Of a stretch of 64,000 nucleotides of DNA, positions 1 to 64,000 are shown in pieces. Both the position numbers and the translations under genes were made by a program. The stretch is from Embleya hyalina (GTDB lineage Bacteria; Actinomycetota; Actinomycetes; Streptomycetales; Streptomycetaceae), in NCBI RefSeq assembly GCF_003967355.1, contig NZ_BIFH01000047.1, positions 1 to 64,000 on the forward strand, written 5' to 3'. Each line of letters opens with the position of its first letter. Positions within the stretch are counted from its first letter, which is position 1. The notes beneath the pieces are model-generated. The model searched no databases, was not told where the DNA came from, and saw only the letters and a program-made list of their open reading frames with translations.

Positions 1-132
1 TCCCGTTACGACTCCGCCCCCGAGCGTCGCTCCCGTCGCGTCCCCGCCCCCGCGTCGTGTTCGCCCCGTCCCTTCGCGCCTTCGGCTCCCGCCATCCCGT
101 GCCCGAAAGCTTCGTGGGCCGGTCGGCGTCCA
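1..132. other. Non-coding edge, nothing recognised
   Basis: This short GC-rich stretch lies beyond the stop codon of the leftward ABC ATPase gene. I see no supported gene, RNA or terminator in it. Confidence 0.4.
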
Positions 133-936
133 TTACCCGGTGTCGTTTCGCGTGTCGCGTTTCGGGCGGATCGGGTGGACTCGGGGGCGGCCGTCCGGGC
201 CGCTGTCGACGGTGACGGTTGCCTGGTAGTGCTCGGCGATCGTGTCGGGGGTGAGTACCTCGGCGGCCGGGCCGGAGGAGACCGCGCGGCCGCCGACCAG
301 CATCAGCAGGCGGTCCGCGTACTGGGCGGCCACGCTCAGGTCGTGCAGGGTGGTCAGGACGGTCAGGCCGTCGGTGATCCGCAGCGTGTCGACCAGTTCC
401 AGGACCTGCTGCTGGTGGCCCAGGTCGAGGGCGGTGGTCGGCTCGTCCAGGAGCAGCACCGGGGCCTGCTGGGCCAGGGCGCGGGCCAGCACCACACGCT
501 GCCGTTCGCCGCCGGAGAGCCGGCCCACGTCGCGGTCGGCGAAACGGCCCAGGTCGAGGCGGTCGAGCACCTCGCTCGCGATGGCGCGGTCGCGGCGGCC
601 CGGGCGAGCCAGGTAGCCCAGGTGGGGGGTGCGGCCGAGGAGGACGTACTCGTGGACGGACATCTGGTCCGGCACGACCGGGTTCTGGGCGGTGTAGGCG
701 ATGGTCCGGGCCAGTTCGCGCGCGGAGAGGCCGCGGACCGGGCGGTCGGCCACGGTGATCTCGCCCACGTGGGGGAGCAGGCCGGCGACCGCCTTGAGGA
801 GGGTGGACTTGCCGGCGCCGTTGGGGCCGATCACCGCCACCCATTCGCCGGGTTCGACGTCGGCGCGCACGTCGCGCAACACCGGGACGCCGTCCCGGTC
901 GACCCCGGCCTCGCGCAGCGACAGGCGCGCGCTCAC
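133..936 (-). CDS. ABC transporter ATP-binding protein, corrinoid/iron-complex family (BtuD/FecE-like)
   Basis: Cytoplasmic ATPase subunit (267 aa) of an importer. It shows Walker A GPNGAGKST at residues 37-45, the LSGGERQRV signature, Walker B LLLDEPTT and a switch histidine (TTLHD). These are typical of the FecE/BtuD/HemV branch. The GTG start at 936 is chosen because it overlaps the permease stop (GTGA, 933-936), which implies translational coupling. The frame stays open further upstream, but that part only shadows the permease gene. It is the last gene of the lipoprotein-permease-ATPase operon. The upstream riboswitch candidate points to cobalamin as the substrate. By protein sequence alone, haem or ferric siderophore would be equally possible. 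Confidence 0.9.
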   Translation of the reverse strand: MSARLSLREAGVDRDGVPVLRDVRADVEPGEWVAVIGPNGAGKSTLLKAVAGLLPHVGEITVADRPVRGLSARELARTIAYTAQNPVVPDQMSVHEYVLLGRTPHLGYLARPGRRDRAIASEVLDRLDLGRFADRDVGRLSGGERQRVVLARALAQQAPVLLLDEPTTALDLGHQQQVLELVDTLRITDGLTVLTTLHDLSVAAQYADRLLMLVGGRAVSSGPAAEVLTPDTIAEHYQATVTVDSGPDGRPRVHPIRPKRDTRNDTG

Positions 937-1985
937 ACGTCCACCTTCCGGGTGCCGCGCAGCACGAGGACGAAGAACGGCGCGCCGACGAACGCGGTGA
1001 CCACGCCGATCGGGAGTTCGCCGGGCGCGGTCAGGGTGCGGGCGAGCACGTCGGTCAGGACCAGGAACGTGGCGCCGCACAGCAGCGACATCGGCAACAC
1101 CCGCCGGTAGCTGCCGCCGACGAAGCGGCGCACGAGGTGCGGCACGACGATGCCGACGAAGCCGATCAGGCCGCTGATCGCGACCGCCGACGCGGTGGCG
1201 AGGGACGCCGCGAGCAGCACCACGAGCCGGACCCGGCCGGCCCGGACGCCCAGGCCCGCGGCCTCCTCGTCGCCCACCGACATCACGTCCAAAAGGCGGC
1301 CGTGCAGGACCAGCACCACCGTGCCGAGCAGCGCGTACGGCAGGACCATGCGCAGGTCGGCCCAGCCGATCCCGGACAGCCGGCCGAAGATCCACGAGTA
1401 GATCCGGCGCAACTCGTCGGTGTTGGCGGACTGGACGTAGGTCTGCGCGGCGGCCAGGAACTGGGCGACCGCCACACCCGCCAGGACCAGGTTCGCGGTA
1501 CCGCCGGAGCGGTTCGCGGTCGTGCCGATGGCATAGGCGAGCAACACCCCGCCCATCGCCCCGACGAAGGAGGCGAGCGGCACCACCGGCACGCCGCCCA
1601 CGCTGTCCCCGTGCGCGTACACGATCACCAGCGTCGCGCCCAGACCCGCGCCGGAGGCGGCGCCGAGCAGGTACGGGTCGGCCAGCGGATTGCGGAAGAC
1701 GCCCTGGTAGCCGGCCCCGGCCAGGGCGAGCAGCCCGCCCACCATCACCGCGGCCAGCACGCGCGGCAGGCGCAGGTCCATCAGCACGGCGTGCTGTACC
1801 GGGGACAGCCCGTGGTCGACGTGCACGAGCGGCAACTCGTCGAGCAGCGCGAGCACCACCCCGCGTGCGGGCAGGTCGGCCGCGCCCACGATCAGACCGA
1901 GGACGACCGCGCCGACCAGCGAGGCGCCCGCGCAGAGCAGGGGCAGCAGCGCCGGTCGCCGTCGGGTCGCCAGGAGGTCCCGCAT
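933..1985 (-). CDS. FecCD-family ABC transporter permease (BtuC-like)
   Basis: Polytopic inner-membrane permease of about 350 aa, the usual length for FecCD proteins. It has many hydrophobic segments and the typical family stretch GNPLADPYLLGAASGAGLG (here FRNPLADPYLLGAASGAGLG). It forms the transport channel with the ATPase encoded next. The start at ATG 1985 leaves a 10-bp gap after the binding-protein stop. A GTG at 2012 would add nine residues and overlap that gene, and neither has a strong ribosome-binding site, so the start is uncertain. Substrate is inferred from the riboswitch candidate upstream of the operon. Confidence 0.88.
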   Translation of the reverse strand: MRDLLATRRRPALLPLLCAGASLVGAVVLGLIVGAADLPARGVVLALLDELPLVHVDHGLSPVQHAVLMDLRLPRVLAAVMVGGLLALAGAGYQGVFRNPLADPYLLGAASGAGLGATLVIVYAHGDSVGGVPVVPLASFVGAMGGVLLAYAIGTTANRSGGTANLVLAGVAVAQFLAAAQTYVQSANTDELRRIYSWIFGRLSGIGWADLRMVLPYALLGTVVLVLHGRLLDVMSVGDEEAAGLGVRAGRVRLVVLLAASLATASAVAISGLIGFVGIVVPHLVRRFVGGSYRRVLPMSLLCGATFLVLTDVLARTLTAPGELPIGVVTAFVGAPFFVLVLRGTRKVDV

Positions 1986-1995
1986 GGGCCGGCCG

Positions 1996-2994
1996 TCAGC
2001 CCTTCGCCGCACCGGCCCTGGTGACCGCGTCCGCCACGGCCCGGACCAGGTCCACCACGCGCGGACCCCAGCGCGAGGCGATGTCGTCGTCGAGCGCGAC
2101 CACGCCGCCGCCGCGCACGGCCTTGAGCCGGTCCCAGCCCGGGCGCTTGGCCACCGTCTCGGCGCTCTGCCCGCCGCCCCCGGCGTCGGCGAGGAAGATC
2201 AGGTCGGGGTCGGACTGCACCAGGGCCTCGGCGGACAGCTGCGGGTAGCCCGAACCGCTCTTGTCCGCCTCGTCGGCGATGTTGCGCAGACCGAACTGCG
2301 CGTACACCTGACCGATGAAGGTCTTCGAGGTCGAGGTGAACAGCGTGTTGTCCAGCTCGTGGAAGTAGGTCAGCGGCTTCGCCGGCTTGGGCGTCGCGGC
2401 GACGACGGCCGCGATGTCGGATTTCATCCTCGTCGCCACCTCGCCCGCCTCGCGGCTGTGGCCGGTGGCCGCGCCCAGCGTGTTCAGCTGCGCGTAGGAG
2501 TCGTCGAAGGTCTTCGCGGCGGGCGTCAGCACCACCGGGATCCGCAACTTGTTCAGGGCCGCGACCACGCCGTCGGTGTCGTCGGTGGTCACCACCAGGT
2601 CGGGCGTGTAGTTGCTGATCGCCTCGACGTTCGGCTTGAAGCCGGACAGCTTGGTCTTGGGCGCGTTCGCCGGGAAGTTCGACTGGTCGTCGACCGCGGT
2701 GACCTGGCCGCCGGCGCCGATCGCGTACAACATCTCGGTCGCGGTGGGCGCGAGCGAGACGATCTTCTTCGGCGCGGCGGGGATGGTGACCTTGGCGCCG
2801 CCCGAGTCCACGGTCGCGGGGAACGCCTTGGTGTCGGGGCCCGACCCGGTGCCGGACGCCGCGGGCGCGCCCTGGGACCTGTCGTCCTTCGAGTCGTCCG
2901 AGTCACCGCACCCGGTCAGGACGAGCGCGCCGAACAGCAGCACGGCGGCGGAACGCAGCAGGGGCACGGATCTCAACGGAAACTCCAGGTCCAC
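1996..2994 (-). CDS. ABC transporter substrate-binding lipoprotein (BtuF/FecB family)
   Basis: Extracytoplasmic binding lipoprotein (332 aa). The N-terminus has a hydrophobic signal ending in the lipobox LTGC (about residues 26-29), followed by a Ser/Asp-rich linker. The mature part has the two-lobe Fe/B12 periplasmic-binding fold pattern, with KIVSLAPTATEMLYAIGAGGQV near residue 80 and later motifs such as PDLVVTT and PDLIFLADAG. It is the first gene of the three-gene importer operon and starts with GTG. The riboswitch candidate immediately upstream in the same orientation suggests a corrinoid ligand. Haem or siderophore binding cannot be excluded from the protein sequence. Confidence 0.88.
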   Translation of the reverse strand: MDLEFPLRSVPLLRSAAVLLFGALVLTGCGDSDDSKDDRSQGAPAASGTGSGPDTKAFPATVDSGGAKVTIPAAPKKIVSLAPTATEMLYAIGAGGQVTAVDDQSNFPANAPKTKLSGFKPNVEAISNYTPDLVVTTDDTDGVVAALNKLRIPVVLTPAAKTFDDSYAQLNTLGAATGHSREAGEVATRMKSDIAAVVAATPKPAKPLTYFHELDNTLFTSTSKTFIGQVYAQFGLRNIADEADKSGSGYPQLSAEALVQSDPDLIFLADAGGGGQSAETVAKRPGWDRLKAVRGGGVVALDDDIASRWGPRVVDLVRAVADAVTRAGAAKG

Positions 2995-3054
2995 GGGACG
3001 CGGCAGGCGTCGGGACCCGTGGGGACGGATCGCCCCTCCTGCGAGGCCGATGTC

Positions 3055-3205
3055 GTCGGCGCGGACGAGGCGACCCGGCTCGGCGACCCCGGGGAGCGGG
3101 GCGGGCCATCACGGTTGCGGGACAGCGCCGGGATCACACCGGACTTCGCTGCGTTCGACGCCGTCGGCGACAAACCGGTCGCCGACGGGCGAACGATATC
3201 AACGC
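3055..3205 (-). promoter_or_regulatory. Probable cobalamin riboswitch in the ABC importer leader
   Basis: Read leftward, the leader contains GTCCGGTGTGATCCCGGC, then GCTGTCCCGCAACCGTGA (about 3106-3150). This closely follows the conserved core of cobalamin riboswitches, in which a GGTG(N)A-CC-GGCGC step precedes a (C)CCCGC(A/C)ACTGT-like segment. Further downstream an AGCCGGGTCGCC element (about 3069-3080) resembles the B12-box strand. The element lies just ahead of the lipoprotein start at 2994. The core match was seen by eye. The exact borders and pairing are inferred. Confidence 0.7.
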
Positions 3206-3301
3206 CCTCGTTCACCCTCGGTGATCGGGGGTGGTTTGCCGCCCCTCGCGGCACGCGGTGCGCCGCCGCCCCCGACTTGACCGACCCGCGAGAGCGAGTG
3301 C

Positions 3302-3332
3302 TTGCTTGGAGTGCGCTCGAACTCCGTAGCGT
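3302..3332 (+). promoter_or_regulatory. MerR-type promoter and operator
   Basis: TTGCTT (3302-3307) and TAGCGT (3327-3332) are separated by exactly 19 bp, the overlong spacer typical of MerR-activated promoters. The spacer carries a perfect GGAGT/ACTCC inverted repeat (3308-3312 and 3321-3325). It lies 50 bp ahead of the merR-like start, so it most likely autoregulates the merR/aldo-keto reductase operon. Confidence 0.7.
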
Positions 3333-3382
3333 TCCCGTCATGCCCGTCCCACCGGGGCGGGCCTCCCACCGGAGGCTTCTCG

Positions 3383-3844
3383 ATGTCGGTACAGCAGACC
3401 CGGCCGTCCGCGGACTACGAGGTCGGCAAGTACTCGATCGGCGAGGTGGCCGAACGCACCGGTCTGACCGCGCACACGCTGCGCTGGTACGAGCGGATCG
3501 GCCTGATGCGGCACGTCAGCCGCCAGCGCCCCCGGACGGGAGGGGACGGTAACGGGCGGGGGAGTCGTCGTCGCTACAGCGACCACGATCTCGACTGGCT
3601 GGAGTTCGTCGGCAAGATGCGCCTGACCGGGATGCCGGTGGCGGACATGCTCCGATACGCGGAGCTGGTCCGCCAGGGCGATCACACCCGGCGCGCGCGC
3701 CGAGAGCTGTTGGAGGACCACCGCGAGGAGGTCCGCGACCGCATCAGCGATCTCCAGAGCTGCCTGCTCGTCATCGACCACAAGATCGAGACGTACGCGG
3801 ACGCGGAGGCGAGCAACGACGATGAGCACTCTCAAGCTGGGTGA
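3383..3844 (+). CDS. MerR-family transcriptional regulator
   Basis: DNA-binding regulator of 153 aa. The N-terminal winged helix shows the family signature YSIGEVAERTGLTAHTLRWYE followed by IGL. It is followed by a charged insert (RQRPRTGGDGNGRGSRR) and then the YSDHDLDWLEFV region and a long coiled-coil dimerisation helix. The ATG at 3383 is chosen because GGAGG lies at 3371-3375. The frame extends upstream to 3302, but this would run through the promoter. The gene overlaps the aldo/keto reductase gene by 23 bp, so the two are co-transcribed. It has no metal-binding cysteine set, so a small organic or electrophilic inducer is more likely than a metal. Confidence 0.88.
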   Translation: MSVQQTRPSADYEVGKYSIGEVAERTGLTAHTLRWYERIGLMRHVSRQRPRTGGDGNGRGSRRRYSDHDLDWLEFVGKMRLTGMPVADMLRYAELVRQGDHTRRARRELLEDHREEVRDRISDLQSCLLVIDHKIETYADAEASNDDEHSQAG

Positions 3845-4820
3845 GCACGGCCCGGAGATCTTCGCCCAGGGCCTGGGCTGCATGGGCATGAGCGCCTTCT
3901 ACGCGGGCGCCGAGCACGACGCGTCGGTGGCCACCCTGGAGCGGGCCCTCGACCTGGGGGTCGACCTGTTCGACACCTCCGACGTCTACGGCCCGCACAC
4001 CAACGAGGAACTGCTCGGGGCCTTCCTGGCCGAGGGCGATCGGCGCGCCCGGGTCACCCTGGCCACCAAGTTCGCGATCAGGTACACCGACGACGGCACG
4101 CGGGAGATCCGCGGCGACGCGGCCTACGTCAGGCAGGCCGCCGAGGCCAGCCTGCGCCGGCTGCGCACCGATGTGATCGACCTGTACTACATGCACCGCC
4201 GCGATGTCCGGGTGCCGATCGAGGAGACGGTCGGCGCGATGGCGGAGCTGGTCCGCGAGGGCAAGGTCCGGCACCTGGGCCTGTCCGAGGTGACCGCGAA
4301 GGAGCTGCACGCGGCGGCGGCCGTGCACCCGATCGCCGCCGTGCAGTCGGAATGGAGTCTGTTCACCCGCGACATCGAGGAGAGCGTGGTACCCGCCGTG
4401 CGTGCGGTCGGTGCCGCCCTGGTGGCCTACTCGCCGCTCGGCCGGGGCTTCCTCGGCGGTGCCTGGGCCAGCGCCGACACGCTTCCCGAGGGCGACTTCC
4501 GTCGTTTCCAGCCGCGCTTCACCGGCGACAACGCCGCGGCGAACGGGGCGATCCTGGCGCCGTTGCGGACGATCGCCGAGGCGCACGGCGCCACCCCCGC
4601 GCAGGTCGCGCTCGCCTGGGTGCAGTCGCGCACCCGGGCCTGGGGCCTGCCGGTGGTGTCGATTCCCGGGACCACCAAGCGGCACCGGCTGGAGGAGAAC
4701 GTGGCGGCGGTCGACCTGGTGCTGACCGACGCCGACCTGGCCGCGCTCGAACCGATCGCCGGACAGGTCACCGGTGCGCGCTACCCGGACATGACGGGCA
4801 CCTTCAACGACCGCGACTGA
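3822..4820 (+). CDS. Aldo/keto reductase
   Basis: NADPH-dependent carbonyl reductase of 332 aa with a TIM-barrel fold. The catalytic tetrad is visible: Asp51 and Tyr56 in DTSDVYG, Lys83 in ATKF, and His125 in YYMHRRD. It resembles the AKR13/YajO-type branch, and the GTTKRHRLEEN segment near the C-terminus is the expected cofactor-phosphate contact. The start overlaps the merR-like gene by 23 bp, so expression is likely controlled by that regulator. The physiological substrate is unknown. Detoxification of reactive aldehydes is an inference from the MerR pairing. Confidence 0.9.
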   Translation: MSTLKLGEHGPEIFAQGLGCMGMSAFYAGAEHDASVATLERALDLGVDLFDTSDVYGPHTNEELLGAFLAEGDRRARVTLATKFAIRYTDDGTREIRGDAAYVRQAAEASLRRLRTDVIDLYYMHRRDVRVPIEETVGAMAELVREGKVRHLGLSEVTAKELHAAAAVHPIAAVQSEWSLFTRDIEESVVPAVRAVGAALVAYSPLGRGFLGGAWASADTLPEGDFRRFQPRFTGDNAAANGAILAPLRTIAEAHGATPAQVALAWVQSRTRAWGLPVVSIPGTTKRHRLEENVAAVDLVLTDADLAALEPIAGQVTGARYPDMTGTFNDRD

Positions 4821-4854
4821 GCCGAACCCCGAGGCCGTCCCGCGCGGGGCGGCC

Positions 4855-6015
4855 TCAGCGGCGGCGGCCCTCGCGCTCCAGGCGCTCCACCACGTGCTGC
4901 CGCAGCAGGCCCTCGAACCCGGATTCGCGGATCCGCCGGGCGAGTGCCGAAGGCGTGGTGTTCAGGGCGGTCGCCGCCGCGTCCAGGGCCCAGCCGTGCG
5001 CGTGCAGCGTGGTGAGCAGGTGGCCGCGACGGATCTGCGCCGCGGACAGCCGGAACGTCTTGCAGTAGGCGAGTCGCCCGTCCTGGTGGGTGATGCGCTC
5101 GCCGATGTGGTTCTCCTCGTCGAGCCGGAACGAGGGCAGGAACCGGGACAGCTCGAACGGCCCCAGCCGGTACACCGACTCGCTCGTGTAGGAGCCCTCG
5201 CCGGTCAGGCCGGACAACATCAGGTGGTGGAACCGCTCCCAGGCCCCGGCCTGCCCGGCCGCCGCCCGGCGCAGGTCGGCGAGCGAGGACACCCGCTCGG
5301 CCTCGATCCCCACCACGAAGTCCGGCACCGCCTCGACGTAGTTCGCGTAGTGGAACAGCACCTCGCCGTACAGGTCTTCGAGCAGCGTCGCGTGCAGGGC
5401 CCGGTAGTCGGACGGATGCGGCACCACGAACACGCTCGCGAGCGTGTCCGCGACGTAGAGCGCGACCCCGCACTGGCCCCGATGGATCTCGAACACCTTG
5501 AGCGCGTCGGCCAGACCGCGCACCGCGTATCCGCAGTACGCCTCCTCCACGCGCGGCGACAAACCCTCGCGTACGGCCCGGTCGGTCCACTCTTCCCACA
5601 CGATCGCGGGCCCGCCGAAGTGCAGCGCGAGATATCCCTCCAGGGCCAGGTGCATCGGCAGGAAGCGCAACCGGTTGCCGCCCAGGCCGCGGGCCATCCG
5701 GCGCGTCGCGCGCCGGGGCGGCATCCTCATCCGCGCGTTGCGCGGTGTGACCGGGCGCTCCTGGAGCTGGGTGCCGAACGCCGCGGTCCGATCCCCGTCG
5801 GGATCCCACGACGCGACGAAGGCGTGCGGAATGAAGGAGCGGTAGTAGGTGCCGTCGCCGACGTCGACGATCGAGGGATCACCGACCTCGTGGACCCGCC
5901 GATCCAGTCGCAGGCCGACCAGCGGCGCCTCGCGCACCAGCGGCACCAGCCGCACCGCGCCCCACACCTGCGCGGGCCGGGCGATCAGCCCGGTCGCCGC
6001 GAAACCGCCGTTCAC
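4855..6015 (-). CDS. ARPP-like conserved protein, partner of the TROVE/vWA protein
   Basis: Protein of 386 aa with no signal peptide or membrane segment. The core (about residues 100-260) contains LPMHLALEGYLALHFGG, VEEAYCGYAVRGLADALKVFE, GVALYVADTLASVFVVPHP and LYGEVLFHYANYV. These recall the ARPP domains reported in bacterial RNA-repair and conflict loci, an assignment made from memory of motif style and therefore tentative. The C-terminus (about 310-380) looks like a helix-turn-helix or Fis-like end (HGWALDAAATALNTTPSALARRI). The GTG start overlaps the upstream stop by four bases, so it is coupled to the TROVE/vWA gene. No catalytic motif is obvious. Confidence 0.6.
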   Translation of the reverse strand: MNGGFAATGLIARPAQVWGAVRLVPLVREAPLVGLRLDRRVHEVGDPSIVDVGDGTYYRSFIPHAFVASWDPDGDRTAAFGTQLQERPVTPRNARMRMPPRRATRRMARGLGGNRLRFLPMHLALEGYLALHFGGPAIVWEEWTDRAVREGLSPRVEEAYCGYAVRGLADALKVFEIHRGQCGVALYVADTLASVFVVPHPSDYRALHATLLEDLYGEVLFHYANYVEAVPDFVVGIEAERVSSLADLRRAAAGQAGAWERFHHLMLSGLTGEGSYTSESVYRLGPFELSRFLPSFRLDEENHIGERITHQDGRLAYCKTFRLSAAQIRRGHLLTTLHAHGWALDAAATALNTTPSALARRIRESGFEGLLRQHVVERLEREGRRR

Positions 6016-7442
6016 GCCGCCGCCCTCCGGGACCGGAACCGGTCCTGACGATCCGCCAGATAGCGGCGCAGCTCGGCGAACCCGGCCCGCCCCTCGGCGA
6101 ACCGGGCCAACTCCACCAGCGCCGGCACGTCCTCGGCGTCGCGCACCCCCACCGTCGGCACACTCGCCGACAACCGCTTCACGTCGAAGCCCTCCGCGTC
6201 GTACACCGGGTTCAGATGCACCACCGCCGTCGCCCCCGTCGGATCCAACCGCTCGCGCCACACCCGCAACACCTCGGCGGCCAGCCCCGGCGGACTGTTG
6301 TCCCACCCGTCCGAGACCACGATCAGCCGGTCCGGGGCCAGTTCGAGCGCGTCGATCAGGCGCTCGCCCAGCGGCGTCGGCCCGCTCGGCCGTACCAGCA
6401 GCGGATCGTGCGTGCCCGAGGTCCACAACCCGGTGAACTCCCCGGCCAGCGCCTTGAGCAGGAACCGACACGCGAGCGCCACGGCCAGCGGACGCTGCCG
6501 CTTCGCGGTCGAACCGAAGGACGAGAAACTGTCGTCGAGAACCGCGACCACCCGCCCCCAGGAGCCTGCGGCGGGGCCCGCCACGCGGCGTGCGGAGACG
6601 GTCATCGCGTGCCGCAACTCGTCGTGCCGGGCCGCCCGTTCGGCCTGCGACAGGGACAGTACGTACGACGCGAGCCGGGTCAGCGGCATCCCGGTGAGAT
6701 CGGCCCGGACCGCCGCCACCCCGGCCCGCTCGGCCGCGTCCTGCAGGCGCAGGCGCTCCAGGCGGGTCAGCTGCGGAGCGATCTTCTCCAGGAACGTGGC
6801 CCGCTTGATGCCGTGCATCGAGGCCAGCCCCTCGGCCACGCTGTACGGCAGGTCGTAGAGCGCGCGCTGCGCGTAGTGCGCCTGTCGCCACGTCTCGAAC
6901 AGCGGTGTGCCGAACGCCGACACCTTCCGCGGCGAGCTGAACAGGAACGTCCCGGTCTCGGCGGGCACTTCCAGATGCGCGTGCCGCATCGTCGCCTTCA
7001 CCCCGGTCCGGTACTTCACCGCGTCGAGGACCGGATCGCGGCGCTGCGCCGTCCAGTCCCGCATGATCGCCCGGGTGCGCCGGTTGTTGACGCCGCGCCG
7101 GGCCAGCTCGCGAAACAGTCGCCAGACCCGCTGAGGGGCCATCAGCTCCAGCCGGCGGGCGATCAGTTCGCCCTCGCGGCGGCGCACCTCGGGGGTCAGG
7201 TCGCGGCTGCTCACCAGCAGGTTGCGGACGATCAGCGCGGCGTTGAAGTCGTTGATGTCCAGGGCCAGGGACGCGGCGTAGAGCTCGCGGTAGTTGCCCA
7301 GGATGTATTCGTGCAGGAACTCCACCGACAACCGCTGTGCGATCGCGTCGTCACGGAACTCGCGTTGCCCGGTGGAGGTCACCGCCGCGTTGACGAACAT
7401 CACCACGTCTTCGCAGGCGACCAGGTCCCGGCGGTCCACCAC
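6012..7442 (-). CDS. TROVE-like + vWA domain protein (Ro60-type)
   Basis: Protein of about 476 aa. The N-terminal two-thirds is helical and repeat-like. Around residues 120-150 it has RAIMRDWTAQ, then AVKYRTG, then MRHAHL, matching the TROVE/Ro pattern of R-x-W, K-Y-R and R-x-x-H. The C-terminal part is a von Willebrand A domain with a MIDAS motif DDSFS (D-x-S-x-S, about residue 302) and SDGWDN (about 377). Ro proteins form a ring that binds misfolded or Y-like RNAs. The start GTG 7442 (or the adjacent GTG 7439) follows a GAGGGG site, and the frame continues upstream without support. It is the first gene of the pair with the ARPP-like protein. The TROVE call is by motif, not alignment. Confidence 0.65.
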   Translation of the reverse strand: MVDRRDLVACEDVVMFVNAAVTSTGQREFRDDAIAQRLSVEFLHEYILGNYRELYAASLALDINDFNAALIVRNLLVSSRDLTPEVRRREGELIARRLELMAPQRVWRLFRELARRGVNNRRTRAIMRDWTAQRRDPVLDAVKYRTGVKATMRHAHLEVPAETGTFLFSSPRKVSAFGTPLFETWRQAHYAQRALYDLPYSVAEGLASMHGIKRATFLEKIAPQLTRLERLRLQDAAERAGVAAVRADLTGMPLTRLASYVLSLSQAERAARHDELRHAMTVSARRVAGPAAGSWGRVVAVLDDSFSSFGSTAKRQRPLAVALACRFLLKALAGEFTGLWTSGTHDPLLVRPSGPTPLGERLIDALELAPDRLIVVSDGWDNSPPGLAAEVLRVWRERLDPTGATAVVHLNPVYDAEGFDVKRLSASVPTVGVRDAEDVPALVELARFAEGRAGFAELRRYLADRQDRFRSRRAAA

Positions 7443-7600
7443 GCATCCCCTCAGCCCGACGAAAGCGGATGCCGGCCGGGGAGTGGAGGAGCGAACAGCG
7501 AAGTGACGCTTAAGAGGCGATTCCGAAAGTCGCAAACCGAAGTCCCGCGGCCGGCCCGGAAAGTCTAGACCGGGGGTGATCCCGAAGGCGCGGGAAATAA

Positions 7601-7640
7601 CGGCCGAGGCCCCGATCCGCGCAGGGATCGGGGCCTCGGC
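7601..7640 (-). terminator. Strong hairpin terminator after aceE
   Basis: CGGCCGAGGCCCCGATCC (7601-7618) pairs with GGATCGGGGCCTCGGCCG around a very short loop. It sits directly downstream of the aceE stop codon, with no T-tract, as is usual in high-GC actinomycetes. Confidence 0.8.
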
Positions 7641-7655
7641 CGGGCTGTCGGCGGG

Positions 7656-10391
7656 TCAGGCGTCGCCGCCGACCGTGCCCACTCCGGCCGCCTTGACGTC
7701 CAGGAGCTGGTACTGCGCGATGGCCTTGGCCACCACGCCCGGGTCGATCTCGCCCCGGCGGGACAGCTCGGACAGCACGCCCACCACGACGGACTCGGTG
7801 TCCACGTGGAAGAAGCGCCGCGCCGCGCCGCGGGTGTCGGCGAAGCCGAAGCCGTCGGTGCCCAGCGACGCGAAGTCGGCCGGGACCCAGCGCGAGATCT
7901 GGTCCGGGACGGCCCGCATCCAGTCGCTGACCGCCACCACCGGGCCGGGCCGGCCGTCGAGCACGCGGGTCACGTACGGGATGTGCGGCTCGGCCTCGGG
8001 GTGGAGCAGGTTGTGCTCCTCCGCCGCGACCGCGTCGCGCCGCAGCTCGTTCCAGGAGGTGACCGACCAGACGTCGGCGACCACGTTCCAGTCCTGGGCG
8101 AGCAGCTTCTGCGCGTCCAGCGCCCACGGCATGCCGACACCGGAGGCGAGGATCTGGGCCCGCAGCGCGCCCTCCTTGGCGGGGCCGTCCTGGTAGAGGT
8201 ACAGGCCCTTGAGGATGCCGTCCACGTCGACGTTCGCGGGCTCCGCCGGCTGCGCGATGGGCTCGTTGTAGACCGTCATGTAGTAGAAGACGTCCTCGGC
8301 GTTCTCGCCGTACATCCGCCGCAGACCGTCCTTGACGATGTGCGCGATCTCGTACGAGAAGGCCGGGTCGTACGCCACACAGGCCGGGTTGGTCGAGGCC
8401 AGCAGCTGCGAGTGCCCGTCCGCGTGCTGGGTGCCCTCGCCGGTCAGCGTGGTGCGACCGGCGGTGGCGCCGAGCACGAAGCCGCGGCTGAGCTGGTCGG
8501 CCATCTGCCAGAACTGGTCGCCGGTGCGCTGGAACCCGAACATCGAGTAGAAGACGTACACGGGGATCATCTGCTCGCCGTGCGTCGAGTACGTCGAGCC
8601 CGCGGCGATCAGCGACGCCACACAGCCGGCCTCGGAGATGCCGTCGTGCAGCATCTGGCCCTGCGCCGACTCCTTGTAGGACAGCAGCAGTTCCCGGTCC
8701 ACCGAGTCGTAGGTCTGCCCGTGCGGGTTGTAGACCTTCGCGGTCGGGAACATCGCGTCCATGCCGAACGTGCGGTACTCGTCCGGCGCGATCGGCACGA
8801 AGCGCTTGCCGATCTCCGGGTCGCGCATCAGGTCCTTGAGCAGGCGTACGAACGCCTGCGTCGTGGCGACCGGCTGCTTCGAGCCCTTCTTCAGCACGCT
8901 GTAGACCGGGTCGCCGGGCAGCTTGAGCGCCTTGGACCGGTCCAGCCGCTGCGGCAGCGAACCGCCGAGCGCGGCGCGCCGCTCGCGCATGTACTCCATC
9001 TCCTCGGACTTCTCACCGGGGTGGAAGTACGGGGGGACGTCGCCCTCGAGTTGCTCGTCCGTGATCGGCAGGTAGAGCCGGTCGCGGAACGCCTTCAGGT
9101 CCGACTTGGTGAGCTTCTTCATCTGGTGCGTGGCGTTGCGCGACTCGAAGTTCGGGCCGAGCGTCCACCCCTTCACCGTCTGCGCCAGGATCACCGTCGG
9201 CTGGCCGACGTGCTCACGTGCCGACTTGAAGGCCGCGTAGACCTTGCGGTAGTCGTGCCCGCCGCGGCCGAGCTTTTGGATGTCCTCGTCGGACAGTTCC
9301 GACACCATGCGGCGCAGCCGCGCGTCGTCGCCGAAGAAGTGCTCGCGTACGTAGGCGCCGGACTCCACCGCGTAGGTCTGGAACTGGCCGTCGGGCGTCG
9401 TGTTCATCTTGTTCACGAGCGCGCCGTCGGTGTCCTGGGCCAGCAGCGGGTCCCAGTCGCGGCCCCAGACGACCTTGATCACGTTCCAGCCGGCGCCGCG
9501 GAAGTACGACTCCAGCTCCTGGATGATCTTGCCGTTGCCGCGCACCGGACCGTCGAGTCGCTGCAGGTTGCAGTTGATCACGAAGGTGAGGTTGTCCAGC
9601 TCCTCGCGCGCGGCCAGGCCGATGTTGCCGAGCGACTCCGGCTCGTCCATCTCGCCGTCGCCGAGGAAGGCCCAGACGTGGCTGCGCGAGGTGTCCTTGA
9701 TGTTGCGGTTGTGCAGGTAGCGGTTGAACCGGGCCTGGTAGATCGCCCCGAGCGGGCCCAGGCCCATCGAGACGGTCGGGAACTCCCAGAACTCCGGCAT
9801 CATCCGCGGGTGCGGGTAGCTGGGCAGCCCGTTCGGCGCGGCCGACTTCTCCTGCCGGAAGCCGTCGAGCTGGGCCTCGCTCAGGCGTCCTTCCAGGAAG
9901 GCACGTGCGTAGATGCCCGGCGACGCGTGTCCCTGGAAGTAGATCTGGTCGCCCGACTCCCCGTGGTCCTTGCCGCGGAAGAAGTGGTTGAAGCCGACCT
10001 CGTACAGGCTCGCCGAGGACGCGTAGGTGGCGATGTGGCCACCGACGCCCAGGCCGGGCCGGTTGGCCCGCGACACCATGATCGCGGCGTTCCACCGGAC
10101 GAACGCACGGATGCGCCGTTCGATGTTCTCGTCGCCGGGGAACCAGGGCTCGCTCTCCGGGGCAATCGTGTTGATGTAGTCCGTGCTCCGCAGGCCCGGC
10201 ACGCCGACCTGACGTTCACGGGCCCGTTCGAGCAGCTTGAGCATGATGTAGCGGGCTCGCTGGCGGCCCTGCTCGTTGATGACTGCGTCCAGCGACTCCA
10301 GCCATTCCCCGGTCTCGTTCGGATCGATGTCGGGGAGCTGGCTCGGGAGGCCGTCGCTGATGATCGAGAAGCGCTCTCGTCCGGAAGCCAC
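7656..10391 (-). CDS. aceE: Pyruvate dehydrogenase E1 component, homodimeric type
   Basis: Thiamine-diphosphate enzyme (911 aa) that decarboxylates pyruvate and transfers the acetyl group to the lipoyl domain of E2. Its length and layout match the homodimeric E1 of actinobacteria and enterobacteria. The TPP-binding stretch begins with [10 protein letters not shown] at about residue 243. [20 protein letters not shown] and [20 protein letters not shown] are family blocks near residues 135-210. The GTG start at 10391 has AAGGAA upstream. A conserved DUF3052 gene lies divergently nearby. It is transcribed alone and ends at a strong hairpin. An unusual structured leader lies upstream (10415-10477). 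Confidence 0.97.
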
Positions 10392-10414
10392 GCTGTTCCT
10401 TCGCCTTATCGGTA

Positions 10415-10477
10415 GATGGGGACCCTCCCCGCGAGAGCGGGGTCGACCACCCTGAGCGGTGTCGCGCCGTCCCCATC
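10415..10477 (-). promoter_or_regulatory. Structured leader candidate upstream of aceE
   Basis: A 9-bp closing stem (GATGGGGAC at 10415-10423, GTCCCCATC at 10469-10477) encloses a second perfect hairpin (CCCCGC-GAGA-GCGGGG, 10427-10442) and a shorter stem-loop (CACC/GGTG), giving a three-way-junction shape. It lies 24 bases ahead of the aceE start. Read rightward the loop is a GNRA tetraloop, so the transcribed strand is not certain. Confidence 0.4.
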
Positions 10478-10782
10478 GTGGTACCCGGACGTCGGATCCG
10501 TCATCTCTACCGACCGGTAATGGACCGGCGGGGTGCCCGCCTGCGTCTCATCCACCGATCATGTACCGAGCCCGATCCGTGTTCGGTTACCGCGACAGGA
10601 GCGGAGCTGCCCTGATCGTCCGGCTGTCACCGGACGCTCCACGCGGCGGTTCGCGATTGCGGGGTGATGCAACCGTGAACCTCCAAGACCTTACGCCGAG
10701 TGTCTTACGCACAGAGCACTGGCGTAGTTCCCTGGGAGGGTGTGAGTGGTTTCGCACCCGTTCGACAGGGAGGTCAGGGCTG
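10478..10782. other. Divergent intergenic region, aceE / DUF1918
   Basis: About 300 bp between the leader element and the DUF1918 gene. It contains AT-richer patches near 10550-10720, where promoters could lie, but no consensus promoter that I can place with confidence. No gene is seen. Confidence 0.4.
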
Positions 10783-11007
10783 ATGCGGGCACGAATCGGC
10801 GACCGGCTCCACGTGCACGGGAAAACGGTCGGCCGAGGCGATCGATTCGGGGAGATCATCGAGGTCAGGGGCCCGGACGGCGGGCCGCCGTACGTGGTGC
10901 GGTTCGAGGACGGGCACGCCGGTCCGGTGATCCCCGGCGCCGACGCGGTGATCGAGCGGGTCGGCGGCGCGGATCCGGCCGCGGGGCGGCCCCGGCGCAC
11001 CTGGTGA
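10783..11007 (+). CDS. DUF1918 domain protein
   Basis: Small soluble protein of 74 aa. It matches the DUF1918 pattern: MRARIGDRLHVHG at the start, then GDRFGEIIEVRGPDGGPPY and VRFEDGHAGPVIPGADAVIE, an SH3-like small barrel common in actinobacteria. Function is unknown. The ATG at 10783 follows a good GGGAGG site at 10768-10773, whereas the longer open frame runs through unsupported upstream DNA. It stands alone between aceE and the DUF3052 gene. Confidence 0.85.
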   Translation: MRARIGDRLHVHGKTVGRGDRFGEIIEVRGPDGGPPYVVRFEDGHAGPVIPGADAVIERVGGADPAAGRPRRTW

Positions 11008-11199
11008 GCTTTCGTCTGTCAGGCTGGACCCTCGAATACGTTGCGTGATCCACGCCCGGTGGGGGTAGCTTCCGCACGACACGTGGTGTGGCGTTTGTGC
11101 GAGTACGTGACCTGGGTACTTGCGCGAACAGCCTGGCGCGTGTGGACTTACGCGCGTGAGCCCCGAAGCGTTGTGGGGCCGGACAAGGGAGGTTGATTC

Positions 11200-11643
11200 G
11201 TGAGCGCGACCGCGGACCACGCGGAAGAGCGGGCCAACTCGGCCGTTCGACTTGGGTTCCAGCCCGGACAGGTGGTCCAGGAGCTCGGTTACGACGACGA
11301 CGTGGACCAGGAGTTGCGCGAGGAGATCGCGGAACTCACCGGAAACGAACTCGTCGATGAGGACTACGAGGAGGACGTTGCCGACGTCGTCCTGTTGTGG
11401 TTCCGGGAGGACGACGGCGACCTCGTCGACACCCTCGTGGATGCCCTCGCCACGCTCACGGACGGCGGCCATATCTGGCTGCTGACCCCGAAGACCGGCC
11501 GGGACGGATATGTAGAACCCTCGGACATCGGTGAAGCCGCGCCGACGGCGGGATTGGCCCGCACGACGAGCTTCGGCGCCGTCAAGGACTGGTCGGCGAC
11601 CCGTCTGGTGTCGCCCAAGGCGGTGCGCAGCGGCAAGAAGTGA
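11200..11643 (+). CDS. DUF3052 family protein
   Basis: Acidic cytoplasmic protein of 147 aa with the family blocks AVRLGFQPGQVVQELGYDDD, DVVLLWFREDDGDL and GGHIWLLTPKTG. These proteins are conserved in actinobacteria and often lie near aceE. Their role is unknown. The GTG start at 11200 has GGGAGG at 11188-11193. It is monocistronic and followed by a perfect 18-bp hairpin. Confidence 0.9.
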   Translation: MSATADHAEERANSAVRLGFQPGQVVQELGYDDDVDQELREEIAELTGNELVDEDYEEDVADVVLLWFREDDGDLVDTLVDALATLTDGGHIWLLTPKTGRDGYVEPSDIGEAAPTAGLARTTSFGAVKDWSATRLVSPKAVRSGKK

Positions 11644-11672
11644 CTCGACGCCACTGCGGTAAGCAGACGAAG

Positions 11673-11712
11673 AGACCCCGGTGCGGTGACGAAGGTCACC
11701 GCACCGGGGTCT
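11673..11712 (+). terminator. Perfect 18-bp hairpin terminator
   Basis: AGACCCCGGTGCGGTGAC (11673-11690) pairs perfectly with 11695-11712 around a GAAG loop. It lies between the convergent DUF3052 and isomerase-like genes and probably works in both directions. Confidence 0.85.
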
Positions 11713-11743
11713 CGGCTGTTCGGGGCCTCTCGGCTGTTCCGGG

Positions 11744-12691
11744 TCAGGGGCGGGTTCGGGTGAGGGTGGGGAGCAGGGCCGTCATGCGGCCGACGCCGCC
11801 GAGCGCGGCGGCGGTCAGGCGCAGGGCCGGGCCGCCGGGCAGGCCCGGGACGTGGTCGAGCAGGGGGGCCAGGGACAGCAGGCCCGCCAGGTTGTGCGGC
11901 TTCAGGTCGCGGCGGGCCAGGAGGGCGGGGACCGGGCGGCGGCCGGCGGAGGCGTCCAGGAGCAGGGCGGCGGCGCGGGCCTCGACGGCGGGGAGGTTCG
12001 GGCGGCCGGGCGGGAGCGGGAAGACCTCCCAGCCGGTGCCGGCCGCGCCGGGCGCGGCGAAGCCCCAGCCGCCGCCGGGGACGGCCAGGCCGGTACGGGC
12101 CCGGACGCCGTGCCGGGCGGCGAGCGCGCCGGTGATGTCGGCCAGGGCCAGGACGCCGGCGTCCAGCAGCTCCGGCGGCGGTTCGCCCGCGCCGCAGGGG
12201 GCCAGGTCGAGCGCGTGTACGGCCAGCTCGTAGGCGATCGCGCCGAACTGGGTGAGCAGCGGGACCGGGCCGACCTGCGAGCCGGTGCGGGCCAGTGCCA
12301 GGGACGGGTCCCGGGTGGTGGCGTCGAACGCGGCGACCAGTCGGGCCCGGCCGTCGTCGAGCGCGGCGAGCAGTTCCTCCCGATCGGCGTCGCGATGGGC
12401 CAGGACCAGGCGCGCGTTGACGTCGTCCTGGTGCATCGGCGCCGCGTCCGGGGCCCGTCGGCCGCTCGCCTCGGCCAGCAGGCGGGCGAGCAGCGGGGCG
12501 TCGGGCCAGGACGCGAGGTGGGTGATCACGGCGCGGCCGTCCCAGCCCGGCAGGCGGGACGGCGCGTCGGGGTCGACCCGGCCGGCCAGCTCGCGGAAGG
12601 CGTCCCAGGCGGCCAGGGCCCGCGTGCGCTGCGCCTCGGCGGGCATGGAGGCGGTGCCCCATGGGCCGCTGACGATCTCGATCGAGGACAT
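11744..12691 (-). CDS. Maleylpyruvate isomerase N-terminal / DinB-like mycothiol-dependent family protein
   Basis: Protein of 315 aa. The N-terminal half has the pattern of the MDMPI/DinB four-helix bundle: LAAWDAFRELAGRVDPDAPS, LPGWDGRAVITHLASW (with a metal-ligand-like histidine) and later AYELAVHALDLA. The C-terminal half is Ala/Pro-rich and less conserved. Relatives are mycothiol-dependent transferases or isomerases of unknown substrate. It is transcribed leftward, divergent from the peroxiredoxin gene and convergent with DUF3052. The start ATG 12691 is the only good candidate. Confidence 0.75.
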   Translation of the reverse strand: MSSIEIVSGPWGTASMPAEAQRTRALAAWDAFRELAGRVDPDAPSRLPGWDGRAVITHLASWPDAPLLARLLAEASGRRAPDAAPMHQDDVNARLVLAHRDADREELLAALDDGRARLVAAFDATTRDPSLALARTGSQVGPVPLLTQFGAIAYELAVHALDLAPCGAGEPPPELLDAGVLALADITGALAARHGVRARTGLAVPGGGWGFAAPGAAGTGWEVFPLPPGRPNLPAVEARAAALLLDASAGRRPVPALLARRDLKPHNLAGLLSLAPLLDHVPGLPGGPALRLTAAALGGVGRMTALLPTLTRTRP

Positions 12692-12821
12692 GCCCGCATA
12701 CTGCCCGCTTCCCCGACCACCGAACGCCGGGCCCCCACCCGCCCGTGCCGGCTTCCGTGCGCCATCCGGCTAGGCTCGCCGGCGCGAAACGGACGTCGAC
12801 CGGGACGAGGAGACACACACG

Positions 12822-13280
12822 ATGACCGTGGAGATCGGTAGCGAGGCGCCCGACTTCGAACTGCGGAACCAGCACGGCGAGTGTGTGCGGCTCGCGGACT
12901 TCCGCGGGGAGAAGAACGTGCTCCTCGTCTTCTACCCCTTCGCGTTCACCAGCGTGTGCACGGCCGAGCTCGGTGCGCTGCGCGACGGGCTCCCCGCCTT
13001 CCGGAACGACGATGCGCAGGTGCTCGCGGTCTCCTGTGACGCGCCGTTCTCGCTGCGGGTGTTCGCCGAGGCGGAGGGCTACGAGTTTCCGCTGCTCTCG
13101 GACTTCTGGCCGCACGGCGCCGCGGCTCGGGCGTACGGGGTCTTCGCCGAGGACAAGGGGTGCGCGTTGCGGGCGAGCTTCGTGATCGACCGGGACGGCG
13201 TGATCCGCTGGAGCGTGGTCAACGCGATGCCCGACGCGCGGGACCGGACGGAGTACCACAGGGCGCTCGCGGCGCTGTGA
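12822..13280 (+). CDS. Peroxiredoxin (AhpE-like)
   Basis: Thioredoxin-fold peroxidase of 152 aa that reduces peroxides through a peroxidatic cysteine. The active site is FYPFAFTSVCTAELGALRDG, giving the P-x3-T-x2-C motif with Cys near residue 46. There is no obvious resolving cysteine at the 1-Cys AhpE position, but another cysteine (AVSCDAPFS) is present. GACGAGGAGACACAC supplies a ribosome-binding site before ATG 12822. It sits just upstream of the TerD genes, consistent with an oxidative or metal-stress neighbourhood. Confidence 0.93.
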   Translation: MTVEIGSEAPDFELRNQHGECVRLADFRGEKNVLLVFYPFAFTSVCTAELGALRDGLPAFRNDDAQVLAVSCDAPFSLRVFAEAEGYEFPLLSDFWPHGAAARAYGVFAEDKGCALRASFVIDRDGVIRWSVVNAMPDARDRTEYHRALAAL

Positions 13281-13446
13281 GGCGAGGTTCGTCGGCCGGT
13301 TCGGGCGTAGCTCGGGCCGGGGCGGGTACCCATGCCGCGGCGAGACCTCCCGCCGGTCAGGAACTCATGACTAGGATCGGCGCGTTGTCACGTCGTAGGC
13401 GAAAATCCCGGGGCACCCGTTGCTCCATGAACTTTTTGGAGGACTC

Positions 13447-14022
13447 GTGGGCGTCAGCCTGAGCAAGGGCGGCAACGTCTCGCTCTCGAAGGAGGCTCCC
13501 GGCCTGACCGCCGTTCTCGTCGGCCTGGGTTGGGACGTGCGTACGACCACCGGCACGGACTTCGACCTCGACGCGAGCGCGATCCTGCTCAACGGAAGCG
13601 GCCAGGCGCCGTCGGACGGGCACTTCGTCTTCTTCAACAACCTGAAGAGCCCCGACGGCTCCGTCGAGCACACCGGCGACAACCTCACCGGCGAGGGCGA
13701 GGGCGACGACGAGGCGATCAAGGTCAACCTCGCGGGTGTCCCCGCCGATGTCGAGCGGATCGTCTTCCCGGTCTCGATCTACGACGCCGAGACGCGGCAG
13801 CAGAGCTTCGGTCAGGTCCGCAACGCGTTCATTCGCATCGTGAACCAGGCCGACAACAAGGAACTCGCCCGGTACGACCTCACCGAGGACGCGTCGACCG
13901 AGACCGCGATGGTGTTCGGCGAGCTGTACCGCAACGGCGCGGAGTGGAAGTTCCGCGCGGTGGGCCAGGGCTACGCGTCCGGCCTGCGCGGCATCGCCAA
14001 GGACTTCGGGGTCAACGTCTGA
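13447..14022 (+). CDS. TerD-family stress protein (copy 1)
   Basis: Calcium-binding TerD domain protein of 191 aa. It has [18 protein letters not shown] at the N-terminus, [20 protein letters not shown] with the acidic Ca2+-site pattern, then [20 protein letters not shown] and [20 protein letters not shown]. The GTG start at 13447 follows GGAGG (13437-13441). It is about 75% like the next TerD copy by eye, so the two are recent tandem duplicates, each with its own ribosome-binding site and terminator. The family takes part in tellurite, phage and general stress responses. Confidence 0.95.
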
Positions 14023-14041
14023 CCCGGGCGCACAGTGATCG

Positions 14042-14076
14042 ACGCCCGCCGACCGCTCACCGCGGTCGGCGGGCGT
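14042..14076 (+). terminator. Hairpin terminator between the terD copies
   Basis: ACGCCCGCCGACCG (14042-14055) pairs perfectly with CGGTCGGCGGGCGT (14063-14076) around a 7-nt loop, 20 bases after the first terD stop codon. Confidence 0.8.
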
Positions 14077-14219
14077 TCGTCGTCCCGGACCGGTCGGGCC
14101 CGCGCCGAGGGCTGTCGATTGTGCCCCTGTACACGTCTCGAGCTGTGCAAAAAGGGGGTCCCGGCGGGTCGGGGGCGTGGCAAGGTTGAACGCGAATGTA
14201 CGACGATCAGGAGGATTCG

Positions 14220-14798
14220 ATGGGGGTCACCCTCGCCAAGGGCGGAAACGTCTCGCTGAGCAAGGCCGCACCCAATCTCACCAATGTGCTGGTGGGTCTG
14301 GGCTGGGACGCGCGCGCCACCACGGGCGCCTCGTTCGACCTGGACGCGAGTGCGCTGCTGTGCGGTGGGGCGGGCAAGGTGCTCGGCGACGACTATTTCG
14401 TGTTCTACAACAACCTGAAGAGCCCCGAGGGGTCGATCGAGCACACCGGTGACAACCTCACCGGCGACGGCGACGGTGACGACGAGGTGATCCTGGTCGA
14501 CCTGACGGCCGTTCCGGAGCAGGTCGAGAAGGTGGTTTTCCCCGTCTCCATCTACGACGCGGAGATGCGCGGGCAGACCTTCGGCCAGGTCCGCAACGCC
14601 TACATTCGGATCGTGAATCAGGCGGACAACAACGAGCTGGCGCGTTACGACCTGACCGAGGACGCGTCAAGCGAGACTGCCATGATCTTTGGAGAACTTT
14701 ACCGTTACCAGGGGGAGTGGAAGTTCCGCGCAGTAGGGCAGGGGTACGCTTCGGGCCTGCGGGGGATCGCACTCGACTTCGGCGTCAGCGTGCAATGA
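14220..14798 (+). CDS. TerD-family stress protein (copy 2)
   Basis: TerD domain protein of 192 aa, paralogous to the preceding gene: [18 protein letters not shown], then LGWDARATTGASFDLDASAL, then [16 protein letters not shown] and [23 protein letters not shown] 14220 follows AGGAGG at 14209-14214. A longer frame adds eight residues that overlap this site and is therefore rejected. An independent transcription unit is suggested by terminators on both sides. Confidence 0.95.
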   Translation: MGVTLAKGGNVSLSKAAPNLTNVLVGLGWDARATTGASFDLDASALLCGGAGKVLGDDYFVFYNNLKSPEGSIEHTGDNLTGDGDGDDEVILVDLTAVPEQVEKVVFPVSIYDAEMRGQTFGQVRNAYIRIVNQADNNELARYDLTEDASSETAMIFGELYRYQGEWKFRAVGQGYASGLRGIALDFGVSVQ

Positions 14799-14815
14799 GT
14801 ACGTGCTGACGGTGT

Positions 14816-14855
14816 GTCAGGGTCGGTCACCCGGTGGGGCCGGCCCTGACGCCTT
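14816..14855 (+). terminator. Hairpin terminator with short T-run
   Basis: GTCAGGGTCGG (14816-14826) pairs with CCGGCCCTGAC (14840-14850) with one G-U pair and is followed by TTTT at 14854-14857. It ends the second terD unit. Confidence 0.75.
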
Positions 14856-14944
14856 TTCCGAGGACTCTCGGGTGGGGGACGAGGGCCGGTCTTCCTGATG
14901 ACCCACCCGGAGATTGCAATCCCAGGTAGATAAGGACCTCATCC

Positions 14945-16099
14945 GTGGTAATCCGTACGTTCGGCTGGTCGTTCGCTGTGACGGCGGTCGGTCTCGCCGT
15001 CGCCGCCTATTTCTGGGGAGCGACCGGATTCGGCATCGTGCTGATCCTGTCGATCCTCGAGATCTCGTTGTCTTTCGACAACGCTGTAGTAAATGCCACG
15101 ATCCTCAAGAAGATGAATGCCTTCTGGCAGAAGATGTTCCTGACGGTCGGCATTCTCATCGCCGTCTTCGGCATGCGTCTCGTCTTCCCGCTGCTCATCG
15201 TGTGTCTGACCGCCGGAATGAGTCCGACGGACGTGGTGGACCTGGCGTTCCACGAGGACAAGATGATCGACGGGATGACCTACGCGAACCACCTGGACGA
15301 GGCACACCCGGCGATCGCCGCCTTCGGTGGGATGTTCCTGCTGATGATCTTCCTGGACTTCATGTTCGACGAGGAGCGCGAGCACCACTGGGTCGGCCCG
15401 CTGGAACGGTTCACCGGCAAGCTCGGCAAGCTCGACGTGCTGTCCACGCTGATCGCGCTGATCGTCCTCGTGGTCACCGCGCAGACGATCGCGCCCGCGC
15501 ACAAGGAGGGCACGGTCATGGTGGCGGGCGTGCTCGGCCTGATCGCCTACCTGGGTGTCGGCGGGCTCTCGGACTACTTCGAGACACACGGCACGCTCGG
15601 TGAGATCAACGCGGCCGAGGACGACGAGGACGACGAGGCCGAGGAGGGCGCCGCGGTGGCCCGGCCCGCGCGCAGCGGCCCGAACGGTGCGCAGCTGGCC
15701 GCCGGCAAGGCCGCGTTCTTCCTGTTCCTCTACCTCGAGGTGCTGGACGCGTCGTTCTCCTTCGACGGTGTGGTCGGCGCGTTCGCCATCACCCAGGACC
15801 TGCTGATGATCACGCTGGGTCTGGGCATCGGCGCGATGTACATCCGTTCGCTGACCGTCTACCTGGTGCGTCAGGGCACGCTGGACGACTACGTGTACCT
15901 GGAGCACGGCGCGATGTACGCGATCGGCGCGCTGGCGAGCATCCTGATCCTGTCGATCAAGTGGGAGATCCACGAGGTGATCACCGGTGTGGTCGGGGTC
16001 GGCTTCATCGGCGTCGCGCTGATCTCCTCGATCATGCGCAACAAGCGGATCGGGCACGTCCCGGGGCAGAACGGCGAGGCCAAGGCCGAGGCGGCCTAG
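14945..16099 (+). CDS. TerC-like DUF475 integral membrane protein
   Basis: Integral membrane protein of 384 aa with about eight to nine hydrophobic segments, related to TerC and the LysE superfamily. The two inverted family motifs are visible: LEISLSFDNAVVNA near residue 40 and LEVLDASFSFDGVVGAFA near 265. These acidic residues inside membrane helices are the presumed metal-binding sites. A cytoplasmic acidic linker, EDDEDDEAEEG, lies around residues 223-235. The GTG start at 14945 follows AAGGA (14932-14936). It probably forms the membrane part of the Ter complex with the adjacent TerD proteins. Confidence 0.92.
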   Translation: MVIRTFGWSFAVTAVGLAVAAYFWGATGFGIVLILSILEISLSFDNAVVNATILKKMNAFWQKMFLTVGILIAVFGMRLVFPLLIVCLTAGMSPTDVVDLAFHEDKMIDGMTYANHLDEAHPAIAAFGGMFLLMIFLDFMFDEEREHHWVGPLERFTGKLGKLDVLSTLIALIVLVVTAQTIAPAHKEGTVMVAGVLGLIAYLGVGGLSDYFETHGTLGEINAAEDDEDDEAEEGAAVARPARSGPNGAQLAAGKAAFFLFLYLEVLDASFSFDGVVGAFAITQDLLMITLGLGIGAMYIRSLTVYLVRQGTLDDYVYLEHGAMYAIGALASILILSIKWEIHEVITGVVGVGFIGVALISSIMRNKRIGHVPGQNGEAKAEAA

Positions 16100-16128
16100 C
16101 GGCCCGGCGGCTTTGCCGCGCGAGCACG

Positions 16129-16173
16129 ACCGGTACCGCGTCCGACGATCCGTCGGGCGCGGTACCGGTGTTT
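16129..16173 (+). terminator. 18-bp hairpin terminator
   Basis: ACCGGTACCGCGTCCGAC (16129-16146) pairs with 16152-16169 with one G-U pair, followed by GTTTT. It separates the DUF475 and TerA-like genes. Confidence 0.8.
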
Positions 16174-16244
16174 TCCGGCCCGGTTATGTTGTGTACTGAA
16201 GCCGCCACCACGCGTACGCGGGCACGGGATCAGGGGAGGGCTTG

Positions 16245-16937
16245 ATGCCGCTTTTCGACTGGCGTCGGGGATTGATCGAACGCGAGCCGGACCACGGCGG
16301 GCACAAGGTCGCGCTGACCCGCTCGACGCCCGAGGTCTCGCTGACCCAGGCGGGCTCGGCGACCGGCACGCTGCGGGTCAACCTGCACTGGAACCCGCAG
16401 GTCGAGCAGGCGCCGCCGCGCCAGCGCAGCGGCGGGCTGTTCCGGCCGCTGGCCGTGCAGGCGCCGCCGCTGCCGCAGAAGATCGACCTCGACCTGGGCT
16501 GCATGTGGGAGATGTCCGACGGCTCCAAGGGCGTGGTCCAGGCGCTCGGCAACCTGTACGGGCAGTTCAGCCAGCCGCCGTACGTGCGTCTGGACACCGA
16601 CGACCGCTCCGGGTCGGCGTCGGGCGAGACGCTGTTCATCAACATCGACCAGGCGCGCAACGTGCGCCGACTGCTCATCTTCGTCTACATCTACGAGGGC
16701 ATTCCGGCGTTCGACCAGGTCAACGGCGTGGTCACGCTGTTCCCGAACGCGGGCCTGCCGATCGAGGTGCGGCTGGACGAGCACGCGCGCGAGGCGCACA
16801 CCTGCGCGGTGGCGGTGGTGGAGAACCACGGCGACGACATCGTGGTCCGCCGCGAGGTGCGCTACGTGCACGGCTATCAGGCCGAGTTGGACCGCGAGTA
16901 CGGGTGGGGTCTGCTGTGGGCGCGCGGCTACAAGTGA
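16245..16937 (+). CDS. TerA-like tellurium-resistance family protein
   Basis: Soluble protein of 230 aa related to TerD/TerA domain proteins: KVALTRSTPEVSLTQAGSAT, KIDLDLGCMWEMSDGSKGVV, then YVRLDTDDRSGS and GETLFINIDQARNVRRLLIF. It ends with RREVRYVHGYQAELDREYGWGL-type sequence seen in short actinobacterial TerA proteins. ATG 16245 is preferred to the adjacent TTG 16242 because of the spacing to GGGGAGGG at 16233-16240. It is convergent with the TerD/Pro-rich gene. Its likely role is in the Ter stress assembly. Confidence 0.85.
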   Translation: MPLFDWRRGLIEREPDHGGHKVALTRSTPEVSLTQAGSATGTLRVNLHWNPQVEQAPPRQRSGGLFRPLAVQAPPLPQKIDLDLGCMWEMSDGSKGVVQALGNLYGQFSQPPYVRLDTDDRSGSASGETLFINIDQARNVRRLLIFVYIYEGIPAFDQVNGVVTLFPNAGLPIEVRLDEHAREAHTCAVAVVENHGDDIVVRREVRYVHGYQAELDREYGWGLLWARGYK

Positions 16938-16965
16938 GCCTCGGGCACCGGTGATCCGGTGCGCC

Positions 16966-16999
16966 GGGTGACCCGGTCCGCCGACGGACCGGGTCACCC
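16966..16999. terminator. Bidirectional hairpin terminator
   Basis: GGGTGACCCGGTCCG (16966-16980) pairs perfectly with CGGACCGGGTCACCC (16985-16999) around CCGA, between convergent genes. Confidence 0.85.
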
Positions 17000-17013
17000 G
17001 TGCGCGAGGCGGG

Positions 17014-18279
17014 TCAACCCTGGAACTGCGGGCCCTGCGGTGGCGAGTCCAGGCGGCGCAGCTGGGGCGGACCGCCGTGGCCCTGGGGCGGGGTGCCCTG
17101 ATGCGGCTGCGGGGGCATGCCCATGCCCTGCGGCGGGGTCATGCCCGGTTGGTACTGCCCGGGCGGCTGCGGGGCGCCGTGGGAGGGCGTGTACGGGCCC
17201 GGGGGCTGGGGTGCGCCGTGCGCGGGCGTGTACATACCGGGAGCCGGGAGCTGCGGGCCGCCCGGGGGCATGTGCATCACGCCCGGCGGCGTCTGGAAGG
17301 CGACGCCGTGCGAGGGGGTGCCGGGAGGCTGCGCGAAGCCCTGCGGCGGGGTGCCGCCGGGGCCGGGCGGCGGTGGCACGGGCGCGCCGGCGGAGGGCGT
17401 CTGCGGGTAGCCGGGAGGCGGGCCGCCGAACGTGTGCGGCGCCGGCGGCGGCGGGATCGTCGGGCCGTCGTGGCGCGGCGGGGGCGGCACCGGGGAGCCG
17501 CCGTACGGCGCGTTCCCGGAGACGGGCAGCACGCCCTGGGGCGGCTGCTGCCGCGCGGGCGGGGCACCCTGGCCGTACTGGGGCAGCACGGCGGTGGGTG
17601 CCGCGTCCTGGTAGGTCGGCTGCGGCGGCGCCGGGGGGTTGCCGAAGACCGGGGCCGGCGGCGGGGCCGGCGCGGTGGGCGGCGACTGGTGCACCGGCGG
17701 CAGCGGTACGGGAGCCGGGGCGGGCGGGGCGCTCGCGGGGGCCGGTTCGTCGTCGACGCTGATTCCGTAGTCGGTCGCCAGACCGGCGAGACCGCTCGCG
17801 TAGCCCTGGCCGACCGCCCGGAACTTCCACTGGTCGCCGCGCCGGTAGATCTCGCCGAACACGAACGCGGTCTCGGTGGTCGCACCGACGATCGGGAAGT
17901 TGAGCAGCTCGCCGCCGCCGTCGACGTCGTACAGTCGAAGGACCAGGCCGGGCACCGCGCCGATGGTGCCGCCGTCGGCGGAGGCGGCCACGATCACGTG
18001 CCGGACATCCGGGGTGAGCGCGGCGACGTCCACGCGGACGCCGTCGGTGCAGCGGTCGGGGGCGGTGTGCTTGCCCTCGTGGACGACCGTGCCGGAAGGG
18101 TGTCTGGGCTGGTTGTAGAAGACGAAATCGTGGTCGCCGCGCACTTTGTCGTCCGCGCCGAGCAGCAGGGCCGAGGCGTCCATGTCCGGGACACCGGCTC
18201 CCGGCCGCCATTCGAGGACCACGCGCACGGACCGGGCGGGGAGGGCCGTATTCGCTCCCTTGGACATCACCTGGGTCAT
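17014..18279 (-). CDS. TerD domain protein with long proline-rich tail
   Basis: Protein of 421 aa. Residues 1-180 form a TerD domain: [58 protein letters not shown] and [20 protein letters not shown]. The remaining 240 residues are a low-complexity Pro/Gly/Gln tail with many PPPP and repeated short HGAPQPPG blocks, probably disordered and a binding surface. ATG 18279 follows a GGATGGGGAC site. An in-frame ATG twelve bases further in is an alternative start. The upstream frame to 18348 lacks support. It is divergent from the lyase-led metabolic operon. Confidence 0.9.
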
Positions 18280-18529
18280 GTCCCCATCCTGCCGTCCCGA
18301 CGGAGTCGGACTCAACGTGGGTCGCGGCCGTGACGATTGTGTGAACACATGGTCCTATAACCGGATCGTACGTCTTCGATTTTGCTTTTCGGTTACCGTA
18401 GGCAGCACCTGCCGGCGGCTCACCGGCTCGGCGCGTAATGCGCCTTTCGATACATCCGGGGCGGGTACGGGTTCCCTTCCCGACGCGCCTGTGCCATCAC
18501 CACCGACGGTCGAGGGGGATCAGATCACG

Positions 18530-19702
18530 ATGCGGCATTTCGGCTACCTGGACGACGCGGTCCGCGACCATCTGTTCCACCGCGAGCCGGAGACCTTCGA
18601 CCGGGACAGCGATGCCGGCGTCCTCGCCTCGGCTCTCGGCGCGACCCTGTACAGCCCCGCGACGCGCGGGACGCTCGCGAAGGACATCGCCAAGCAGGCC
18701 GCCCGCGGGGTGACCTCGATGGTGTTGTGCCTGGAGGACTCGATCGACGACCGCGATGTGGTCGGCGCCGAGCAGAACCTGGTCGAGCAGTTGGCCGCGT
18801 TCGCCGACTCCGGGGCCGAGGGGCCGCTGCTGTTCATCCGGGTCCGCCACCCCGAGCAGATCACCGACCTCGCCGAACGACTCGGCGACACGCTCGACGT
18901 GCTGACCGGATTCGTCCTGCCCAAGTTCGAACCGGACAGCGGCGCGCGCTACCTCAAGGCGCTGGACGAGGCGATCACGATGAGTGGTCGCCGACTGTTC
19001 GCGATGCCCGTCCTGGAATCGCCGTCGATCGCCTACATCGAGCACCGGCGGGCCGTGCTCGCCGAACTCGTCGAGCTGATCGCCGCGCACCGCGAGCGGA
19101 TCCTGGCGGTACGGATCGGGGCCACCGACTTCCAGTCCGCGTACGCGCTGCGCCGCTCGCGCGATCTGACCGCCTACGACGTGCACCTGGTGGCGCAGCT
19201 GATCGGCGACATCGTCAACGTCTTCGGTCGGGCCGACGGCACCGGACACGTGATCAGCGGGCCGGTGTGGGAGTACTTCCCGCAGGGCGAGCGGTTGTTC
19301 AAGCCGCAACTGCGGCGCACGCCGTTCGCCGAGGCCGAGGATCCGGAGGCGGTCGACCTGCGCACCCGGCTGATCTCCGCCGACCTGGACGGGCTGATCC
19401 GCGAACTCGAACTGGACAAGGCCAACGGCCTGCTCGGCAAGACCGCGATCCACCCCAGCCACGTCGCGGTGATCCACGCGATGTCGGTGGTCACGCACGA
19501 GGAGTACTGCGACGCCGGCGACATCCTCGCGGAGGGCGCGGCCGGCGGCGGGGTGCTGCGCTCGGCGTACACCAACAAGATGAACGAGGTGAAGCCGCAC
19601 CGCGCGTGGGCACAGGCGGTAATGCGCCGGGCGCGCGCGTTCGGCGTGGCCCGCGAGGACGTCACGTTCGTGGACCTGCTCGCGGCGGGGGTCATGGAGT
19701 GA
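18530..19702 (+). CDS. HpcH/HpaI aldolase / citrate lyase-like protein of the Ter metabolic operon
   Basis: TIM-barrel lyase-like enzyme of 390 aa. It shows ATLYSPATRGTLAKDIAKQA, GVTSMVLCLEDSIDD (metal-ligand Glu/Asp region), GFVLPKFEPDSGARYLKAL, MPVLESPSIAYIEHR and RIGATDFQSAYALRR, then GKTAIHPSHVAVIHAMSVV, the CitE-type C-terminal block. ATG 18530 follows GAGGGGG. It is the first gene of a four-gene operon with a PRTase, a StiP-type protein and a HAD phosphatase. This set is known from comparative genomics (Anantharaman, Iyer and Aravind) as a Ter-linked pathway proposed to make a nucleoside-like metabolite. The reaction itself is unknown. Confidence 0.88.
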   Translation: MRHFGYLDDAVRDHLFHREPETFDRDSDAGVLASALGATLYSPATRGTLAKDIAKQAARGVTSMVLCLEDSIDDRDVVGAEQNLVEQLAAFADSGAEGPLLFIRVRHPEQITDLAERLGDTLDVLTGFVLPKFEPDSGARYLKALDEAITMSGRRLFAMPVLESPSIAYIEHRRAVLAELVELIAAHRERILAVRIGATDFQSAYALRRSRDLTAYDVHLVAQLIGDIVNVFGRADGTGHVISGPVWEYFPQGERLFKPQLRRTPFAEAEDPEAVDLRTRLISADLDGLIRELELDKANGLLGKTAIHPSHVAVIHAMSVVTHEEYCDAGDILAEGAAGGGVLRSAYTNKMNEVKPHRAWAQAVMRRARAFGVAREDVTFVDLLAAGVME

Positions 19703-19772
19703 GCCGGCCGCCGGGGCGGGACGTCCCGGCGGGGTCGGTCGATACGGGGCAACGAGGGAAGCGGGTTCGTGC

Positions 19773-21098
19773 GTGACGCGACATCGGATGGAAACCGGGC
19801 CGGGCGGGGCGACCGCGTCGGGCGGGTCGACGGATACGGAGACCTGGGCGGGGAGTTGGGTCGCCGAGCGACTCGGCGTGGCGCTCGCCGGGGACGGGCT
19901 CGACGCGCTGGTCGGGCTCGCGCTGCGGCGCAACCCGCGCCGGGCCCACCTGCTGGTGTCCACCGTGTTGGGCAAGCACGTCCCGCAACTGCCCGAGGTG
20001 GTGCACGACGCGGGCCGCGACCTGGGCACGCGGGTGGCGCGCGTGCTGGCCGGCGAACCGACGCCGGTGGTGCTCGGCTACGCGGAGACCGCCACCGGCC
20101 TGGGGCACTGTGTGGCCGAGGCCCTGCCGGGGGCGGCCTACCTGCACTCCACCCGACGTCCGGTGGCCGGGGTGGAGCGGTTCGGCGCCTTCGAGGAGGA
20201 GCACTCGCACGCCACCTCGCACCTGATCCTGCCGCGTGATCGCGAACTGCTCTCCGGGAGCGGGCCGTTGGTCCTGGTGGACGACGAACTGTCCACCGGG
20301 CGCACGGTGTCCAACACGATCCGGGAACTGCACGCGGTCGCGCCTCGGACGCACTACGTGATCGCCGCGCTGATCGACGTGCGCGGTCCCGCCGACCGGG
20401 CCGAGTTCGAGGTCTTCGCGGCCGAACTCGGCGTCCGGGTGGACGTGGTGGCGCTCGCGGCCGGCACCGTGGACCTGCCCGAGGACGTGCTCGCGCGCGG
20501 CACCGCGCTGGTCGCCGCGCACGAGGCCGGCGGGCCGGCGGACGAGCCGCCCGGCACGGTGCGCACCCTCGACCTGGACTGGCCGGCCGACCTGCCCGAC
20601 GGCGGGCGGCACGGGTTCACCCAGGCCGACCAGGACGCCCTGGAGCGGATCCTGCCCGCCTTCGGCGCGGCGCTGGCCGGTCAGGTGGTGGGCCGGCGGA
20701 TCCTGGTCCTGGGCTTCGAGGAACTGATGTACACGCCGCTGCGGTTGGCCCGCGTGCTGGCCGAGCACGTGCCGGCCGGGGTCGAGGTGCGCTACTCGAC
20801 CACGACCCGCTCGCCGGTGCTGGCCGTGGACGATCCCGGCTACGCGATCCGCACCCGGTTGCGATTCCCCGCCCACGACGATCCGGCGGACGGGCCCGGC
20901 GAGCGCTACGCGTACAACGTCGCGGCCGGCGCCGACCCCGAGCGGCGCTTCGACGAGGTGCTGATCGTCGTCGACTCGGTCGCCGACACCCCCGAACTGC
21001 GCGCTCCCGGTGGGCTGTTGGACGCGCTGTCCCGGGTCACCGACCACGTCGGTCTGCTCGTCGTCCCCTCCTTCACCCCCGAGGTGCGCAGGTCATGA
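19773..21098 (+). CDS. Phosphoribosyltransferase (PRTase_2) with TRSP domain
   Basis: Protein of 441 aa. The N-terminal half is a type I PRTase with the PRPP loop LVLVDDELSTGRTVSNT near residue 170, preceded by GYAETATGLGH and by HSTRRPV. The C-terminal part (about 290-430) matches the TRSP extension (ILVLGFEELMYTPLRLARVL, VEVRYSTTTRSPVLAVDD). The GTG start at 19773 follows a GAGGGAAG site. The stop overlaps the next start (ATGA). It probably attaches ribose-5-phosphate to an unknown base-like substrate in the Ter-associated pathway. Confidence 0.88.
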   Translation: MTRHRMETGPGGATASGGSTDTETWAGSWVAERLGVALAGDGLDALVGLALRRNPRRAHLLVSTVLGKHVPQLPEVVHDAGRDLGTRVARVLAGEPTPVVLGYAETATGLGHCVAEALPGAAYLHSTRRPVAGVERFGAFEEEHSHATSHLILPRDRELLSGSGPLVLVDDELSTGRTVSNTIRELHAVAPRTHYVIAALIDVRGPADRAEFEVFAAELGVRVDVVALAAGTVDLPEDVLARGTALVAAHEAGGPADEPPGTVRTLDLDWPADLPDGGRHGFTQADQDALERILPAFGAALAGQVVGRRILVLGFEELMYTPLRLARVLAEHVPAGVEVRYSTTTRSPVLAVDDPGYAIRTRLRFPAHDDPADGPGERYAYNVAAGADPERRFDEVLIVVDSVADTPELRAPGGLLDALSRVTDHVGLLVVPSFTPEVRRS

Positions 21099-22282
21099 AC
21101 CACCAGTCCGTGAACGATCGGCCCGGTGCGGCCGGACCCGACACCGGGAAGCTGCCGGAGCCGCTGTACGGTCCCGCGTTCTCCTCCTACGCCGCCGACG
21201 AGGTCGCCTGGCTGCTCAAGGACCTGTCCGCGGTCGAGTTGGAGGCGCCGCTGGAGGAGCGCGAGGAGGCGATCCAGCACGCGGGCGCGCACTACGCCGA
21301 GTCGCTGCCCATCGAGTACCAGCCCTCGCCCGAGTACCAGGCGCTGTTCCACGCCGCGCTGGACGCCTCGGCGGAGCGGATCGCGCACGCGGTCGGCGTG
21401 GTCACCGAGACCATCCTGGCCGAGCGCGGCCGGGACGCGGTGCTGGTCTCGCTGGCCCGTGCCGGCACCCCGGTGGGCGTGCTGATGCGCCGCTGGGCCC
21501 GACGCGCGCACGGCCTGACGCTGCCGCACTTCGCCGTGTCGATCGTGCGCGGACGCGGCATCGACACCACCGCGCTGCGTTGGCTGGGCCGCGAGTTCGA
21601 CCCGTCGCGGATCGTCTTCGTGGACGGCTGGACCGGCAAGGGCGCGATCACCCGCGAGTTGTCCGACGCGCTGGACCTGACCGCGGCGACCACCGGCATG
21701 CGCTTCGACCCGGAGTTGGCCGTGCTCGCCGACCCGGGCTCGTGTGTGCGTACCTACGGCACCCGGGACGACTTCCTGATCCCGTCCGCGTGCCTGAACT
21801 CGACGGTGTCCGGACTGGTCTCGCGCACCGTGCTGCGCGACGACCTGATCGGCCCGGACGAGTTCCACGGCGCGAAGTTCTACGCCGAGTTGGCCGGCGC
21901 GGACGTGTCCGGGTCGTTCCTGGACGCCGTCGCCGAACGGTTCGACGCGGTGGCCGAGGACGTGGCGCGCGACCAGCCGGCGCTCGCCGCGAGCGACCGC
22001 ACGCCGACCTGGGCCGGATGGCGCGCGGTCGAGCGGATCGGCACCGAGTACGGGATCGACAACATCAACCTGATCAAGCCCGGGGTCGGCGAGACCACGC
22101 GGGTGTTGCTGCGCCGGGTGCCGTGGCAGATCCTGGCCCGCGAGGGGGTCGGCGCGGAGCTGGACCACGTGCGGATGCTCGCCGCCCAGCGCGGGGTGCC
22201 GGTGATCGACGTGGACGACCTGCCGTACTCGTGCGTGGGTCTGGTCAAACCGGGCTTTCGCCGGGACGGGAGCGCCGCGTGA
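21095..22282 (+). CDS. StiP/PELOTA-type protein of the Ter operon
   Basis: Protein of 395 aa annotated in relatives as 'cysteine protease StiP' domain protein, also regarded as a divergent PRTase fused to a PELOTA RNA-binding domain. It shows GPAFSSYAADEVAWLLKDLS, HYAESLPIEYQPSPEYQALF, VSLARAGTPVGVLMRRWAR, SIVRGRGIDTTAL and a PRPP-loop-like RIVFVDGWTGKGAITREL near residue 170. The last about 90 residues (INLIKPGVGETTRVLLRRVP and GVPVIDVDDLPYSCVGLVKP) fit the PELOTA part. It overlaps the PRTase upstream by four bases and the HAD gene downstream by four bases. The catalytic role is unresolved. Confidence 0.85.
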   Translation: MNHQSVNDRPGAAGPDTGKLPEPLYGPAFSSYAADEVAWLLKDLSAVELEAPLEEREEAIQHAGAHYAESLPIEYQPSPEYQALFHAALDASAERIAHAVGVVTETILAERGRDAVLVSLARAGTPVGVLMRRWARRAHGLTLPHFAVSIVRGRGIDTTALRWLGREFDPSRIVFVDGWTGKGAITRELSDALDLTAATTGMRFDPELAVLADPGSCVRTYGTRDDFLIPSACLNSTVSGLVSRTVLRDDLIGPDEFHGAKFYAELAGADVSGSFLDAVAERFDAVAEDVARDQPALAASDRTPTWAGWRAVERIGTEYGIDNINLIKPGVGETTRVLLRRVPWQILAREGVGAELDHVRMLAAQRGVPVIDVDDLPYSCVGLVKPGFRRDGSAA

Positions 22283-23106
22283 ACGTGCTGGTGGCCAGTG
22301 ACCTGGACCGGACCCTGATCTACTCGAAGGCGGCCGCACGGCTGGGGCTGGGCCCCGAGGAGCCGACGCCCGAGCTGGTGTGCGTGGAGGAGTACGAGGG
22401 CGCGCCGATGTCCTTCGTCACCCGCCGGGCGGGCGAGCTGCTGGCCGAACTCGCCGAGCACAGCACGTTCGTGCCCACCACCACCCGTACCAGGGAGCAG
22501 TACGGGCGGATCGTACTGCCCGGCCGGGCGCCGGAGTTCGCGATCTGTGCCAATGGCGGCCACCTGCTCGTGCACGGCGAGAGCGATCCGGACTGGCACG
22601 CCGGGGTGCGCAAGACGCTCGCCGCGAAGGCCGCGCCGCTGCCGGAGGTGATCGCCCATCTCGAAGTGGTCGCCCGACCCGAGTGGACGCTCAAACTCCG
22701 GGTGGCCGAGGACCTGTTCGGTTACCTGGTGGTGGAACGCGCGGCGCTGCCGCCGGAGTTCGTGCCGGAGTTGACCGAATGGGCGAACGCGCGCGGCTAC
22801 GGCGTCTCGCTCCAGGGACGCAAGCTCTACCTCGTTCCGGACGCGTTGACCAAGGGCGACGCGGTGCGCGAGGTGGCCCGACGGGCCTCGGCCGACGCGG
22901 TGTTCGCGGCCGGCGACTCGCTCCTGGACATCGAACTGCTGCGGGCCGCGGTCGCCGGGGTGCGGCCGGGGCACGGCGAACTGGCCGACAGCCACTGGTC
23001 GGCGCCGCACGTGGAGGCGTTGGACGCGATGGGACTGTCCGCGGGGGAGCGGATCGCGGAGTGGCTGCTGGAGCGGAGTCGCAGTCGGCCGGTGGTCGGC
23101 GCGTAG
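22279..23106 (+). CDS. HAD-superfamily phosphatase of the Ter operon
   Basis: Haloacid-dehalogenase hydrolase of 275 aa. Motif I is SDLDRTLIYS at the N-terminus, motif II is TTTRTREQYGR, and motifs III/IV are LTKGDAVREV and FAAGDSLLDIELLRAA. The class IIB/Cof-like cap lies between. The GTG start overlaps the StiP stop (GTGA, 22279-22282). It likely dephosphorylates the sugar-phosphate product of the upstream PRTase steps. It is the last gene of the operon. Confidence 0.9.
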   Translation: MNVLVASDLDRTLIYSKAAARLGLGPEEPTPELVCVEEYEGAPMSFVTRRAGELLAELAEHSTFVPTTTRTREQYGRIVLPGRAPEFAICANGGHLLVHGESDPDWHAGVRKTLAAKAAPLPEVIAHLEVVARPEWTLKLRVAEDLFGYLVVERAALPPEFVPELTEWANARGYGVSLQGRKLYLVPDALTKGDAVREVARRASADAVFAAGDSLLDIELLRAAVAGVRPGHGELADSHWSAPHVEALDAMGLSAGERIAEWLLERSRSRPVVGA

Positions 23107-23191
23107 CCGGTCGGCGCACCGGTTCGGGTGATCGGGGCCGGCTCCGGTCCGGGCGCGGTTGAATGGTGCGCGACGAGGAGGAGGGGTCGTC

Positions 23192-24001
23192 GTGGGACCT
23201 GCCGAGTGTGTCGTGTGGTGGGCCGAGCCGGATCCGGACGCGGTCGCGCGGGCCTGGTTCGACGCGGCGGAGCGGGCCAGATACGAGCGGTATCGCCGTC
23301 CGGCCGACCGGGCCAGGTTCGCCACCGCGCGGGCGCTGGCCCGGCGGGTGCTGGCGGCTCGGCTCGACGTGGCCCCGGGCGAGGTGCGCTTCGACACGAC
23401 CTGCCGGCTCTGCGGGTGCGACCGGGGCAAGCCGAGGGTGGCGCACGGCCCGGCCGGGCTCGACTTCTCCATCTCGCACGCCGGGGAGCGGGTCGTGCTC
23501 GCGGTGGTCGAGGGCGCCGAGGTGGGCGTGGACGTGGAGCGGATCGCCACCGTCGAGGGCACCCTGTCGAGCGCCGAACTGGCCGCGCGGGATCGGCTTC
23601 CGGCGCGTCTGCGGGCGGCCGACGCGATCACCCGGTGGACCCGCAAGGAGGCGCTGCTCAAGGTGTACGGGCTCGGCCTGACCGTCGATCCGCGCCGGTT
23701 GACGGTGTCCGGCGCGGGCGAGCCGCCGCGATTGCTGGACTGGCCGGACCCGCCGGAGGCGGCACGGGCGGCGGGAGTGCCGGGCGACCTCGCGGCGATC
23801 GACCCGGACGGCGGACATCCGCACCACGGGCAGGATGCGGTGCGGATGTACGACCTGGCGCCGGGCGTCGGCTACGCGGCGACGGTGGCGCTGCGCGGAC
23901 CCGGGCCGGACACGGTGCGCGAGCGCTGGGTGGACGCGGTGTCGGTGCCGGGCGGGGCGGCGCCGGACCGGTCAGACGCAGGCGCCGCGGACGGTCAGTA
24001 G
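23192..24001 (+). CDS. 4'-phosphopantetheinyl transferase (Sfp type)
   Basis: Enzyme of 269 aa that transfers phosphopantetheine from CoA to carrier-protein serines. It has RARFATARALARRVLAA, CGRDKGKP-like CGCDRGKPRVAHGP, DFSISHAGERVVLAV, the Mg-binding GVDVERI and WTRKEALLKVYGLGL (WxxKEAxxK). The GTG start at 23192 follows an AGGAGGAGGGG site. Its natural partners could include the NRPS carrier domain encoded near 51.8 kb, but that is inference. Its 3' end overlaps the convergent membrane-anchored gene by 30 bp. Confidence 0.92.
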   Translation: MGPAECVVWWAEPDPDAVARAWFDAAERARYERYRRPADRARFATARALARRVLAARLDVAPGEVRFDTTCRLCGCDRGKPRVAHGPAGLDFSISHAGERVVLAVVEGAEVGVDVERIATVEGTLSSAELAARDRLPARLRAADAITRWTRKEALLKVYGLGLTVDPRRLTVSGAGEPPRLLDWPDPPEAARAAGVPGDLAAIDPDGGHPHHGQDAVRMYDLAPGVGYAATVALRGPGPDTVRERWVDAVSVPGGAAPDRSDAGAADGQ

Positions 24002-24451
24002 TTCGGCGCGGGCGTGCAGCTGTCGGCCGCACTCCATGTCGAAGGTCAGCTCGAAGCCGTCGCGCGCGGCGCGCACCCGGGTCAGCGCGACCTCGGTGAA
24101 CCGGTCGAGCGCGCCGCACAACTCGTGCATGACCACCCCGGTCGAGGACAGGCCGAGCACCGTGCCGTCGCCGAGGGTGACCACGTCGCAGCCGCGGTTG
24201 CCGGTCGCCGCCTGGGCGTCGGTCACCCGCAGCGGGCCGCGCCCGAGCGAGTGCAGCCAGCTGACCGCCAGGCGATGCAGCACCGCGCGCTCCTCCTCGT
24301 AGGCGACGGCCATCATGCGGTGCATGTCGGTTATGTCGTCGTTGTGCAGGGGCAACACCGGGGCCGTCCGCGGGGCCCGGCGCAGCGCACGCAGGCAGGG
24401 CGGTACCAGGACGAGGAGAAACACGAACAGGAGCATCAAGAGCACGGGCAT
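23972..24451 (-). CDS. Membrane-anchored hypothetical protein
   Basis: Protein of 159 aa, not recognised. It starts with an uncleaved-looking N-terminal membrane helix (MPVLLMLLFVFLLVLVPPCL) followed by basic residues. The soluble part has DDITDMHRMMAVAYEEERAV, CDVVTLGDGTVLGLSSTGVV and three cysteines toward the end (ELCGALD, MECGRQLH, VRGACV). ATG 24451 follows a GGGAAG site. The frame extends 33 codons upstream without support. It is convergent with and overlaps the phosphopantetheinyl transferase gene by 30 bp. Confidence 0.6.
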   Translation of the reverse strand: MPVLLMLLFVFLLVLVPPCLRALRRAPRTAPVLPLHNDDITDMHRMMAVAYEEERAVLHRLAVSWLHSLGRGPLRVTDAQAATGNRGCDVVTLGDGTVLGLSSTGVVMHELCGALDRFTEVALTRVRAARDGFELTFDMECGRQLHARAELLTVRGACV

Positions 24452-24784
24452 GTGCGACTTCCCGGTGTCAGCATCGTGGTCGCCGGCGCGGCGCGCGGGA
24501 TCCGTCCCCGGCGCCTCGGCTCTCCGCCCCGAGCGCCCGGGGTCTCGCACCCGAGCGCCACGGGGTTTCGCCCCCGTGAATCGGGACCAAGGTCTCGAAG
24601 TCGGCCGGTCCGTCGACTTTAAACCTTGAATTTCGGGAAAGTGGCCACCGGTGCCGATTCTTTACCCGACCGCTCGAACGCGGCGACGAAATCGCTACAC
24701 GGAGTTGCGAATCGGGCGTCGATTACCGAAAATCCCGACTTTCGGGCGGCGGATGATTGCTGTGCGTAGTGTCAGGGTTTGGCG
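24452..24784. other. Intergenic region with an AT-richer core
   Basis: 333 bp without a gene. The part 24610-24770 is noticeably less GC-rich than its neighbours (TTTAAACCTTGAATTTC, CGATTACCGAAAATCCC) and would suit a promoter, but the genes on both sides read leftward, so it can only serve the membrane-anchored protein or an unknown transcript. Confidence 0.4.
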
Positions 24785-26161
24785 TCAGTGCGGGCCGGGG
24801 CCGGCCCGGTCCTCGCGGATCACCTGCACGGTGGCCGCGACCTCGGCGCGGATGTCCCGGGTCTCGCTGAGGAAGCGCCACCAGTCCGGGCGGGGCTGCT
24901 CGGGCTCCGCGGCGATCGCCTCCAGGCGGTACACCAGCGCGTCCAGCCGGCGGGCGTAGCGCTCCTCGGCGTTGGCCCGGCCGCCGAGGGCGAGCCGCTG
25001 GGCGTCGCGCAGCGCGAATCGGGTGCGCTCCAGCTCGGCCTCCGGGTCGCGGGCCACCTCCTCCAGCGCGTGCAGCCGATCGCTGACCGAGGCCATCGCC
25101 TCGTCGGCGTCCTTGAGGGTGGCCCGGGCGGTGGCCAGCCGGCTGACCGCGTCGGCGTACTCGCCGCGCCCGGCCGCGGCGCCGGCCTCCTCCAGGCGGC
25201 TGCGGGCCACGCCCAGGGACTGTCGGGTGCGCGCCGGGACCTGCTCCAGGTCGACCCAGCAGGACTGTACGTAGTCGCGGCGCAGTCGGTGCAGGGCCGG
25301 CTCGATCGTGGCCAGGCGGGATTCCAGCGCCTGGGCGCGGGTGCGCAGCGAGGACAGCCGGTTGGTGACCTCCTCGCGCTGCCTGGGCAGCCGCTCGGCC
25401 TCCGCGCGCAGCTCGCCGGCCGCGATCTCGATCCGCCGGGCCACATCCAGCGTGCCCGGGATGCCGAGCGCGGCCGGGCCCCGGTCCAGCTCGGTCAGGT
25501 CGGCGCGCACGGCGGCCAGTCGGGCGGCGAGCGTGGTCGAGCCGAGGCCCGCCCGCTCGGTCTCGGCGACCGCTTGTTCGGCCTCGGCGGCGGCCCGGCG
25601 GGCGCGGTCCACGGCGGGGGGCAGTTGGCCGAGCGCCTGTTCGGCGTCGGCGAGCAGCGGGCCGAGCGAGGTGCCGAATCGGTCCAGTTCCTGGCGCACG
25701 GCGTCGAGCCGACTCGCCACCTCGGCCAACTCCCGCCGGGCGGAGTCGTATTCGTCGGTCTCCAGCTCCACGTCGAGCGGATGCCGGTCCATCAGCGCGA
25801 TGTAGGCCGCGCTCGCCTCGTCGATCCGCAGGCTCACCGCGGCGAAGCCGCGCAGCGCGTCCTCGGTGCCGCGCGCGCCGCGTACGGCTCGGACCGTCTC
25901 CAGCGAGAGCATCATGTCCCGCTGTGCGGTGTCCAACTGGAGGAACGCCTCGCCCGCCGCCTCGCGCGCGGCCAGCGCGGCCGAGCGGGCGGCGTCCTTG
26001 CGCCGGCGCCACGGGCGGGTCTCGCCGCCGGCGAACGCGCCCGGGAGCAGAGCCGGGAGCAGCGGCGCGAGCGTGACCCACAGGGGAAGGCCGCCCCCGA
26101 GGGACCGTCGTGCGGATCCGACCACCACGCCTGCTCCCGTCACCGTGTGAACTGTGCGCAC
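24785..26161 (-). CDS. Long coiled-coil protein with N-terminal membrane segment
   Basis: Protein of 458 aa with no known catalytic motif. The N-terminus carries one hydrophobic segment (LPLWVTLAPLLPALLPGAFA, about residues 25-45) followed by RPWRRRKD. Almost all the rest is heptad-rich, Ala/Leu/Glu/Arg coiled coil (RRELAEVASRLDAVRQELDR and similar). It ends near ETRDIRAEVAATVQVIRE. Similar proteins occur in streptomycetes without an assigned function. The GTG start at 26161 has AGGATGGA upstream. It stands alone downstream of the LPMO gene. A structural or envelope-associated role is inference only. Confidence 0.7.
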   Translation of the reverse strand: MRTVHTVTGAGVVVGSARRSLGGGLPLWVTLAPLLPALLPGAFAGGETRPWRRRKDAARSAALAAREAAGEAFLQLDTAQRDMMLSLETVRAVRGARGTEDALRGFAAVSLRIDEASAAYIALMDRHPLDVELETDEYDSARRELAEVASRLDAVRQELDRFGTSLGPLLADAEQALGQLPPAVDRARRAAAEAEQAVAETERAGLGSTTLAARLAAVRADLTELDRGPAALGIPGTLDVARRIEIAAGELRAEAERLPRQREEVTNRLSSLRTRAQALESRLATIEPALHRLRRDYVQSCWVDLEQVPARTRQSLGVARSRLEEAGAAAGRGEYADAVSRLATARATLKDADEAMASVSDRLHALEEVARDPEAELERTRFALRDAQRLALGGRANAEERYARRLDALVYRLEAIAAEPEQPRPDWWRFLSETRDIRAEVAATVQVIREDRAGPGPH

Positions 26162-26405
26162 TCCATCCTGCCCATCCTTCCAGGTGCTGTCCGATGGAGG
26201 TCCACCAACCGTCGCTTCGGCGCGTGTCCGGGGGTGGACCGGGCGCCTGGGGGCGGTGTGGGACGGGCCGTCGGGCCTGGTGGGCGGGCGGGTGCGGCGG
26301 GGTGGGGGCGGTGCCGGGCCCGGCGGCCGTTGTGGGTGACCGCCGGGCGTGGTGGGGGCGGGGATGGAGCAGGGTGTGACGGGGTGGTTCCGGTGGGTGT
26401 TTCGG
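26162..26405. other. Intergenic region, nothing recognised
   Basis: 244 bp of very G-rich sequence on the + strand between two leftward genes. No gene, convincing hairpin or regulatory site was seen. Confidence 0.4.
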
Positions 26406-26999
26406 TCAGAAGGTCACGTCGGAGCAGGAGTAGAACGCGTTGTCGGTGTCGTCGACGTCCCAGACGGCGAAGATCAGCGCGCGGCCGGTGCGGCCGGCCG
26501 GGAGGGTGCCGGTGTGCACCTGGTGCGCGGCGGGCAGGGCACCGTGATACGGGACGGTCAGGAACGGGGTGCTCTCGATCTGGGCGCGACTGATCGGGGT
26601 CGCGGGGTTCCAGGTCGGCTTGGTGATGTAGTAGCGGAACGAGGTGGTCGAGTGCCGGGCCTCGATCTCCCAGGTGAAGCTGAACGAGGCGCCGGAGGTG
26701 AGCGGGGTGGTCGGCCAGGCGCCGTTGCGCGGGTTGTCGAGCGGGGCCCAGCGGCCGTCCGCGCCTGCGCACAGCTGCCCGTCGGGCGGTCCGCCCGCGG
26801 GGTAACCCTTGGGACCCTCGACGCTCTGCGGCTCCCACTGGATGTCGCCGCAGCGCTTGACCTTGCCCTCGCCGCACAGCGCGGAGCGGCTGGCCGGGCT
26901 GGAGATGTACCCGTGGGCGGAGGCGGAGGACGCCGGCAGCAGGAACGGCAGGGCGAGCACCGAAGCGCTCAGCGTGGCCAGGATGGTGCTCTTGCGCAT
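26406..26999 (-). CDS. Secreted AA10 lytic polysaccharide monooxygenase
   Basis: Copper-dependent oxygenase of 197 aa that cleaves chitin or cellulose oxidatively outside the cell. A Sec signal ends at ASSASA, leaving His29 (HGYISSPASR) as the mature N-terminus, the first histidine of the copper brace. The second is expected in IEARHSTTSFRYY. The domain continues with WNPATPISRAQIE and ends WDVDDTDNAFYSCSDVTF, so there is no carbohydrate-binding module. ATG 26999 follows GAGGAG. The family and a DasR-like operator upstream both point to chitin. Confidence 0.93.
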   Translation of the reverse strand: MRKSTILATLSASVLALPFLLPASSASAHGYISSPASRSALCGEGKVKRCGDIQWEPQSVEGPKGYPAGGPPDGQLCAGADGRWAPLDNPRNGAWPTTPLTSGASFSFTWEIEARHSTTSFRYYITKPTWNPATPISRAQIESTPFLTVPYHGALPAAHQVHTGTLPAGRTGRALIFAVWDVDDTDNAFYSCSDVTF

Positions 27000-27253
27000 C
27001 GAACTTCTCCTCGTGAACGAAGTCGTGCCGGGACGGGCAGACTCGTTCGGACGCGGCCTCGAAACGGTCCGCGCGCGTGCGCACGTGCGCCGGAGCGCGG
27101 ATGTCGCGAGTCGATGGGACGTCGACATCCGCATCCGAACGTGGAACCACACGGTCCGGGTGCGGATCGTGTCGGGTGCGACCTGCGCGAGTCGCGTGCC
27201 TTCGTTACCGGGGGCGCTCTTTCACGCTAGAAGCGGAGATTCCGGTCGGTCAA

Positions 27254-27265
27254 TGGTCTGGACCA
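27254..27265. promoter_or_regulatory. DasR-like operator (dre) upstream of the LPMO gene
   Basis: AATGGTCTGGACCACGT (27252-27268) contains TGGTCTGGACCA. It closely matches the streptomycete dre consensus built on TGGTCTAGACCA, which the GlcNAc-responsive repressor DasR binds at chitin-utilisation genes. It lies 255 bp upstream of the LPMO start, in the gap after the phzF-like gene. Confidence 0.6.
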
Positions 27266-27367
27266 CGTGCGGCACAAATTGGCGAACCCGGATCGGCGCG
27301 TTCGACGGCGGCCCGGCGGCGCGAGGGCCCGGCGGCGCGGTCGGGCGGCGGCGCCGGACGCACGGGC

Positions 27368-28327
27368 TCAGCCGGCCGGGTCGGGGATCGGGACGGCCGG
27401 GCCGGAGACGCGGACGCGGGGGTCGTGCTCGTCGAGGTCGACGGTGAGTACGCCGGGGCGGCCGAGGTCGTCGCCCTGGTGCAGGGTGAGCGTGGCCCGC
27501 GCGGGGACCAGGGCCAGGGCGCGCAGGTAGTGGCCGAGGGCCGCCGCGGCGGCGCCGGTGGCCGGGTCCTCGATCACGCCGCCGACCGGGAACGGGTCGC
27601 GGACGTGGAAGGTGTCCGCCGAGGTGCGTCGGACCAGTTGCAGTGTGGTCAGGTCGCGGGCCCGCATGAAGGCGGCGAGGCCGTCGAAGTCGTAGTCCAG
27701 GTCGGCCAGGCGGGACCGGGTCGCGGCGGCCAGGATCAGGTGGTGGGCACCGGCGTAGGCGTAGCCGGGCGGCAGTTCGGGGTCGAGGTCGTCGGCGCTC
27801 CAGCCGAGCAGGGCCAGCGCCTCGGCGACGTCGGCGGCCGGGGCGGGGGTGTGGTGCGGCTCGACGCTGGTCAGCGTGGCGCGGAGGCGGCCGTCGGGGC
27901 CGGGGGTGACGTCGACCGGGACGAGGCCGGCCCGGGTGGTGAAGGCGAGCGGGCCGGGGCCGATGCGTTCGGCGAGGGCGATCGCGGCGGCGATGGTGGC
28001 GTGGCCGCAGAAGGAGACCTCGGCGAGGGGGCTGAAGTAGCGGACGGTGTAGGCGCGGGGGGTGGTGGGTGCGGCTTCGGTTGTTGCGGGTTCGGCTTCG
28101 GCTTCGGCTTCGGGTTCGGGTTCGGCTTCGGGTTCGGCTTCGGGTTCGGTTCGGGTGAGGAACGCTGTTTCGGAGTAGCCGAGTTCGGCGGCGATCGTGA
28201 GCATGTCCCGGTCGGTCAGTGCGCCGGCGTCCAGGACCACGCCGGCGGGGTTGCCGCCGTTCGGGTCGGTGGAGAAGGCGGTGTAGCGAAGCGGGGCGTC
28301 GGTGGGTGCCGGGTCCGGTGTCGTCAT
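27368..28327 (-). CDS. PhzF-family isomerase/epimerase-like protein with acidic insert
   Basis: Protein of 319 aa with the diaminopimelate-epimerase-like PhzF fold. It shows GGNPAGVVLD near residue 25, the catalytic Glu in YSETAFL (E53), FCGHATIAAAIALAE and EDPATGAAAAALGHY. Between residues 60 and 88 a low-complexity insert of alternating Glu/Ala/Pro (EPEAEPEAEP and so on), encoded by a hexamer-type DNA repeat, interrupts the usual short loop. ATG 28327 is chosen over a TTG four codons upstream. The substrate is unknown, and the insert lies in a surface loop, so function is probably kept. Confidence 0.88.
   Translation of the reverse strand: MTTPDPAPTDAPLRYTAFSTDPNGGNPAGVVLDAGALTDRDMLTIAAELGYSETAFLTRTEPEAEPEAEPEPEAEAEAEPATTEAAPTTPRAYTVRYFSPLAEVSFCGHATIAAAIALAERIGPGPLAFTTRAGLVPVDVTPGPDGRLRATLTSVEPHHTPAPAADVAEALALLGWSADDLDPELPPGYAYAGAHHLILAAATRSRLADLDYDFDGLAAFMRARDLTTLQLVRRTSADTFHVRDPFPVGGVIEDPATGAAAAALGHYLRALALVPARATLTLHQGDDLGRPGVLTVDLDEHDPRVRVSGPAVPIPDPAG
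28078..28147. repeat. Hexamer-type coding repeat (GGTTCG/GCTTCG)
   Basis: About ten head-to-tail copies of the hexamers GGTTCG and GCTTCG on the + strand. They are read on the minus strand as Glu-Pro and Glu-Ala codons inside the phzF-like gene. It is likely a slippage-prone microsatellite of six-base period that keeps the frame. Confidence 0.85.
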
Positions 28328-28418
28328 GTCGCAGGGCAACGCCGCCGGGTGGCGGGACGATTCCCGGAGCCGGTGGCCGTCCGGGCGGCAATCGGCCGCC
28401 CGGCGGCGGGCCGTGGGG

Positions 28419-29585
28419 TCAGGCGTGGGCGGCGAGTCGCCAGAACGCGCGCATCGGGGCGGGCGGGGTGGGGCCCGCGAGTTGTACCTGGGTGAACAGG
28501 ATGGCGGTGGTGCCGGTCGCCGGGACGATGTGGGCCGTGGTGCCGGTGCCGCCGATCCATCCGTAGCGGCCGGGGACGTTCCACGGGTTGACGGCCTCGA
28601 TGTCGACGGAGCCGCCGAAGCCCCACCCCTGGCCCTCCAGGAACAGGTCGGTGGCCTTGCGCTGCGCCTCGGGCAGGTGGTTGGTGGTCATCCGGCGGAT
28701 CGACTCGGGGGAGAGCAGACGCCGCCCGGCGACGGTGCCCTCGGCGAGGAGCAGGCGGGCGAAGGCGTGGTAGTCGTCCACGGTGGAGACCAGGCCGCCG
28801 CCACCGGACGGGAAGGCGGGCGGGGTGCTCCACTGGCCGGTCGGGGCGTCGACGGTGAGGAGGGCGCCGCCGTCCGGGTCGGGGAGGTGGCAGGTGGTGA
28901 ACCGCCCCAGGTCGGCGGGCGGTACCGCGAAGCCGGTGTCGACCATGCCGAGCGGTTCGAACAGTCGTTCCGCGAGGAATTCGGGCAGCGCACGACCGGT
29001 CGCCCGGGCGATCAGTACGCCGAGGATGTCCGAACAGGTGTTGTAGAGCCAGGCCTCGCCCGGCTGGTGGAGCAGCGGGATGTCGGACAGCCGCGCCATC
29101 CACTCGTCGGGCGCGGGCACCTGTTGCGGCTGCGGGGGACCCTGGCCCAGCCGTTCCATCAGCGGGACGAGCGCGGGCAGCGAGAAGTCGCTCGGAAAGC
29201 CGTAGCCGGCCCGGGAGGTGAGCAGGTCGAGCACGGTGATCGGGCGATCGGCGGGGACCACGTCGTCGATCTCGGCGGTGGGGGTGCGGACCACGCTGCG
29301 GTCGGCCAGTTCCGGGAGGAGGTCGTCGACCGGGTCGTCGAAGGTGATCCGGCCGTCGTCGATCAGCATCATCGCCGCGGCGGCGACGACGGGCTTGGTG
29401 AGCGACGCGATGCGGAAGATCGAGTCCCGGGCCATCGGGGCGGTGCCGGCGGTGTCGAGGGAGCCGGCGGCCCGTACCTCGACGCGGTCGCCGCGGGCGA
29501 TCAGGGCGACGGCGCCCGGGAGTGTTCCCTCGGCGATGTGGGTTTCGAGCAGCGTTCGCAGGTCGTCGGGGGTGTTCGGGTTCAT
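28419..29585 (-). CDS. Serine hydrolase, beta-lactamase/EstB family
   Basis: Protein of 388 aa with the class C beta-lactamase/esterase fold. The nucleophile is Ser61 in SLTK (S-x-x-K), the Tyr motif is LYNTCSDILG near residue 182, and the third motif region is GWIGGTGTTAH near 345. Family blocks LLTSRAGYG, PFEPLGM-like LFEPLGMVDTGF and GGGGLVSTVDDYHAFARLLL are present. It has no signal peptide, so it acts in the cytoplasm, most likely as an esterase or peptidase and not as a resistance enzyme. It stands alone. Confidence 0.92.
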   Translation of the reverse strand: MNPNTPDDLRTLLETHIAEGTLPGAVALIARGDRVEVRAAGSLDTAGTAPMARDSIFRIASLTKPVVAAAAMMLIDDGRITFDDPVDDLLPELADRSVVRTPTAEIDDVVPADRPITVLDLLTSRAGYGFPSDFSLPALVPLMERLGQGPPQPQQVPAPDEWMARLSDIPLLHQPGEAWLYNTCSDILGVLIARATGRALPEFLAERLFEPLGMVDTGFAVPPADLGRFTTCHLPDPDGGALLTVDAPTGQWSTPPAFPSGGGGLVSTVDDYHAFARLLLAEGTVAGRRLLSPESIRRMTTNHLPEAQRKATDLFLEGQGWGFGGSVDIEAVNPWNVPGRYGWIGGTGTTAHIVPATGTTAILFTQVQLAGPTPPAPMRAFWRLAAHA

Positions 29586-30093
29586 CGGGTCGGCTCCTCG
29601 GGGGGCGACGTGCGGGTCGGCTCCGTGTGCGCGGCGGCCTCCGTACCGTCGAGTACCGCCGAAAGGGAGACTCCCCGGGGAGGCGCGGAATCATCGCTCC
29701 GACACGGGCGACATCGCGGGCGAACGGCGGTCGGGTCGTGGGACACGGTGGGCGGATCGGTACGGACCGTGTGCCGCGGACGACGTGGGGTGCGGTTCAA
29801 TACCGTGGCCTCGGAATTCAACTGCCTTGGCGTGGAACGTACTTCATGTTCCGGGCGAATTTCCGTGACGCGCCGGGGGGTCCACCGCGTTCTACCTAGT
29901 GGGTGAGCGGGCGGCATGCGGCGCGGGTCCGGCGGGTTGCCGGTCGCGCTCCGTGGCCGCGCCCGTTTCCGGTACGGAAGGGTGCGGAACGGAACGGCCG
30001 CCCGATCCGAGAGGAGAGCGGGTTGCCCGCCGACACCGCTTCGGGGCGGGGCACGACACGTGGTGGAACGGATGTCTAGGAGACAGCAGGCCG
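29586..30093. other. Divergent promoter region
   Basis: 508 bp between the leftward serine hydrolase and the rightward membrane protein. An AT-richer stretch at 29790-29860 is the likely promoter zone. No RNA gene or small protein with a ribosome-binding site was seen. Confidence 0.4.
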
Positions 30094-31104
30094 ATGGGAT
30101 CCCCGGGTTCTGAGGAACAGCAGTTGGCCGCCGCGATGCGCGGGGCGGCGACCGAATTGATCCCGCCCGCGGGGTTGGTCGCGGGCGGGATCACCCGGGG
30201 GCGACGGATGCGCCGGGCGCGTCGGATGCGGATCGGCGCGTCGGCGGTGGCGGTGGTGGCGCTGGGCGGAGCCGCCGCGGTGGTGCTCCCGGGGATGGAC
30301 GACGGCCGGTCGGCGATACGGGCGACGTCGGGCCCGGCGGGCGGGCAGAGCGGTGCGCCCGGGCCGAGTACGAGCCCTCCTTCCGACCCGGCGGCCGTGC
30401 CGCCGGCGGGCCGGGAGGCCGTCTCCCCGCAGGAGATCGCGCGGATCCTGCGGCAGATGCCGATGGGCGACAACATGCGGGACGCCACCGGGGCCGGGAT
30501 CGTGCCGACGGCGGGGGAACCGACGTCGGTGGGTGCGTTCGCCATGGTGTTGGTGGTGAGCAACAAGGGAGCGGCGACGCTGACGGTGACGGTGCAGGCG
30601 AGCGGTCGGGATGCCGCGGGTGACGATTGCGCGGCGGTACGGAAGATGTACCGCCTCTGCGACGTCTTCGTGGAATCCGACGGCACCCACGGCTATCTCG
30701 CGCAGACTCGGCCCGAGGGGCAGACCGTGGACCCCGGGGGCAAGGAACCCTCCGCATGGGCCGCGCAGGTGATCCGACGCGACGGCGTGCGGGTTTCGGC
30801 GACGTCGACGTCGAGGGTCGACGCCGGGACCCTGGGGATTCCGGGCTATGCGATCGTGTCGATCAAGCAGCTCCGGGACATCGTGATGTCGCCGAGTTGG
30901 TCGCTCTGGGTCGAGCCGGAGGTCAATCGGGCCGCGCGGGCGAAGATGCTCGATTTCCGGGAACAGATCCCGACCAGCCTTCCCCGGACGCCGCCGAACC
31001 GGGACCGGCCGAGCAGCACCGCGCTCCCGCCCGCGCCGACGGGCACGCCCTCGCAGTTGCCGGGCGCGGGCTGGGGGAGCGGGGGCGGGGGCGCGGGGCG
31101 GTAG
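30094..31104 (+). CDS. Single-pass membrane protein of unknown function
   Basis: Protein of 336 aa. It has a short cytoplasmic N-terminus with a basic stretch (RGRRMRRARRMRIG), then a membrane helix (GASAVAVVALGGAAAVVLPG, about residues 46-65), a Pro/Ser-rich linker, and an extracytoplasmic domain with two cysteines (DDCAAVRKMYRLCDVFV). It ends in a Gly/Pro-rich tail. This layout resembles the membrane partners often found beside SigE-type sigma factors in streptomycetes, but no sigma gene is adjacent. ATG 30094 follows GGAGA at 30079-30083. The function is unknown. Confidence 0.7.
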   Translation: MGSPGSEEQQLAAAMRGAATELIPPAGLVAGGITRGRRMRRARRMRIGASAVAVVALGGAAAVVLPGMDDGRSAIRATSGPAGGQSGAPGPSTSPPSDPAAVPPAGREAVSPQEIARILRQMPMGDNMRDATGAGIVPTAGEPTSVGAFAMVLVVSNKGAATLTVTVQASGRDAAGDDCAAVRKMYRLCDVFVESDGTHGYLAQTRPEGQTVDPGGKEPSAWAAQVIRRDGVRVSATSTSRVDAGTLGIPGYAIVSIKQLRDIVMSPSWSLWVEPEVNRAARAKMLDFREQIPTSLPRTPPNRDRPSSTALPPAPTGTPSQLPGAGWGSGGGGAGR

Positions 31105-31139
31105 GTGCCTGGTGCCTGGTGCCTGGTACCTGGTGCCGT

Positions 31140-33068
31140 TCAGGCCAGGCGGGTGCAGAGGAGGGCGTCGGGGGTGCCGGACGAGCCGACTCGGCGGGTG
31201 AAGGCGACGCCGGCCGCGTATTCGTCGGCGTTGCACTGGCCCTTGTACGCGCCGGACGCGAACTCGCCGCCCGTGCCGTCGGTGCTGTTCGCGGGGCGGT
31301 TGTCGCCTCGATCGAACCACAGGGTGCGGGCCCGGGTGCCGAGCGCGGCGCCGGCGGGTCGGGTGCACAGGATCGCGGAGACGGTCGCGCCGCGCACGCT
31401 GTACCCGGTGATCGCCATGCCGGTGGGGCACTGGAGCTTGGTGTAGCCCGTCGCCCAGTCGTCGCGCACGTACGATTCGTCGCGCACCACCGTGATGTCG
31501 GCACCCGGCGCGCCGAGGTCGGGGCCGCCGATCGTGGTGCACAGGCCCCGGTTGCCGGTGTGGGCCAGGCCGATGATCCGCTCGCCGTCGGGGCATACGC
31601 CCTTGCGGGCACCGGAGTCCCAGTCCGGTCGGGCGCGCATGCGCAGGGACGGTTGGGCGTCGGTGCTGCCCAGGTCGAGCATGTTCCATCGGGCTGACGG
31701 GGCGATCGGACCGGTGCGGCCGGCGGCGCCGATCAGCCTGGTCCAGGCGGCGGCGCGCCAGTCGTTCGGGTCGTCGAGGATGCCGCCGCGCACGCCGTCG
31801 GGGTCGTAGCGCAGGAGGGCCCAGGAGTCTCCCCGGCCGTTGCCCTTCCAGCCGAGCAACGGCCAGTAGGCGAAGTCGAGATCGCGTGCGACGAGGTAGT
31901 CGGTGAAGTTGGTGAACCAGGCCCGGGCGGCCGGGTCGGTCTCCTCCGCGCCGGTGCCGAACTCGCTGATCCACACGGGGGCGGTGTGGTGTTGCCCGTC
32001 GGTGGTCACGTATTGCGCCGATCGGTCGATCTCGGCGAACAGTTGATCACGCGTCAGGTCCTGGTAGCGGGCGTCGTGGGTCTCGCCGGTGCCGTACGCG
32101 CCGCTGTGGTTGGGGCCGGTGTACCCGTAGAAGTGCGCCGAGTAGACCAGCTTGTTCGGGTCGACGAGGGTGTGCGACAGGGTACGGACCGGGGTCAGGG
32201 TCGGGCGGCCGTGCGGCAGGCCGTCGAGCGGGATGCCGGTCCAGTTGATGCCCTCGACGATGATCAGCAGATCCGGGTTGGCCTCGGTGAGGATGCGGTT
32301 GCCCGCCAGGAGGGAGGCGGCCTGCCAGTCCTTGTCGTTGCCCCAGCCCCAGTTCGGGTCGTCGGTGATGTTGCGGCGGACCTCGTTGTACAGATCGGCG
32401 CCGACGACCCGCTTGTTGGTGCGGTAGCGGCTTGCCATGGTGACCCAGTCGTTCGCTCAGTCGGTGGTGCCGCGCGAGGTGTTCCAGCGTTCGTTGCCGT
32501 CCAGGCCGCAGCACCAACGGGTGGTGCCGGTGTGGTTGTTCAGCACGACCGCGAAGCCGTCGGCGGTCAGCGCGGCGACCACCGCGTCGAAGACCTGGAG
32601 CGGGGTCTTGCCGCGCAGTTCCGGGTTGGCGGCGACCGCGGTGTCGGGTACGGGGGCGCTCGCGTGCACCATTTCGTTGGAGAACGGCAGGCGGATGCTG
32701 TTGACGCCGACCGCGTGGAAGCCGGCCAGGATCGACGGCAGGCTCGCCCGGTCGAGCCCGAGCGGCATGCCGTTCGCGTTCTCGCCGCTGTGGTGGTTGG
32801 CGGGGTCGGCGATGTCGCCGGAGCCGTTCCAGGTGCCCTGGGCGCCCGCCCAGTTGGCGGAACGCAGCTTGAATCGTCGGCCGTCGGCGTCGATGATCCA
32901 GCGGCCGCTGGTGGAGAGGGGGGCGGCCCAGGACACGGCGCTCGGGGCGGCGGGGGTGGCGGGGGTGGCGGCGGCGTCGGCTCGGGTGGTGCTCAGGAGG
33001 CTGCCGGTGAGCGCGGCGACGGCGGCGCAGGCGGCGAGGGCGAGCGATCGGTGCCGGTTGCGATGCAT
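31140..33068 (-). pseudogene. GH5-type cellulase interrupted by an in-frame TGA
   Basis: A secreted glycoside hydrolase of 643 codons split by one TGA at codon 204 (32457-32459) with no change of frame. Upstream: signal peptide (ending TTRADA) and the first half of the barrel, with VGVNSIRLPFSNEM and LNNHTGTTRWCCG. Downstream, in the same frame, ANDWVTMASRYRTNKRVVGA continues directly. The proton-donor Glu (DLYNEVR, codon 229) and nucleophile Glu (WISEFGTG, codon 369) both lie after the stop. The last about 150 codons form a Cys-rich accessory domain. The codon before the gap suggests TGG (Trp) mutated to TGA. Unless read through, the enzyme is inactive. Confidence 0.82.
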
Positions 33069-33443
33069 GGGTACCTGCCTCGGTGAGGGGTTTCGGGGTC
33101 AGGCCGTTCGACCGGCCGCCGGCGGAAACACCGGCGACCTCGCCTCGACACGCACGTCCCCGCGGACCCGGCCGATCGAACCGGCCCACAAGGCGGCGAA
33201 CGAGCCGCGTCCATGGCCGCGCACGGCCACGGCCACCCGACCCTCCCACCCCCAACCAACGAACTCCAGCCCAACACAGCCCCCTCCGAGCCCCCCAGCC
33301 CCGCCGACCCCGGCCACGCCGACCCCCCAGCCCCCGCCCCGCCTCCCCGGCGCCTACCGCCCCCCGCCCCACGAAGTGACCACTCCCACCCCAACCCGGC
33401 ACGACGCACCCCCACAGATTCGGTAGGCTGTCCTCTCACATCC
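33069..33443. other. Intergenic region, cellulase / tRNA
   Basis: 375 bp of C-rich low-complexity sequence (many CCCC and CCACC runs on the + strand). No gene or CebR-like TGGGAGCGCTCCCA operator was seen. It must contain the promoters of the cellulase remnant and the tRNA. Confidence 0.4.
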
Positions 33444-33517
33444 GGGCGCATAGCTCAGTTGGTTAGAGCACTGCTCTTACAAAGCAGGGGTCGACAGTTC
33501 GAGTCTGTCTGTGCCCA
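33444..33517 (+). tRNA. tRNA-Val (anticodon TAC)
   Basis: A complete cloverleaf: acceptor GGGCGCA/TGTGCCC (one G-U), D-arm GCTC-AGTTGGTTA-GAGC, anticodon arm CTGCT-CTTACAA-AGCAG with anticodon TAC, T-arm GACAG-TTCGAGT-CTGTC, and discriminator A. The CCA end is not encoded (CCC follows). Confidence 0.96.
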
Positions 33518-33526
33518 CCCGATATG

Positions 33527-33556
33527 AAGCCCAGGTCGGTTTGCTGACCTGGGCTT
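33527..33556 (+). terminator. Hairpin terminator after tRNA-Val
   Basis: AAGCCCAGGTC (33527-33537) pairs with GACCTGGGCTT (33546-33556), extended by two more pairs around a TTTG loop, ten bases after the tRNA. Confidence 0.8.
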
Positions 33557-33865
33557 ATCGCTGTGCGTGACGGTGAGTCCGTCCGTTGGAGGGGCGCCCG
33601 GGGTGCGATGTCCCAAGGTGGACCGCGGACTTGGCGCGGTCGCCGTGCGTTCGACATCAGGGGGCCGGTCATCGGGCGGGCTTGGTAGCATCTGCTCGGC
33701 ATCCTGTGCTTCCCGTCGGGTGTGCTCGCGCCCGTAGGGGGCGTCGGTGTGACGGGTTGGTGTCGTCGAGGTCGAGGATGGCTCGATGAGGGGTGGCGAC
33801 GGGGTGGGTCGTGCCCTTCTCATCCCTGTCCGGCGGGCCAAATCCGGTGCGTTAATGTCCGACCC
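33557..33865. other. Intergenic region, nothing recognised
   Basis: About 310 bp between the tRNA terminator and the glycosyltransferase gene. Open frames here lack ribosome-binding sites and coding bias. It presumably holds the glycosyltransferase promoter. Confidence 0.4.
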
Positions 33866-35482
33866 ATGTCTACACCGACACCTCGCGCCGCCATGGGCGG
33901 ACCAGCCGGTCCGTCCTCGGTGACGCCTTTCACGGCCGATGCCGGGGCGCCGTCCCGTGCCGGTCGGATTCTGCGTTCGGTGTGGTTGTGGCCGATGTTG
34001 CTCACCTTCGGTGTGGGGCTCTACAAGGTCGACACCCCGGAGCTCTGGCGCGATGAACTCGCGTCCCTGAGCGCGGCCGATCGTAGTGTTCCGCAGTTGT
34101 TGCGACTGCTGGAGCACGTGGATACCTCCAGCGGCGCGTACTACTTCTTCATGCACTGCTGGATGAAGGTCTTCGGAGACTCGGTCCTGGTGCTCCGGCT
34201 GCCCTCCGTCCTGGCCATGGCGGCCACCGCCGGCTGCCTGGCCGCGATCGGGCGCCGGATGCTCTCGGCGCGGGCCGGTGTCCTGGCGGCGCTGGTGTTC
34301 GCGGTGATTCCGTCGGTCTCCCGCTACGCGCAGGAGGTCCGCTCCTATGCCCTGACCATGTTCATGGTCACCCTCGCGACGCTCATGTTGCTGCGCGCGT
34401 TGGAACAGCCGCGTGCGCGACGGGCGAAGAGGCAGCGGATGTTGCGGTGGTTGCTCTTCGGGGGGAGCGTCGCGGTCGCGGGACTGCTGAGCCTGGTCTC
34501 GCTGGCGGTCCTGCCCGCCTTCGGGGTGCTGACGCTGTTGGAATGGCGACGGCAGCGTGACCGCCGGGTGTTGTGGGGCTTCGTATCGGCCTGCGTCGGC
34601 GGGGTGTCGGTCCTGATCCCGGTGGCCGTGAAGGCGGCCGGCCAGGCCAGTGCCCAGATCTCGTGGATCCCCGAACCGAGCCTGACGGACGTCGGACACC
34701 TCTGGCCGCAGATCGGCTGCTCCTACGCCGTCTCCTACGGCATGGCGGCCTGCCTGGTCCTGCTGTTGCTGCTCGCCGCGTTCCGCCGGATCGACCGCAC
34801 CCAGGCCCTCACCGCGCTGACCCTCGCGGTGCTGCCCGTCGTGGTGGTCTGGCTGGTCTCGCAGGGTGGTCAGTCCTACTGGCTGGCGCGTTACCTGCTG
34901 TTCATCGTGCCGGCCTGGGCACTTGTCGCCGGCGCCGTGCTGTCCTGCCTCGGTCGTGTCGCGGCCGTGTCGGGGTTGGTCGTCGTCACCGCCCTCGGCG
35001 GGACGAATCAGGTGCAACTCCGCGCCCGCGGCTCGCACGACGTCTGGGACTACCCCCACAGCGTGAAGGCCGCCTCGGTCGACTACGAGGCCGCGGCGAA
35101 AGTCATCCAGGCGAATCACCAGCCCGGCGACGGGCTGGTGACCGCGCAGTGGCTCTGGGCGCCGTTCCTCTTCGACGTCGGCCTGCGCTACTACCTGCCC
35201 GAGGGGGAACTCGGACTGCGGAAGCCGGTACTGGCCCAGACCGCCAACAAGGCGGGGCTGCTCGGCCAGGTGGACACCGCCCAGCCACGCCGGCCGATCG
35301 GCAGCGAGCCCCGCCTGTGGCTCGTCACCCTCGTCGTGGGTGAGGAACTGGAGCCGTACCGCTTCATCGCGGGGGACATAGGGGCGGCCCTCCAGGCCCA
35401 CTACCGCATCGAGAAGCAGTGGCGGGTCTCCTCGGGCGCGGAGGTCGCGCTCCTCGTACGGATCCCCTCACCGCCCAAGTAG
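33866..35482 (+). CDS. Glycosyltransferase family 39-like membrane protein
   Basis: Integral membrane protein of 538 aa with about ten to twelve hydrophobic segments. A luminal acidic motif follows the first helix (YKVDTPELWRDELASLSAA), as in lipid-linked-sugar mannosyl- and arabinosyltransferases. A conserved VSRYAQEVRSYALTMFMVTL motif occurs near residue 155. These enzymes use polyprenyl-phosphate sugars to modify proteins or wall polymers outside the membrane. ATG 33866 has only a weak upstream site (CCGACCC), and the frame is open further upstream without support. The convergent neighbour makes polyprenyl-phosphate mannose, the probable donor. Confidence 0.85.
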   Translation: MSTPTPRAAMGGPAGPSSVTPFTADAGAPSRAGRILRSVWLWPMLLTFGVGLYKVDTPELWRDELASLSAADRSVPQLLRLLEHVDTSSGAYYFFMHCWMKVFGDSVLVLRLPSVLAMAATAGCLAAIGRRMLSARAGVLAALVFAVIPSVSRYAQEVRSYALTMFMVTLATLMLLRALEQPRARRAKRQRMLRWLLFGGSVAVAGLLSLVSLAVLPAFGVLTLLEWRRQRDRRVLWGFVSACVGGVSVLIPVAVKAAGQASAQISWIPEPSLTDVGHLWPQIGCSYAVSYGMAACLVLLLLLAAFRRIDRTQALTALTLAVLPVVVVWLVSQGGQSYWLARYLLFIVPAWALVAGAVLSCLGRVAAVSGLVVVTALGGTNQVQLRARGSHDVWDYPHSVKAASVDYEAAAKVIQANHQPGDGLVTAQWLWAPFLFDVGLRYYLPEGELGLRKPVLAQTANKAGLLGQVDTAQPRRPIGSEPRLWLVTLVVGEELEPYRFIAGDIGAALQAHYRIEKQWRVSSGAEVALLVRIPSPPK

Positions 35483-35528
35483 CCGGGGTCGCGGGCCTGG
35501 CCGGTAGGCGGGTTCGGCCCCGTGCCGC

Positions 35529-36317
35529 TCAGGTCTCGCGGTCCGCGACCGGGGGACCGATCCGGCCGAGCCGGTTGTCGATGCCCCAGCCGGTGACCCG
35601 GAACAGCGCCTCGGCGAGGATGTCGCGGCTCATCTTGCTGGCGCCCAACTCGCGCTCGACGAAGGTGATCGGGACCTCGACCACGGAGAAGCCGGCCCGG
35701 ACCGCGCGCCAGGCCAGGTCGACCTGGAAACAGTAGCCCTGCGAGGCGACCTGGCTCATGCCCAGACCCAGCAGGGTCTGCTTGCGGAAGGCCCGGTAGC
35801 CGCCGGTGACATCGCGGATCGGCACCCCCAGCATCAGCCGCGAGTACATGCTGCCGCCGCGTGAGATGAACTCGCGGCTCTTCGGCCAGTTCACCACCTC
35901 GCCGCCGGCCACCCAGCGCGAACCCAGCGCGAGGTCGGCGCCGCCGCGCAGCGCGGTCAACAACCGGGGCAGCTGTTCGGGCTGGTGCGAGCCGTCCGCG
36001 TCCATCTCCACCAGGATGTCGTAGCCCCGGTCGATGCCCCAGCGGAAGCCCGCGAGGTAGGCCGCGCCCAGCCCCTCCTTGCCGCGTCGGTGCAGCACCT
36101 GGAGGTTGGGGTCCTGGGCGGCCAGCCGGTCGACCTCCGCGCCGGTCCCGTCCGGACTGTTGTCGTCGGCCACCAGGATGTGGGCCTCGGGTACGGCGGT
36201 CCGGACCCGGGCGATGATCCTCCCGACGTTCAGGATCTCGTTGTACGTCGGGATGATCACGAGGATCTTGCCCAGGTCACCGAAGGCGTCGGCGCCCCCG
36301 GCGGTGCTGTCCGTCAC
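35529..36317 (-). CDS. Polyprenol monophosphomannose synthase-like GT2
   Basis: Soluble glycosyltransferase of 262 aa in the DPM1/Ppm1 family, which transfers mannose from GDP-mannose to polyprenyl phosphate. It shows LVIIPTYNEILNV, VADDNSPDGTGAEVDRLA, HRRGKEGLGAAYLAGFRWG, the DxD-type EMDADGSHQPEQLPRL and LGSRWVAGGEVVNW, then SGGYRAFR-like VTGGYRAFRKQTL. It lacks the C-terminal membrane helices and any fused acyltransferase, as in streptomycete Ppm1. It is convergent with the GT39-like gene (46-bp gap) and downstream of the HATPase gene. Confidence 0.92.
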   Translation of the reverse strand: MTDSTAGGADAFGDLGKILVIIPTYNEILNVGRIIARVRTAVPEAHILVADDNSPDGTGAEVDRLAAQDPNLQVLHRRGKEGLGAAYLAGFRWGIDRGYDILVEMDADGSHQPEQLPRLLTALRGGADLALGSRWVAGGEVVNWPKSREFISRGGSMYSRLMLGVPIRDVTGGYRAFRKQTLLGLGMSQVASQGYCFQVDLAWRAVRAGFSVVEVPITFVERELGASKMSRDILAEALFRVTGWGIDNRLGRIGPPVADRET

Positions 36318-36359
36318 GGACCGGCCCCTTCTTCGACATCTCGGCGACCCTCGGCCCCC

Positions 36360-36965
36360 TTACCGGTCCGACCGTGTCGCCGACAGAGCTGTCGTACGCC
36401 ACCTCGAAACCGGATCACACGTCCGGCCCCGGTCGGAACCGCCCTGCAGGATACCCGGGTCCCGTGGAGCGGCGGCGCCATGGTCTCGGGGCCTGCGCGG
36501 CGGTCCGGCCGGGCGTTGTCCGGCGGCGGCCGGCCCGGTTGTGGGGGCGTGCGCCGGCCGTGAACGGGGCGCGGGGTCGCGGGCGTCGACGTCGGCCCAG
36601 ACGGTCTTGCCGGCCCGGTGGGTACGCACGCCCCAGCGCGAGGCGATCGTGTCGAGGATGTGCAGGCCGAAGCCGCCTTCCTGCCGGGGGCCGGTGTCGC
36701 GCCGGGTCGGCGGTCGGGGGTCGGTGTCGGTGACCGACAGCCGCGCCCCGTGCCGGGTGCGGCGTACGGCCAGGCCGATGGGCCCGTCGGTGTGCAACCG
36801 CGCGTTGGTCGACAGCTCCGATACGACCAGGACGGCCGTCGCGACGCGGTCCTCGTCCCAGCCCCAGCCGGCGAGAGCGGCGCGCACCTCGTCCCGGGCC
36901 CGCCCGGCCGCACCGGTCTGTCGTGGCAACCGCCACCGGAAGAGGGAACGGCGAAGTCGAGTCAT
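36360..36965 (-). CDS. HATPase-type anti-sigma/serine kinase-like regulator
   Basis: Protein of 201 aa. The first about 130 residues are a GHKL ATPase domain: VSELSTNARLHTDGPIGLAV (N-box), LSVTDTDPRPP (G1 region) and QEGGFGLHILDTIASRWGV (G2 region). Such proteins in streptomycetes bind and phosphorylate anti-sigma antagonists or act alone. The last 60 residues are Pro/Arg-rich and end oddly in SDRGRTCDPVSRWRTTALSA, encoded over an inverted-repeat cluster, so the true C-terminus may be non-conserved. ATG 36965 follows GAGGAAGG. Confidence 0.85.
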   Translation of the reverse strand: MTRLRRSLFRWRLPRQTGAAGRARDEVRAALAGWGWDEDRVATAVLVVSELSTNARLHTDGPIGLAVRRTRHGARLSVTDTDPRPPTRRDTGPRQEGGFGLHILDTIASRWGVRTHRAGKTVWADVDARDPAPRSRPAHAPTTGPAAAGQRPAGPPRRPRDHGAAAPRDPGILQGGSDRGRTCDPVSRWRTTALSATRSDR

Positions 36966-37283
36966 GACCGGACCTTCCTCGAAGACCAGGGACACGGGCG
37001 GACGGCGGACGGCGGACGGTGGACACGGGACGGGACTCCGGCTCGGCGCCGGCTCGCCGACCACTCGTACGAGCCGCACACCTGCCCCCTGATCGGCGAC
37101 TCAAGCCTCGGCCGGCCGCGAGGACCGGCGCGAGTTCGGCCCGGCGGATCGGGGGCGGGGATGGACGGCTCCCCAAGGTGTGGACGACCTCTCCCACCAC
37201 CGGGGCTGCCGGTCACCTCTGTGTTTCCCGAGTCGTCAGAGGTGTAGGTGGGTGTGGTGAGGGGGCGTGAGAGGTGGTTGGGC
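36966..37283. other. Divergent intergenic region
   Basis: About 318 bp between the HATPase gene and the nitroreductase gene. Short direct repeats (GGACGGCGGACGGTGGACAC) occur near 36997-37025. No gene is supported. Confidence 0.4.
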
Positions 37284-37949
37284 TTGGACGTGTACGAGGC
37301 CGTGGCGACTCGACGCGCGGTGCGCGCATTCACGGGCGATCCGGTTTCGCGGGAGGTGCTGGAACGGGTGCTGTCCGCCGCGTCCCGGGCGCCTTCCGGA
37401 GCCAATCTTCAGCCCTGGCACACCTACGTGCTGACCGGTTCCGCATTGGATCGGCTCAAGAAGCGCACCGCCGAGCGGGTGGCCGCCGGTGATCCCGGAG
37501 ACGCGCGGGAGTACGAGATGTACCCGCCCGAACTGGGCGCGCCCTACCGCGAGCGGCGGTCCGCGGCCGCCGAGCAGCGCTATGGGGCGCTCGGCGTTTC
37601 GCGCCACGACCCGCGGGCACGCGCGCGGGTCGTGGCCGCGAACTGGGACTGCTTCGGGGCGCCCGCCGCGCTCTTGTGCTTCATCGACCGCGGGATGGGA
37701 TCCGCCCAGTGGGCCGATCTCGGCATGTACCTCCAGACGGTCATGCTGCTGCTTCGCGCGGAGGGTCTGCACAGTTGTCCGCAGATGGCGTGGTCGGTGT
37801 ATCGGGCGACCGTCGCGGAGGTCGTCTCACCCCCGGAGGGGCTGATTCTGTACTGCGGCCTGTCGATCGGCTTCGCGGATCCCACCACGGGTGCCTTCCG
37901 CACGGACCGGGCCCCGATCACCGAGACGACGACCTTCATGACGGACTGA
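37284..37949 (+). CDS. Nitroreductase family protein
   Basis: FMN-dependent oxidoreductase of about 221 aa. It has the family opening DVYEAVATRRAVRAFTGDPV, then SRAPSGANLQPWHTYVLTG for FMN contacts, GSAQWADLGMYLQTVMLLLR and GLHSCPQMAWSVYRATVAEV. The start is uncertain: TTG 37284 has GAGG at good spacing and gives the usual family N-terminus, while GTG 37248 would add twelve residues. Its 3' end overlaps the convergent PLP-decarboxylase gene by 14 bp. The substrate (nitroaromatic, quinone or biosynthetic intermediate) is not predictable. Confidence 0.88.
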   Translation: MDVYEAVATRRAVRAFTGDPVSREVLERVLSAASRAPSGANLQPWHTYVLTGSALDRLKKRTAERVAAGDPGDAREYEMYPPELGAPYRERRSAAAEQRYGALGVSRHDPRARARVVAANWDCFGAPAALLCFIDRGMGSAQWADLGMYLQTVMLLLRAEGLHSCPQMAWSVYRATVAEVVSPPEGLILYCGLSIGFADPTTGAFRTDRAPITETTTFMTD

Positions 37950-39303
37950 TCCCCTCGACCGCGGGCGGGCGTGGAACCAGGGAGTCGGTGTGGGTCGTGC
38001 CGCTGTCGGTGAGCACCTCGGTGATGGTCTGGGCCGGGCGGATCGGGGTGAAGGTGGTCTCGCCGGCCGGGGTGGTGCGGTAGCCGTGGATGGCCGGGCG
38101 GGGGAGCGAGTTGTAGGAGAAGTGGGTGGACAGGGAGTAGGCGCCCGTGTCGTGGAGGGCGAGGACGTCGCCCGGTTCGAGCACCGGCAGGTCGCGGGCG
38201 ACCGCCGAGAGATCGCCCGCGAAGCACAGTGGGCCCGCGATGTCGTGGGGTTCGGTCGGGCCGGACTTCGGCCGGCCCTTCGCGTCGAACGCGTCGATGC
38301 GGATCGGCCAGGCCTCGGGCATCGACATGGCGCGGGTGAGGATCTGGCCGCCCGCGTGGGTGACGGCGATGCGGCGCCCGCCGGTGGTCTTGGTGTATTC
38401 GACGATCGAGGCGACGGTGCCGTTCTTGGCGAAGATCGCGCGGCCGAACTCGGTGATCAGGTCGTAGCGGCCGTCGAACAGGGTCGGTACGGCCCGGCGC
38501 AACTCGGCGACGTACTCGGCGAAGGTCGGCGTGTCGGTGTCGTCGGCGAAGTTCACCGGCAGGCCGCCGCCGATGTCCAGACCGGTGACCCGGCGCGGCC
38601 CCACCTCGGCGTTCACCCGCTCGGCCAGCGCGTGGGCCGCCGCCACGCCCTCGGCCATCAGCGGCAACGGGCAGCCCAGCGAGCCGACATGGGTGTGGAT
38701 CCGGGTCAGCCAAGGGTGCCTGGCGAACGCCTGTACGACCGCCTCGGTCGCGCCCTCGTCGCGCAGCGCCACGCCGAACTTCGACGTCGAGGTGGCCGTA
38801 CTCGTGGAATCCACCGAACCGCGCCCCACCTGGGGATTGACCCGGATCCCGAGCGGCGCCGGCGCGGGCCGACCCGCGAGCAGGGCGTCGACGCGGGCCA
38901 GTTCCTGGAAGTTGTCCACGTTGAGCGCGATGCCGTGGGCCAGGGCGAACTCCAACTCCGCGACGGTCTTGATCGGGCTGTCGTACACGATGCGCCCGGG
39001 CGCGAAGCCGGCCGCCAGGGCCAGCCGCAGCTCGCCGGGTGAGGCGACCTCGCAGTCCATCCCCGCCTCCGCCATCAGCCGCATCACCGGGGCGAGGGCG
39101 CACGCCTTGGCCGCGAAGGCGTGCCGGACCGGGGCCGGGGCGAACGCCGCGTGCAGTTCGGCGACCGTGCCGAGCAGCCCGTCCACGTCCAGCAGCCCGA
39201 CCAGTGGTTCGGTCGCGCCCAGCAGCCCCTGCCGCACGGCCTCGGCCACCGCCGCGTCCCGGGCCGTGCGCCGCCGTCGAGCCGCATCGGAAGTCGTCTC
39301 CAC
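37936..39303 (-). CDS. Fold type III PLP-dependent decarboxylase (DAP/ornithine decarboxylase-like)
   Basis: Alanine-racemase-fold decarboxylase of 455 aa. The PLP lysine is K66 in AFAAKACAL. Other motifs are CEVASPGELRLALAAG, VYDSPIKTVAELEFAL, IHTHVGSLGCPL (His stacking on PLP), GLDIGGGLPVNF, TEFGRAIFA, the active-site Cys in PLCFAGD, and LHDTGAYS. It is a member of the diaminopimelate/ornithine decarboxylase group, but the specificity-loop sequence DIAGPLCFAGDLSAVARDLP is not the standard LysA form, so the substrate is open. It is divergent from the oxidative gene cluster at 39.8-45.4 kb and likely belongs with it. Confidence 0.88.
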   Translation of the reverse strand: METTSDAARRRRTARDAAVAEAVRQGLLGATEPLVGLLDVDGLLGTVAELHAAFAPAPVRHAFAAKACALAPVMRLMAEAGMDCEVASPGELRLALAAGFAPGRIVYDSPIKTVAELEFALAHGIALNVDNFQELARVDALLAGRPAPAPLGIRVNPQVGRGSVDSTSTATSTSKFGVALRDEGATEAVVQAFARHPWLTRIHTHVGSLGCPLPLMAEGVAAAHALAERVNAEVGPRRVTGLDIGGGLPVNFADDTDTPTFAEYVAELRRAVPTLFDGRYDLITEFGRAIFAKNGTVASIVEYTKTTGGRRIAVTHAGGQILTRAMSMPEAWPIRIDAFDAKGRPKSGPTEPHDIAGPLCFAGDLSAVARDLPVLEPGDVLALHDTGAYSLSTHFSYNSLPRPAIHGYRTTPAGETTFTPIRPAQTITEVLTDSGTTHTDSLVPRPPAVEGISPS

Positions 39304-39808
39304 CGGATCTCCTCGTCATTCGCCGCGAGTCACTCACCGCGCGCCCACGCCCACCTCGCGGGGACACCTCCGGCGCGCGGGAGGGCATCGCCGTACGCCG
39401 CCGCCCCGTCCGGACGCACGCCCAGCATCGCCACCCCGGCCGCGCCGAACATCGTCGAACGCGACGAACCGTCGGCTCGACGTTGTGGCGGGCGACGAGC
39501 GCGGCTTGCGTCATCATTCGCCCGCGCCGTGTTGTTGCCCGGCGTATCGCTCGTTACTACCGTGGTTGTTGAGTCTTCAAGGGACTACGACGTCACGCCG
39601 CGATCCTCGGCCGCGGCCGGACCGTTCAGCGCCGCCCCGCCCCGTCGGCCCCGACCCCGCCCGCCCGGTCGGCACCCGCGCCCGCGCCCGCGCAGCCCGG
39701 TACCTCGCCGCGCCCGCACGCGCGCATCCCCCGCACCTCCGCACCTCCGTCTCATCCGTCCCCACCGGTCTCCGGGCCCGTCCTCGCCCGGAGCGCTAGG
39801 AGAGTTCG
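39304..39808. other. Divergent control region of the oxidative cluster
   Basis: 505 bp between the PLP-decarboxylase gene and the flavin oxidoreductase gene. A moderately AT-rich stretch with TTGTTG and TACTAC about 17 bp apart (near 39532-39560) is a possible rightward promoter. The rest is C-rich and holds no supported gene. Confidence 0.45.
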
Positions 39809-41431
39809 ATGACCTCCGTATCCGGCACGCCCACCGTCCCCGCCACGCCCCCCGACCTCCTCGACTACCTGGTGATCGGCGCCGGGCCCGCCGGGCTTCA
39901 GATCGCGCAGTTACTCCAGGCCGCCGGGCACGGCTACCGGGTCCTGGAGAGTGGCCGCACCCCGGGCACCTTCTTCCGGACCTTCCCGCGGCACCGCAAA
40001 CTGATCTCCGTCAACAAGGTGTACAACGGCACCGACGATCCCGAGTTGAACATGCGGATGGACTGGAACTCGCTCCTGTCCCCGGATCCCGAGCTGTTGT
40101 TCACCCGCTACAGCAAGCGCTACTTCCCGGACGCCGACGATCTCGTGCGCTATCTGGCCGACTTCGCCGCCGCGTTCGAACTGGACGTCGTCTACGACAC
40201 CCGAGTCGAGCGGATCGGGCGCCGCGCCGACGGCGGCTTCACCGTGACCGACCAGCGGGGGGTGCGACACCACGCCCGGCGACTGATCGTGGCCACCGGA
40301 CTGACCCGGCCCAACACCCCCGATATTCCGGGCATCGAGACCGCCGACGACTACTCGGTGGTGTCCGTGGACCCGGAGGACTTCATCGACCAGCGGGTCC
40401 TGATTCTCGGCAAGGGCAACTCCGCGCTGGAGACCGCGGACAACCTCCTGGAGACCGCGGCGGTGATCCACGTGGCCGGACCGCACTCCATCCGGCTCGC
40501 CTGGAACACCCATTTCGTCGGACACCTGCGCGCGATCAACGTCAACTTCCTCGACACCTACCAACTCAAGCTGCGAAACGCCGTGTTGGACGGCCGCGTG
40601 TTGTCCGTGGACAAGGGCGGCGACGCGGGGCGCTACCGGGTGCGGTTCGCGTTCTCGCGCGCCGACGAGGTGGTGAAGGAACTCCACTACGACCGCGTCG
40701 TCGTCTGCACGGGCTTTCGCTTCGACGCCTCGATCTTCGACCCGGACTGCCGCCCGGAACTGGTCATCGACGACCGATTCGCCGCCCTGTCCCCGGCATA
40801 CGAGTCGGTGAACGTGCCCGGCCTGTACTTCGCCGGCACCCTGATGCAGCAGCGCGATTTCAAGAAGTCCACCGGAGGCTTCATCCACGGATTCCGCTAC
40901 GCCGTCCGCGCCCTGAGTCACATCCTCGACGAGCGCCACCACCAACGGCCCTGGCCGCGACGGTCGTTGCCGGGTACGCCGGTGGCGCTCGCGGATGCCG
41001 TGGTGGCCCGGGTCAATCGCAGCTCGGCGCTGTGGCAGCAGTTCGGCGTGATCGGGGACCTGATCGTGGTCGACCACGACGGGCGGGCGCACTACCGCGA
41101 GGAGGTGCCGGTCGCCTACGCGCACGAGAGCCGATCGCGCGACGGCGGCGACTACTTCACCATCACCCTCGAGTACGGGCCCGACCACGACAAGGTCGAC
41201 CCGTTCGACATCACCGTGCGGCGCACCGCGCAGAACTCGGTGGACGGTTCCGTCGACGCCGCCTACCTGCACCCGGTGATCCGGCACTTCCGGGACGGCG
41301 AGTTGTCGGCCACGCACAACATGACGGAGAACCTGGAGAACGAGTGGGACCACCCGCGGGTCCACCACGCCCCACTCGTGGCCTTCCTCGCCCGGGAACT
41401 GGACCGGCGGCCGAGCCCGGCCGGGCGGTGA
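39809..41431 (+). CDS. FAD/NAD(P)-dependent oxidoreductase (monooxygenase-like)
   Basis: Flavoprotein of 540 aa. The FAD-binding GxGxxG is VIGAGPAGLQIAQLL near residue 24, and a second Rossmann motif, ILGKGNSALETADNLLE, near 200 binds NADPH. It also has LIVATGLTRPNTPDIPGIE, VVVCTGFRFDASIFDP and GLYFAGTLMQQRDFKKSTGGF. Overall layout is like FOXRED2 and flavin-containing monooxygenases. ATG 39809 follows AGGAGAG. Its stop overlaps the next gene by four bases. It likely oxidises or N-hydroxylates an intermediate made by the divergent decarboxylase, which is inference. Confidence 0.88.
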   Translation: MTSVSGTPTVPATPPDLLDYLVIGAGPAGLQIAQLLQAAGHGYRVLESGRTPGTFFRTFPRHRKLISVNKVYNGTDDPELNMRMDWNSLLSPDPELLFTRYSKRYFPDADDLVRYLADFAAAFELDVVYDTRVERIGRRADGGFTVTDQRGVRHHARRLIVATGLTRPNTPDIPGIETADDYSVVSVDPEDFIDQRVLILGKGNSALETADNLLETAAVIHVAGPHSIRLAWNTHFVGHLRAINVNFLDTYQLKLRNAVLDGRVLSVDKGGDAGRYRVRFAFSRADEVVKELHYDRVVVCTGFRFDASIFDPDCRPELVIDDRFAALSPAYESVNVPGLYFAGTLMQQRDFKKSTGGFIHGFRYAVRALSHILDERHHQRPWPRRSLPGTPVALADAVVARVNRSSALWQQFGVIGDLIVVDHDGRAHYREEVPVAYAHESRSRDGGDYFTITLEYGPDHDKVDPFDITVRRTAQNSVDGSVDAAYLHPVIRHFRDGELSATHNMTENLENEWDHPRVHHAPLVAFLARELDRRPSPAGR

Positions 41432-42579
41432 GCGGGGTGCGGTTCACCGTGCACGACTTCGAGGAGGCCGCGCGCGCCCGACTGGACCCCGTATACGCCG
41501 ACTTCATCGCGGGTGGAGCACGCGACGAGATCACCGTATGGGCCAACGAGGCGGCGTTCGCCCGGCTGCGACTGCTGCCCCGGGTGCTGCGCGGCGGTGC
41601 CGAACGGGACGTGTGCGTCACCCTGTTCGGCGAACGGGCGAGCCTGCCGATCCTGCTCTCGCCGACCGCCTTCCACAAGCTGGTCGATCCGGAGGGAGAG
41701 GCGGCCACCGCGCGGGCCGCGGCCGCCGCCGGGGCGATCATGATCGTCTCCATGGCGTCCACGGTGGCGGTGGGCGAGGTCGCCGACGCGGCCCGCGCCG
41801 CCGCCGAGCCCGGCCAGGCGCCGCCGCTGTGGTTCCAGCTCTACCTGCAACCCGACCCGGGCATCACCGAGGCGCTGGTGGGCCGGGCCGAGGAGGCCGG
41901 CTGTACCGCCCTGGTGGTCACCGTCGACTCCCCGGTGCTCGGCGCGGGCGAGCGCAATCGGCGCAACGGCTTCCACGACCTGCCGCCGGGGATGCGCTGC
42001 GAGAACCTGGTGGATCTGCGGGACGGCGAGCGCGGGCACGTCCGGCAGATCGCCATGTCCCCGGAGTTCACCTGGGAACACGTGGATCGATTACGGCGGT
42101 TCACCGATCTGCCGGTCCTGCTCAAGGGTGTGCTGCATCCCGAGGACGCGCGCCTCGCGGTGCGGCACGGCGTCGACGGACTGCTGCTGTCCAACCACGG
42201 CGGTCGGCAACTCGACACCGTGCCGGCGACGTTGGAGCTGTTGCCCGAGTTGGTGGCCGCGGTGGCGGGGCGCATCCCGATCGTGCTGGACGGCGGGATC
42301 CGGCGGGGTACCGACGTGGTCAAGGCGCTGGCCCTCGGCGCGGTCGCCGTGGGCATCGGCCGACCGGTGATGTGGGCGCTGGCCGAGGGCGGCGAGAAGG
42401 GCGTACGACGGCTGCTGCACCTGCTGCGGGACGAACTCGACGACGCGCTGGCCCTGTGCGGCGCCTCCCGACTCGCGGATCTGACGCCCGACCTGGTCCG
42501 GGTGCCGGGGTGGGCGTCCGCACCCGGTCCCACCGTGACGCCGGGGGCGGACACCCGATTCGGCGGGGTGGTCGCGTGA
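41428..42579 (+). CDS. FMN-dependent alpha-hydroxy-acid oxidase/dehydrogenase
   Basis: TIM-barrel flavoenzyme of 383 aa that oxidises alpha-hydroxy acids. It shows YADFIAGGARDEITVWANEA, LPILLSPTAFHKLVDPEGE, LWFQLYLQPD, LVVTVDSPVLG, LLKGVLHPEDARLAV, the catalytic SNHGGRQLD near residue 257 and PIVLDGGIRRGTDVVKALAL. The GTG start overlaps the flavoprotein stop, and the stop overlaps the P450 start, so three genes are translationally chained. Confidence 0.92.
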   Translation: MSGVRFTVHDFEEAARARLDPVYADFIAGGARDEITVWANEAAFARLRLLPRVLRGGAERDVCVTLFGERASLPILLSPTAFHKLVDPEGEAATARAAAAAGAIMIVSMASTVAVGEVADAARAAAEPGQAPPLWFQLYLQPDPGITEALVGRAEEAGCTALVVTVDSPVLGAGERNRRNGFHDLPPGMRCENLVDLRDGERGHVRQIAMSPEFTWEHVDRLRRFTDLPVLLKGVLHPEDARLAVRHGVDGLLLSNHGGRQLDTVPATLELLPELVAAVAGRIPIVLDGGIRRGTDVVKALALGAVAVGIGRPVMWALAEGGEKGVRRLLHLLRDELDDALALCGASRLADLTPDLVRVPGWASAPGPTVTPGADTRFGGVVA

Positions 42580-44075
42580 GCGCCGTCGGCTGGTCGATCG
42601 TCGGCGCGGCCGTGCTCCCGATGGCGGTGCTGCCCTACTGGCTGCCCGGGATCGTGGTCGCGCTGCGCGTGCGCATCTTCGCCCGGGTGGGCGGTGTGGA
42701 CGGTGTGCGGGCACCCGGACCCGAGGTGCCCGCCGAGGAGTTCAAACGGGTGTACGGGCATCCGGCGGCCGACGGCCGCAGTCGCGGGGCCGCCCTGTCC
42801 GACCTGTTCTGGTACTGGCTGGCCCCCGGCCCGGAGGTGCACCAGGAACACCTGGAACCCGGGCCTCGCTACGACGACGTGGCCAGGACCACCCGACGGA
42901 TCCTGGCGGGTTTCTCCCGGGAGCAGTGGATCGAACTGGTCGGCCGCTGCACGCGCAACGTCCTCGACGAACTGACCGACGGCGAGCCGACCGCGGGCCA
43001 GGCGACGCACGACCGCCCCGAGCCGACCGCAGGCGAGGCGACGCCCGGCGGACCGCGCGAACACCCGCGCACCGCACGGACCTTGCACGTACGCCTACGC
43101 GACCTGATGATGCCCGTCTGGGCCGAGGTCTACTACGAGGTGGTCTTCCGCGAGCCCTGCCCCCGCCACGTCCGAAACCTGATCACCGACCACGCGAACG
43201 ACGTGGTCGACTCGATCAAGTGCCTGGGCCTTCGGCACATGGACCGGCGGGCCCGGCTCACCGAACACCTGCGGGCCCGGCTCGCCGACGACCCGCCGCC
43301 CGGGCCGCTGCCGGACTCGTTGGACCGGCGGGAGCAGGCGTACTACCTCCAGGGCACCTTCTTCAACACCGCCGTGGTGCAGATGTCGGAGGCGTCGGCC
43401 CACCTCCTTCTGGCCCTGGCCACTCACCGCGACACGCAGACCCGCCTCCAGGCGCCCGGCGCGGATCCGGACCACCTGGACCGGATCGTCGACGAGACGC
43501 TGCTGCACTTCCCGCTCTTCGGCGTGGCGCACCGGATCACCTCGGGAGAGATCCCCCGGGAGGGCCGCGAGCCGATCCCGACCGGCTCGGTGCTGCTGTT
43601 CAACTACCCCGAGTATCAGGGCTCCCGGGGCCTCGCCTTCGACCCCGACCGGTGGTTGGACCCGGACACCCGGCCCGCCGGATACATCCCGTTCGGTGTC
43701 ACCGCCAACCGTCCGTGCCCGGCCCGCGGCTTCGCCCTGCTCACCCTGCGGGTCGCGGCCGAGGAGACGCTGCGCCGCTTTCGGCTCGACTCCTCGGCGC
43801 AACACACCCGTTCCCTGCCCAACCGAGGCCCCTGCCTGCTCATCCCGCGCACCGATCCGGACGCCCCGCCGCCGCGCCGGCCCCGGGTCCGGCTCGCGGT
43901 GATGCGCCTCACGGACCGATGGGCCGCCGTCCCGCGCAGCCTCACCCAACTCGTGTTCGGCGCCTACATGGTCCGTGACGCCCGCCGCCGGGGTTTGTGC
44001 CGCGCCTACTTCGGCACCTCGTCCGCCGGTCCCGCGTCCGCCGGTCCCGCACCCTCCGTTCCCGCCGGCCGATGA
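42576..44075 (+). CDS. Membrane-anchored, divergent cytochrome P450
   Basis: Haem-thiolate protein of 499 aa. An N-terminal hydrophobic stretch (VGAAVLPMAVLPYWLPGIVV) is unusual for bacterial P450s. The haem-ligand region is FGVTANRPCPARG, with Cys about residue 381. The K-helix E-x-x-R is altered to ETLLHFP (about 306), losing the arginine, and the I-helix lacks the acid-Thr pair (NTAVVQMSEASAHLLLALAT). A low-complexity PTAGQATHDRPEPTAGEA insert sits near residue 145. The GTG start overlaps the oxidase stop. The fold is P450-like, but normal oxygen activation is doubtful. It could be a non-monooxygenase P450. Confidence 0.8.
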   Translation: MSAVGWSIVGAAVLPMAVLPYWLPGIVVALRVRIFARVGGVDGVRAPGPEVPAEEFKRVYGHPAADGRSRGAALSDLFWYWLAPGPEVHQEHLEPGPRYDDVARTTRRILAGFSREQWIELVGRCTRNVLDELTDGEPTAGQATHDRPEPTAGEATPGGPREHPRTARTLHVRLRDLMMPVWAEVYYEVVFREPCPRHVRNLITDHANDVVDSIKCLGLRHMDRRARLTEHLRARLADDPPPGPLPDSLDRREQAYYLQGTFFNTAVVQMSEASAHLLLALATHRDTQTRLQAPGADPDHLDRIVDETLLHFPLFGVAHRITSGEIPREGREPIPTGSVLLFNYPEYQGSRGLAFDPDRWLDPDTRPAGYIPFGVTANRPCPARGFALLTLRVAAEETLRRFRLDSSAQHTRSLPNRGPCLLIPRTDPDAPPPRRPRVRLAVMRLTDRWAAVPRSLTQLVFGAYMVRDARRRGLCRAYFGTSSAGPASAGPAPSVPAGR

Positions 44076-44088
44076 GAGGGGCGAGACG

Positions 44089-45363
44089 ATGACTCCGTCG
44101 GAACTCGCGCCCGTGTTCTTCCTGGCCGTCGTGGTGATCCTGCTGACGTGTCGGCTGGTCGTTTTCGTGGTGGGCCGATTCGGGCAGCCTCCCGTGGTCG
44201 GCGAGATGATCGCCGGAGTGCTGCTCGGCCCGTCCCTGTTCGGGCTGGTCGCCCCGGGCGCGTCCGCCGAGGTATTCCCGCCGGAACTGAAGCCGGTGTT
44301 GTACGTGGCCGGGCAGATCGGCCTGGTCGCGCTGATGTTCGCCACCGGGTACGAATTCCGGGCGCACGCCGGGCGCGGACTGGCCGGCACCGCGGTCGCG
44401 GTCTCCGCCGCCGGGGTGGTGATCCCGCTGGTCCTGGGCATGGGGCTGACCCTGGCGGCGTACGGGCACGTGGGCATCTTCGTCGACGGGGTGTCGGTCT
44501 GGGTCACCGCGGGGTTCGTCGGCGTCGCCCTCGCGATCACCGCGTTTCCGATGCTCGCCCGGATCATCACCGAACGCGGCCTGTCCGGAACCCGGTTCGG
44601 CTCCCTCGCGCTGGCCTCCGGGGCCACCGACGACGCCCTCGCCTGGATCATGCTGGCGGGGGTGCTGGGCGGGGCGTCCGGCGAGGTGCGACCGGTCGTC
44701 AAGACGGTCGGCGGCTCCGTGCTGTTCGTCGTGGTGCTGTTCCTGCTGGGGCGCCTGCTGCTCCGGTGGATCGTGGAGCGTCCGGGTCTCGGCGACGACA
44801 CCCGGCTCATGCTCGTCCTCGTGGTGCTGTTCTGCGCCGCGTGGTTCACCGACACGATCGACCTCTTCGCGGTGTTCGGCGCGTTCTGCGTCGGGATGGC
44901 CATGCCGCGCGGAGAGAACTCGGAGCGGCTGGTGCGGTCCACCCAGTCCGTGACCCAGGTGGTGTTCGTACCGATGTTCTTCACCTACTCCGGACTGAAC
45001 ACCCGATTCGACGTGTTCGCCGACCCGTCGGTGATGGTGTTCGGGGCGACGGCGGTGATCGTCGCGGTGGTCGGCAAGTTCGGTGGTTGCTGGGCCGCCG
45101 CCCGGCTGCGTGGGGAGCCCCGGCCGGTGGCCGCCCGGGTCGGCGTACTGATGAACGCCCGGGGGCTGATGCAGCTGATCGCGCTGAACATCGGCCTCGC
45201 GGCGGGCATCGTCGGCGACGAACTGTTCGCCGCGCTGGTCCTGGTCGCCCTGGTCACCACGATCATGACGGTTCCGCTCCTGAGCGTGCTCGATCGTCGC
45301 GAGGCCGGCGCGCGGGCGCACGCGCGGGCGACCAGGGAGGAGGAGGCGGTGACGTCGGGCTGA
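44089..45363 (+). CDS. CPA2-family cation:proton antiporter
   Basis: Polytopic membrane protein of 424 aa with about twelve hydrophobic segments, of the Kef/NapA type. It shows FGQPPVVGEMIAGVLLGPSL near the N-terminus, FATGYEFR, ASGATDDALAWIM with the transport-site aspartates, and MNARGLMQLIALNIGL near residue 360. It has no KTN/TrkA nucleotide-binding tail. ATG 44089 follows GAGAGGGGCGAG. It is the last gene of the oxidative cluster, 13 bp after the P450, and could export the product or maintain pH and ion balance. Confidence 0.9.
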   Translation: MTPSELAPVFFLAVVVILLTCRLVVFVVGRFGQPPVVGEMIAGVLLGPSLFGLVAPGASAEVFPPELKPVLYVAGQIGLVALMFATGYEFRAHAGRGLAGTAVAVSAAGVVIPLVLGMGLTLAAYGHVGIFVDGVSVWVTAGFVGVALAITAFPMLARIITERGLSGTRFGSLALASGATDDALAWIMLAGVLGGASGEVRPVVKTVGGSVLFVVVLFLLGRLLLRWIVERPGLGDDTRLMLVLVVLFCAAWFTDTIDLFAVFGAFCVGMAMPRGENSERLVRSTQSVTQVVFVPMFFTYSGLNTRFDVFADPSVMVFGATAVIVAVVGKFGGCWAAARLRGEPRPVAARVGVLMNARGLMQLIALNIGLAAGIVGDELFAALVLVALVTTIMTVPLLSVLDRREAGARAHARATREEEAVTSG

Positions 45364-45591
45364 GCGGCCGGCGTGCTCGGCTCCGGTGACGCGCGACTTC
45401 GCGCGAGGGCGGGAGAGTTCGGGGCGCGGCCCGGCGAGAGCGCCGGGCCGTGCCCTGTGCGGGTGGTGCGGGTGGTGCGGATGGTGCCGGTTGCGTCGGC
45501 GGCGCCCGTGTCGTCGCGTGGGGACGGCCTTGCCGGGGCGGAGGGCGGTGACCCTTGCGATGAGTGCGCGCGCGAGCGGTGATCGCAAGGA

Positions 45592-46308
45592 TCAGCGTTT
45601 TGCGATGCTTCGGGTGCCGGGCGCAGCGCCGGTGCGGCGGCCGAGGAAGTGCACGACGGCCGCGCCAAGTCCGGCGAGGCCGCCGGCGGCCTTCGGTCTG
45701 CGGCCGAATCCGGCGAGGCGGCTGGTGCGATCGGGCGGGGCCGGGGGTTCGGCCCGTTCGCTCCGGTTGACGCGCGTAACGCTCCGGTCGGGCGTGCCGG
45801 TCGGATCGGCGCCCGGGGAGGCGGGCGGTCGGGGCGGTGCGGCGGGGGCCGCCGGCGAGCGGGCCGAGGTGTCGAGCGTGGGTGTACCGAGGGTTTCCGT
45901 GCCGCCCGGGACGGTGCTCTCCCGGATCGCGGTCAACCAGGCCGCGCGTTCGGCCAACGCCCGTGCGCGCAGCTCCAGCAGGAGTCCGTGCGGAAGCTCG
46001 AACAGGCGCTCGTAGGCGACCAGGAGCGGTTCCCCGGGCATGCGCCGGGCCTTCTCGAAGTCGGCGAACGCACTGTGCGAGCTGTATCCGAGACGTCGGG
46101 CGAGGACCCGGAGGGAGAGGCCGCGCTCCAGACGCAGACGGTACAGGGTCAGCCCCAACTCCCGGTGGCACGAGCCGACCGGCCGGGGCACGGGGGTGCC
46201 GGGAGTCGCCGACGCCACGTCGGGACCGCCGTCGCCGGCCGGGGAATCCGATGCGCGCGCCCGGAGTTCGGCGCCCGTCGAATCCTCGGGTCGCGGCGCG
46301 GCGGTCAT
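45592..46308 (-). CDS. XRE-family HTH protein with C-terminal membrane-like segment
   Basis: Protein of 238 aa. After a disordered N-terminus, residues about 48-110 form an HTH domain (LGLTLYRLRLERGLSLRVLA, LGYSSHSAFADFEKARRMP). It continues with a Pro/Ser-rich linker and a C-terminal GLAGLGAAVVHFLGRR segment that may contact the membrane. This layout is common in streptomycete paralogues of unknown target. The ATG at 46308 has a weak GAACCGCGAG upstream. It is convergent with the antiporter gene. Confidence 0.8.
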   Translation of the reverse strand: MTAAPRPEDSTGAELRARASDSPAGDGGPDVASATPGTPVPRPVGSCHRELGLTLYRLRLERGLSLRVLARRLGYSSHSAFADFEKARRMPGEPLLVAYERLFELPHGLLLELRARALAERAAWLTAIRESTVPGGTETLGTPTLDTSARSPAAPAAPPRPPASPGADPTGTPDRSVTRVNRSERAEPPAPPDRTSRLAGFGRRPKAAGGLAGLGAAVVHFLGRRTGAAPGTRSIAKR

Positions 46309-46849
46309 CTCGCGGTTCCTTCACAACGGGGTAAGTGCGACATCTGGTGGTTCCTCCTTGAGGGAAGGTGGTGCCTCCGGTGCGCTTGACGACCCGTCCC
46401 GTCGAGCCGTGGTGGTCGTCGAACCGTTCTCGTCGAGTGGTTCGGGCCGAATCGGGCCCGGCCCGAACCGGGCCGGGTACGTCGCGCCTGCCTCCCGTGG
46501 CGCGGCGCGCGGAGATCGGAGGGGTGGATCACCGCACACGACGTGCTGAACCTCGACGTGGGAAAACGTGGTGCCCGGGAGGGGGATCGGGTCGCCACAG
46601 AGCATATCCAGCGGCGATCGCGGGCACTCCGGCTCGCACATAACGGCGAGTCCGGGCGCGCCGGCCGGATCGTCGCCGGTGCCCGACGGGCCGGATGGCC
46701 GACGCGGGCGGGTTTCGGGCCTGTACCCGATCTGTACCCAATATGTTCGCGGACGCGGAAATCCCGGCCGGAGCGGCCGTATGACGGTCCGTCGGGTGCG
46801 CCGAGGAGGCGGTGGCGGGTGCCCGCCCCGCCCCTCGGCGACGGGTCGG
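46309..46849. other. Intergenic region with several inverted repeats
   Basis: 541 bp between two leftward genes. It contains GGCCCGGCCCGAACCGGGCC-type palindromic sequence near 46455-46475 and ACGGCCGCTCCGGCCG-like sequence near 46765. No protein gene with a ribosome-binding site was seen. Confidence 0.4.
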
Positions 46850-47533
46850 TCAGACCGTGATCGGTGCGGGCGTACGGGAGTCGGGAGCGGCGCGCAGTCG
46901 GTCGGCGATGTCGCGGGCGTGGCGGATCGTGTCGGCCCGGGCTTCGACGAGGACTCGGTGGGCGAGCGGACGCAGGTCCGCCAGCGCGGGATTGACGTCG
47001 GCGGCGGTGAGTTCGGCCGTGGCGTCGACGACGTCGAGCCCCCAGACGTCGCCGAGGATGCGATTCAGGTACGGCGTGGCGTGGTCCCAGCCCGCGCGCG
47101 GGGTGCCGGGAGCGTAGCCGCCGCCCCGGGCCTGGACGAGCAGGGCCGGGCGGCCGGGCACGATCGGGCGGGAGACGTCGGCGGCGCGATGGTCGGTGAT
47201 GACCAGGTCGATCCAGGTCTTGACCTGCTGGGGGACGCCGAAGTTGTACATCGGTACGGCGAGGAGGAAGGCGTCGGCGGACAGGAACTCGTCGGCCAGC
47301 TCCGTGCCGAGCGCCGTCGCCGCGCGCTGCTCCCGGGTACGGGCGTCCTCCGGCGTCGTCCGGCTCGCCTCGGCGATCGGCCAGACCGGGGGCAGGGGAT
47401 GACGACCCAGATCGCGCCGGACGAACTCGGCGTCCGGGAACGTCCGGGTCCACTCGGCCTCGGCGAGGTCGGCGAGGGATCGGCTGATCGAGCCTTCGAC
47501 GCGGATGGCGGCGTCGAGACGGAAGAACTTCAC
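46850..47533 (-). CDS. FMN-dependent NADH-azoreductase
   Basis: Flavodoxin-fold oxidoreductase of 227 aa in the AzoR/NQO family. It shows KFFRLDAAIRVEGSISRSLA (phosphate-binding loop), ADAFLLAVPMYNFGVPQQVK, TWIDLVI and ALLVQARGGGYAPGTPRAGW. The GTG start at 47533 follows AGGAG. Upstream frame extension to 47845 is rejected because it crosses the divergent promoter. It likely reduces quinones or azo compounds using NADH. It is divergent from an ECF41 sigma factor, which may control it. Confidence 0.92.
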   Translation of the reverse strand: MKFFRLDAAIRVEGSISRSLADLAEAEWTRTFPDAEFVRRDLGRHPLPPVWPIAEASRTTPEDARTREQRAATALGTELADEFLSADAFLLAVPMYNFGVPQQVKTWIDLVITDHRAADVSRPIVPGRPALLVQARGGGYAPGTPRAGWDHATPYLNRILGDVWGLDVVDATAELTAADVNPALADLRPLAHRVLVEARADTIRHARDIADRLRAAPDSRTPAPITV

Positions 47534-47786
47534 GGGGGGCTCCTGGGCTGGGGTGTCGGGGTGGTGTCGGGCCGGGTCGGGGCGTGCGGGAGCGCGCCGG
47601 GGCGGCCCGGCGTGGGGCGGGGATCTCGGGTTCTCGGGCTCGGGCCGCGCCGTGCCACGCGGGGCACGGGTGCCGCGAGGGGTCGGTGGGTCGGCGGTAA
47701 ACTCGGCTGTTGTCTCCTCCATCGATCGGCATCGTGCGGAAGCGGCTCTTCTCCCCTCTGACCGATGCCTGATCGGAAAGGTGACC

Positions 47787-48689
47787 ATGAACGGAACCGA
47801 GGCCCTGGCCGAGCGCTTCGAGGCGCATCGTGAGCACCTGCGCACGGTCGCCTATCGCATGCTCGGCTCGCTGGACGACGCCGACGACGCCGTGCAGGCG
47901 GCCTGGTTGCGGGTCGACCGGGCGGGAATCGACGGCGTCGAGAACCTGGGCGGGTGGCTGACCACGGTCACCGCGCGGGTGTGTCTCGACATGTTGCGGA
48001 TCCGCCGGACCCGGAGCGAGGAACCGCTGGCGGCGGCGCCGGAGGCGGTCCTGGAGCGGCCGGGTGGCCCCGAACCCGAGCAGGAGGCGGTGCTGGCCGA
48101 GTCCGTGGGTCTGGCCATGCTGGTCGTGCTCGGCAGGCTGACCCCCGCCGAGCGGGTCGCCTTCGTCCTGCACGACATGTTCGCCGTGCCGTTCGCCGAG
48201 ATCGCGCCGGTGGTGGGACGCACGCCGGTGGCGAGCAAGAAGCTGGCCAGCCGGGCCCGCGAGCGGGTACGCGGGCGGGCCGCGCTCGACGAGGTCGACC
48301 TGGCCCGGCACTACACCGTGGTGGACGCGTTCCTGGCCGCTTCGCGCGGTGGCGATCTGGACACGCTGGTCGAGTTGCTGGCGCCGGACGTGGTGCGCCG
48401 CGTCGACCGGTTCGCGGTACCGACCGGGGTGGCCGGCGAGGTCCGGGGCGCGCGGTCGGTGGCCGAGGAGACCCGGATGTTCGCCCACCGGGCCCGGCTG
48501 GGCGCGGTCGCCCTCGTGGACGGGCGGCCCGGCATCGTGATCGCGCCGGGTGGACGACTGTTCGCGGTACTGCGGCTGAGCTTCGCGGACGGGCGGATCA
48601 CCGACATCGAGGTGATCGCGGACCCGACGCGCCTGGCCGAGATGCCGCTGGGCGCGGGGGCACACGACGGCAGGCCGCTGGGCGGCTGA
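47787..48689 (+). CDS. ECF41 (SigJ-type) RNA polymerase sigma factor with SnoaL-like C-terminus
   Basis: Sigma factor of 300 aa. Region 2 (AYRMLGSLDDADDAVQAAWL) and region 4 (LTPAERVAFVLHDMFAVPFAE, GRTPVASKKLASRARERV) are followed by a fused SnoaL-like domain of about 120 residues (VDAFLAASRGGDLDTLVELL) that regulates activity in ECF41 factors. The usual C-terminal NPDKL motif is ADPTRLAEM here. No separate anti-sigma gene is expected. ATG 47787 has GGAAAGGTG upstream. It is divergent from the azoreductase gene. The 3' end of the gene is the start of a 116-bp duplication. Confidence 0.92.
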   Translation: MNGTEALAERFEAHREHLRTVAYRMLGSLDDADDAVQAAWLRVDRAGIDGVENLGGWLTTVTARVCLDMLRIRRTRSEEPLAAAPEAVLERPGGPEPEQEAVLAESVGLAMLVVLGRLTPAERVAFVLHDMFAVPFAEIAPVVGRTPVASKKLASRARERVRGRAALDEVDLARHYTVVDAFLAASRGGDLDTLVELLAPDVVRRVDRFAVPTGVAGEVRGARSVAEETRMFAHRARLGAVALVDGRPGIVIAPGGRLFAVLRLSFADGRITDIEVIADPTRLAEMPLGAGAHDGRPLGG

Positions 48690-48880
48690 GGCAGGCCCGG
48701 CGGCTCCCGCCGGGGTCGCGCCGCCCGGCACCGCGCCTCGCCGCACCGGGGGAACCACGATGCGGGGGCGCGGGGGCGCACGGCGGTGGGCCGCTGGGCG
48801 GCTGAGGCGGGTTCGGCGGCTCCCGGCGGGGTCGCGTCGTCCGGCACCGCGCCTCGCCGCACCGGGGAACCACGATGCGG
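48648..48880. repeat. 116-bp tandem duplication including the sigma-gene end
   Basis: The stretch around 48648-48763, which includes the last codons of the sigma gene (GGCCGCTGGGCGGCTGAGG) and the following GC-rich DNA, recurs at about 48764-48880 with some differences. The GGCTGAGG word lies at 48684 and again at 48800. Confidence 0.75.
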
Positions 48881-48902
48881 CTGCTTCTTCGGCACGCCGA
48901 GG

Positions 48903-49335
48903 AACGGCATGGGACGGCGTGACTCGATTCGCCGAGGTTTGCCGGGCAGGCCTTGGCCGTCGTACCCGAGTGGCATGGCATGGGACGGCGTGACTCGATT
49001 CGCCGAGGTTCGCCGGGCAGGCCTTGGCCGTCGCGTCCGGGTGGCGCGGCATCGGACGGTGCGACTCGATTCACGGAGGTCGGCCGGGCAGGCCTTGGCC
49101 GTCGCGTCCGGGTGGCGCGGCATCGGACGGGGCGACTCGATTCACGGAGGTCGGCCGGGCAGGCCTTGGCCGCCGCGTCCGGGTGGCGCGGCATCGGACG
49201 GGGCGACTCGATTCGCCGAGGTCGGCCGGACAGCTTGGCCGCCGCGCCCGGGTGGCACGGCATCGGACTGTGCGACCCGATCCGCCGAGGTCCGCCGGAC
49301 CGGCCCTGGCCGCCGTATCCGAGGTATCGAGGACT
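48903..49335. repeat. 71-bp tandem repeat array, six copies
   Basis: The word GACTCGATT (last copy GACCCGATC) starts at 48921, 48992, 49063, 49134, 49205 and 49274: four steps of 71 bp and one of 69. Each unit has GATTCGCCGAGGT (or GATTCACGGAGGT), CCGGGCAGGCCTTGGCCG, GCGTCCGGGTGGC and GGCATCGGACGG. CGTCCG and CGGACG within a unit can form a stem. As 71 is not a multiple of three, frames shift at each unit and all are open by composition, so it is not a repeated protein. Confidence 0.9.
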
Positions 49336-49930
49336 CGGCCGGACGCGAGCGCGCCACGTGGTGCCGACGGGCCGGACGTCGACGCGTCGGGTGCTTTGGT
49401 GCCAACGCGTCCGACGGGTCGGTCGTCATCGGCAGTGGGCGTTCGTCGGCCGACGCGCGGCGATCCGGGCTGCGGGCCGACCGGTCGCGGCGGTGGTGGT
49501 CACCCATCCGCGTCCGGACCATGTGGCCGGCGTCGGCGTGCCGCACGAGGTGTTCCCGTGCATGCCCGGGTGCTCGTCCCGGGCCGGCGCGGACCGGATG
49601 GGTGCGGATGTGCCGGCCTGCCACCCGCCCGCCCGGAGTCTGCCCGGATCCGATCACGCGCCGCGGCTCGCCCCTCCCGATCACCCGTCCGCGCCGGGGC
49701 CCGGCCTCGCCGGACCTGCCCCGCGCGGCCTCGGCACCGGTGGCGGACGGCCTTCCGATCGCCTCCGCGCCGGGCCTCGCCCGCGGTCAGTGATCGGCCG
49801 GAGACAGCCCCGCCCGGCCCCGCGGGCGGCGTCATCCGTCCGGCCGAGCCCGATGGGCGGGGTGGTCGGGGCGGGCATACCGTGTTGCGTGGGTCACAGG
49901 AGTGCGGGGTGGTGTGTAAGTCGGGTTGTG
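49336..49930. other. Gene-free GC-rich region
   Basis: About 600 bp with no ribosome-binding site or recognisable domain in either strand. Possibly decayed sequence between the repeat array and the NRPS promoter. Confidence 0.45.
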
Positions 49931-49933
49931 AGC

Positions 49934-50030
49934 TGACGAGGCGTCAAGAGGCATGGTTTCAGGGGGAGATGGAATCTGACGGACCGTCAAGTCATATATG
50001 ACGATGCGTCAGATCCCTTTGTTTCAAAGG
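49934..50030. promoter_or_regulatory. Cluster of operator palindromes upstream of the Pls-like gene
   Basis: Three copies of TGACGNNNCGTCA lie at 49934-49946, 49977-49989 and 49999-50011, 43 and 22 bp apart (about four and two helical turns). GTCATATATGAC (49991-50002) overlaps the third, and CCTTTGTTTCAAAGG (50016-50030) follows. This is the most AT-rich part of the whole 1.5-kb gap and very probably the promoter. The binding protein is unknown. Confidence 0.7.
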
Positions 50031-50190
50031 TAGTTGATCGCATCACGAGTCGTGGCTCCGGGGCGAACGGGGTTAGTGTCGGTCGGGTTGCCACGCTCGA
50101 GAAGCGACCCGGTCGGCCAGGGGCCGGGCCCGCGACACCTCCCCGGGGAGCCGATCGCAGGCCTTGACGGGGACCAGGGATGAGGACCTC

Positions 50191-53100
50191 ATGGCCATAG
50201 CGCTACCGCTGCGCGCCACCGACGATCCGTTCGGTACCGCGCCCACGTCGACCCCCGCCGTCTACTCCGGACGGCCCGCGTCGACGCCCCGCACGCTCGT
50301 GGACGTCCTGGACGCCACCGTCCGTGCCCACCCCAACGAACCCGCCCTCGACGACGGCCGCCGTACGCTCACGTATCGTGCCCTGGCCGCCGAGGTGGAG
50401 GGACTGCGCCGGCGGCTCGCCGAGGCCGGCATCGGGGTCGGCGACCGGGTCGGCGTCCGGGTGCCCTCCGGCAGCAACGACCTGTACATCTGCATCCTCG
50501 CCGTGCTGGCCGCCGGCGCCGCCTACGTCCCGGTCGACGCCGAGGACCCCGACGAGCGCGCCGACCTGGTGTTCGGCGAGGCGGGCGTGGCCGCCGTACT
50601 CGGCGCCGAGCGCGACCTGCGCGTCACCCGCGTGGGTGACCCGCGCCCGCCCGCCCGCCCCACCCCCGCCGACGACGCCTGGATCATCTTCACCTCCGGC
50701 TCCACCGGCAAGCCCAAGGGCGTCGCGGTCACCCACCGCAACGCCGCCGCCTTCGTGGACGCCGAGGCCGGCCTCTTCCTCCAGGAGGAGCCGATCGGCC
50801 CCGGCGACCGGGTGATGGCGGGCCTGTCGGTCGCCTTCGACGCCTCCTGCGAGGAGATGTGGCTGGCCTGGCGCTACGGCGCCTGCCTGGTCACCGTGCC
50901 CCGCTCGCGGGTGCGCTCCGGCGCCGACCTCGGACCCTGGCTGGCCGAGCAGGAGATCACCGTGGTCTCCACCGTGCCGACGCTCGCCGCACTGTGGCCG
51001 ACCGAGGCGCTGCTGGACGTACGCCTGCTGATCTTCGGCGGCGAGGCCTGCCCGCCGGAGCTGGTGGAGCGGGTGGTCGCCGAGGGTCGCGAGGTGTGGA
51101 ACACCTACGGCCCGACCGAGGCCACCGTGGTCGCCTGCGGCGCGCCGCTCACCGGCGAGGGCCCGGTCCGCATCGGCCTGCCCCTCGACGGCTGGGAGCT
51201 GGCCGTGGTCGACGCCGAGGGCCGCCCCGTCGCGATGGGCGAGACCGGCGAGCTGGTGATCGGCGGCGTCGGCCTGGCCCGCTACCTCGACCCGGCCAAG
51301 GACGCGGAGAAGTACGCCCCGCTGGAATCGATGGGCTGGAAGCGCGCCTACCGCAGCGGCGACGTGGTCCGCGCCGACGCCGAGGGCCTGGTCTTCGTCG
51401 GCCGCGGCGACGAACAGATCAAACTCGGCGGCCGACGCATCGAACTGGGCGAGATCGACGCGGCGCTCCAGGCGCTGCCCGGCGTGGTGGGCGCCGCCGC
51501 GGCCGTCCGCACCGTCAAGGGCGGCAACCAGCTCCTGGTCGGCTACCTGGTCACCGGCGACGGCTGGGACCGCGAGGACGCGGTCGCCCGGCTGCGCGCC
51601 GAACTGCCCGCCGCCCTCGTACCCCGCCTCGCCCCGGTCGCCGACCTGCCCACCCGCACCTCCGGCAAGGTGGACCGCGACGCGCTGCCCTGGCCGCTCG
51701 CCGACACCGAGGACACCGGCCCCACCGAACAGCTGTACGGCACCGAGGCCTGGCTCGCCGAGCAGTGGACCGACGTGCTCGGCATCGCCCCCGACACCGC
51801 GCAGGACGACTTCTTCGCGATCGGCGGGAACAGCCTGGCCGCGGCCAGGCTCACCACGCTGCTGCGCGAGCGATATCCGGCGGCCGCGGTCGCGGACATC
51901 TACCAGCAACCCACGCTGCGCAAACTCGCCCGCCGACTGGAGCGCTCGGCGCAGGACGCGGGCGCGATCCGCAAGGTGGCGCCCACGCCGACCCGGGCCC
52001 GGGTGGCCCAGCTGCTCCTGCTCGTCCCGCTGTACACGCTGATCGGCCTGCGCTGGACGGTCGGCCTGCTCGCGCTCGGCAACGTCGCCGCCTGGTTCGG
52101 CCACTACCCGTGGGCGCCCACCGCGTCCTGGTGGTGGGTCGCGGCCGGCTGGGTCGTGTTGTTCAGCCCGCCCGGCCGGGTGGCCATCTCCGCCGGCGGC
52201 GCCCGACTGCTGCTGCGCGGGCTGCGCCCGGGGACGTATCCGCGCGGCGGCGGTGTACACCTTCGGCTGTGGGCGGCCGAGCAGCTGGCCGACGCGAGCG
52301 GGGCGACCTCGCTGTCCGGGGCCTGGCTGCTGCGCTACGCCCGCGCGCTCGGCGCCAAGGTCGGCCGCGACGTCGACCTGCACACGCTGCCGCCGGTCAC
52401 CGGCCTGCTCAAGCTCGGCCGGGGCTGCGCGGTGGAGGCCGAGGTGGACCTGTCCGGCCACTGGCTGGACGGCGACCGCCTGGAGATCGGCGCGATCAAG
52501 GTCGGCGCCGGCGCGATCGTGGGCACCCGCAGCACGCTCTTCCCGGGCGCGCGGATCGGCCGCTCGGCCGAGGTGGCGGCGGGCTCCGCGGTCACCGGCA
52601 ACGTGCCGCCGAGTCGGCGCTGGGGCGGGGTGCCGGCGATACGGCTCGGCAAGGTGGACCGGAGCCGGTTCGGCGACCGGCCGCCGCGTCGGGCGTACTG
52701 GTCGGTGCTGTACGGGGTCGGCGGGCTGCTGCCGACGCTGCTCCCGGTCCTGGCCGCGCTGCCCGCGCTGGCCGTCCTCGGCGCGTTCGTGCACCCCGGC
52801 GACGGGCTCGGTACCGCGCTCGGCGGCGCGCTGCTCGCGCTGGTGCCGGCGGTGGCCGCGTTCGCCGCGGTGTACGCGCTGTCGATCGTGCTCCTGGTCC
52901 GGCTGCTCAGCGTGGGCCTGCGTCCCGGCTACCACCCGTTGCACGGCCGGATCGGCTGGCAGGCGTGGACCGTCACCCAGTTGATGGACCTGGCCCGGGA
53001 GAAGTTGTTCCCGATCTACGCGAGCCTGTTCACGCCGGTGTGGTTGCGGGCGCTCGGGATGAAGGTGGGCAAGGGCGTCGAGGCGTCCACCGTGCTGGCG

Positions 53101-54075
53101 CTGCCGAGCCTGACCACGGTCGGTGACGGCGCGTTCCTGGCCGACGACACCCTGATCGCCTCGTACGAACTCGGCGGCGGGTGGATCCGGATCGGCGCGG
53201 CGACGATCGGCGAGCGGGCCTTCCTGGGCAACTCCGGGATGACCGCCCCCGGCCGTTCGGTGCCCGCGCGCGGCCTGGTCGGCGTGTTGTCGGCGACGCC
53301 GAAGAAGACCAAGAAGGGCGGCTCGTACCTGGGCATGCCGCCGATGCGCCTGCCGCGCTCGGCCGACGTCGCCGACCAGGGGCTGACCTACGACCCGCCG
53401 GCCCGGCTGCGCTGGGCGCGCGGCCTGGTCGAGGTGTGCCGGGCGATCCCGGTGTTGTGCTCGGCGGCGCTGGCGCTGCTCACGCTGACCGCGCTGGCCT
53501 GGCTCGGCACGTACTCGCTCGTCCTGGCCGCGCTGCTCTCCGGCCTGGTCCTGCTCGCCTGCGGGGTGGCGGCGTGCGTGGTGTCGATCGCGGCCAAGTG
53601 GCTCCTGGTCGGGCGTTTCCGCCCCGTCGAGCACCCGCTGTGGAGCGGCTTCGTGTGGCGCAACGAGTTGGCCGACACCTTCGTCGAGGTGCTGGCGGTG
53701 CCGTGGCTGGTCGGCCGGGTGTCCGGGACGTCCGTGCTCAACCTGTGGCTGCGCGGCCTGGGCGCGCACATCGGGCGCGGCGTGTGGTGCGAGAGCTACT
53801 GGCTGCCCGAGGCGGACCTGGTCACCCTGGAGGACGCGGTGAGTGTGGGGCGCGGCTGCGTACTCCAGACGCATCTCTTCCACGACCGGATCATGCGCAT
53901 GGATACTGTGATCCTTCGCGAGGGCGCCACGCTCGGCCCGCGCGGGATCGTACTGCCCGGCAGCACGATCGGGGCACGCAGCACGCTGGGCCCCGCCTCG
54001 CTGGTGATGCGGGGCGAGACCGTTCCGGAGGACACCGGCTGGCTGGGCAATCCGATCGAGGCCTGGCGACGGTAA
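50191..54075 (+). CDS. Pls-type membrane NRPS (amino-acid homopolymer synthetase, epsilon-poly-lysine synthetase-like)
   Basis: Single-module synthetase of 1294 aa. An adenylation domain (about 30-520) has FTSGSTGKPKG near 167, FDASCEEMWLAWRYG, NTYGPTEATVV and TRTSGKVDRDALPW. A carrier domain has GGNSLAAARL (Ser about 545). Then three pairs of membrane helices (from about 605, 840 and 1084) alternate with soluble parts resembling hexapeptide-repeat acyltransferases. There is no thioesterase or standard condensation domain. Length and order match Pls of poly-lysine producers. My hand-read specificity residues are D-A-E-S-I-G-T-V-V-K. ATG 50191 follows GAGGA. It overlaps an M1 peptidase gene by one base. 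Confidence 0.9.
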   Translation: MAIALPLRATDDPFGTAPTSTPAVYSGRPASTPRTLVDVLDATVRAHPNEPALDDGRRTLTYRALAAEVEGLRRRLAEAGIGVGDRVGVRVPSGSNDLYICILAVLAAGAAYVPVDAEDPDERADLVFGEAGVAAVLGAERDLRVTRVGDPRPPARPTPADDAWIIFTSGSTGKPKGVAVTHRNAAAFVDAEAGLFLQEEPIGPGDRVMAGLSVAFDASCEEMWLAWRYGACLVTVPRSRVRSGADLGPWLAEQEITVVSTVPTLAALWPTEALLDVRLLIFGGEACPPELVERVVAEGREVWNTYGPTEATVVACGAPLTGEGPVRIGLPLDGWELAVVDAEGRPVAMGETGELVIGGVGLARYLDPAKDAEKYAPLESMGWKRAYRSGDVVRADAEGLVFVGRGDEQIKLGGRRIELGEIDAALQALPGVVGAAAAVRTVKGGNQLLVGYLVTGDGWDREDAVARLRAELPAALVPRLAPVADLPTRTSGKVDRDALPWPLADTEDTGPTEQLYGTEAWLAEQWTDVLGIAPDTAQDDFFAIGGNSLAAARLTTLLRERYPAAAVADIYQQPTLRKLARRLERSAQDAGAIRKVAPTPTRARVAQLLLLVPLYTLIGLRWTVGLLALGNVAAWFGHYPWAPTASWWWVAAGWVVLFSPPGRVAISAGGARLLLRGLRPGTYPRGGGVHLRLWAAEQLADASGATSLSGAWLLRYARALGAKVGRDVDLHTLPPVTGLLKLGRGCAVEAEVDLSGHWLDGDRLEIGAIKVGAGAIVGTRSTLFPGARIGRSAEVAAGSAVTGNVPPSRRWGGVPAIRLGKVDRSRFGDRPPRRAYWSVLYGVGGLLPTLLPVLAALPALAVLGAFVHPGDGLGTALGGALLALVPAVAAFAAVYALSIVLLVRLLSVGLRPGYHPLHGRIGWQAWTVTQLMDLAREKLFPIYASLFTPVWLRALGMKVGKGVEASTVLALPSLTTVGDGAFLADDTLIASYELGGGWIRIGAATIGERAFLGNSGMTAPGRSVPARGLVGVLSATPKKTKKGGSYLGMPPMRLPRSADVADQGLTYDPPARLRWARGLVEVCRAIPVLCSAALALLTLTALAWLGTYSLVLAALLSGLVLLACGVAACVVSIAAKWLLVGRFRPVEHPLWSGFVWRNELADTFVEVLAVPWLVGRVSGTSVLNLWLRGLGAHIGRGVWCESYWLPEADLVTLEDAVSVGRGCVLQTHLFHDRIMRMDTVILREGATLGPRGIVLPGSTIGARSTLGPASLVMRGETVPEDTGWLGNPIEAWRR

Positions 54076-55580
54076 TGCGTTTCGAGACGGCGTCGCGCGG
54101 CGCGGCTCGTCCCGCGACGGTGGGCGCGACGGGGACGGAGCACGAATCGGTGATCGACCAGGGGCCGCGCTCGGGTGCCGGCGAGGCGTACTTCGCCACA
54201 CACGGCGACCCGCGCTATCGCGTACACCGCTACGAGTTGACCCTGGACTACCGCCCGGGCCCCAACCGCCTGGCCGGCGGCGCCCGGATCGGCGCGGTGG
54301 CCGGGGAGCACGCGCTCGCCGAGATCGTGCTCGACCTGGCCGAGTTCCGCATCGGTCGAGTGCTCGTGGACGGCCGGCAGGCGCGCTACACGCACCGCGC
54401 GGGCAAGTTGCGGGTGCGCCCCGGCACAGCGATCCGGGCCCGGGCGGCGTTCACCGTCGAGGTGCACTACGTCGGCAATCCCAAGCCGGTACGCAGCCCC
54501 TGGGGCGGGGTCGGCTGGGAGGAGTTGACCGACGGCTCGCTCGTGGCCGGTCAGCCGATCGGCGCGCCGTCCTGGTACCCGTGCAACGACCGGGTCGACG
54601 ACAAGGCGGCCTACCAGATCTCGGTCACCGCGCCGTCGATGTACACCGTGGTGGTCGGCGGCCGGCTGCTCACCCGCAGCAGCCGGGGCGGGAACTCCAC
54701 CTGGGTCTACGAGCAGCCCGCGCCCACCGCGAGCTACCTGGTCACCGTCTCGATCGGGCGCTACGAGACCGTGCCGCTCCCGGGGACGGGCGTACCGCAG
54801 GTCGCGCACGTGCCGGGGCGGCTGGTGTCCCGGTTCCGGTCGGACTTCGGCCGCCAGCCGCAGATGATGACGCTGTTCGAGGAACTGTTCGGGCCGTACC
54901 CGTTCGGCGAGTACACCGTGGTGGTCACCGACGACGACCTCGACATCCCGATCGAGGCCCAGGGGATGGCCACCTTCGGGGCCAATCACGTGGACGGCGC
55001 GCGCGGGGCCGAACGGCTGGTCGCGCACGAGTTGGCGCACCAGTGGTTCGGCAACAGCGTCGGTCTGGCCGAGTGGCGGCACATCTGGCTGAACGAGGGC
55101 TTCGCGCGCTACGCGGAGTGGTTGTGGTCCGAGCGCTCGGGCGGGCGTACCGCCGCCGTGCAGGCCGCGATCGAGCACACCGACCTGAGCGGGCGGCCGC
55201 AGGACCTGCTGCTCGGGTCGCCGCGCCCGAAGCTGATCTTCGACGACCGGATCTACGGGCGGGGCGCGCTGACCGTGCACGCGGTGCGGTGTGCGCTGGG
55301 CGACGTGGCGTTCTTCGCGATGTTGCGGGAGTGGGCCACGGCACACCGACACGGGCTGGTCACCACCGACGACTTCATCGCGCACGCGGGGCGGTACGCC
55401 TCCCGGCCGCTGGACACGTTGTTCGAGGCGTGGTTGGACCGCGAGGCGCTGCCGCCGCTGCCGGTCGGGCAGGTCGTTTCCGCGCCGCCGTCCGCGCCGG
55501 CCGCACCCGCCGCGCCGCCGCAGCGACGGGGGCGGTTGGGGTGGCCCTGGACGTCGGGGCAGGGCGGATCCTCCGGCTGA
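54075..55580 (+). CDS. M1-family zinc metallopeptidase (Pld-like)
   Basis: Aminopeptidase-type protein of 501 aa. The zinc site is HELAHQWFGN (about residue 318) with the third ligand in NEGFARYAEW, and the substrate-recognition GAMEN-like loop is EAQGMATFG. An N-terminal saddle domain (YRVHRYELTLDYRPGPNRLA, WYPCNDRVDDKAAYQISVTA) precedes it. The C-terminal helical domain is short, so the protein is truncated relative to typical 800-residue M1 enzymes. It starts inside the NRPS stop (TAATG). In poly-lysine producers M1-type enzymes next to pls degrade the polymer, so this is a likely self-protection or trimming enzyme. Confidence 0.9.
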   Translation: MRFETASRGAARPATVGATGTEHESVIDQGPRSGAGEAYFATHGDPRYRVHRYELTLDYRPGPNRLAGGARIGAVAGEHALAEIVLDLAEFRIGRVLVDGRQARYTHRAGKLRVRPGTAIRARAAFTVEVHYVGNPKPVRSPWGGVGWEELTDGSLVAGQPIGAPSWYPCNDRVDDKAAYQISVTAPSMYTVVVGGRLLTRSSRGGNSTWVYEQPAPTASYLVTVSIGRYETVPLPGTGVPQVAHVPGRLVSRFRSDFGRQPQMMTLFEELFGPYPFGEYTVVVTDDDLDIPIEAQGMATFGANHVDGARGAERLVAHELAHQWFGNSVGLAEWRHIWLNEGFARYAEWLWSERSGGRTAAVQAAIEHTDLSGRPQDLLLGSPRPKLIFDDRIYGRGALTVHAVRCALGDVAFFAMLREWATAHRHGLVTTDDFIAHAGRYASRPLDTLFEAWLDREALPPLPVGQVVSAPPSAPAAPAAPPQRRGRLGWPWTSGQGGSSG

Positions 55581-55659
55581 ACCGGAGGGCGGCGATGTGG
55601 GGGCGGGGCGATCCGGCATACGGTGCGGGGAGGCCGGCGTCGACGAGAGGAATGCCGTG

Positions 55660-56433
55660 ATGAGCCAGGACGAGACCGCGAACCCCGCTTCCGCGCCCCG
55701 AGGTTGTGCGGTGGTGACCGGCGCCAGCAGCGGGATCGGCGCCGCGACCGCCGTGCATCTGGCGAGTCTGGGCTACGACGTCGTGCTGGGCGCGCGGCGC
55801 AAGGACCGGTTGGAGGAGGTGGTCGCGCGCTGCGCCGGAAGGGGCCGGGGGCTGCCGCTGGACGTGGCCGATCCGGACTCGGTCGCCGCGTTCGCCGCCG
55901 AGGTGGAGCGTTGTGACGTGCTGGTCAACAACGCGGGCTTCGCGCGCGGTACGGAGTCGGTCGCGGAGGCCGACGAGGCGGCGTGGACGGCGATGTACGA
56001 GACGAATGTGCTCGGGACGTTGCGGGTGACGAAGGCGTTTTTGCCGCTGCTGCTCGCCTCGGGCGACGGTCAGGTGATCACGATCGGCTCGGTGGCGGGG
56101 CGGGAGCCGTACGAGGGCGGCGCGGGGTACAACGCGGCCAAGCACGCGGTGACGGCGATGACGCGGGTGTTGCGCCTGGAACTGCGCGGGCAGCCGGTGC
56201 GGGTGTGCCAGATCGATCCGGGCATGGTCGAGACCGAGTTCACGCTGAACCGGCTCGGCGGGGACGCCGAGGGCGCGTCGGCGGTGTACGCGGGGATGAC
56301 GCCGCTCGTTGCCCAGGACATCGCGGAATGTGTCGGGTGGGTGGCGACACGACCGCCGCACGTGAACATCGACACGATGACGGTGCTGGCCCGGGACCAG
56401 ACGTCGGCACGCGTGGTGCACCGGCGAGCCTGA
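55660..56433 (+). CDS. Short-chain dehydrogenase/reductase
   Basis: Classical SDR of 257 aa. It shows VVTGASSGIGAATAVHLASL (NAD(P) binding), LVNNAGFARG, a Ser in ITIGSVAGREPYEGGAGYNA and the catalytic Tyr/Lys in YNAAKHAVTAMTRVLRLEL, then IDPGMVETEF. RARRKDR after beta-2 suggests NADP preference. ATG 55660 follows GAGAGGAATGCC. It lies 79 bp after the M1 peptidase gene and may be co-transcribed, although a role in polymer synthesis is not evident. Confidence 0.92.
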   Translation: MSQDETANPASAPRGCAVVTGASSGIGAATAVHLASLGYDVVLGARRKDRLEEVVARCAGRGRGLPLDVADPDSVAAFAAEVERCDVLVNNAGFARGTESVAEADEAAWTAMYETNVLGTLRVTKAFLPLLLASGDGQVITIGSVAGREPYEGGAGYNAAKHAVTAMTRVLRLELRGQPVRVCQIDPGMVETEFTLNRLGGDAEGASAVYAGMTPLVAQDIAECVGWVATRPPHVNIDTMTVLARDQTSARVVHRRA

Positions 56434-56456
56434 ACACGGGCGGCCGGCGTGTGCCG

Positions 56457-56855
56457 TCACGCCATCACCCCCGCCGCGCGCGCGGCCACGGCCCAGTCGT
56501 GGGCGGGCCGCGTGCGGGCGTCGCTTCGCGCCGGTTTCCGGGTCGCGCCCGCCTCGGTCGCGCCCGCTTCGGCGTACCGTCGGCGCCGCTCGGCGAGTTC
56601 GCCCGGCGTCATCAGGTACGGCGGGACCACCGTCGCCGAGTCCTGCACCGGCGGATCGTCGCCGGCGGGACCGGGCGGCACGAAGTCCCGCCACCCACCT
56701 CGGCGAACCGCCGGCTTCGGCGCGCAGGGCCGCCCCGGCCGCAGGGCCCGCCCGCCCCGGCCCTCGTGCGGGTCGCGGGACGCGGGGCCGAGCAGCCGCA
56801 ACACCCAAGCGAGCACCCGGGTAAGGGAATTCGTCACGCTGTCGGCCTCGGACAT
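56457..56855 (-). CDS. Small streptomycete protein of an XRE/DUF397-type locus
   Basis: Protein of 132 aa of unknown function. The N-terminus MSEADSVTNSLTRVLAWVLR with RLLGP is typical of small paralogues that sit beside XRE/DUF397 pairs in streptomycetes. An Arg/Gly/Pro-rich middle is followed by VVPPYLMTPGELAERRRRYA and the end ARTRPAHDWAVAARAAGVMA. ATG 56855 shares one base with the upstream stop (TGATG), so translation is coupled. The longer open frame across 57 kb is rejected, since it covers the upstream gene in another frame. Confidence 0.7.
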   Translation of the reverse strand: MSEADSVTNSLTRVLAWVLRLLGPASRDPHEGRGGRALRPGRPCAPKPAVRRGGWRDFVPPGPAGDDPPVQDSATVVPPYLMTPGELAERRRRYAEAGATEAGATRKPARSDARTRPAHDWAVAARAAGVMA

Positions 56856-57058
56856 CAGGGCAGCCGCGAGGTTGCGAGCGGCGACGTGCCGGGTGCCGGA
56901 TAGCGGCAGCCCGGCGAGCACGTGCACGGGGGGTTGGCGTCGACGGGTTCGTCGCCGAACGGCCACGGCAACGAACTCCCGTAGAGCGTAGGTGGTTTGA
57001 CCAGCCGCGTACCGTTTTCGTCGACCCTGTACACCGCCAAAGTCATGCCATTGCGCAT
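56855..57058 (-). CDS. Small Cys-containing protein, first of a divergent pair
   Basis: Protein of 67 aa: MRNGMTLAVYRVDENGTRLV, then GSSLPWPFGDEPVD and the end PPCTCSPGCRYPAPGTSP. The PPCTCxxC motif is typical of short proteins divergent from XRE regulators in streptomycetes. The three cysteines may bind metal. It is divergent from the XRE gene at 57172 across a 113-bp promoter gap, and it is coupled to the next gene. Function unknown. Confidence 0.65.
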   Translation of the reverse strand: MRNGMTLAVYRVDENGTRLVKPPTLYGSSLPWPFGDEPVDANPPCTCSPGCRYPAPGTSPLATSRLP

Positions 57059-57171
57059 TGTTTCCGCCTTGCGTGATGTGTGAAGTGATCACCAGAATGA
57101 CCCCCCGCCGGCTACGTTTGGTAGTGATTCCGTCGCACAGGCGGAGCCGAGCACATCGGGAGGCAAGCACC

Positions 57172-58002
57172 GTGTCGGACGACCAGCCAACGACATCGAA
57201 CGCGCAAACGGTGTACGGCCGTCACCTGCGACAACGGCGAAACGCCGCGAACCTGAGCGCCGACGACCTCGGCGCGATCGGGCACTGCTCAGGTTCGCTT
57301 GTGTACCAAATCGAGCGTGGCGAACGACGCCCCGCGTGGTCCTTCACTCGGGCGGTCGACACTCGCTTCGGCGGGGACGGACTGCTGTGCGATCTGCACG
57401 ACCTGATCGACAACGAGAACCCGATCCACCCGAAGTGGTTCGGCGATCTGCTGCGAGCCGAGCCGCGTGCAACTCGCATCCGCCTCTTCGAGCCCCAGGC
57501 ACTACCCGGATTGCTGCAAACCGAGTCCTACGCCCGTGCGTTGATCAGCGGCATGCGTCCCGTGAACGCGTCGGTCGATGAACTGGTCGCCGGGCGAATG
57601 GCGCGTCAACGATTGTTGTTTCGTCAGGTTCCGCCGCAAATGTGGGCGCTTATCGACGAACCGGTGCTACTTCGACTCGCGAAGATGGACCCGGCCGTCG
57701 TCAAGGAACAGTTGGAGCACCTGATCGGCGTCGCGGAGCATTCGCACATCGTGCTTCAGGTGTTGCCCATCACTGCCACTGTGCACGCCGCCATGAACGG
57801 AAGCTTCCTACTGATGACGTTGCCCGAAGGCGAAGTTGGGTACATCGAGTCGGTAACCACCGGCCAATTGATCTCGGAAGCAAGTGGAGTCAGTGAAGTC
57901 GAACGACGTTACGATCTGGCCAAAGCCGACGCTTTGTCCCCTGGTCGGACAGTGAATCACTTGCGCAAACTCCTGGAGAATCCTGATGAGCACTGCATTT
58001 GA
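57172..58002 (+). CDS. XRE-family regulator with DUF5753
   Basis: Protein of 276 aa. The N-terminal HTH (GRHLRQRRNAANLSADDLGA, then HCSGSLVYQIERGERRPAW) is followed by a DUF5753 sensor domain (IRLFEPQALPGLLQTESYAR, HIVLQVLPITATVHAAMNGS, EGEVGYIESVTTGQLISE). This is the WhiJ/Scr1-type family, often paired with a DUF397 protein that modulates DNA binding and differentiation. The GTG start at 57172 follows GGGAGG (57158-57163). It overlaps the DUF397 gene by 17 bp. Confidence 0.93.
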   Translation: MSDDQPTTSNAQTVYGRHLRQRRNAANLSADDLGAIGHCSGSLVYQIERGERRPAWSFTRAVDTRFGGDGLLCDLHDLIDNENPIHPKWFGDLLRAEPRATRIRLFEPQALPGLLQTESYARALISGMRPVNASVDELVAGRMARQRLLFRQVPPQMWALIDEPVLLRLAKMDPAVVKEQLEHLIGVAEHSHIVLQVLPITATVHAAMNGSFLLMTLPEGEVGYIESVTTGQLISEASGVSEVERRYDLAKADALSPGRTVNHLRKLLENPDEHCI

Positions 58003-58180
58003 CTCGGCCGTCGCGCCTTGGCGCAAGTCGAGCTTCAGTGGCAACAGCGGCAACTGCCTTGAAGTTGCCCCCGGTTTCGCGGGCGTGCCGGTTCGGGACT
58101 CGAAGGACCCGAGTGCTGGTCACCTCGTTGTTTCCCCGGGCTCCTGGTCGGCGCTGTTGTCGACGCTGCGTGCGGTCTGA
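57986..58180 (+). CDS. DUF397 protein, XRE partner
   Basis: Small protein of 64 aa with the DUF397 signature: WRKSSFSGNSGNCLEVAPGF, then VPVRDSKDPSAGHLVVSPGSW. It is BldB/Scr2-like. Members of this family bind the upstream-encoded XRE regulator, as in a toxin-antitoxin-like pair. The start lies inside the XRE gene (17-bp overlap), which implies coupled synthesis. Confidence 0.93.
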   Translation: MSTAFDSAVAPWRKSSFSGNSGNCLEVAPGFAGVPVRDSKDPSAGHLVVSPGSWSALLSTLRAV

Positions 58181-58203
58181 CCGTGCTCGACACGAAGACC
58201 CGC

Positions 58204-58235
58204 AGGCGCTCGACCGGACTTCCGGTCGAGCGCCT
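58204..58235 (+). terminator. 15-bp hairpin terminator
   Basis: AGGCGCTCGACCGGA (58204-58218) pairs perfectly with TCCGGTCGAGCGCCT (58221-58235), 24 bases after the DUF397 stop codon. Confidence 0.8.
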
Positions 58236-58296
58236 TGCATGTGCGGTCGATGGGCTCGGGGGTCGAATTCCCATGCGGCCGGGGCACTTGCCCGCC

Positions 58297-58626
58297 TCAC
58301 GCGGGGATCGGTTCCGCCTCGGCGTACGGGCTGAGCATGGTGTCGAAGTAGACCTCCGGGGCCTCCTCCAGGTAGGTCGACAGGTTCTCCATGAAGGCGC
58401 GCAGCGAGGGCATCGTGTTGTGCCGGTCCAGGTCCTCCCGGGAGCGCCAGACCTCGTAGAGGAAGAAGCGGCCGTCCTCGTGCTCGTGGAGGTGGTACTG
58501 CAGGTTGCCGGGCTCCTGCCGGGTGGGTTCCACGAAAGAGGTGAGGACGCGCCGGACTTCGTCCGCGTACTCCGGCTTGGGGCGCAGGAAACCGTAGAGG
58601 GCCAGGGGGCGAGCCGTGTTCGTCAT
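58297..58626 (-). CDS. Antibiotic biosynthesis monooxygenase (ABM) family protein
   Basis: Cofactor-independent small monooxygenase of 109 aa with the ABM ferredoxin-like fold: LALYGFLRPKPEYADEVRRV, EPGNLQYHLHEHEDGRFFLY and EVWRSREDLDRHNTMPSLRAF. Family members oxidise quinols or aromatic polyketides, often as dimers. ATG 58626 lies right at the predicted transcription start of the MerR-controlled promoter, which predicts a leaderless message. It is divergent from and presumably regulated by the merR-like gene at 58685. Confidence 0.9.
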   Translation of the reverse strand: MTNTARPLALYGFLRPKPEYADEVRRVLTSFVEPTRQEPGNLQYHLHEHEDGRFFLYEVWRSREDLDRHNTMPSLRAFMENLSTYLEEAPEVYFDTMLSPYAEAEPIPA

Positions 58627-58632
58627 GACCCC

Positions 58633-58664
58633 ACGCTAAGATCTCACATCGATGTGAGATTCAA
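58633..58664 (-). promoter_or_regulatory. MerR-type promoter and 20-bp perfect palindrome
   Basis: Read leftward: TTGAAT (58664-58659), a 20-bp spacer, TAGCGT (58638-58633), then six bases to the ATG of the monooxygenase. The palindrome ATCTCACATCGATGTGAGAT (58641-58660) fills the spacer. The -10 and the ATG are so close that the message should be leaderless. Confidence 0.75.
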
Positions 58665-58684
58665 GGGGATGTGAGGAGCGGCAC

Positions 58685-59044
58685 ATGAAGATCGGTGAAC
58701 TCGCCGCCATCACGGGCACCCCGGTCCGGATGCTGCGCTACTACGAGGAGCAGGGCCTCCTGGAGCCCGACCGCCTCGACAGCGGCCACCGCCGCTACGG
58801 CGACGGCGCCCCCGCCGTGGTCCGCCGCATTCGCGCGCTGCTGGACGCCGGCCTGCCGACCCGCGTCATCCGCGACCTACAGCCGTGCATCCGCCAAGAC
58901 GGCACGATCGCCGAATGCACGCTGGACACCCTCCAGGAACACCTCGAAGGTCTGGACAACCGGATCTCCGCGCTCTCGGAAACCCGCACCTCCCTTGCCG
59001 GCCTCATCTCCGCCACCCGCACCCGCGAACGGATCCTCGCCTAA
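58685..59044 (+). CDS. MerR-family regulator (short form)
   Basis: Regulator of 119 aa. It has the family HTH MKIGELAAITGTPVRMLRYY followed by EEQGLLEPDR, a RRYGDGAPAVVRRIRALLDA wing/second helix and a dimerisation helix (LQEHLEGLDNRISALSETRT). It lacks a C-terminal ligand-binding domain. ATG 58685 follows GAGGAG (58672-58677). It is divergent from the monooxygenase gene, whose promoter holds the likely operator. Confidence 0.92.
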   Translation: MKIGELAAITGTPVRMLRYYEEQGLLEPDRLDSGHRRYGDGAPAVVRRIRALLDAGLPTRVIRDLQPCIRQDGTIAECTLDTLQEHLEGLDNRISALSETRTSLAGLISATRTRERILA

Positions 59045-59309
59045 GGGTTGTCTCGCGACTCGATCGGCGTATTCGCGTTGGTACGGGCGTGGGGGTCGTC
59101 TCGGCGGCGGACCGCGAACCGGCGCCGGTGTTCACGGGGTTGACGCCGCCGCAGGCCCGGCGAGCCGGAAGCAGAACGAATCCTTCCGATTCCGCAAGCG
59201 GTCGGCCCATCCGCGAGACGACGCTGTCCACAATGCGCTCCGGGGTTGGCGGTGGCGGCGGGCGCGACCCGAGACTTGGCGGAAAACCCCCAGGTGGAAG
59301 GAGACTCCC

Positions 59310-59723
59310 TTGCGGACCATCACCAAGCGCATTGCCCAGGCCGGTGCGGCCGTCGCCATGGCACTCACCACGGCCGTCACCATGACCGGCCAGGCCAATG
59401 CCACCGAAACCCTGTACGCCGAAGCGTGGACCGGCACCGGCACCAGCGGCAAGCTGGTCGCCCAGGGTTTCTACAGCCCCATCACCAACAACGGCTACAT
59501 CTCGGACAGATACGCCGACGGTTACGGCGTCTACATCCAGTTCCAGGAGGACATCTACGGCGTCTGGGCCAACACCCGTACGTACGTCAACAACAAGGGC
59601 GCCGGGCAGAAGGTGTCCTTCACCTACACGCCCTACTACAGGGACGGCGACGTCTTGCGGATGCGGGTGTGCCGGAACAGCGCCACCGGGCCGTGCTCGT
59701 CCTGGAAGTACGGCGTCGCCTGA
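59310..59723 (+). CDS. Small secreted protein
   Basis: Secreted protein of 137 aa, not recognised. A Sec signal (about residues 1-30, hydrophobic AGAAVAMALTTAVTMTG and ending QANA) precedes a beta-rich mature part: TLYAEAWTGTGTSGKLVAQG, RYADGYGVYIQFQED and YVNNKGAGQKVSFTY, with two cysteines near the end (RVCRNSATGPCSSW) that likely form a disulphide. The TTG start at 59310 is chosen from GGAAGGAGA just upstream and the signal-peptide charge pattern (RTITKR). Upstream sequence 59045-59309 has no gene. Confidence 0.75.
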   Translation: MRTITKRIAQAGAAVAMALTTAVTMTGQANATETLYAEAWTGTGTSGKLVAQGFYSPITNNGYISDRYADGYGVYIQFQEDIYGVWANTRTYVNNKGAGQKVSFTYTPYYRDGDVLRMRVCRNSATGPCSSWKYGVA

Positions 59724-59817
59724 TCCATCGTCCGCCCCGGCGGGCCCGGACCGCGACAACGGTCCGGGCCCGTCGGGGCGACCGGCGGCGTGCCGGGCGT
59801 CGGGGGCGCGGGTCCGC

Positions 59818-60282
59818 TCACACGCGCCGGGGCCCGACGCCCTCCCCGCCGAGCGTGTCGTCCGGGTTCAGCAGGGCGCATGCCCTCATCGACAGACATC
59901 CGCAGCCGATGCACCCGGTGAGTTCGGCTTCGAGGCGTTCGATGGTCTGCCGACGCTCCTCCAGTCGCCGCTTCCAGCCGCGCGAGGCGCGCTGCCACTC
60001 CCGGTGGCTGGGCGGACGGTCGAGGGGTACATCGGCGAACGCTTCCCGGAGGTCCTGCAACGGGATGCCGATCCGCTTCGCCACCGAGATCAACGCGACT
60101 CGCCGAAGCATGTGGCGCGGGTAGCGGCGCTGGTTGCGATCGTCGCGTTCGGACGCGATCAGGCCGAGTTCCTCGTAGAACCGCAGAGCGGAGACGGCCG
60201 CCCCGGTCCGGGCGCTCACCTCTCCGATGGTCAGCCAGTCGTCCGGGCGGGCCCGAACCTCACCGGAACGGTAACTCGTCAT
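59818..60282 (-). CDS. soxR: Redox-sensitive transcriptional activator SoxR
   Basis: MerR-family [2Fe-2S] regulator of 154 aa. The HTH is DWLTIGEVSARTGAAVSALR, and the iron-sulphur cysteines are CIGCGCLSMRAC (C-x2-C-x-C-x5-C) near residue 124. Oxidation of the cluster by redox-active compounds activates transcription. Streptomycete SoxR responds to pigmented antibiotics and not to superoxide. ATG 60282 lies just inside the shared regulatory region with the ferredoxin gene. It is divergent, so it likely controls that gene directly. Confidence 0.95.
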   Translation of the reverse strand: MTSYRSGEVRARPDDWLTIGEVSARTGAAVSALRFYEELGLIASERDDRNQRRYPRHMLRRVALISVAKRIGIPLQDLREAFADVPLDRPPSHREWQRASRGWKRRLEERRQTIERLEAELTGCIGCGCLSMRACALLNPDDTLGGEGVGPRRV

Positions 60283-60295
60283 GGGCGGCCTCCTG

Positions 60296-60326
60296 TTGAC
60301 CTCGACATTACTTGAGGTCATACGGT
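60296..60326 (+). promoter_or_regulatory. SoxR-type promoter for the ferredoxin gene
   Basis: TTGACC (60296-60301), a 19-bp spacer, then TACGGT (60321-60326). The spacer overlaps the near-palindrome GACCTCGACATTACTTGAGG + TC, resembling the soxbox. The -10 lies 48 bp ahead of the ferredoxin ATG. Confidence 0.75.
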
Positions 60327-60373
60327 CGGCCGCGTCGGAGCGGTACGAACGACCCGGAAAGGACGGCAGTTCG

Positions 60374-60721
60374 ATGACGTATGTGATCGCTTTGCCCTGT
60401 GTGGACGTCACCGACAAGGCATGCATCGACGAATGCCCCCTCGATTGCATCTACGAGGGCGAGCGCATGCTCTACATCCAACCGAACGAGTGCACCGACT
60501 GCGGCGCCTGCGAGCCGGTATGCCCCGTCGAAGCGATCTACTTCGAGGACGACACGCCGCAGGAGTGGCGGCACTTCAACGACGTGAACGCCGAGTTCTT
60601 CGCCACCCTCGGCGACCCCGGCGGCAGCACGAAGGTCGGCCCTACCGGCCGGGACCACCCATTCGTGGCCGAACTCCCGCTCCAGGACACCGTCACCGCC
60701 CTCCCGGGCCACTCGGCTTGA
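60374..60721 (+). CDS. fdxA: Seven-iron ferredoxin (FdxA-like)
   Basis: Electron carrier of 115 aa with one [3Fe-4S] and one [4Fe-4S] cluster. The cysteine pattern is CVDVTDKACIDECPLDC and NECTDCGACEPVCPVEA, as in actinobacterial FdxA. The C-terminal DHPFVAELP region is also typical. ATG 60374 follows AAAGGA. It is divergent from soxR. It may supply electrons to a P450 or to redox defence. Regulation by SoxR is predicted from the promoter. Confidence 0.95.
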   Translation: MTYVIALPCVDVTDKACIDECPLDCIYEGERMLYIQPNECTDCGACEPVCPVEAIYFEDDTPQEWRHFNDVNAEFFATLGDPGGSTKVGPTGRDHPFVAELPLQDTVTALPGHSA

Positions 60722-61375
60722 CCCGGTCGGCCATTCAGGCCGGTTCCGACGACGTCGAGATGGCGTCCATCAGGACTTCGTCCACTCGACTGCCGGCCCA
60801 CAGCGCACTGCGGCGGCGGGGGCCGCGAGTCCTCGGCCGCGGCCTTCCTCGCCCAGGCCGATGAAGAACTCGGCCGCGGCAATGGGGTGTTCGATGGACG
60901 AGGTCGCGGTGCCGATCGGAAGGCGGAGTGCTTCACGTTCCTCCGGCTCGAAGCGACCGTTGCCGCGCATGACCATCGGGTCGTTCGTCCAGCGCAGGTA
61001 TGTGTCCAACAGATCGTGGCGCCTGGGCCCGATGGCCAGGGATTCGGTGGCGCGCTCGAACTCGGGGTGGGTCAAGCCGATGGGATCGCCTCCCGGGGAT
61101 ACGCAGAACAGGGGTGTAGGCGGTGGTCTCCACCGGCTCCTCGACGTGATGCCCGGTCTCGGTCTGCTCCATCCACGCGTGGAGTCGGACCGGGTCGGGC
61201 GCGATCCCTTGACACCATGTGGCGCCGTGTCCGTGGAACGCAAGGAGCAGGAGCGCGGCGGTGGTCTGTTCGAGGCAGGCCGCACGGGTGGGGCACCATC
61301 GGGCGACGCGGTGGACGAGGTGGGTGTCCGCCGGGAACCGGGTGACGCGGGGCCGCCGTTCACGCCGGACGCGAA
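60722..61375 (-). pseudogene. Degraded gene remnants including a lasso-peptide B2-like fragment
   Basis: No intact gene. On the minus strand, 61092-61346 encodes RVTRFPADTHLVHRVARWCP, then CLEQTTAALLLLAFHGHGAT, WCQGIAPDPVRLHAWM and YTPVLRI. This matches the transglutaminase-like core of lasso-peptide B2 proteases (Cys and His present), but it lacks a start and a full N-terminus. Close to 61100 the reading frame with good codon bias switches to another frame (GDPIGLTHPEF, LLDTYLRWTNDP), ending at 60770. The B2 assignment is by motif. The second part is unassigned. Confidence 0.5.
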
Positions 61376-61605
61376 TTGCGGGCAGAGCATTTCGACACCC
61401 CCGAACGGCGCGGCCGACTGCACACCCACATGGCACGCGCCTGGTGGCTCCGGGGCAAGCCGGACCAAACCATCGAAGCCTTGAACGCGGCGCTACGCGA
61501 GGAGCCCGCTGAGGTTCGAAACAGGCCTTCCATGCGAAAGCCGACGAGTGAGCTCGTGCGGCGCCAGCCCCGTGCGGTCGGCATCCGGTGGGAGTCAGCC
61601 GAGGC
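61376..61605 (+). pseudogene. 3' fragment of an XRE/TPR-type regulator gene
   Basis: The frame reads AEHFDTPERRGRLHTHMARA, WWLRGKPDQTIEALNAALRE, EPAEVRNRPSMRKPTSELVR. This is the usual C-terminal helical-repeat end of streptomycete XRE regulators with TPR-like tails. The HTH and most of the protein are missing, there is no ribosome-binding site, and after 61605 the frame runs antisense into the SDR gene. Confidence 0.6.
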
Positions 61606-62338
61606 CGCCGTTGGTGTGGAGGGTTTGGGCGGTCAGCCAGCGGGCTTCGGGGCCGGCCAGGAAGGCGATCACGTCGGCGATGTCGGTGGGGAGGCCGAGG
61701 CGGCGTAGGGGGGTTTGGGCGGGGACGGCGGCCAGGACCTCCGGGGGATTCGACGCGTTGAGGAGGTCGGTGTCGGTGGCGCCCGGGGCGACCGTGTTGA
61801 CGGTGATGCCTCGTGGGCCGAGTTCGTGGGCGGCGACCTTGGTGAGTTGTTCCAGGGCGCCCTTGCTCGCCGCGTAGGCCGCGATGCCGGGGGCCGGGCG
61901 GATGGTGTTGAGGGTGGAGACGTTGATGATTCGGCCGCCGTCTCGCATGTGGCGGGCCGCGTAGCGGATGGTCAGGAACGGGGCTTTGGTGTTGACGGAC
62001 AGCACACGGTCGAAATCCCGTTCGGTCAGCTCGGCGATCGGGATCGAGGCGGTGCCCGTCGCGGCGTTGTTGACCAGGATGTCGAGGCCGCCCAGGTGCT
62101 CGTCGGCCGTCGCCATGAAGCTCTCGGCCGCGCCCGGCTCGCCCAGATCGACCCGTACCGCCCGGGCCCGGCCGCCCGCCGCCTCGACCGCCGCGACCAC
62201 CGCCTCGGCGGCGGTCTCCTCGCGGGCGTAGCCGAACACCACATCCGCGCCGTCCCGGGCCAGCCGCTCCACCACCGCTCGCCCGATCCCGCGCGAGCCT
62301 CCCGTGACCACCGCCGCCCTGCCCTTCAGTGCCGACAT
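61595..62338 (-). CDS. SDR family oxidoreductase (3-oxoacyl-ACP reductase-like)
   Basis: NAD(P)-dependent reductase of 247 aa: AVVTGGSRGIGRAVVERLAR, DILVNNAATGTASIPIAELT, NVSTLNTIRPAPGIAAYAAS (catalytic Ser/Tyr), KGALEQLTKVAAHELGPRGI and TVNTVAPGATDTDLL. The end AQTLHTNGGLG is typical of the family. ATG 62338 follows GGAGGTATGCC. It is divergent from the LysR gene at 62899, which may regulate it. Confidence 0.93.
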   Translation of the reverse strand: MSALKGRAAVVTGGSRGIGRAVVERLARDGADVVFGYAREETAAEAVVAAVEAAGGRARAVRVDLGEPGAAESFMATADEHLGGLDILVNNAATGTASIPIAELTERDFDRVLSVNTKAPFLTIRYAARHMRDGGRIINVSTLNTIRPAPGIAAYAASKGALEQLTKVAAHELGPRGITVNTVAPGATDTDLLNASNPPEVLAAVPAQTPLRRLGLPTDIADVIAFLAGPEARWLTAQTLHTNGGLG

Positions 62339-62898
62339 GGCATACCTCCGATCGGTTCGATCGCCCGTTTCGGTCGGAGCCTGCGCCGCCCGAGGGGCGC
62401 GGAAACTCGGCCGCGCAGGACGGCCGGGGACGGCACGTGCGGAATCAGCAGGCTCGGGCGGCCCGTTCCGTCGGCGCGCGGTCCGGATGTCGCCGCGCAG
62501 ATCACCCGGGAGGCCGTACACCCGTTCGCCAAAGCCGACGTCGCGTTTCGCTGGACCATGAACCTGTTCTGATCCACAGTCGTAGCGAACGGATTGCAAC
62601 GAGCCGATTACCCAATCCATTCACCGCGCACCGGTCGAACCGTGCCGGTCGCAGCGCAACGCGGCACCGCCGGGCGGGCCGGCGCGGTGTTCGAGGCAGT
62701 CCCCTCGGGCGCCGGGCCGGCTCGCGCGGTCGCTTCGTGATCGATGTCGCGCCCCGTTCCAGTCGCCCCCCGGAACCACGTCTCACCCTGGAGGAACACC
62801 ATGGTCGACAGGCACCGTGCGGCACTCCGAGCGCCATCTCGCACCCGGGCACACGAGCGGGTCGAAATCCTGCTCCCGGGCGGAGGCATCGATACCCC
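62339..62898. other. Divergent region, SDR / LysR
   Basis: 560 bp. No complete gene. A short frame ending at 62572 (EAVHPFAKADVAFRWTMNLF then stop) reads like the tail of a lost protein. LysR-type T-N11-A operator sites are likely near 62570-62620, where the DNA is AT-richer, but none is certain. Confidence 0.4.
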
Positions 62899-63783
62899 GT
62901 GACCCTCCAACAGTTGCGCTACCTCATCGCCGTCGCCGAGCACGGCAGTCTGACCGGCGCCGCGCAGGAACTGTTCATCGTGCAGCCCGCGCTCTCCCGG
63001 TCGTTGCAGAGCCTCGAACGCGAGTTGAACGTGGTCCTGTTCGCCCGGGTCGGCCGAGGTCTCGTGCCCACGGCGGCCGGGATCCAGGTGATCAACCTCG
63101 CGCGCAAGGTGCTGCGCGGAGTGCAGGCGATCAAGGACCTCGTGCACGTCGAGGAGCCGACGCACAGCGGCACGGTGCACCTCGCCGCCACCGCCACGCT
63201 CGCGATCGAGTGCACGAGCTGTCTGCTGCCCGGACTGGCCAAGCGGTACCCGGAGTTGCACATCGTGGTGGACCGACAGGACAGTCGGGAGGCGCTGTTC
63301 GCGTCGCTGCGCTCGGGGGCGACCGACATCGCGATGGTGGACCTGCCCGCGCCCGGCGGCTTCGAGGTGTTGCCGCTGCGCTCCTACGAGGTGGTGCTGG
63401 TCTCGCCGAAACACACCCGGCTGCCGGACCCGGTCTCCTGGACGGACCTGGAGGAGTTGCCGATGATCCTGCCCTCCCGGCGCAGCGCGCGGCGGGCCGA
63501 CTTCGAGATGTTGTTCGCCACCGCCGGGGTGCGGCCGACGGTGGCGATGGAGACCGACGACCGGGGGGCCTGGATCCCGTGCGTGGTGGCCGGGCACGGC
63601 TCGGTGCTCTGGTACGCCGACCTGGCCCAGCCGTTCGCGTCGAGTGTGGCCGTGCGATCGATGAGCCCGAGGCTGATCCGCACGGTCGGCATGGTGCGCG
63701 GGCGCGGTCCGATCAGCCGCGAGGTGCGCACGCTGCTCGACTACTCCCGGCGTCAGGGGGTGCAGGAGATCGAGTACGTGTGA
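62899..63783 (+). CDS. LysR-family transcriptional regulator
   Basis: Regulator of 294 aa. The HTH is TLQQLRYLIAVAEHGSLTGA, AQELFIVQPALSRSLQSLER. The substrate-binding domain has HLAATATLAIECTSCLLPGL, LFASLRSGATDIAMVDLPAP, VLVSPKHTRLPDP and CVVAGHGSVLWYADLAQPFA. The GTG start at 62899 has GGAGG at 62882-62886. It is divergent from the SDR gene, a common LysR target arrangement. The inducer is unknown. Confidence 0.92.
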   Translation: MTLQQLRYLIAVAEHGSLTGAAQELFIVQPALSRSLQSLERELNVVLFARVGRGLVPTAAGIQVINLARKVLRGVQAIKDLVHVEEPTHSGTVHLAATATLAIECTSCLLPGLAKRYPELHIVVDRQDSREALFASLRSGATDIAMVDLPAPGGFEVLPLRSYEVVLVSPKHTRLPDPVSWTDLEELPMILPSRRSARRADFEMLFATAGVRPTVAMETDDRGAWIPCVVAGHGSVLWYADLAQPFASSVAVRSMSPRLIRTVGMVRGRGPISREVRTLLDYSRRQGVQEIEYV

Positions 63784-63801
63784 GCCCCCGCCCGGATCGG
63801 C

Positions 63802-64000
63802 CTACGCGACCCGGGTGCAGGGGGATCCGAGTGCGGCGCTGAGGACGCGCGGGGCCGGTTCGCCGGCGCGGGTGCGGGTGTGCACCAGCGCCCGGCGGAC
63901 GGCCGCGAGCGCGGCGCCCGGCACCACCGCGATCGTGGACCCGCCCGCGCCCGGCAGCGGGCGGGCCTCGATCGCGCCGGCGGCCAGGGCGTCGCGGACG
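63802..64000 (-). CDS. C-terminal end of a leftward gene, possibly LysR-type regulator (partial)
   Basis: A frame with good codon bias enters from beyond the window edge and stops at TAG 63802-63804. It encodes VRDALAAGAIEARPLPGAGG, STIAVVPGAALAAVRRALVH and TRTRAGEPAPRVLSAALGSP. This resembles the tail of a LysR substrate-binding domain, but the evidence is weak. It is convergent with the LysR gene. Confidence 0.5.
   Translation of the reverse strand, partial: VRDALAAGAIEARPLPGAGGSTIAVVPGAALAAVRRALVHTRTRAGEPAPRVLSAALGSPCTRVA

Follow-up and report, generated by a model that had tools for sequence, protein, structure and literature searches.

A predicted pls–pldII operon for epsilon-poly-L-lysine in Embleya hyalina

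Introduction

Epsilon-poly-L-lysine is a commercial food preservative. Operons that pair its synthetase gene with a peptidase gene are described from Streptomyces and Corynebacterium, whereas the other three homopolymer synthetases are placed in a different gene context (PMC8117764). According to the same source, the synthetase (Pls) of Corynebacterium variabile is 51% identical to that of Streptomyces albulus, and its expression in the heterologous host S. coelicolor confirmed that it makes epsilon-poly-L-lysine. The same gene pair, pls–pldII, is treated in PMC9223678, which reports translational coupling of the two genes, a location of PldII outside the membrane, and a longer polymer and lower self-tolerance when pldII is repressed. 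Here we analyse a 64,000-nucleotide stretch of the Embleya hyalina genome (hereafter, the window), in which positions 50191-55580 very probably constitute a pls–pldII operon for the production and trimming of epsilon-poly-L-lysine, as judged by sequence comparison.

The synthetase gene and its domains

The pls gene (50191..54075, plus strand) starts with an ATG at 50191, ends with a TAA at 54073-54075 and is translated into 1294 amino acids; an alternative upstream start, TTG at 50164, would extend the protein to 1303 residues. The first-pass annotation of this DNA had proposed the same coordinates and length together with an A–T and triple-segment Pls architecture, all of which were recovered by open reading frame, Pfam and TIGR02353 analysis; the assignment as an epsilon-poly-L-lysine synthetase draws in addition on comparison with PDB entry 7WEW. 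A minus-strand ORF (50203-54201, 1332 aa) covering the same region looks like a GC-rich shadow of pls, because the GC content at codon positions 1, 2 and 3 of pls is 75, 54 and 96%, respectively.

The adenylation (A) domain (50311..51687) was delineated by Pfam (AMP-binding, residues 41-364, 1.9e-64) and by its similarity to 7WEW, and its C-terminal subdomain corresponds to a Pfam match at residues 421-493 under the Pfam cut-off, with the A10 lysine at residue 493. A Kyte-Doolittle hydrophobic stretch within this domain (residues 97-118) is probably not a membrane helix. The thiolation, or carrier, domain (51751..51939; PP-binding, residues 521-583, 7.6e-12) contains the motif GGNSLAAA with the phosphopantetheine serine, which is present in all 85 full-length rows of our alignment, that is, the window protein, 80 relatives and four other sequences including a Dab-type paralogue. 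The relatives come from a scan of named loci in which 591 of the 595 candidate stretches encoded one; only the best 80 of these at least 591 relatives were kept, so that the sample is skewed to close relatives.

The single A–T module is followed by a membrane polymerising domain of the Pls/PosA type (52003..54057), as is characteristic of Pls. This region consists of three tandem acyltransferase-like segments with hydrophobic stretches between them, and residues 605-1289 match the complete NCBIfam model of the Pls/PosA terminal domain (TIGR02353, model positions 1-695 of 695) with 780.7 bits (cut-off, 423.1). The three segments are similar to each other, with z scores of about 20, 11 and 12 over shuffled controls (200 shuffles each), and the Kyte-Doolittle stretches lie near residues 608-629, 838-912 and 1078-1143; in a Pls, six transmembrane helices would be expected to separate the segments. 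The third segment carries QTHLF(H/E)DR at residues 1226-1233 (53866-53889), a candidate catalytic motif that reads QTHLFHDR in 84 of the 85 full-length rows and QTHLFEDR in the remaining one, with an invariant histidine, and that is common to Lys-type enzymes and the Dab-type paralogue. From residue 597 on, 78 positions are invariant, 8 of them at 672-786, 35 at 904-1087 and 35 at 1136-1288, a set shaped mostly by one distant row whose misalignment in the first segment could depress the first count. This distribution suggests that the catalytic centre of the polymerising domain might lie in the second and third segments. Kito et al. (2013) are said to have carried out a mutational study of these C domains. 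In the predicted model described in PMC10522769, the three segments are left-handed beta-helices, arranged in a roughly threefold-symmetric packing.

The adenylation pocket and the choice of monomer

The closest PDB sequence to the window protein is 7WEW, the A domain of the S. albulus epsilon-poly-L-lysine synthase (662 bits; the next entry scores 328). Alignment to 7WEW, with 66.7% identity over 483 residues, places the ten pocket positions at residues 217, 218, 221, 260, 281, 283, 305, 313, 314 and 493, which read DAESIGTVVK, exactly as had been read by hand in the first-pass annotation, and all ten are identical to those of the S. albulus enzyme. All 80 named loci (the best 80 of at least 591 relatives) carry this code, as do all 23 Pls-type loci from genomes of the family (L092-L111 and L113-L115), the latter of which were picked mostly by closeness to 7WEW and represent 21 distinct genes because L113 and L115 are the same genes as L092 and L101.

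The main alternative reading of the locus is a Pls-family enzyme that polymerises diaminobutyrate (Dab), diaminopropionate (Dap), ornithine or beta-lysine, accompanied by a peptidase degrading that polymer. Such enzymes do have a similar C-terminal domain and likewise carry Glu at pocket position 3 (PMC10522769). However, the pocket codes given there differ from that of the window: the ornithine enzyme has DMEHNGTVSK and the beta-lysine enzyme DGESISVVNK, and position 2 is Ala in lysine enzymes and Phe in Dap/Dab enzymes; replacement of Met by Ala at this position is reported to have raised the efficiency of the ornithine enzyme with L-lysine nearly tenfold. The window enzyme has Ala at position 2, not the Met, Gly or Phe of the ornithine, beta-lysine and Dap/Dab enzymes, its peptidase neighbour is the Lys-type context, unlike that of Dab/Dap synthetases in the account of PMC8117764, and the Dab-type gene of this genome is located elsewhere (see below). 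We consider this alternative very improbable. Identity with the 7WEW code and mismatch to the ornithine, beta-lysine and Dap/Dab codes together indicate a Lys-type pocket, with lysine as the clear first choice of the predicted monomer; a new monomer was rejected in view of the identity of the pocket with that of 7WEW. The proposal of an epsilon-poly-amino-acid system in the first-pass annotation thus holds at the level of sequence, but leaving the monomer open was too cautious, given that the pocket equals that of 7WEW.

A second Pls/PosA system in the same genome

The genome contains one other TIGR02353 match above the cut-off, on contig C13 (111802-113775, minus strand), and no further ones. 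It belongs to a Pls/PosA-family synthetase of 1406 aa with the pocket DFECLSAVTK (minus strand, 5791-10011 of L112, the stretch taken from this contig), which is 35.3% identical to the window synthetase. On the same strand of L112 are encoded a class III aminotransferase (4353-5711) that passes the cut-off of TIGR00709, the diaminobutyrate–2-oxoglutarate transaminase family, while remaining below the cut-offs of narrower models of the same name, and an aspartate kinase (3008-4273); an ORF for an MMPL-family transporter (10531-13338, plus strand) is divergent from the synthetase gene. No pddB-like racemase gene was found beside the synthetase among the four ORF readings searched with Pfam. Transaminase and kinase genes are described as companions of polydiaminobutyrate synthetases in both PMC8117764 and PMC8225329. 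The C13 locus is therefore a probable gamma-polydiaminobutyrate system, and its pocket and its diaminobutyrate transaminase and aspartate kinase neighbours make the Dab option a better fit for this gene than for the one in the window. Separate systems for lysine and Dab polymers are also reported from some Streptomyces strains (PMC8117764). Their apparent coexistence in the present genome means that the assignment of the monomer could be tested in a single strain.

The M1 peptidase gene

Immediately after pls lies a gene for a PldII-like M1 zinc aminopeptidase of 501 aa (54075..55580, plus strand), identified by Pfam (Peptidase_M1, 1.7e-26; M1_N, 4.7e-06), NCBIfam and conservation in relatives. 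Its reading frame extends back as far as a GTG at 53181, but the ATG at 54075 is the likely start, so that the real overlap of the two genes is a single base, within TAATG at 54073-54077. The overlapping zinc peptidase noted in the first-pass annotation is an M1 family member with a zinc site, and its proposed fit to a polymer-degrading enzyme is supported by sequence comparison. From the overlap, the peptidase is probably translationally coupled to pls. An M1 gene with HExxH-18-E is located directly 3' of pls in all 80 relatives (the best 80 of at least 591), although a start codon near the junction was found by rule in only 73 of them.

The zinc site, HELAH-X18-E, spans 55026..55097; HELAH is present in 80 of 80 relatives, as is the Glu of the segment PIEAQG, which we take to be the equivalent of GxMEN. 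What is presumably the catalytic Tyr occurs in the window peptidase and in the 12 commonest types of the corresponding segment, which cover 48 of the 80 relatives. The protein thus has the zinc site, the Glu and the Tyr expected of an M1 zinc aminopeptidase. Loss of the aminopeptidase Glu, considered because the segment reads EAQG in place of GAMEN, was ruled out: PIEAQ aligned with AMENW retains the Glu, again in 80 of 80 relatives. The enzyme is called endo-type in some places of PMC9223678 and end-cleaving in others; the conserved Glu would be consistent with an exo mode. No strong hydrophobic segment was detected in the first 100 residues of the window peptidase (best 19-residue Kyte-Doolittle mean, 1.32), and the N-terminal mean attains 1.6 in two of the 80 relatives.

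Genomic context

Positions 49828-55465 align to Embleya sp. NBC_00896 (NZ_CP108777.1) with 85.2% DNA identity, and there is no other alignment between the window and the 23.9 kb stretch of NBC_00896 at E values up to 1e-20. The aligned region upstream of pls (49828..50190, plus strand) probably contains the promoter or leader. ORFs of at least 90 aa in window positions 40000-64000 other than the pair have matches in no more than 11 of these 80 loci, so that pls and the peptidase gene are the sole conserved unit, and no larger cluster was found around pls in these loci, which include at most 9 kb of flank. The value of 11 loci belongs to a short-chain dehydrogenase ORF (61595-62620); its top three matches are weak, at 37-39%, and are encoded on the strand opposite to that of pls. 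Among the neighbouring genes, those with Pfam matches encode a Na+/H+ exchanger, an ECF sigma factor, two short-chain dehydrogenases, a DUF5753 HTH regulator, a MerR regulator and a LysR regulator. The ECF-type sigma factor (47505-48689, plus strand) lies upstream of pls, shows a weak SnoaL-like match under the cut-off and has no match among the loci of the 80 relatives.

Family placement and distribution

A maximum-likelihood tree was built from the A–T region of 54 rows. Besides the window, 7WEW and the paralogue L112, these comprised 34 loci chosen from the 80 named ones and 17 from genomes of the family, two of the latter being repeats of the same gene. The window protein falls in a clade of 35 rows (support 100/100) that includes members of the Streptomycetaceae, Pseudonocardiaceae, Micromonosporaceae, Streptosporangiaceae and Nocardiaceae. 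It adjoins the 7WEW clade (99/99), which comprises 14 rows of family genomes, and the fork uniting the two is weak (82/59). Four family rows, L109 and L108/L111/L114, are outside both Pls clades, and the Dab-type L112 is far outside them on a very long branch, which renders its own position and the root of the tree unsure. In the phylogeny of the A domain that had been suggested as a check, the window accordingly sides with 7WEW, the sole experimentally known sequence in the tree, and not with the single Dab-type row, although the joining fork is the weak one; we could assign no experimentally confirmed member to the window clade itself.

Within the genus, the best matches in three further genomes are 97.9, 93.4 and 85.8% identical (the last is a fragment), each adjoining a similar peptidase gene. 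One of them, G020, has members of both clades: L119 shares 93.4% identity with the window protein, and L107, which groups with 7WEW, has identities of 69.1% with L113 and 58.3% with the window protein. Across the family, the 7WEW A domain is matched in 211 of the 394 sampled genomes at E values up to 1e-120, and the system would therefore seem to be common. In one family genome, L114 (G313:C1:333000-346000) encodes a Pls with the DAESIGTVVK pocket, and comparison of this 13 kb stretch with the M1 peptidase of the window gave no match at E values up to 1e-10; the same genome also has the peptidase-bearing Pls L115. Plasmids from Mycobacterium avium and M. intracellulare (NZ_CP023152.1, NZ_AP012556.1, NZ_CP076859.1, NZ_CP076857.1 and NZ_CP059000.1) also carry Pls/PosA-family genes, with about 59.6% identity over 91% of the window protein.

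A silent or non-functional operon, yielding no polymer in this organism, would have a precedent in C. variabile, in which the native pls reportedly gave no detectable polymer and yet works in S. coelicolor (PMC8117764). However, both window ORFs are intact with conserved catalytic motifs, and TIGR02353 matches above the cut-off occur in all four genus genomes examined (in one, G031, as a fragment in a 1650-contig assembly with no A-domain match at 1e-120), which speaks to decay rather than to expression. We regard a silent or non-functional operon as very improbable and return to a working pls–pldII pair as the preferred reading.

By analogy with the described systems, the A domain would adenylate L-lysine and load it onto the carrier domain, and the membrane-embedded triple C domain would link lysines through alpha-carboxyl to epsilon-amino bonds and pass the chain outward as epsilon-poly-L-lysine. 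The coupled M1 peptidase might then remove residues from the chain and thereby set its length, protect the producer, or both. Points against this reading are the limited identity to the S. albulus-like synthetase L113, the separate clade, the weak fork and a peptidase with no strong hydrophobic N-terminal segment, although PldII is placed outside the membrane in PMC9223678. A distinct role for the window clade is conceivable, as a second Pls lineage in at least five actinobacterial families that shares the Lys pocket, produces polylysine of another chain length or role (e.g., cell-associated instead of secreted) and has a peptidase without an obvious export signal, but we consider it unlikely. 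Given the commercial use of the polymer, another intact pls–pldII operon is a modest resource.

Comparison with described systems

The window operon matches well-studied systems that are already known in many actinobacteria. Like the Pls–PldII system of S. albulus, it has the A–T–triple C layout, the same ten-residue pocket and an M1 gene directly after pls, and in the operon of C. variabile a peptidase gene likewise follows pls. However, the 7WEW and window synthetases belong to different clades: L113, the A domain of which is 93% identical to 7WEW, is 57.4% identical to the window synthetase over the full length, and the respective peptidases share about 44% identity. A literature search joining Embleya with poly-lysine gave no match, from which we claim no absence from print. 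In Embleya sp. NBC_00896, the putative Pls is 89.6% identical to the window protein and is encoded in a stretch without annotated features in PLSDB (NZ_CP108777.1); the Pls of the genus genome G004 is nearer still, at 97.9%. The gamma-poly-Dab synthetases PldA and PddA and the delta-poly-ornithine synthetase PosA share the Pls/PosA family and the general mechanism with the window enzyme but have unlike pockets, and the Dab enzymes also differ in gene context, as described in PMC8117764.
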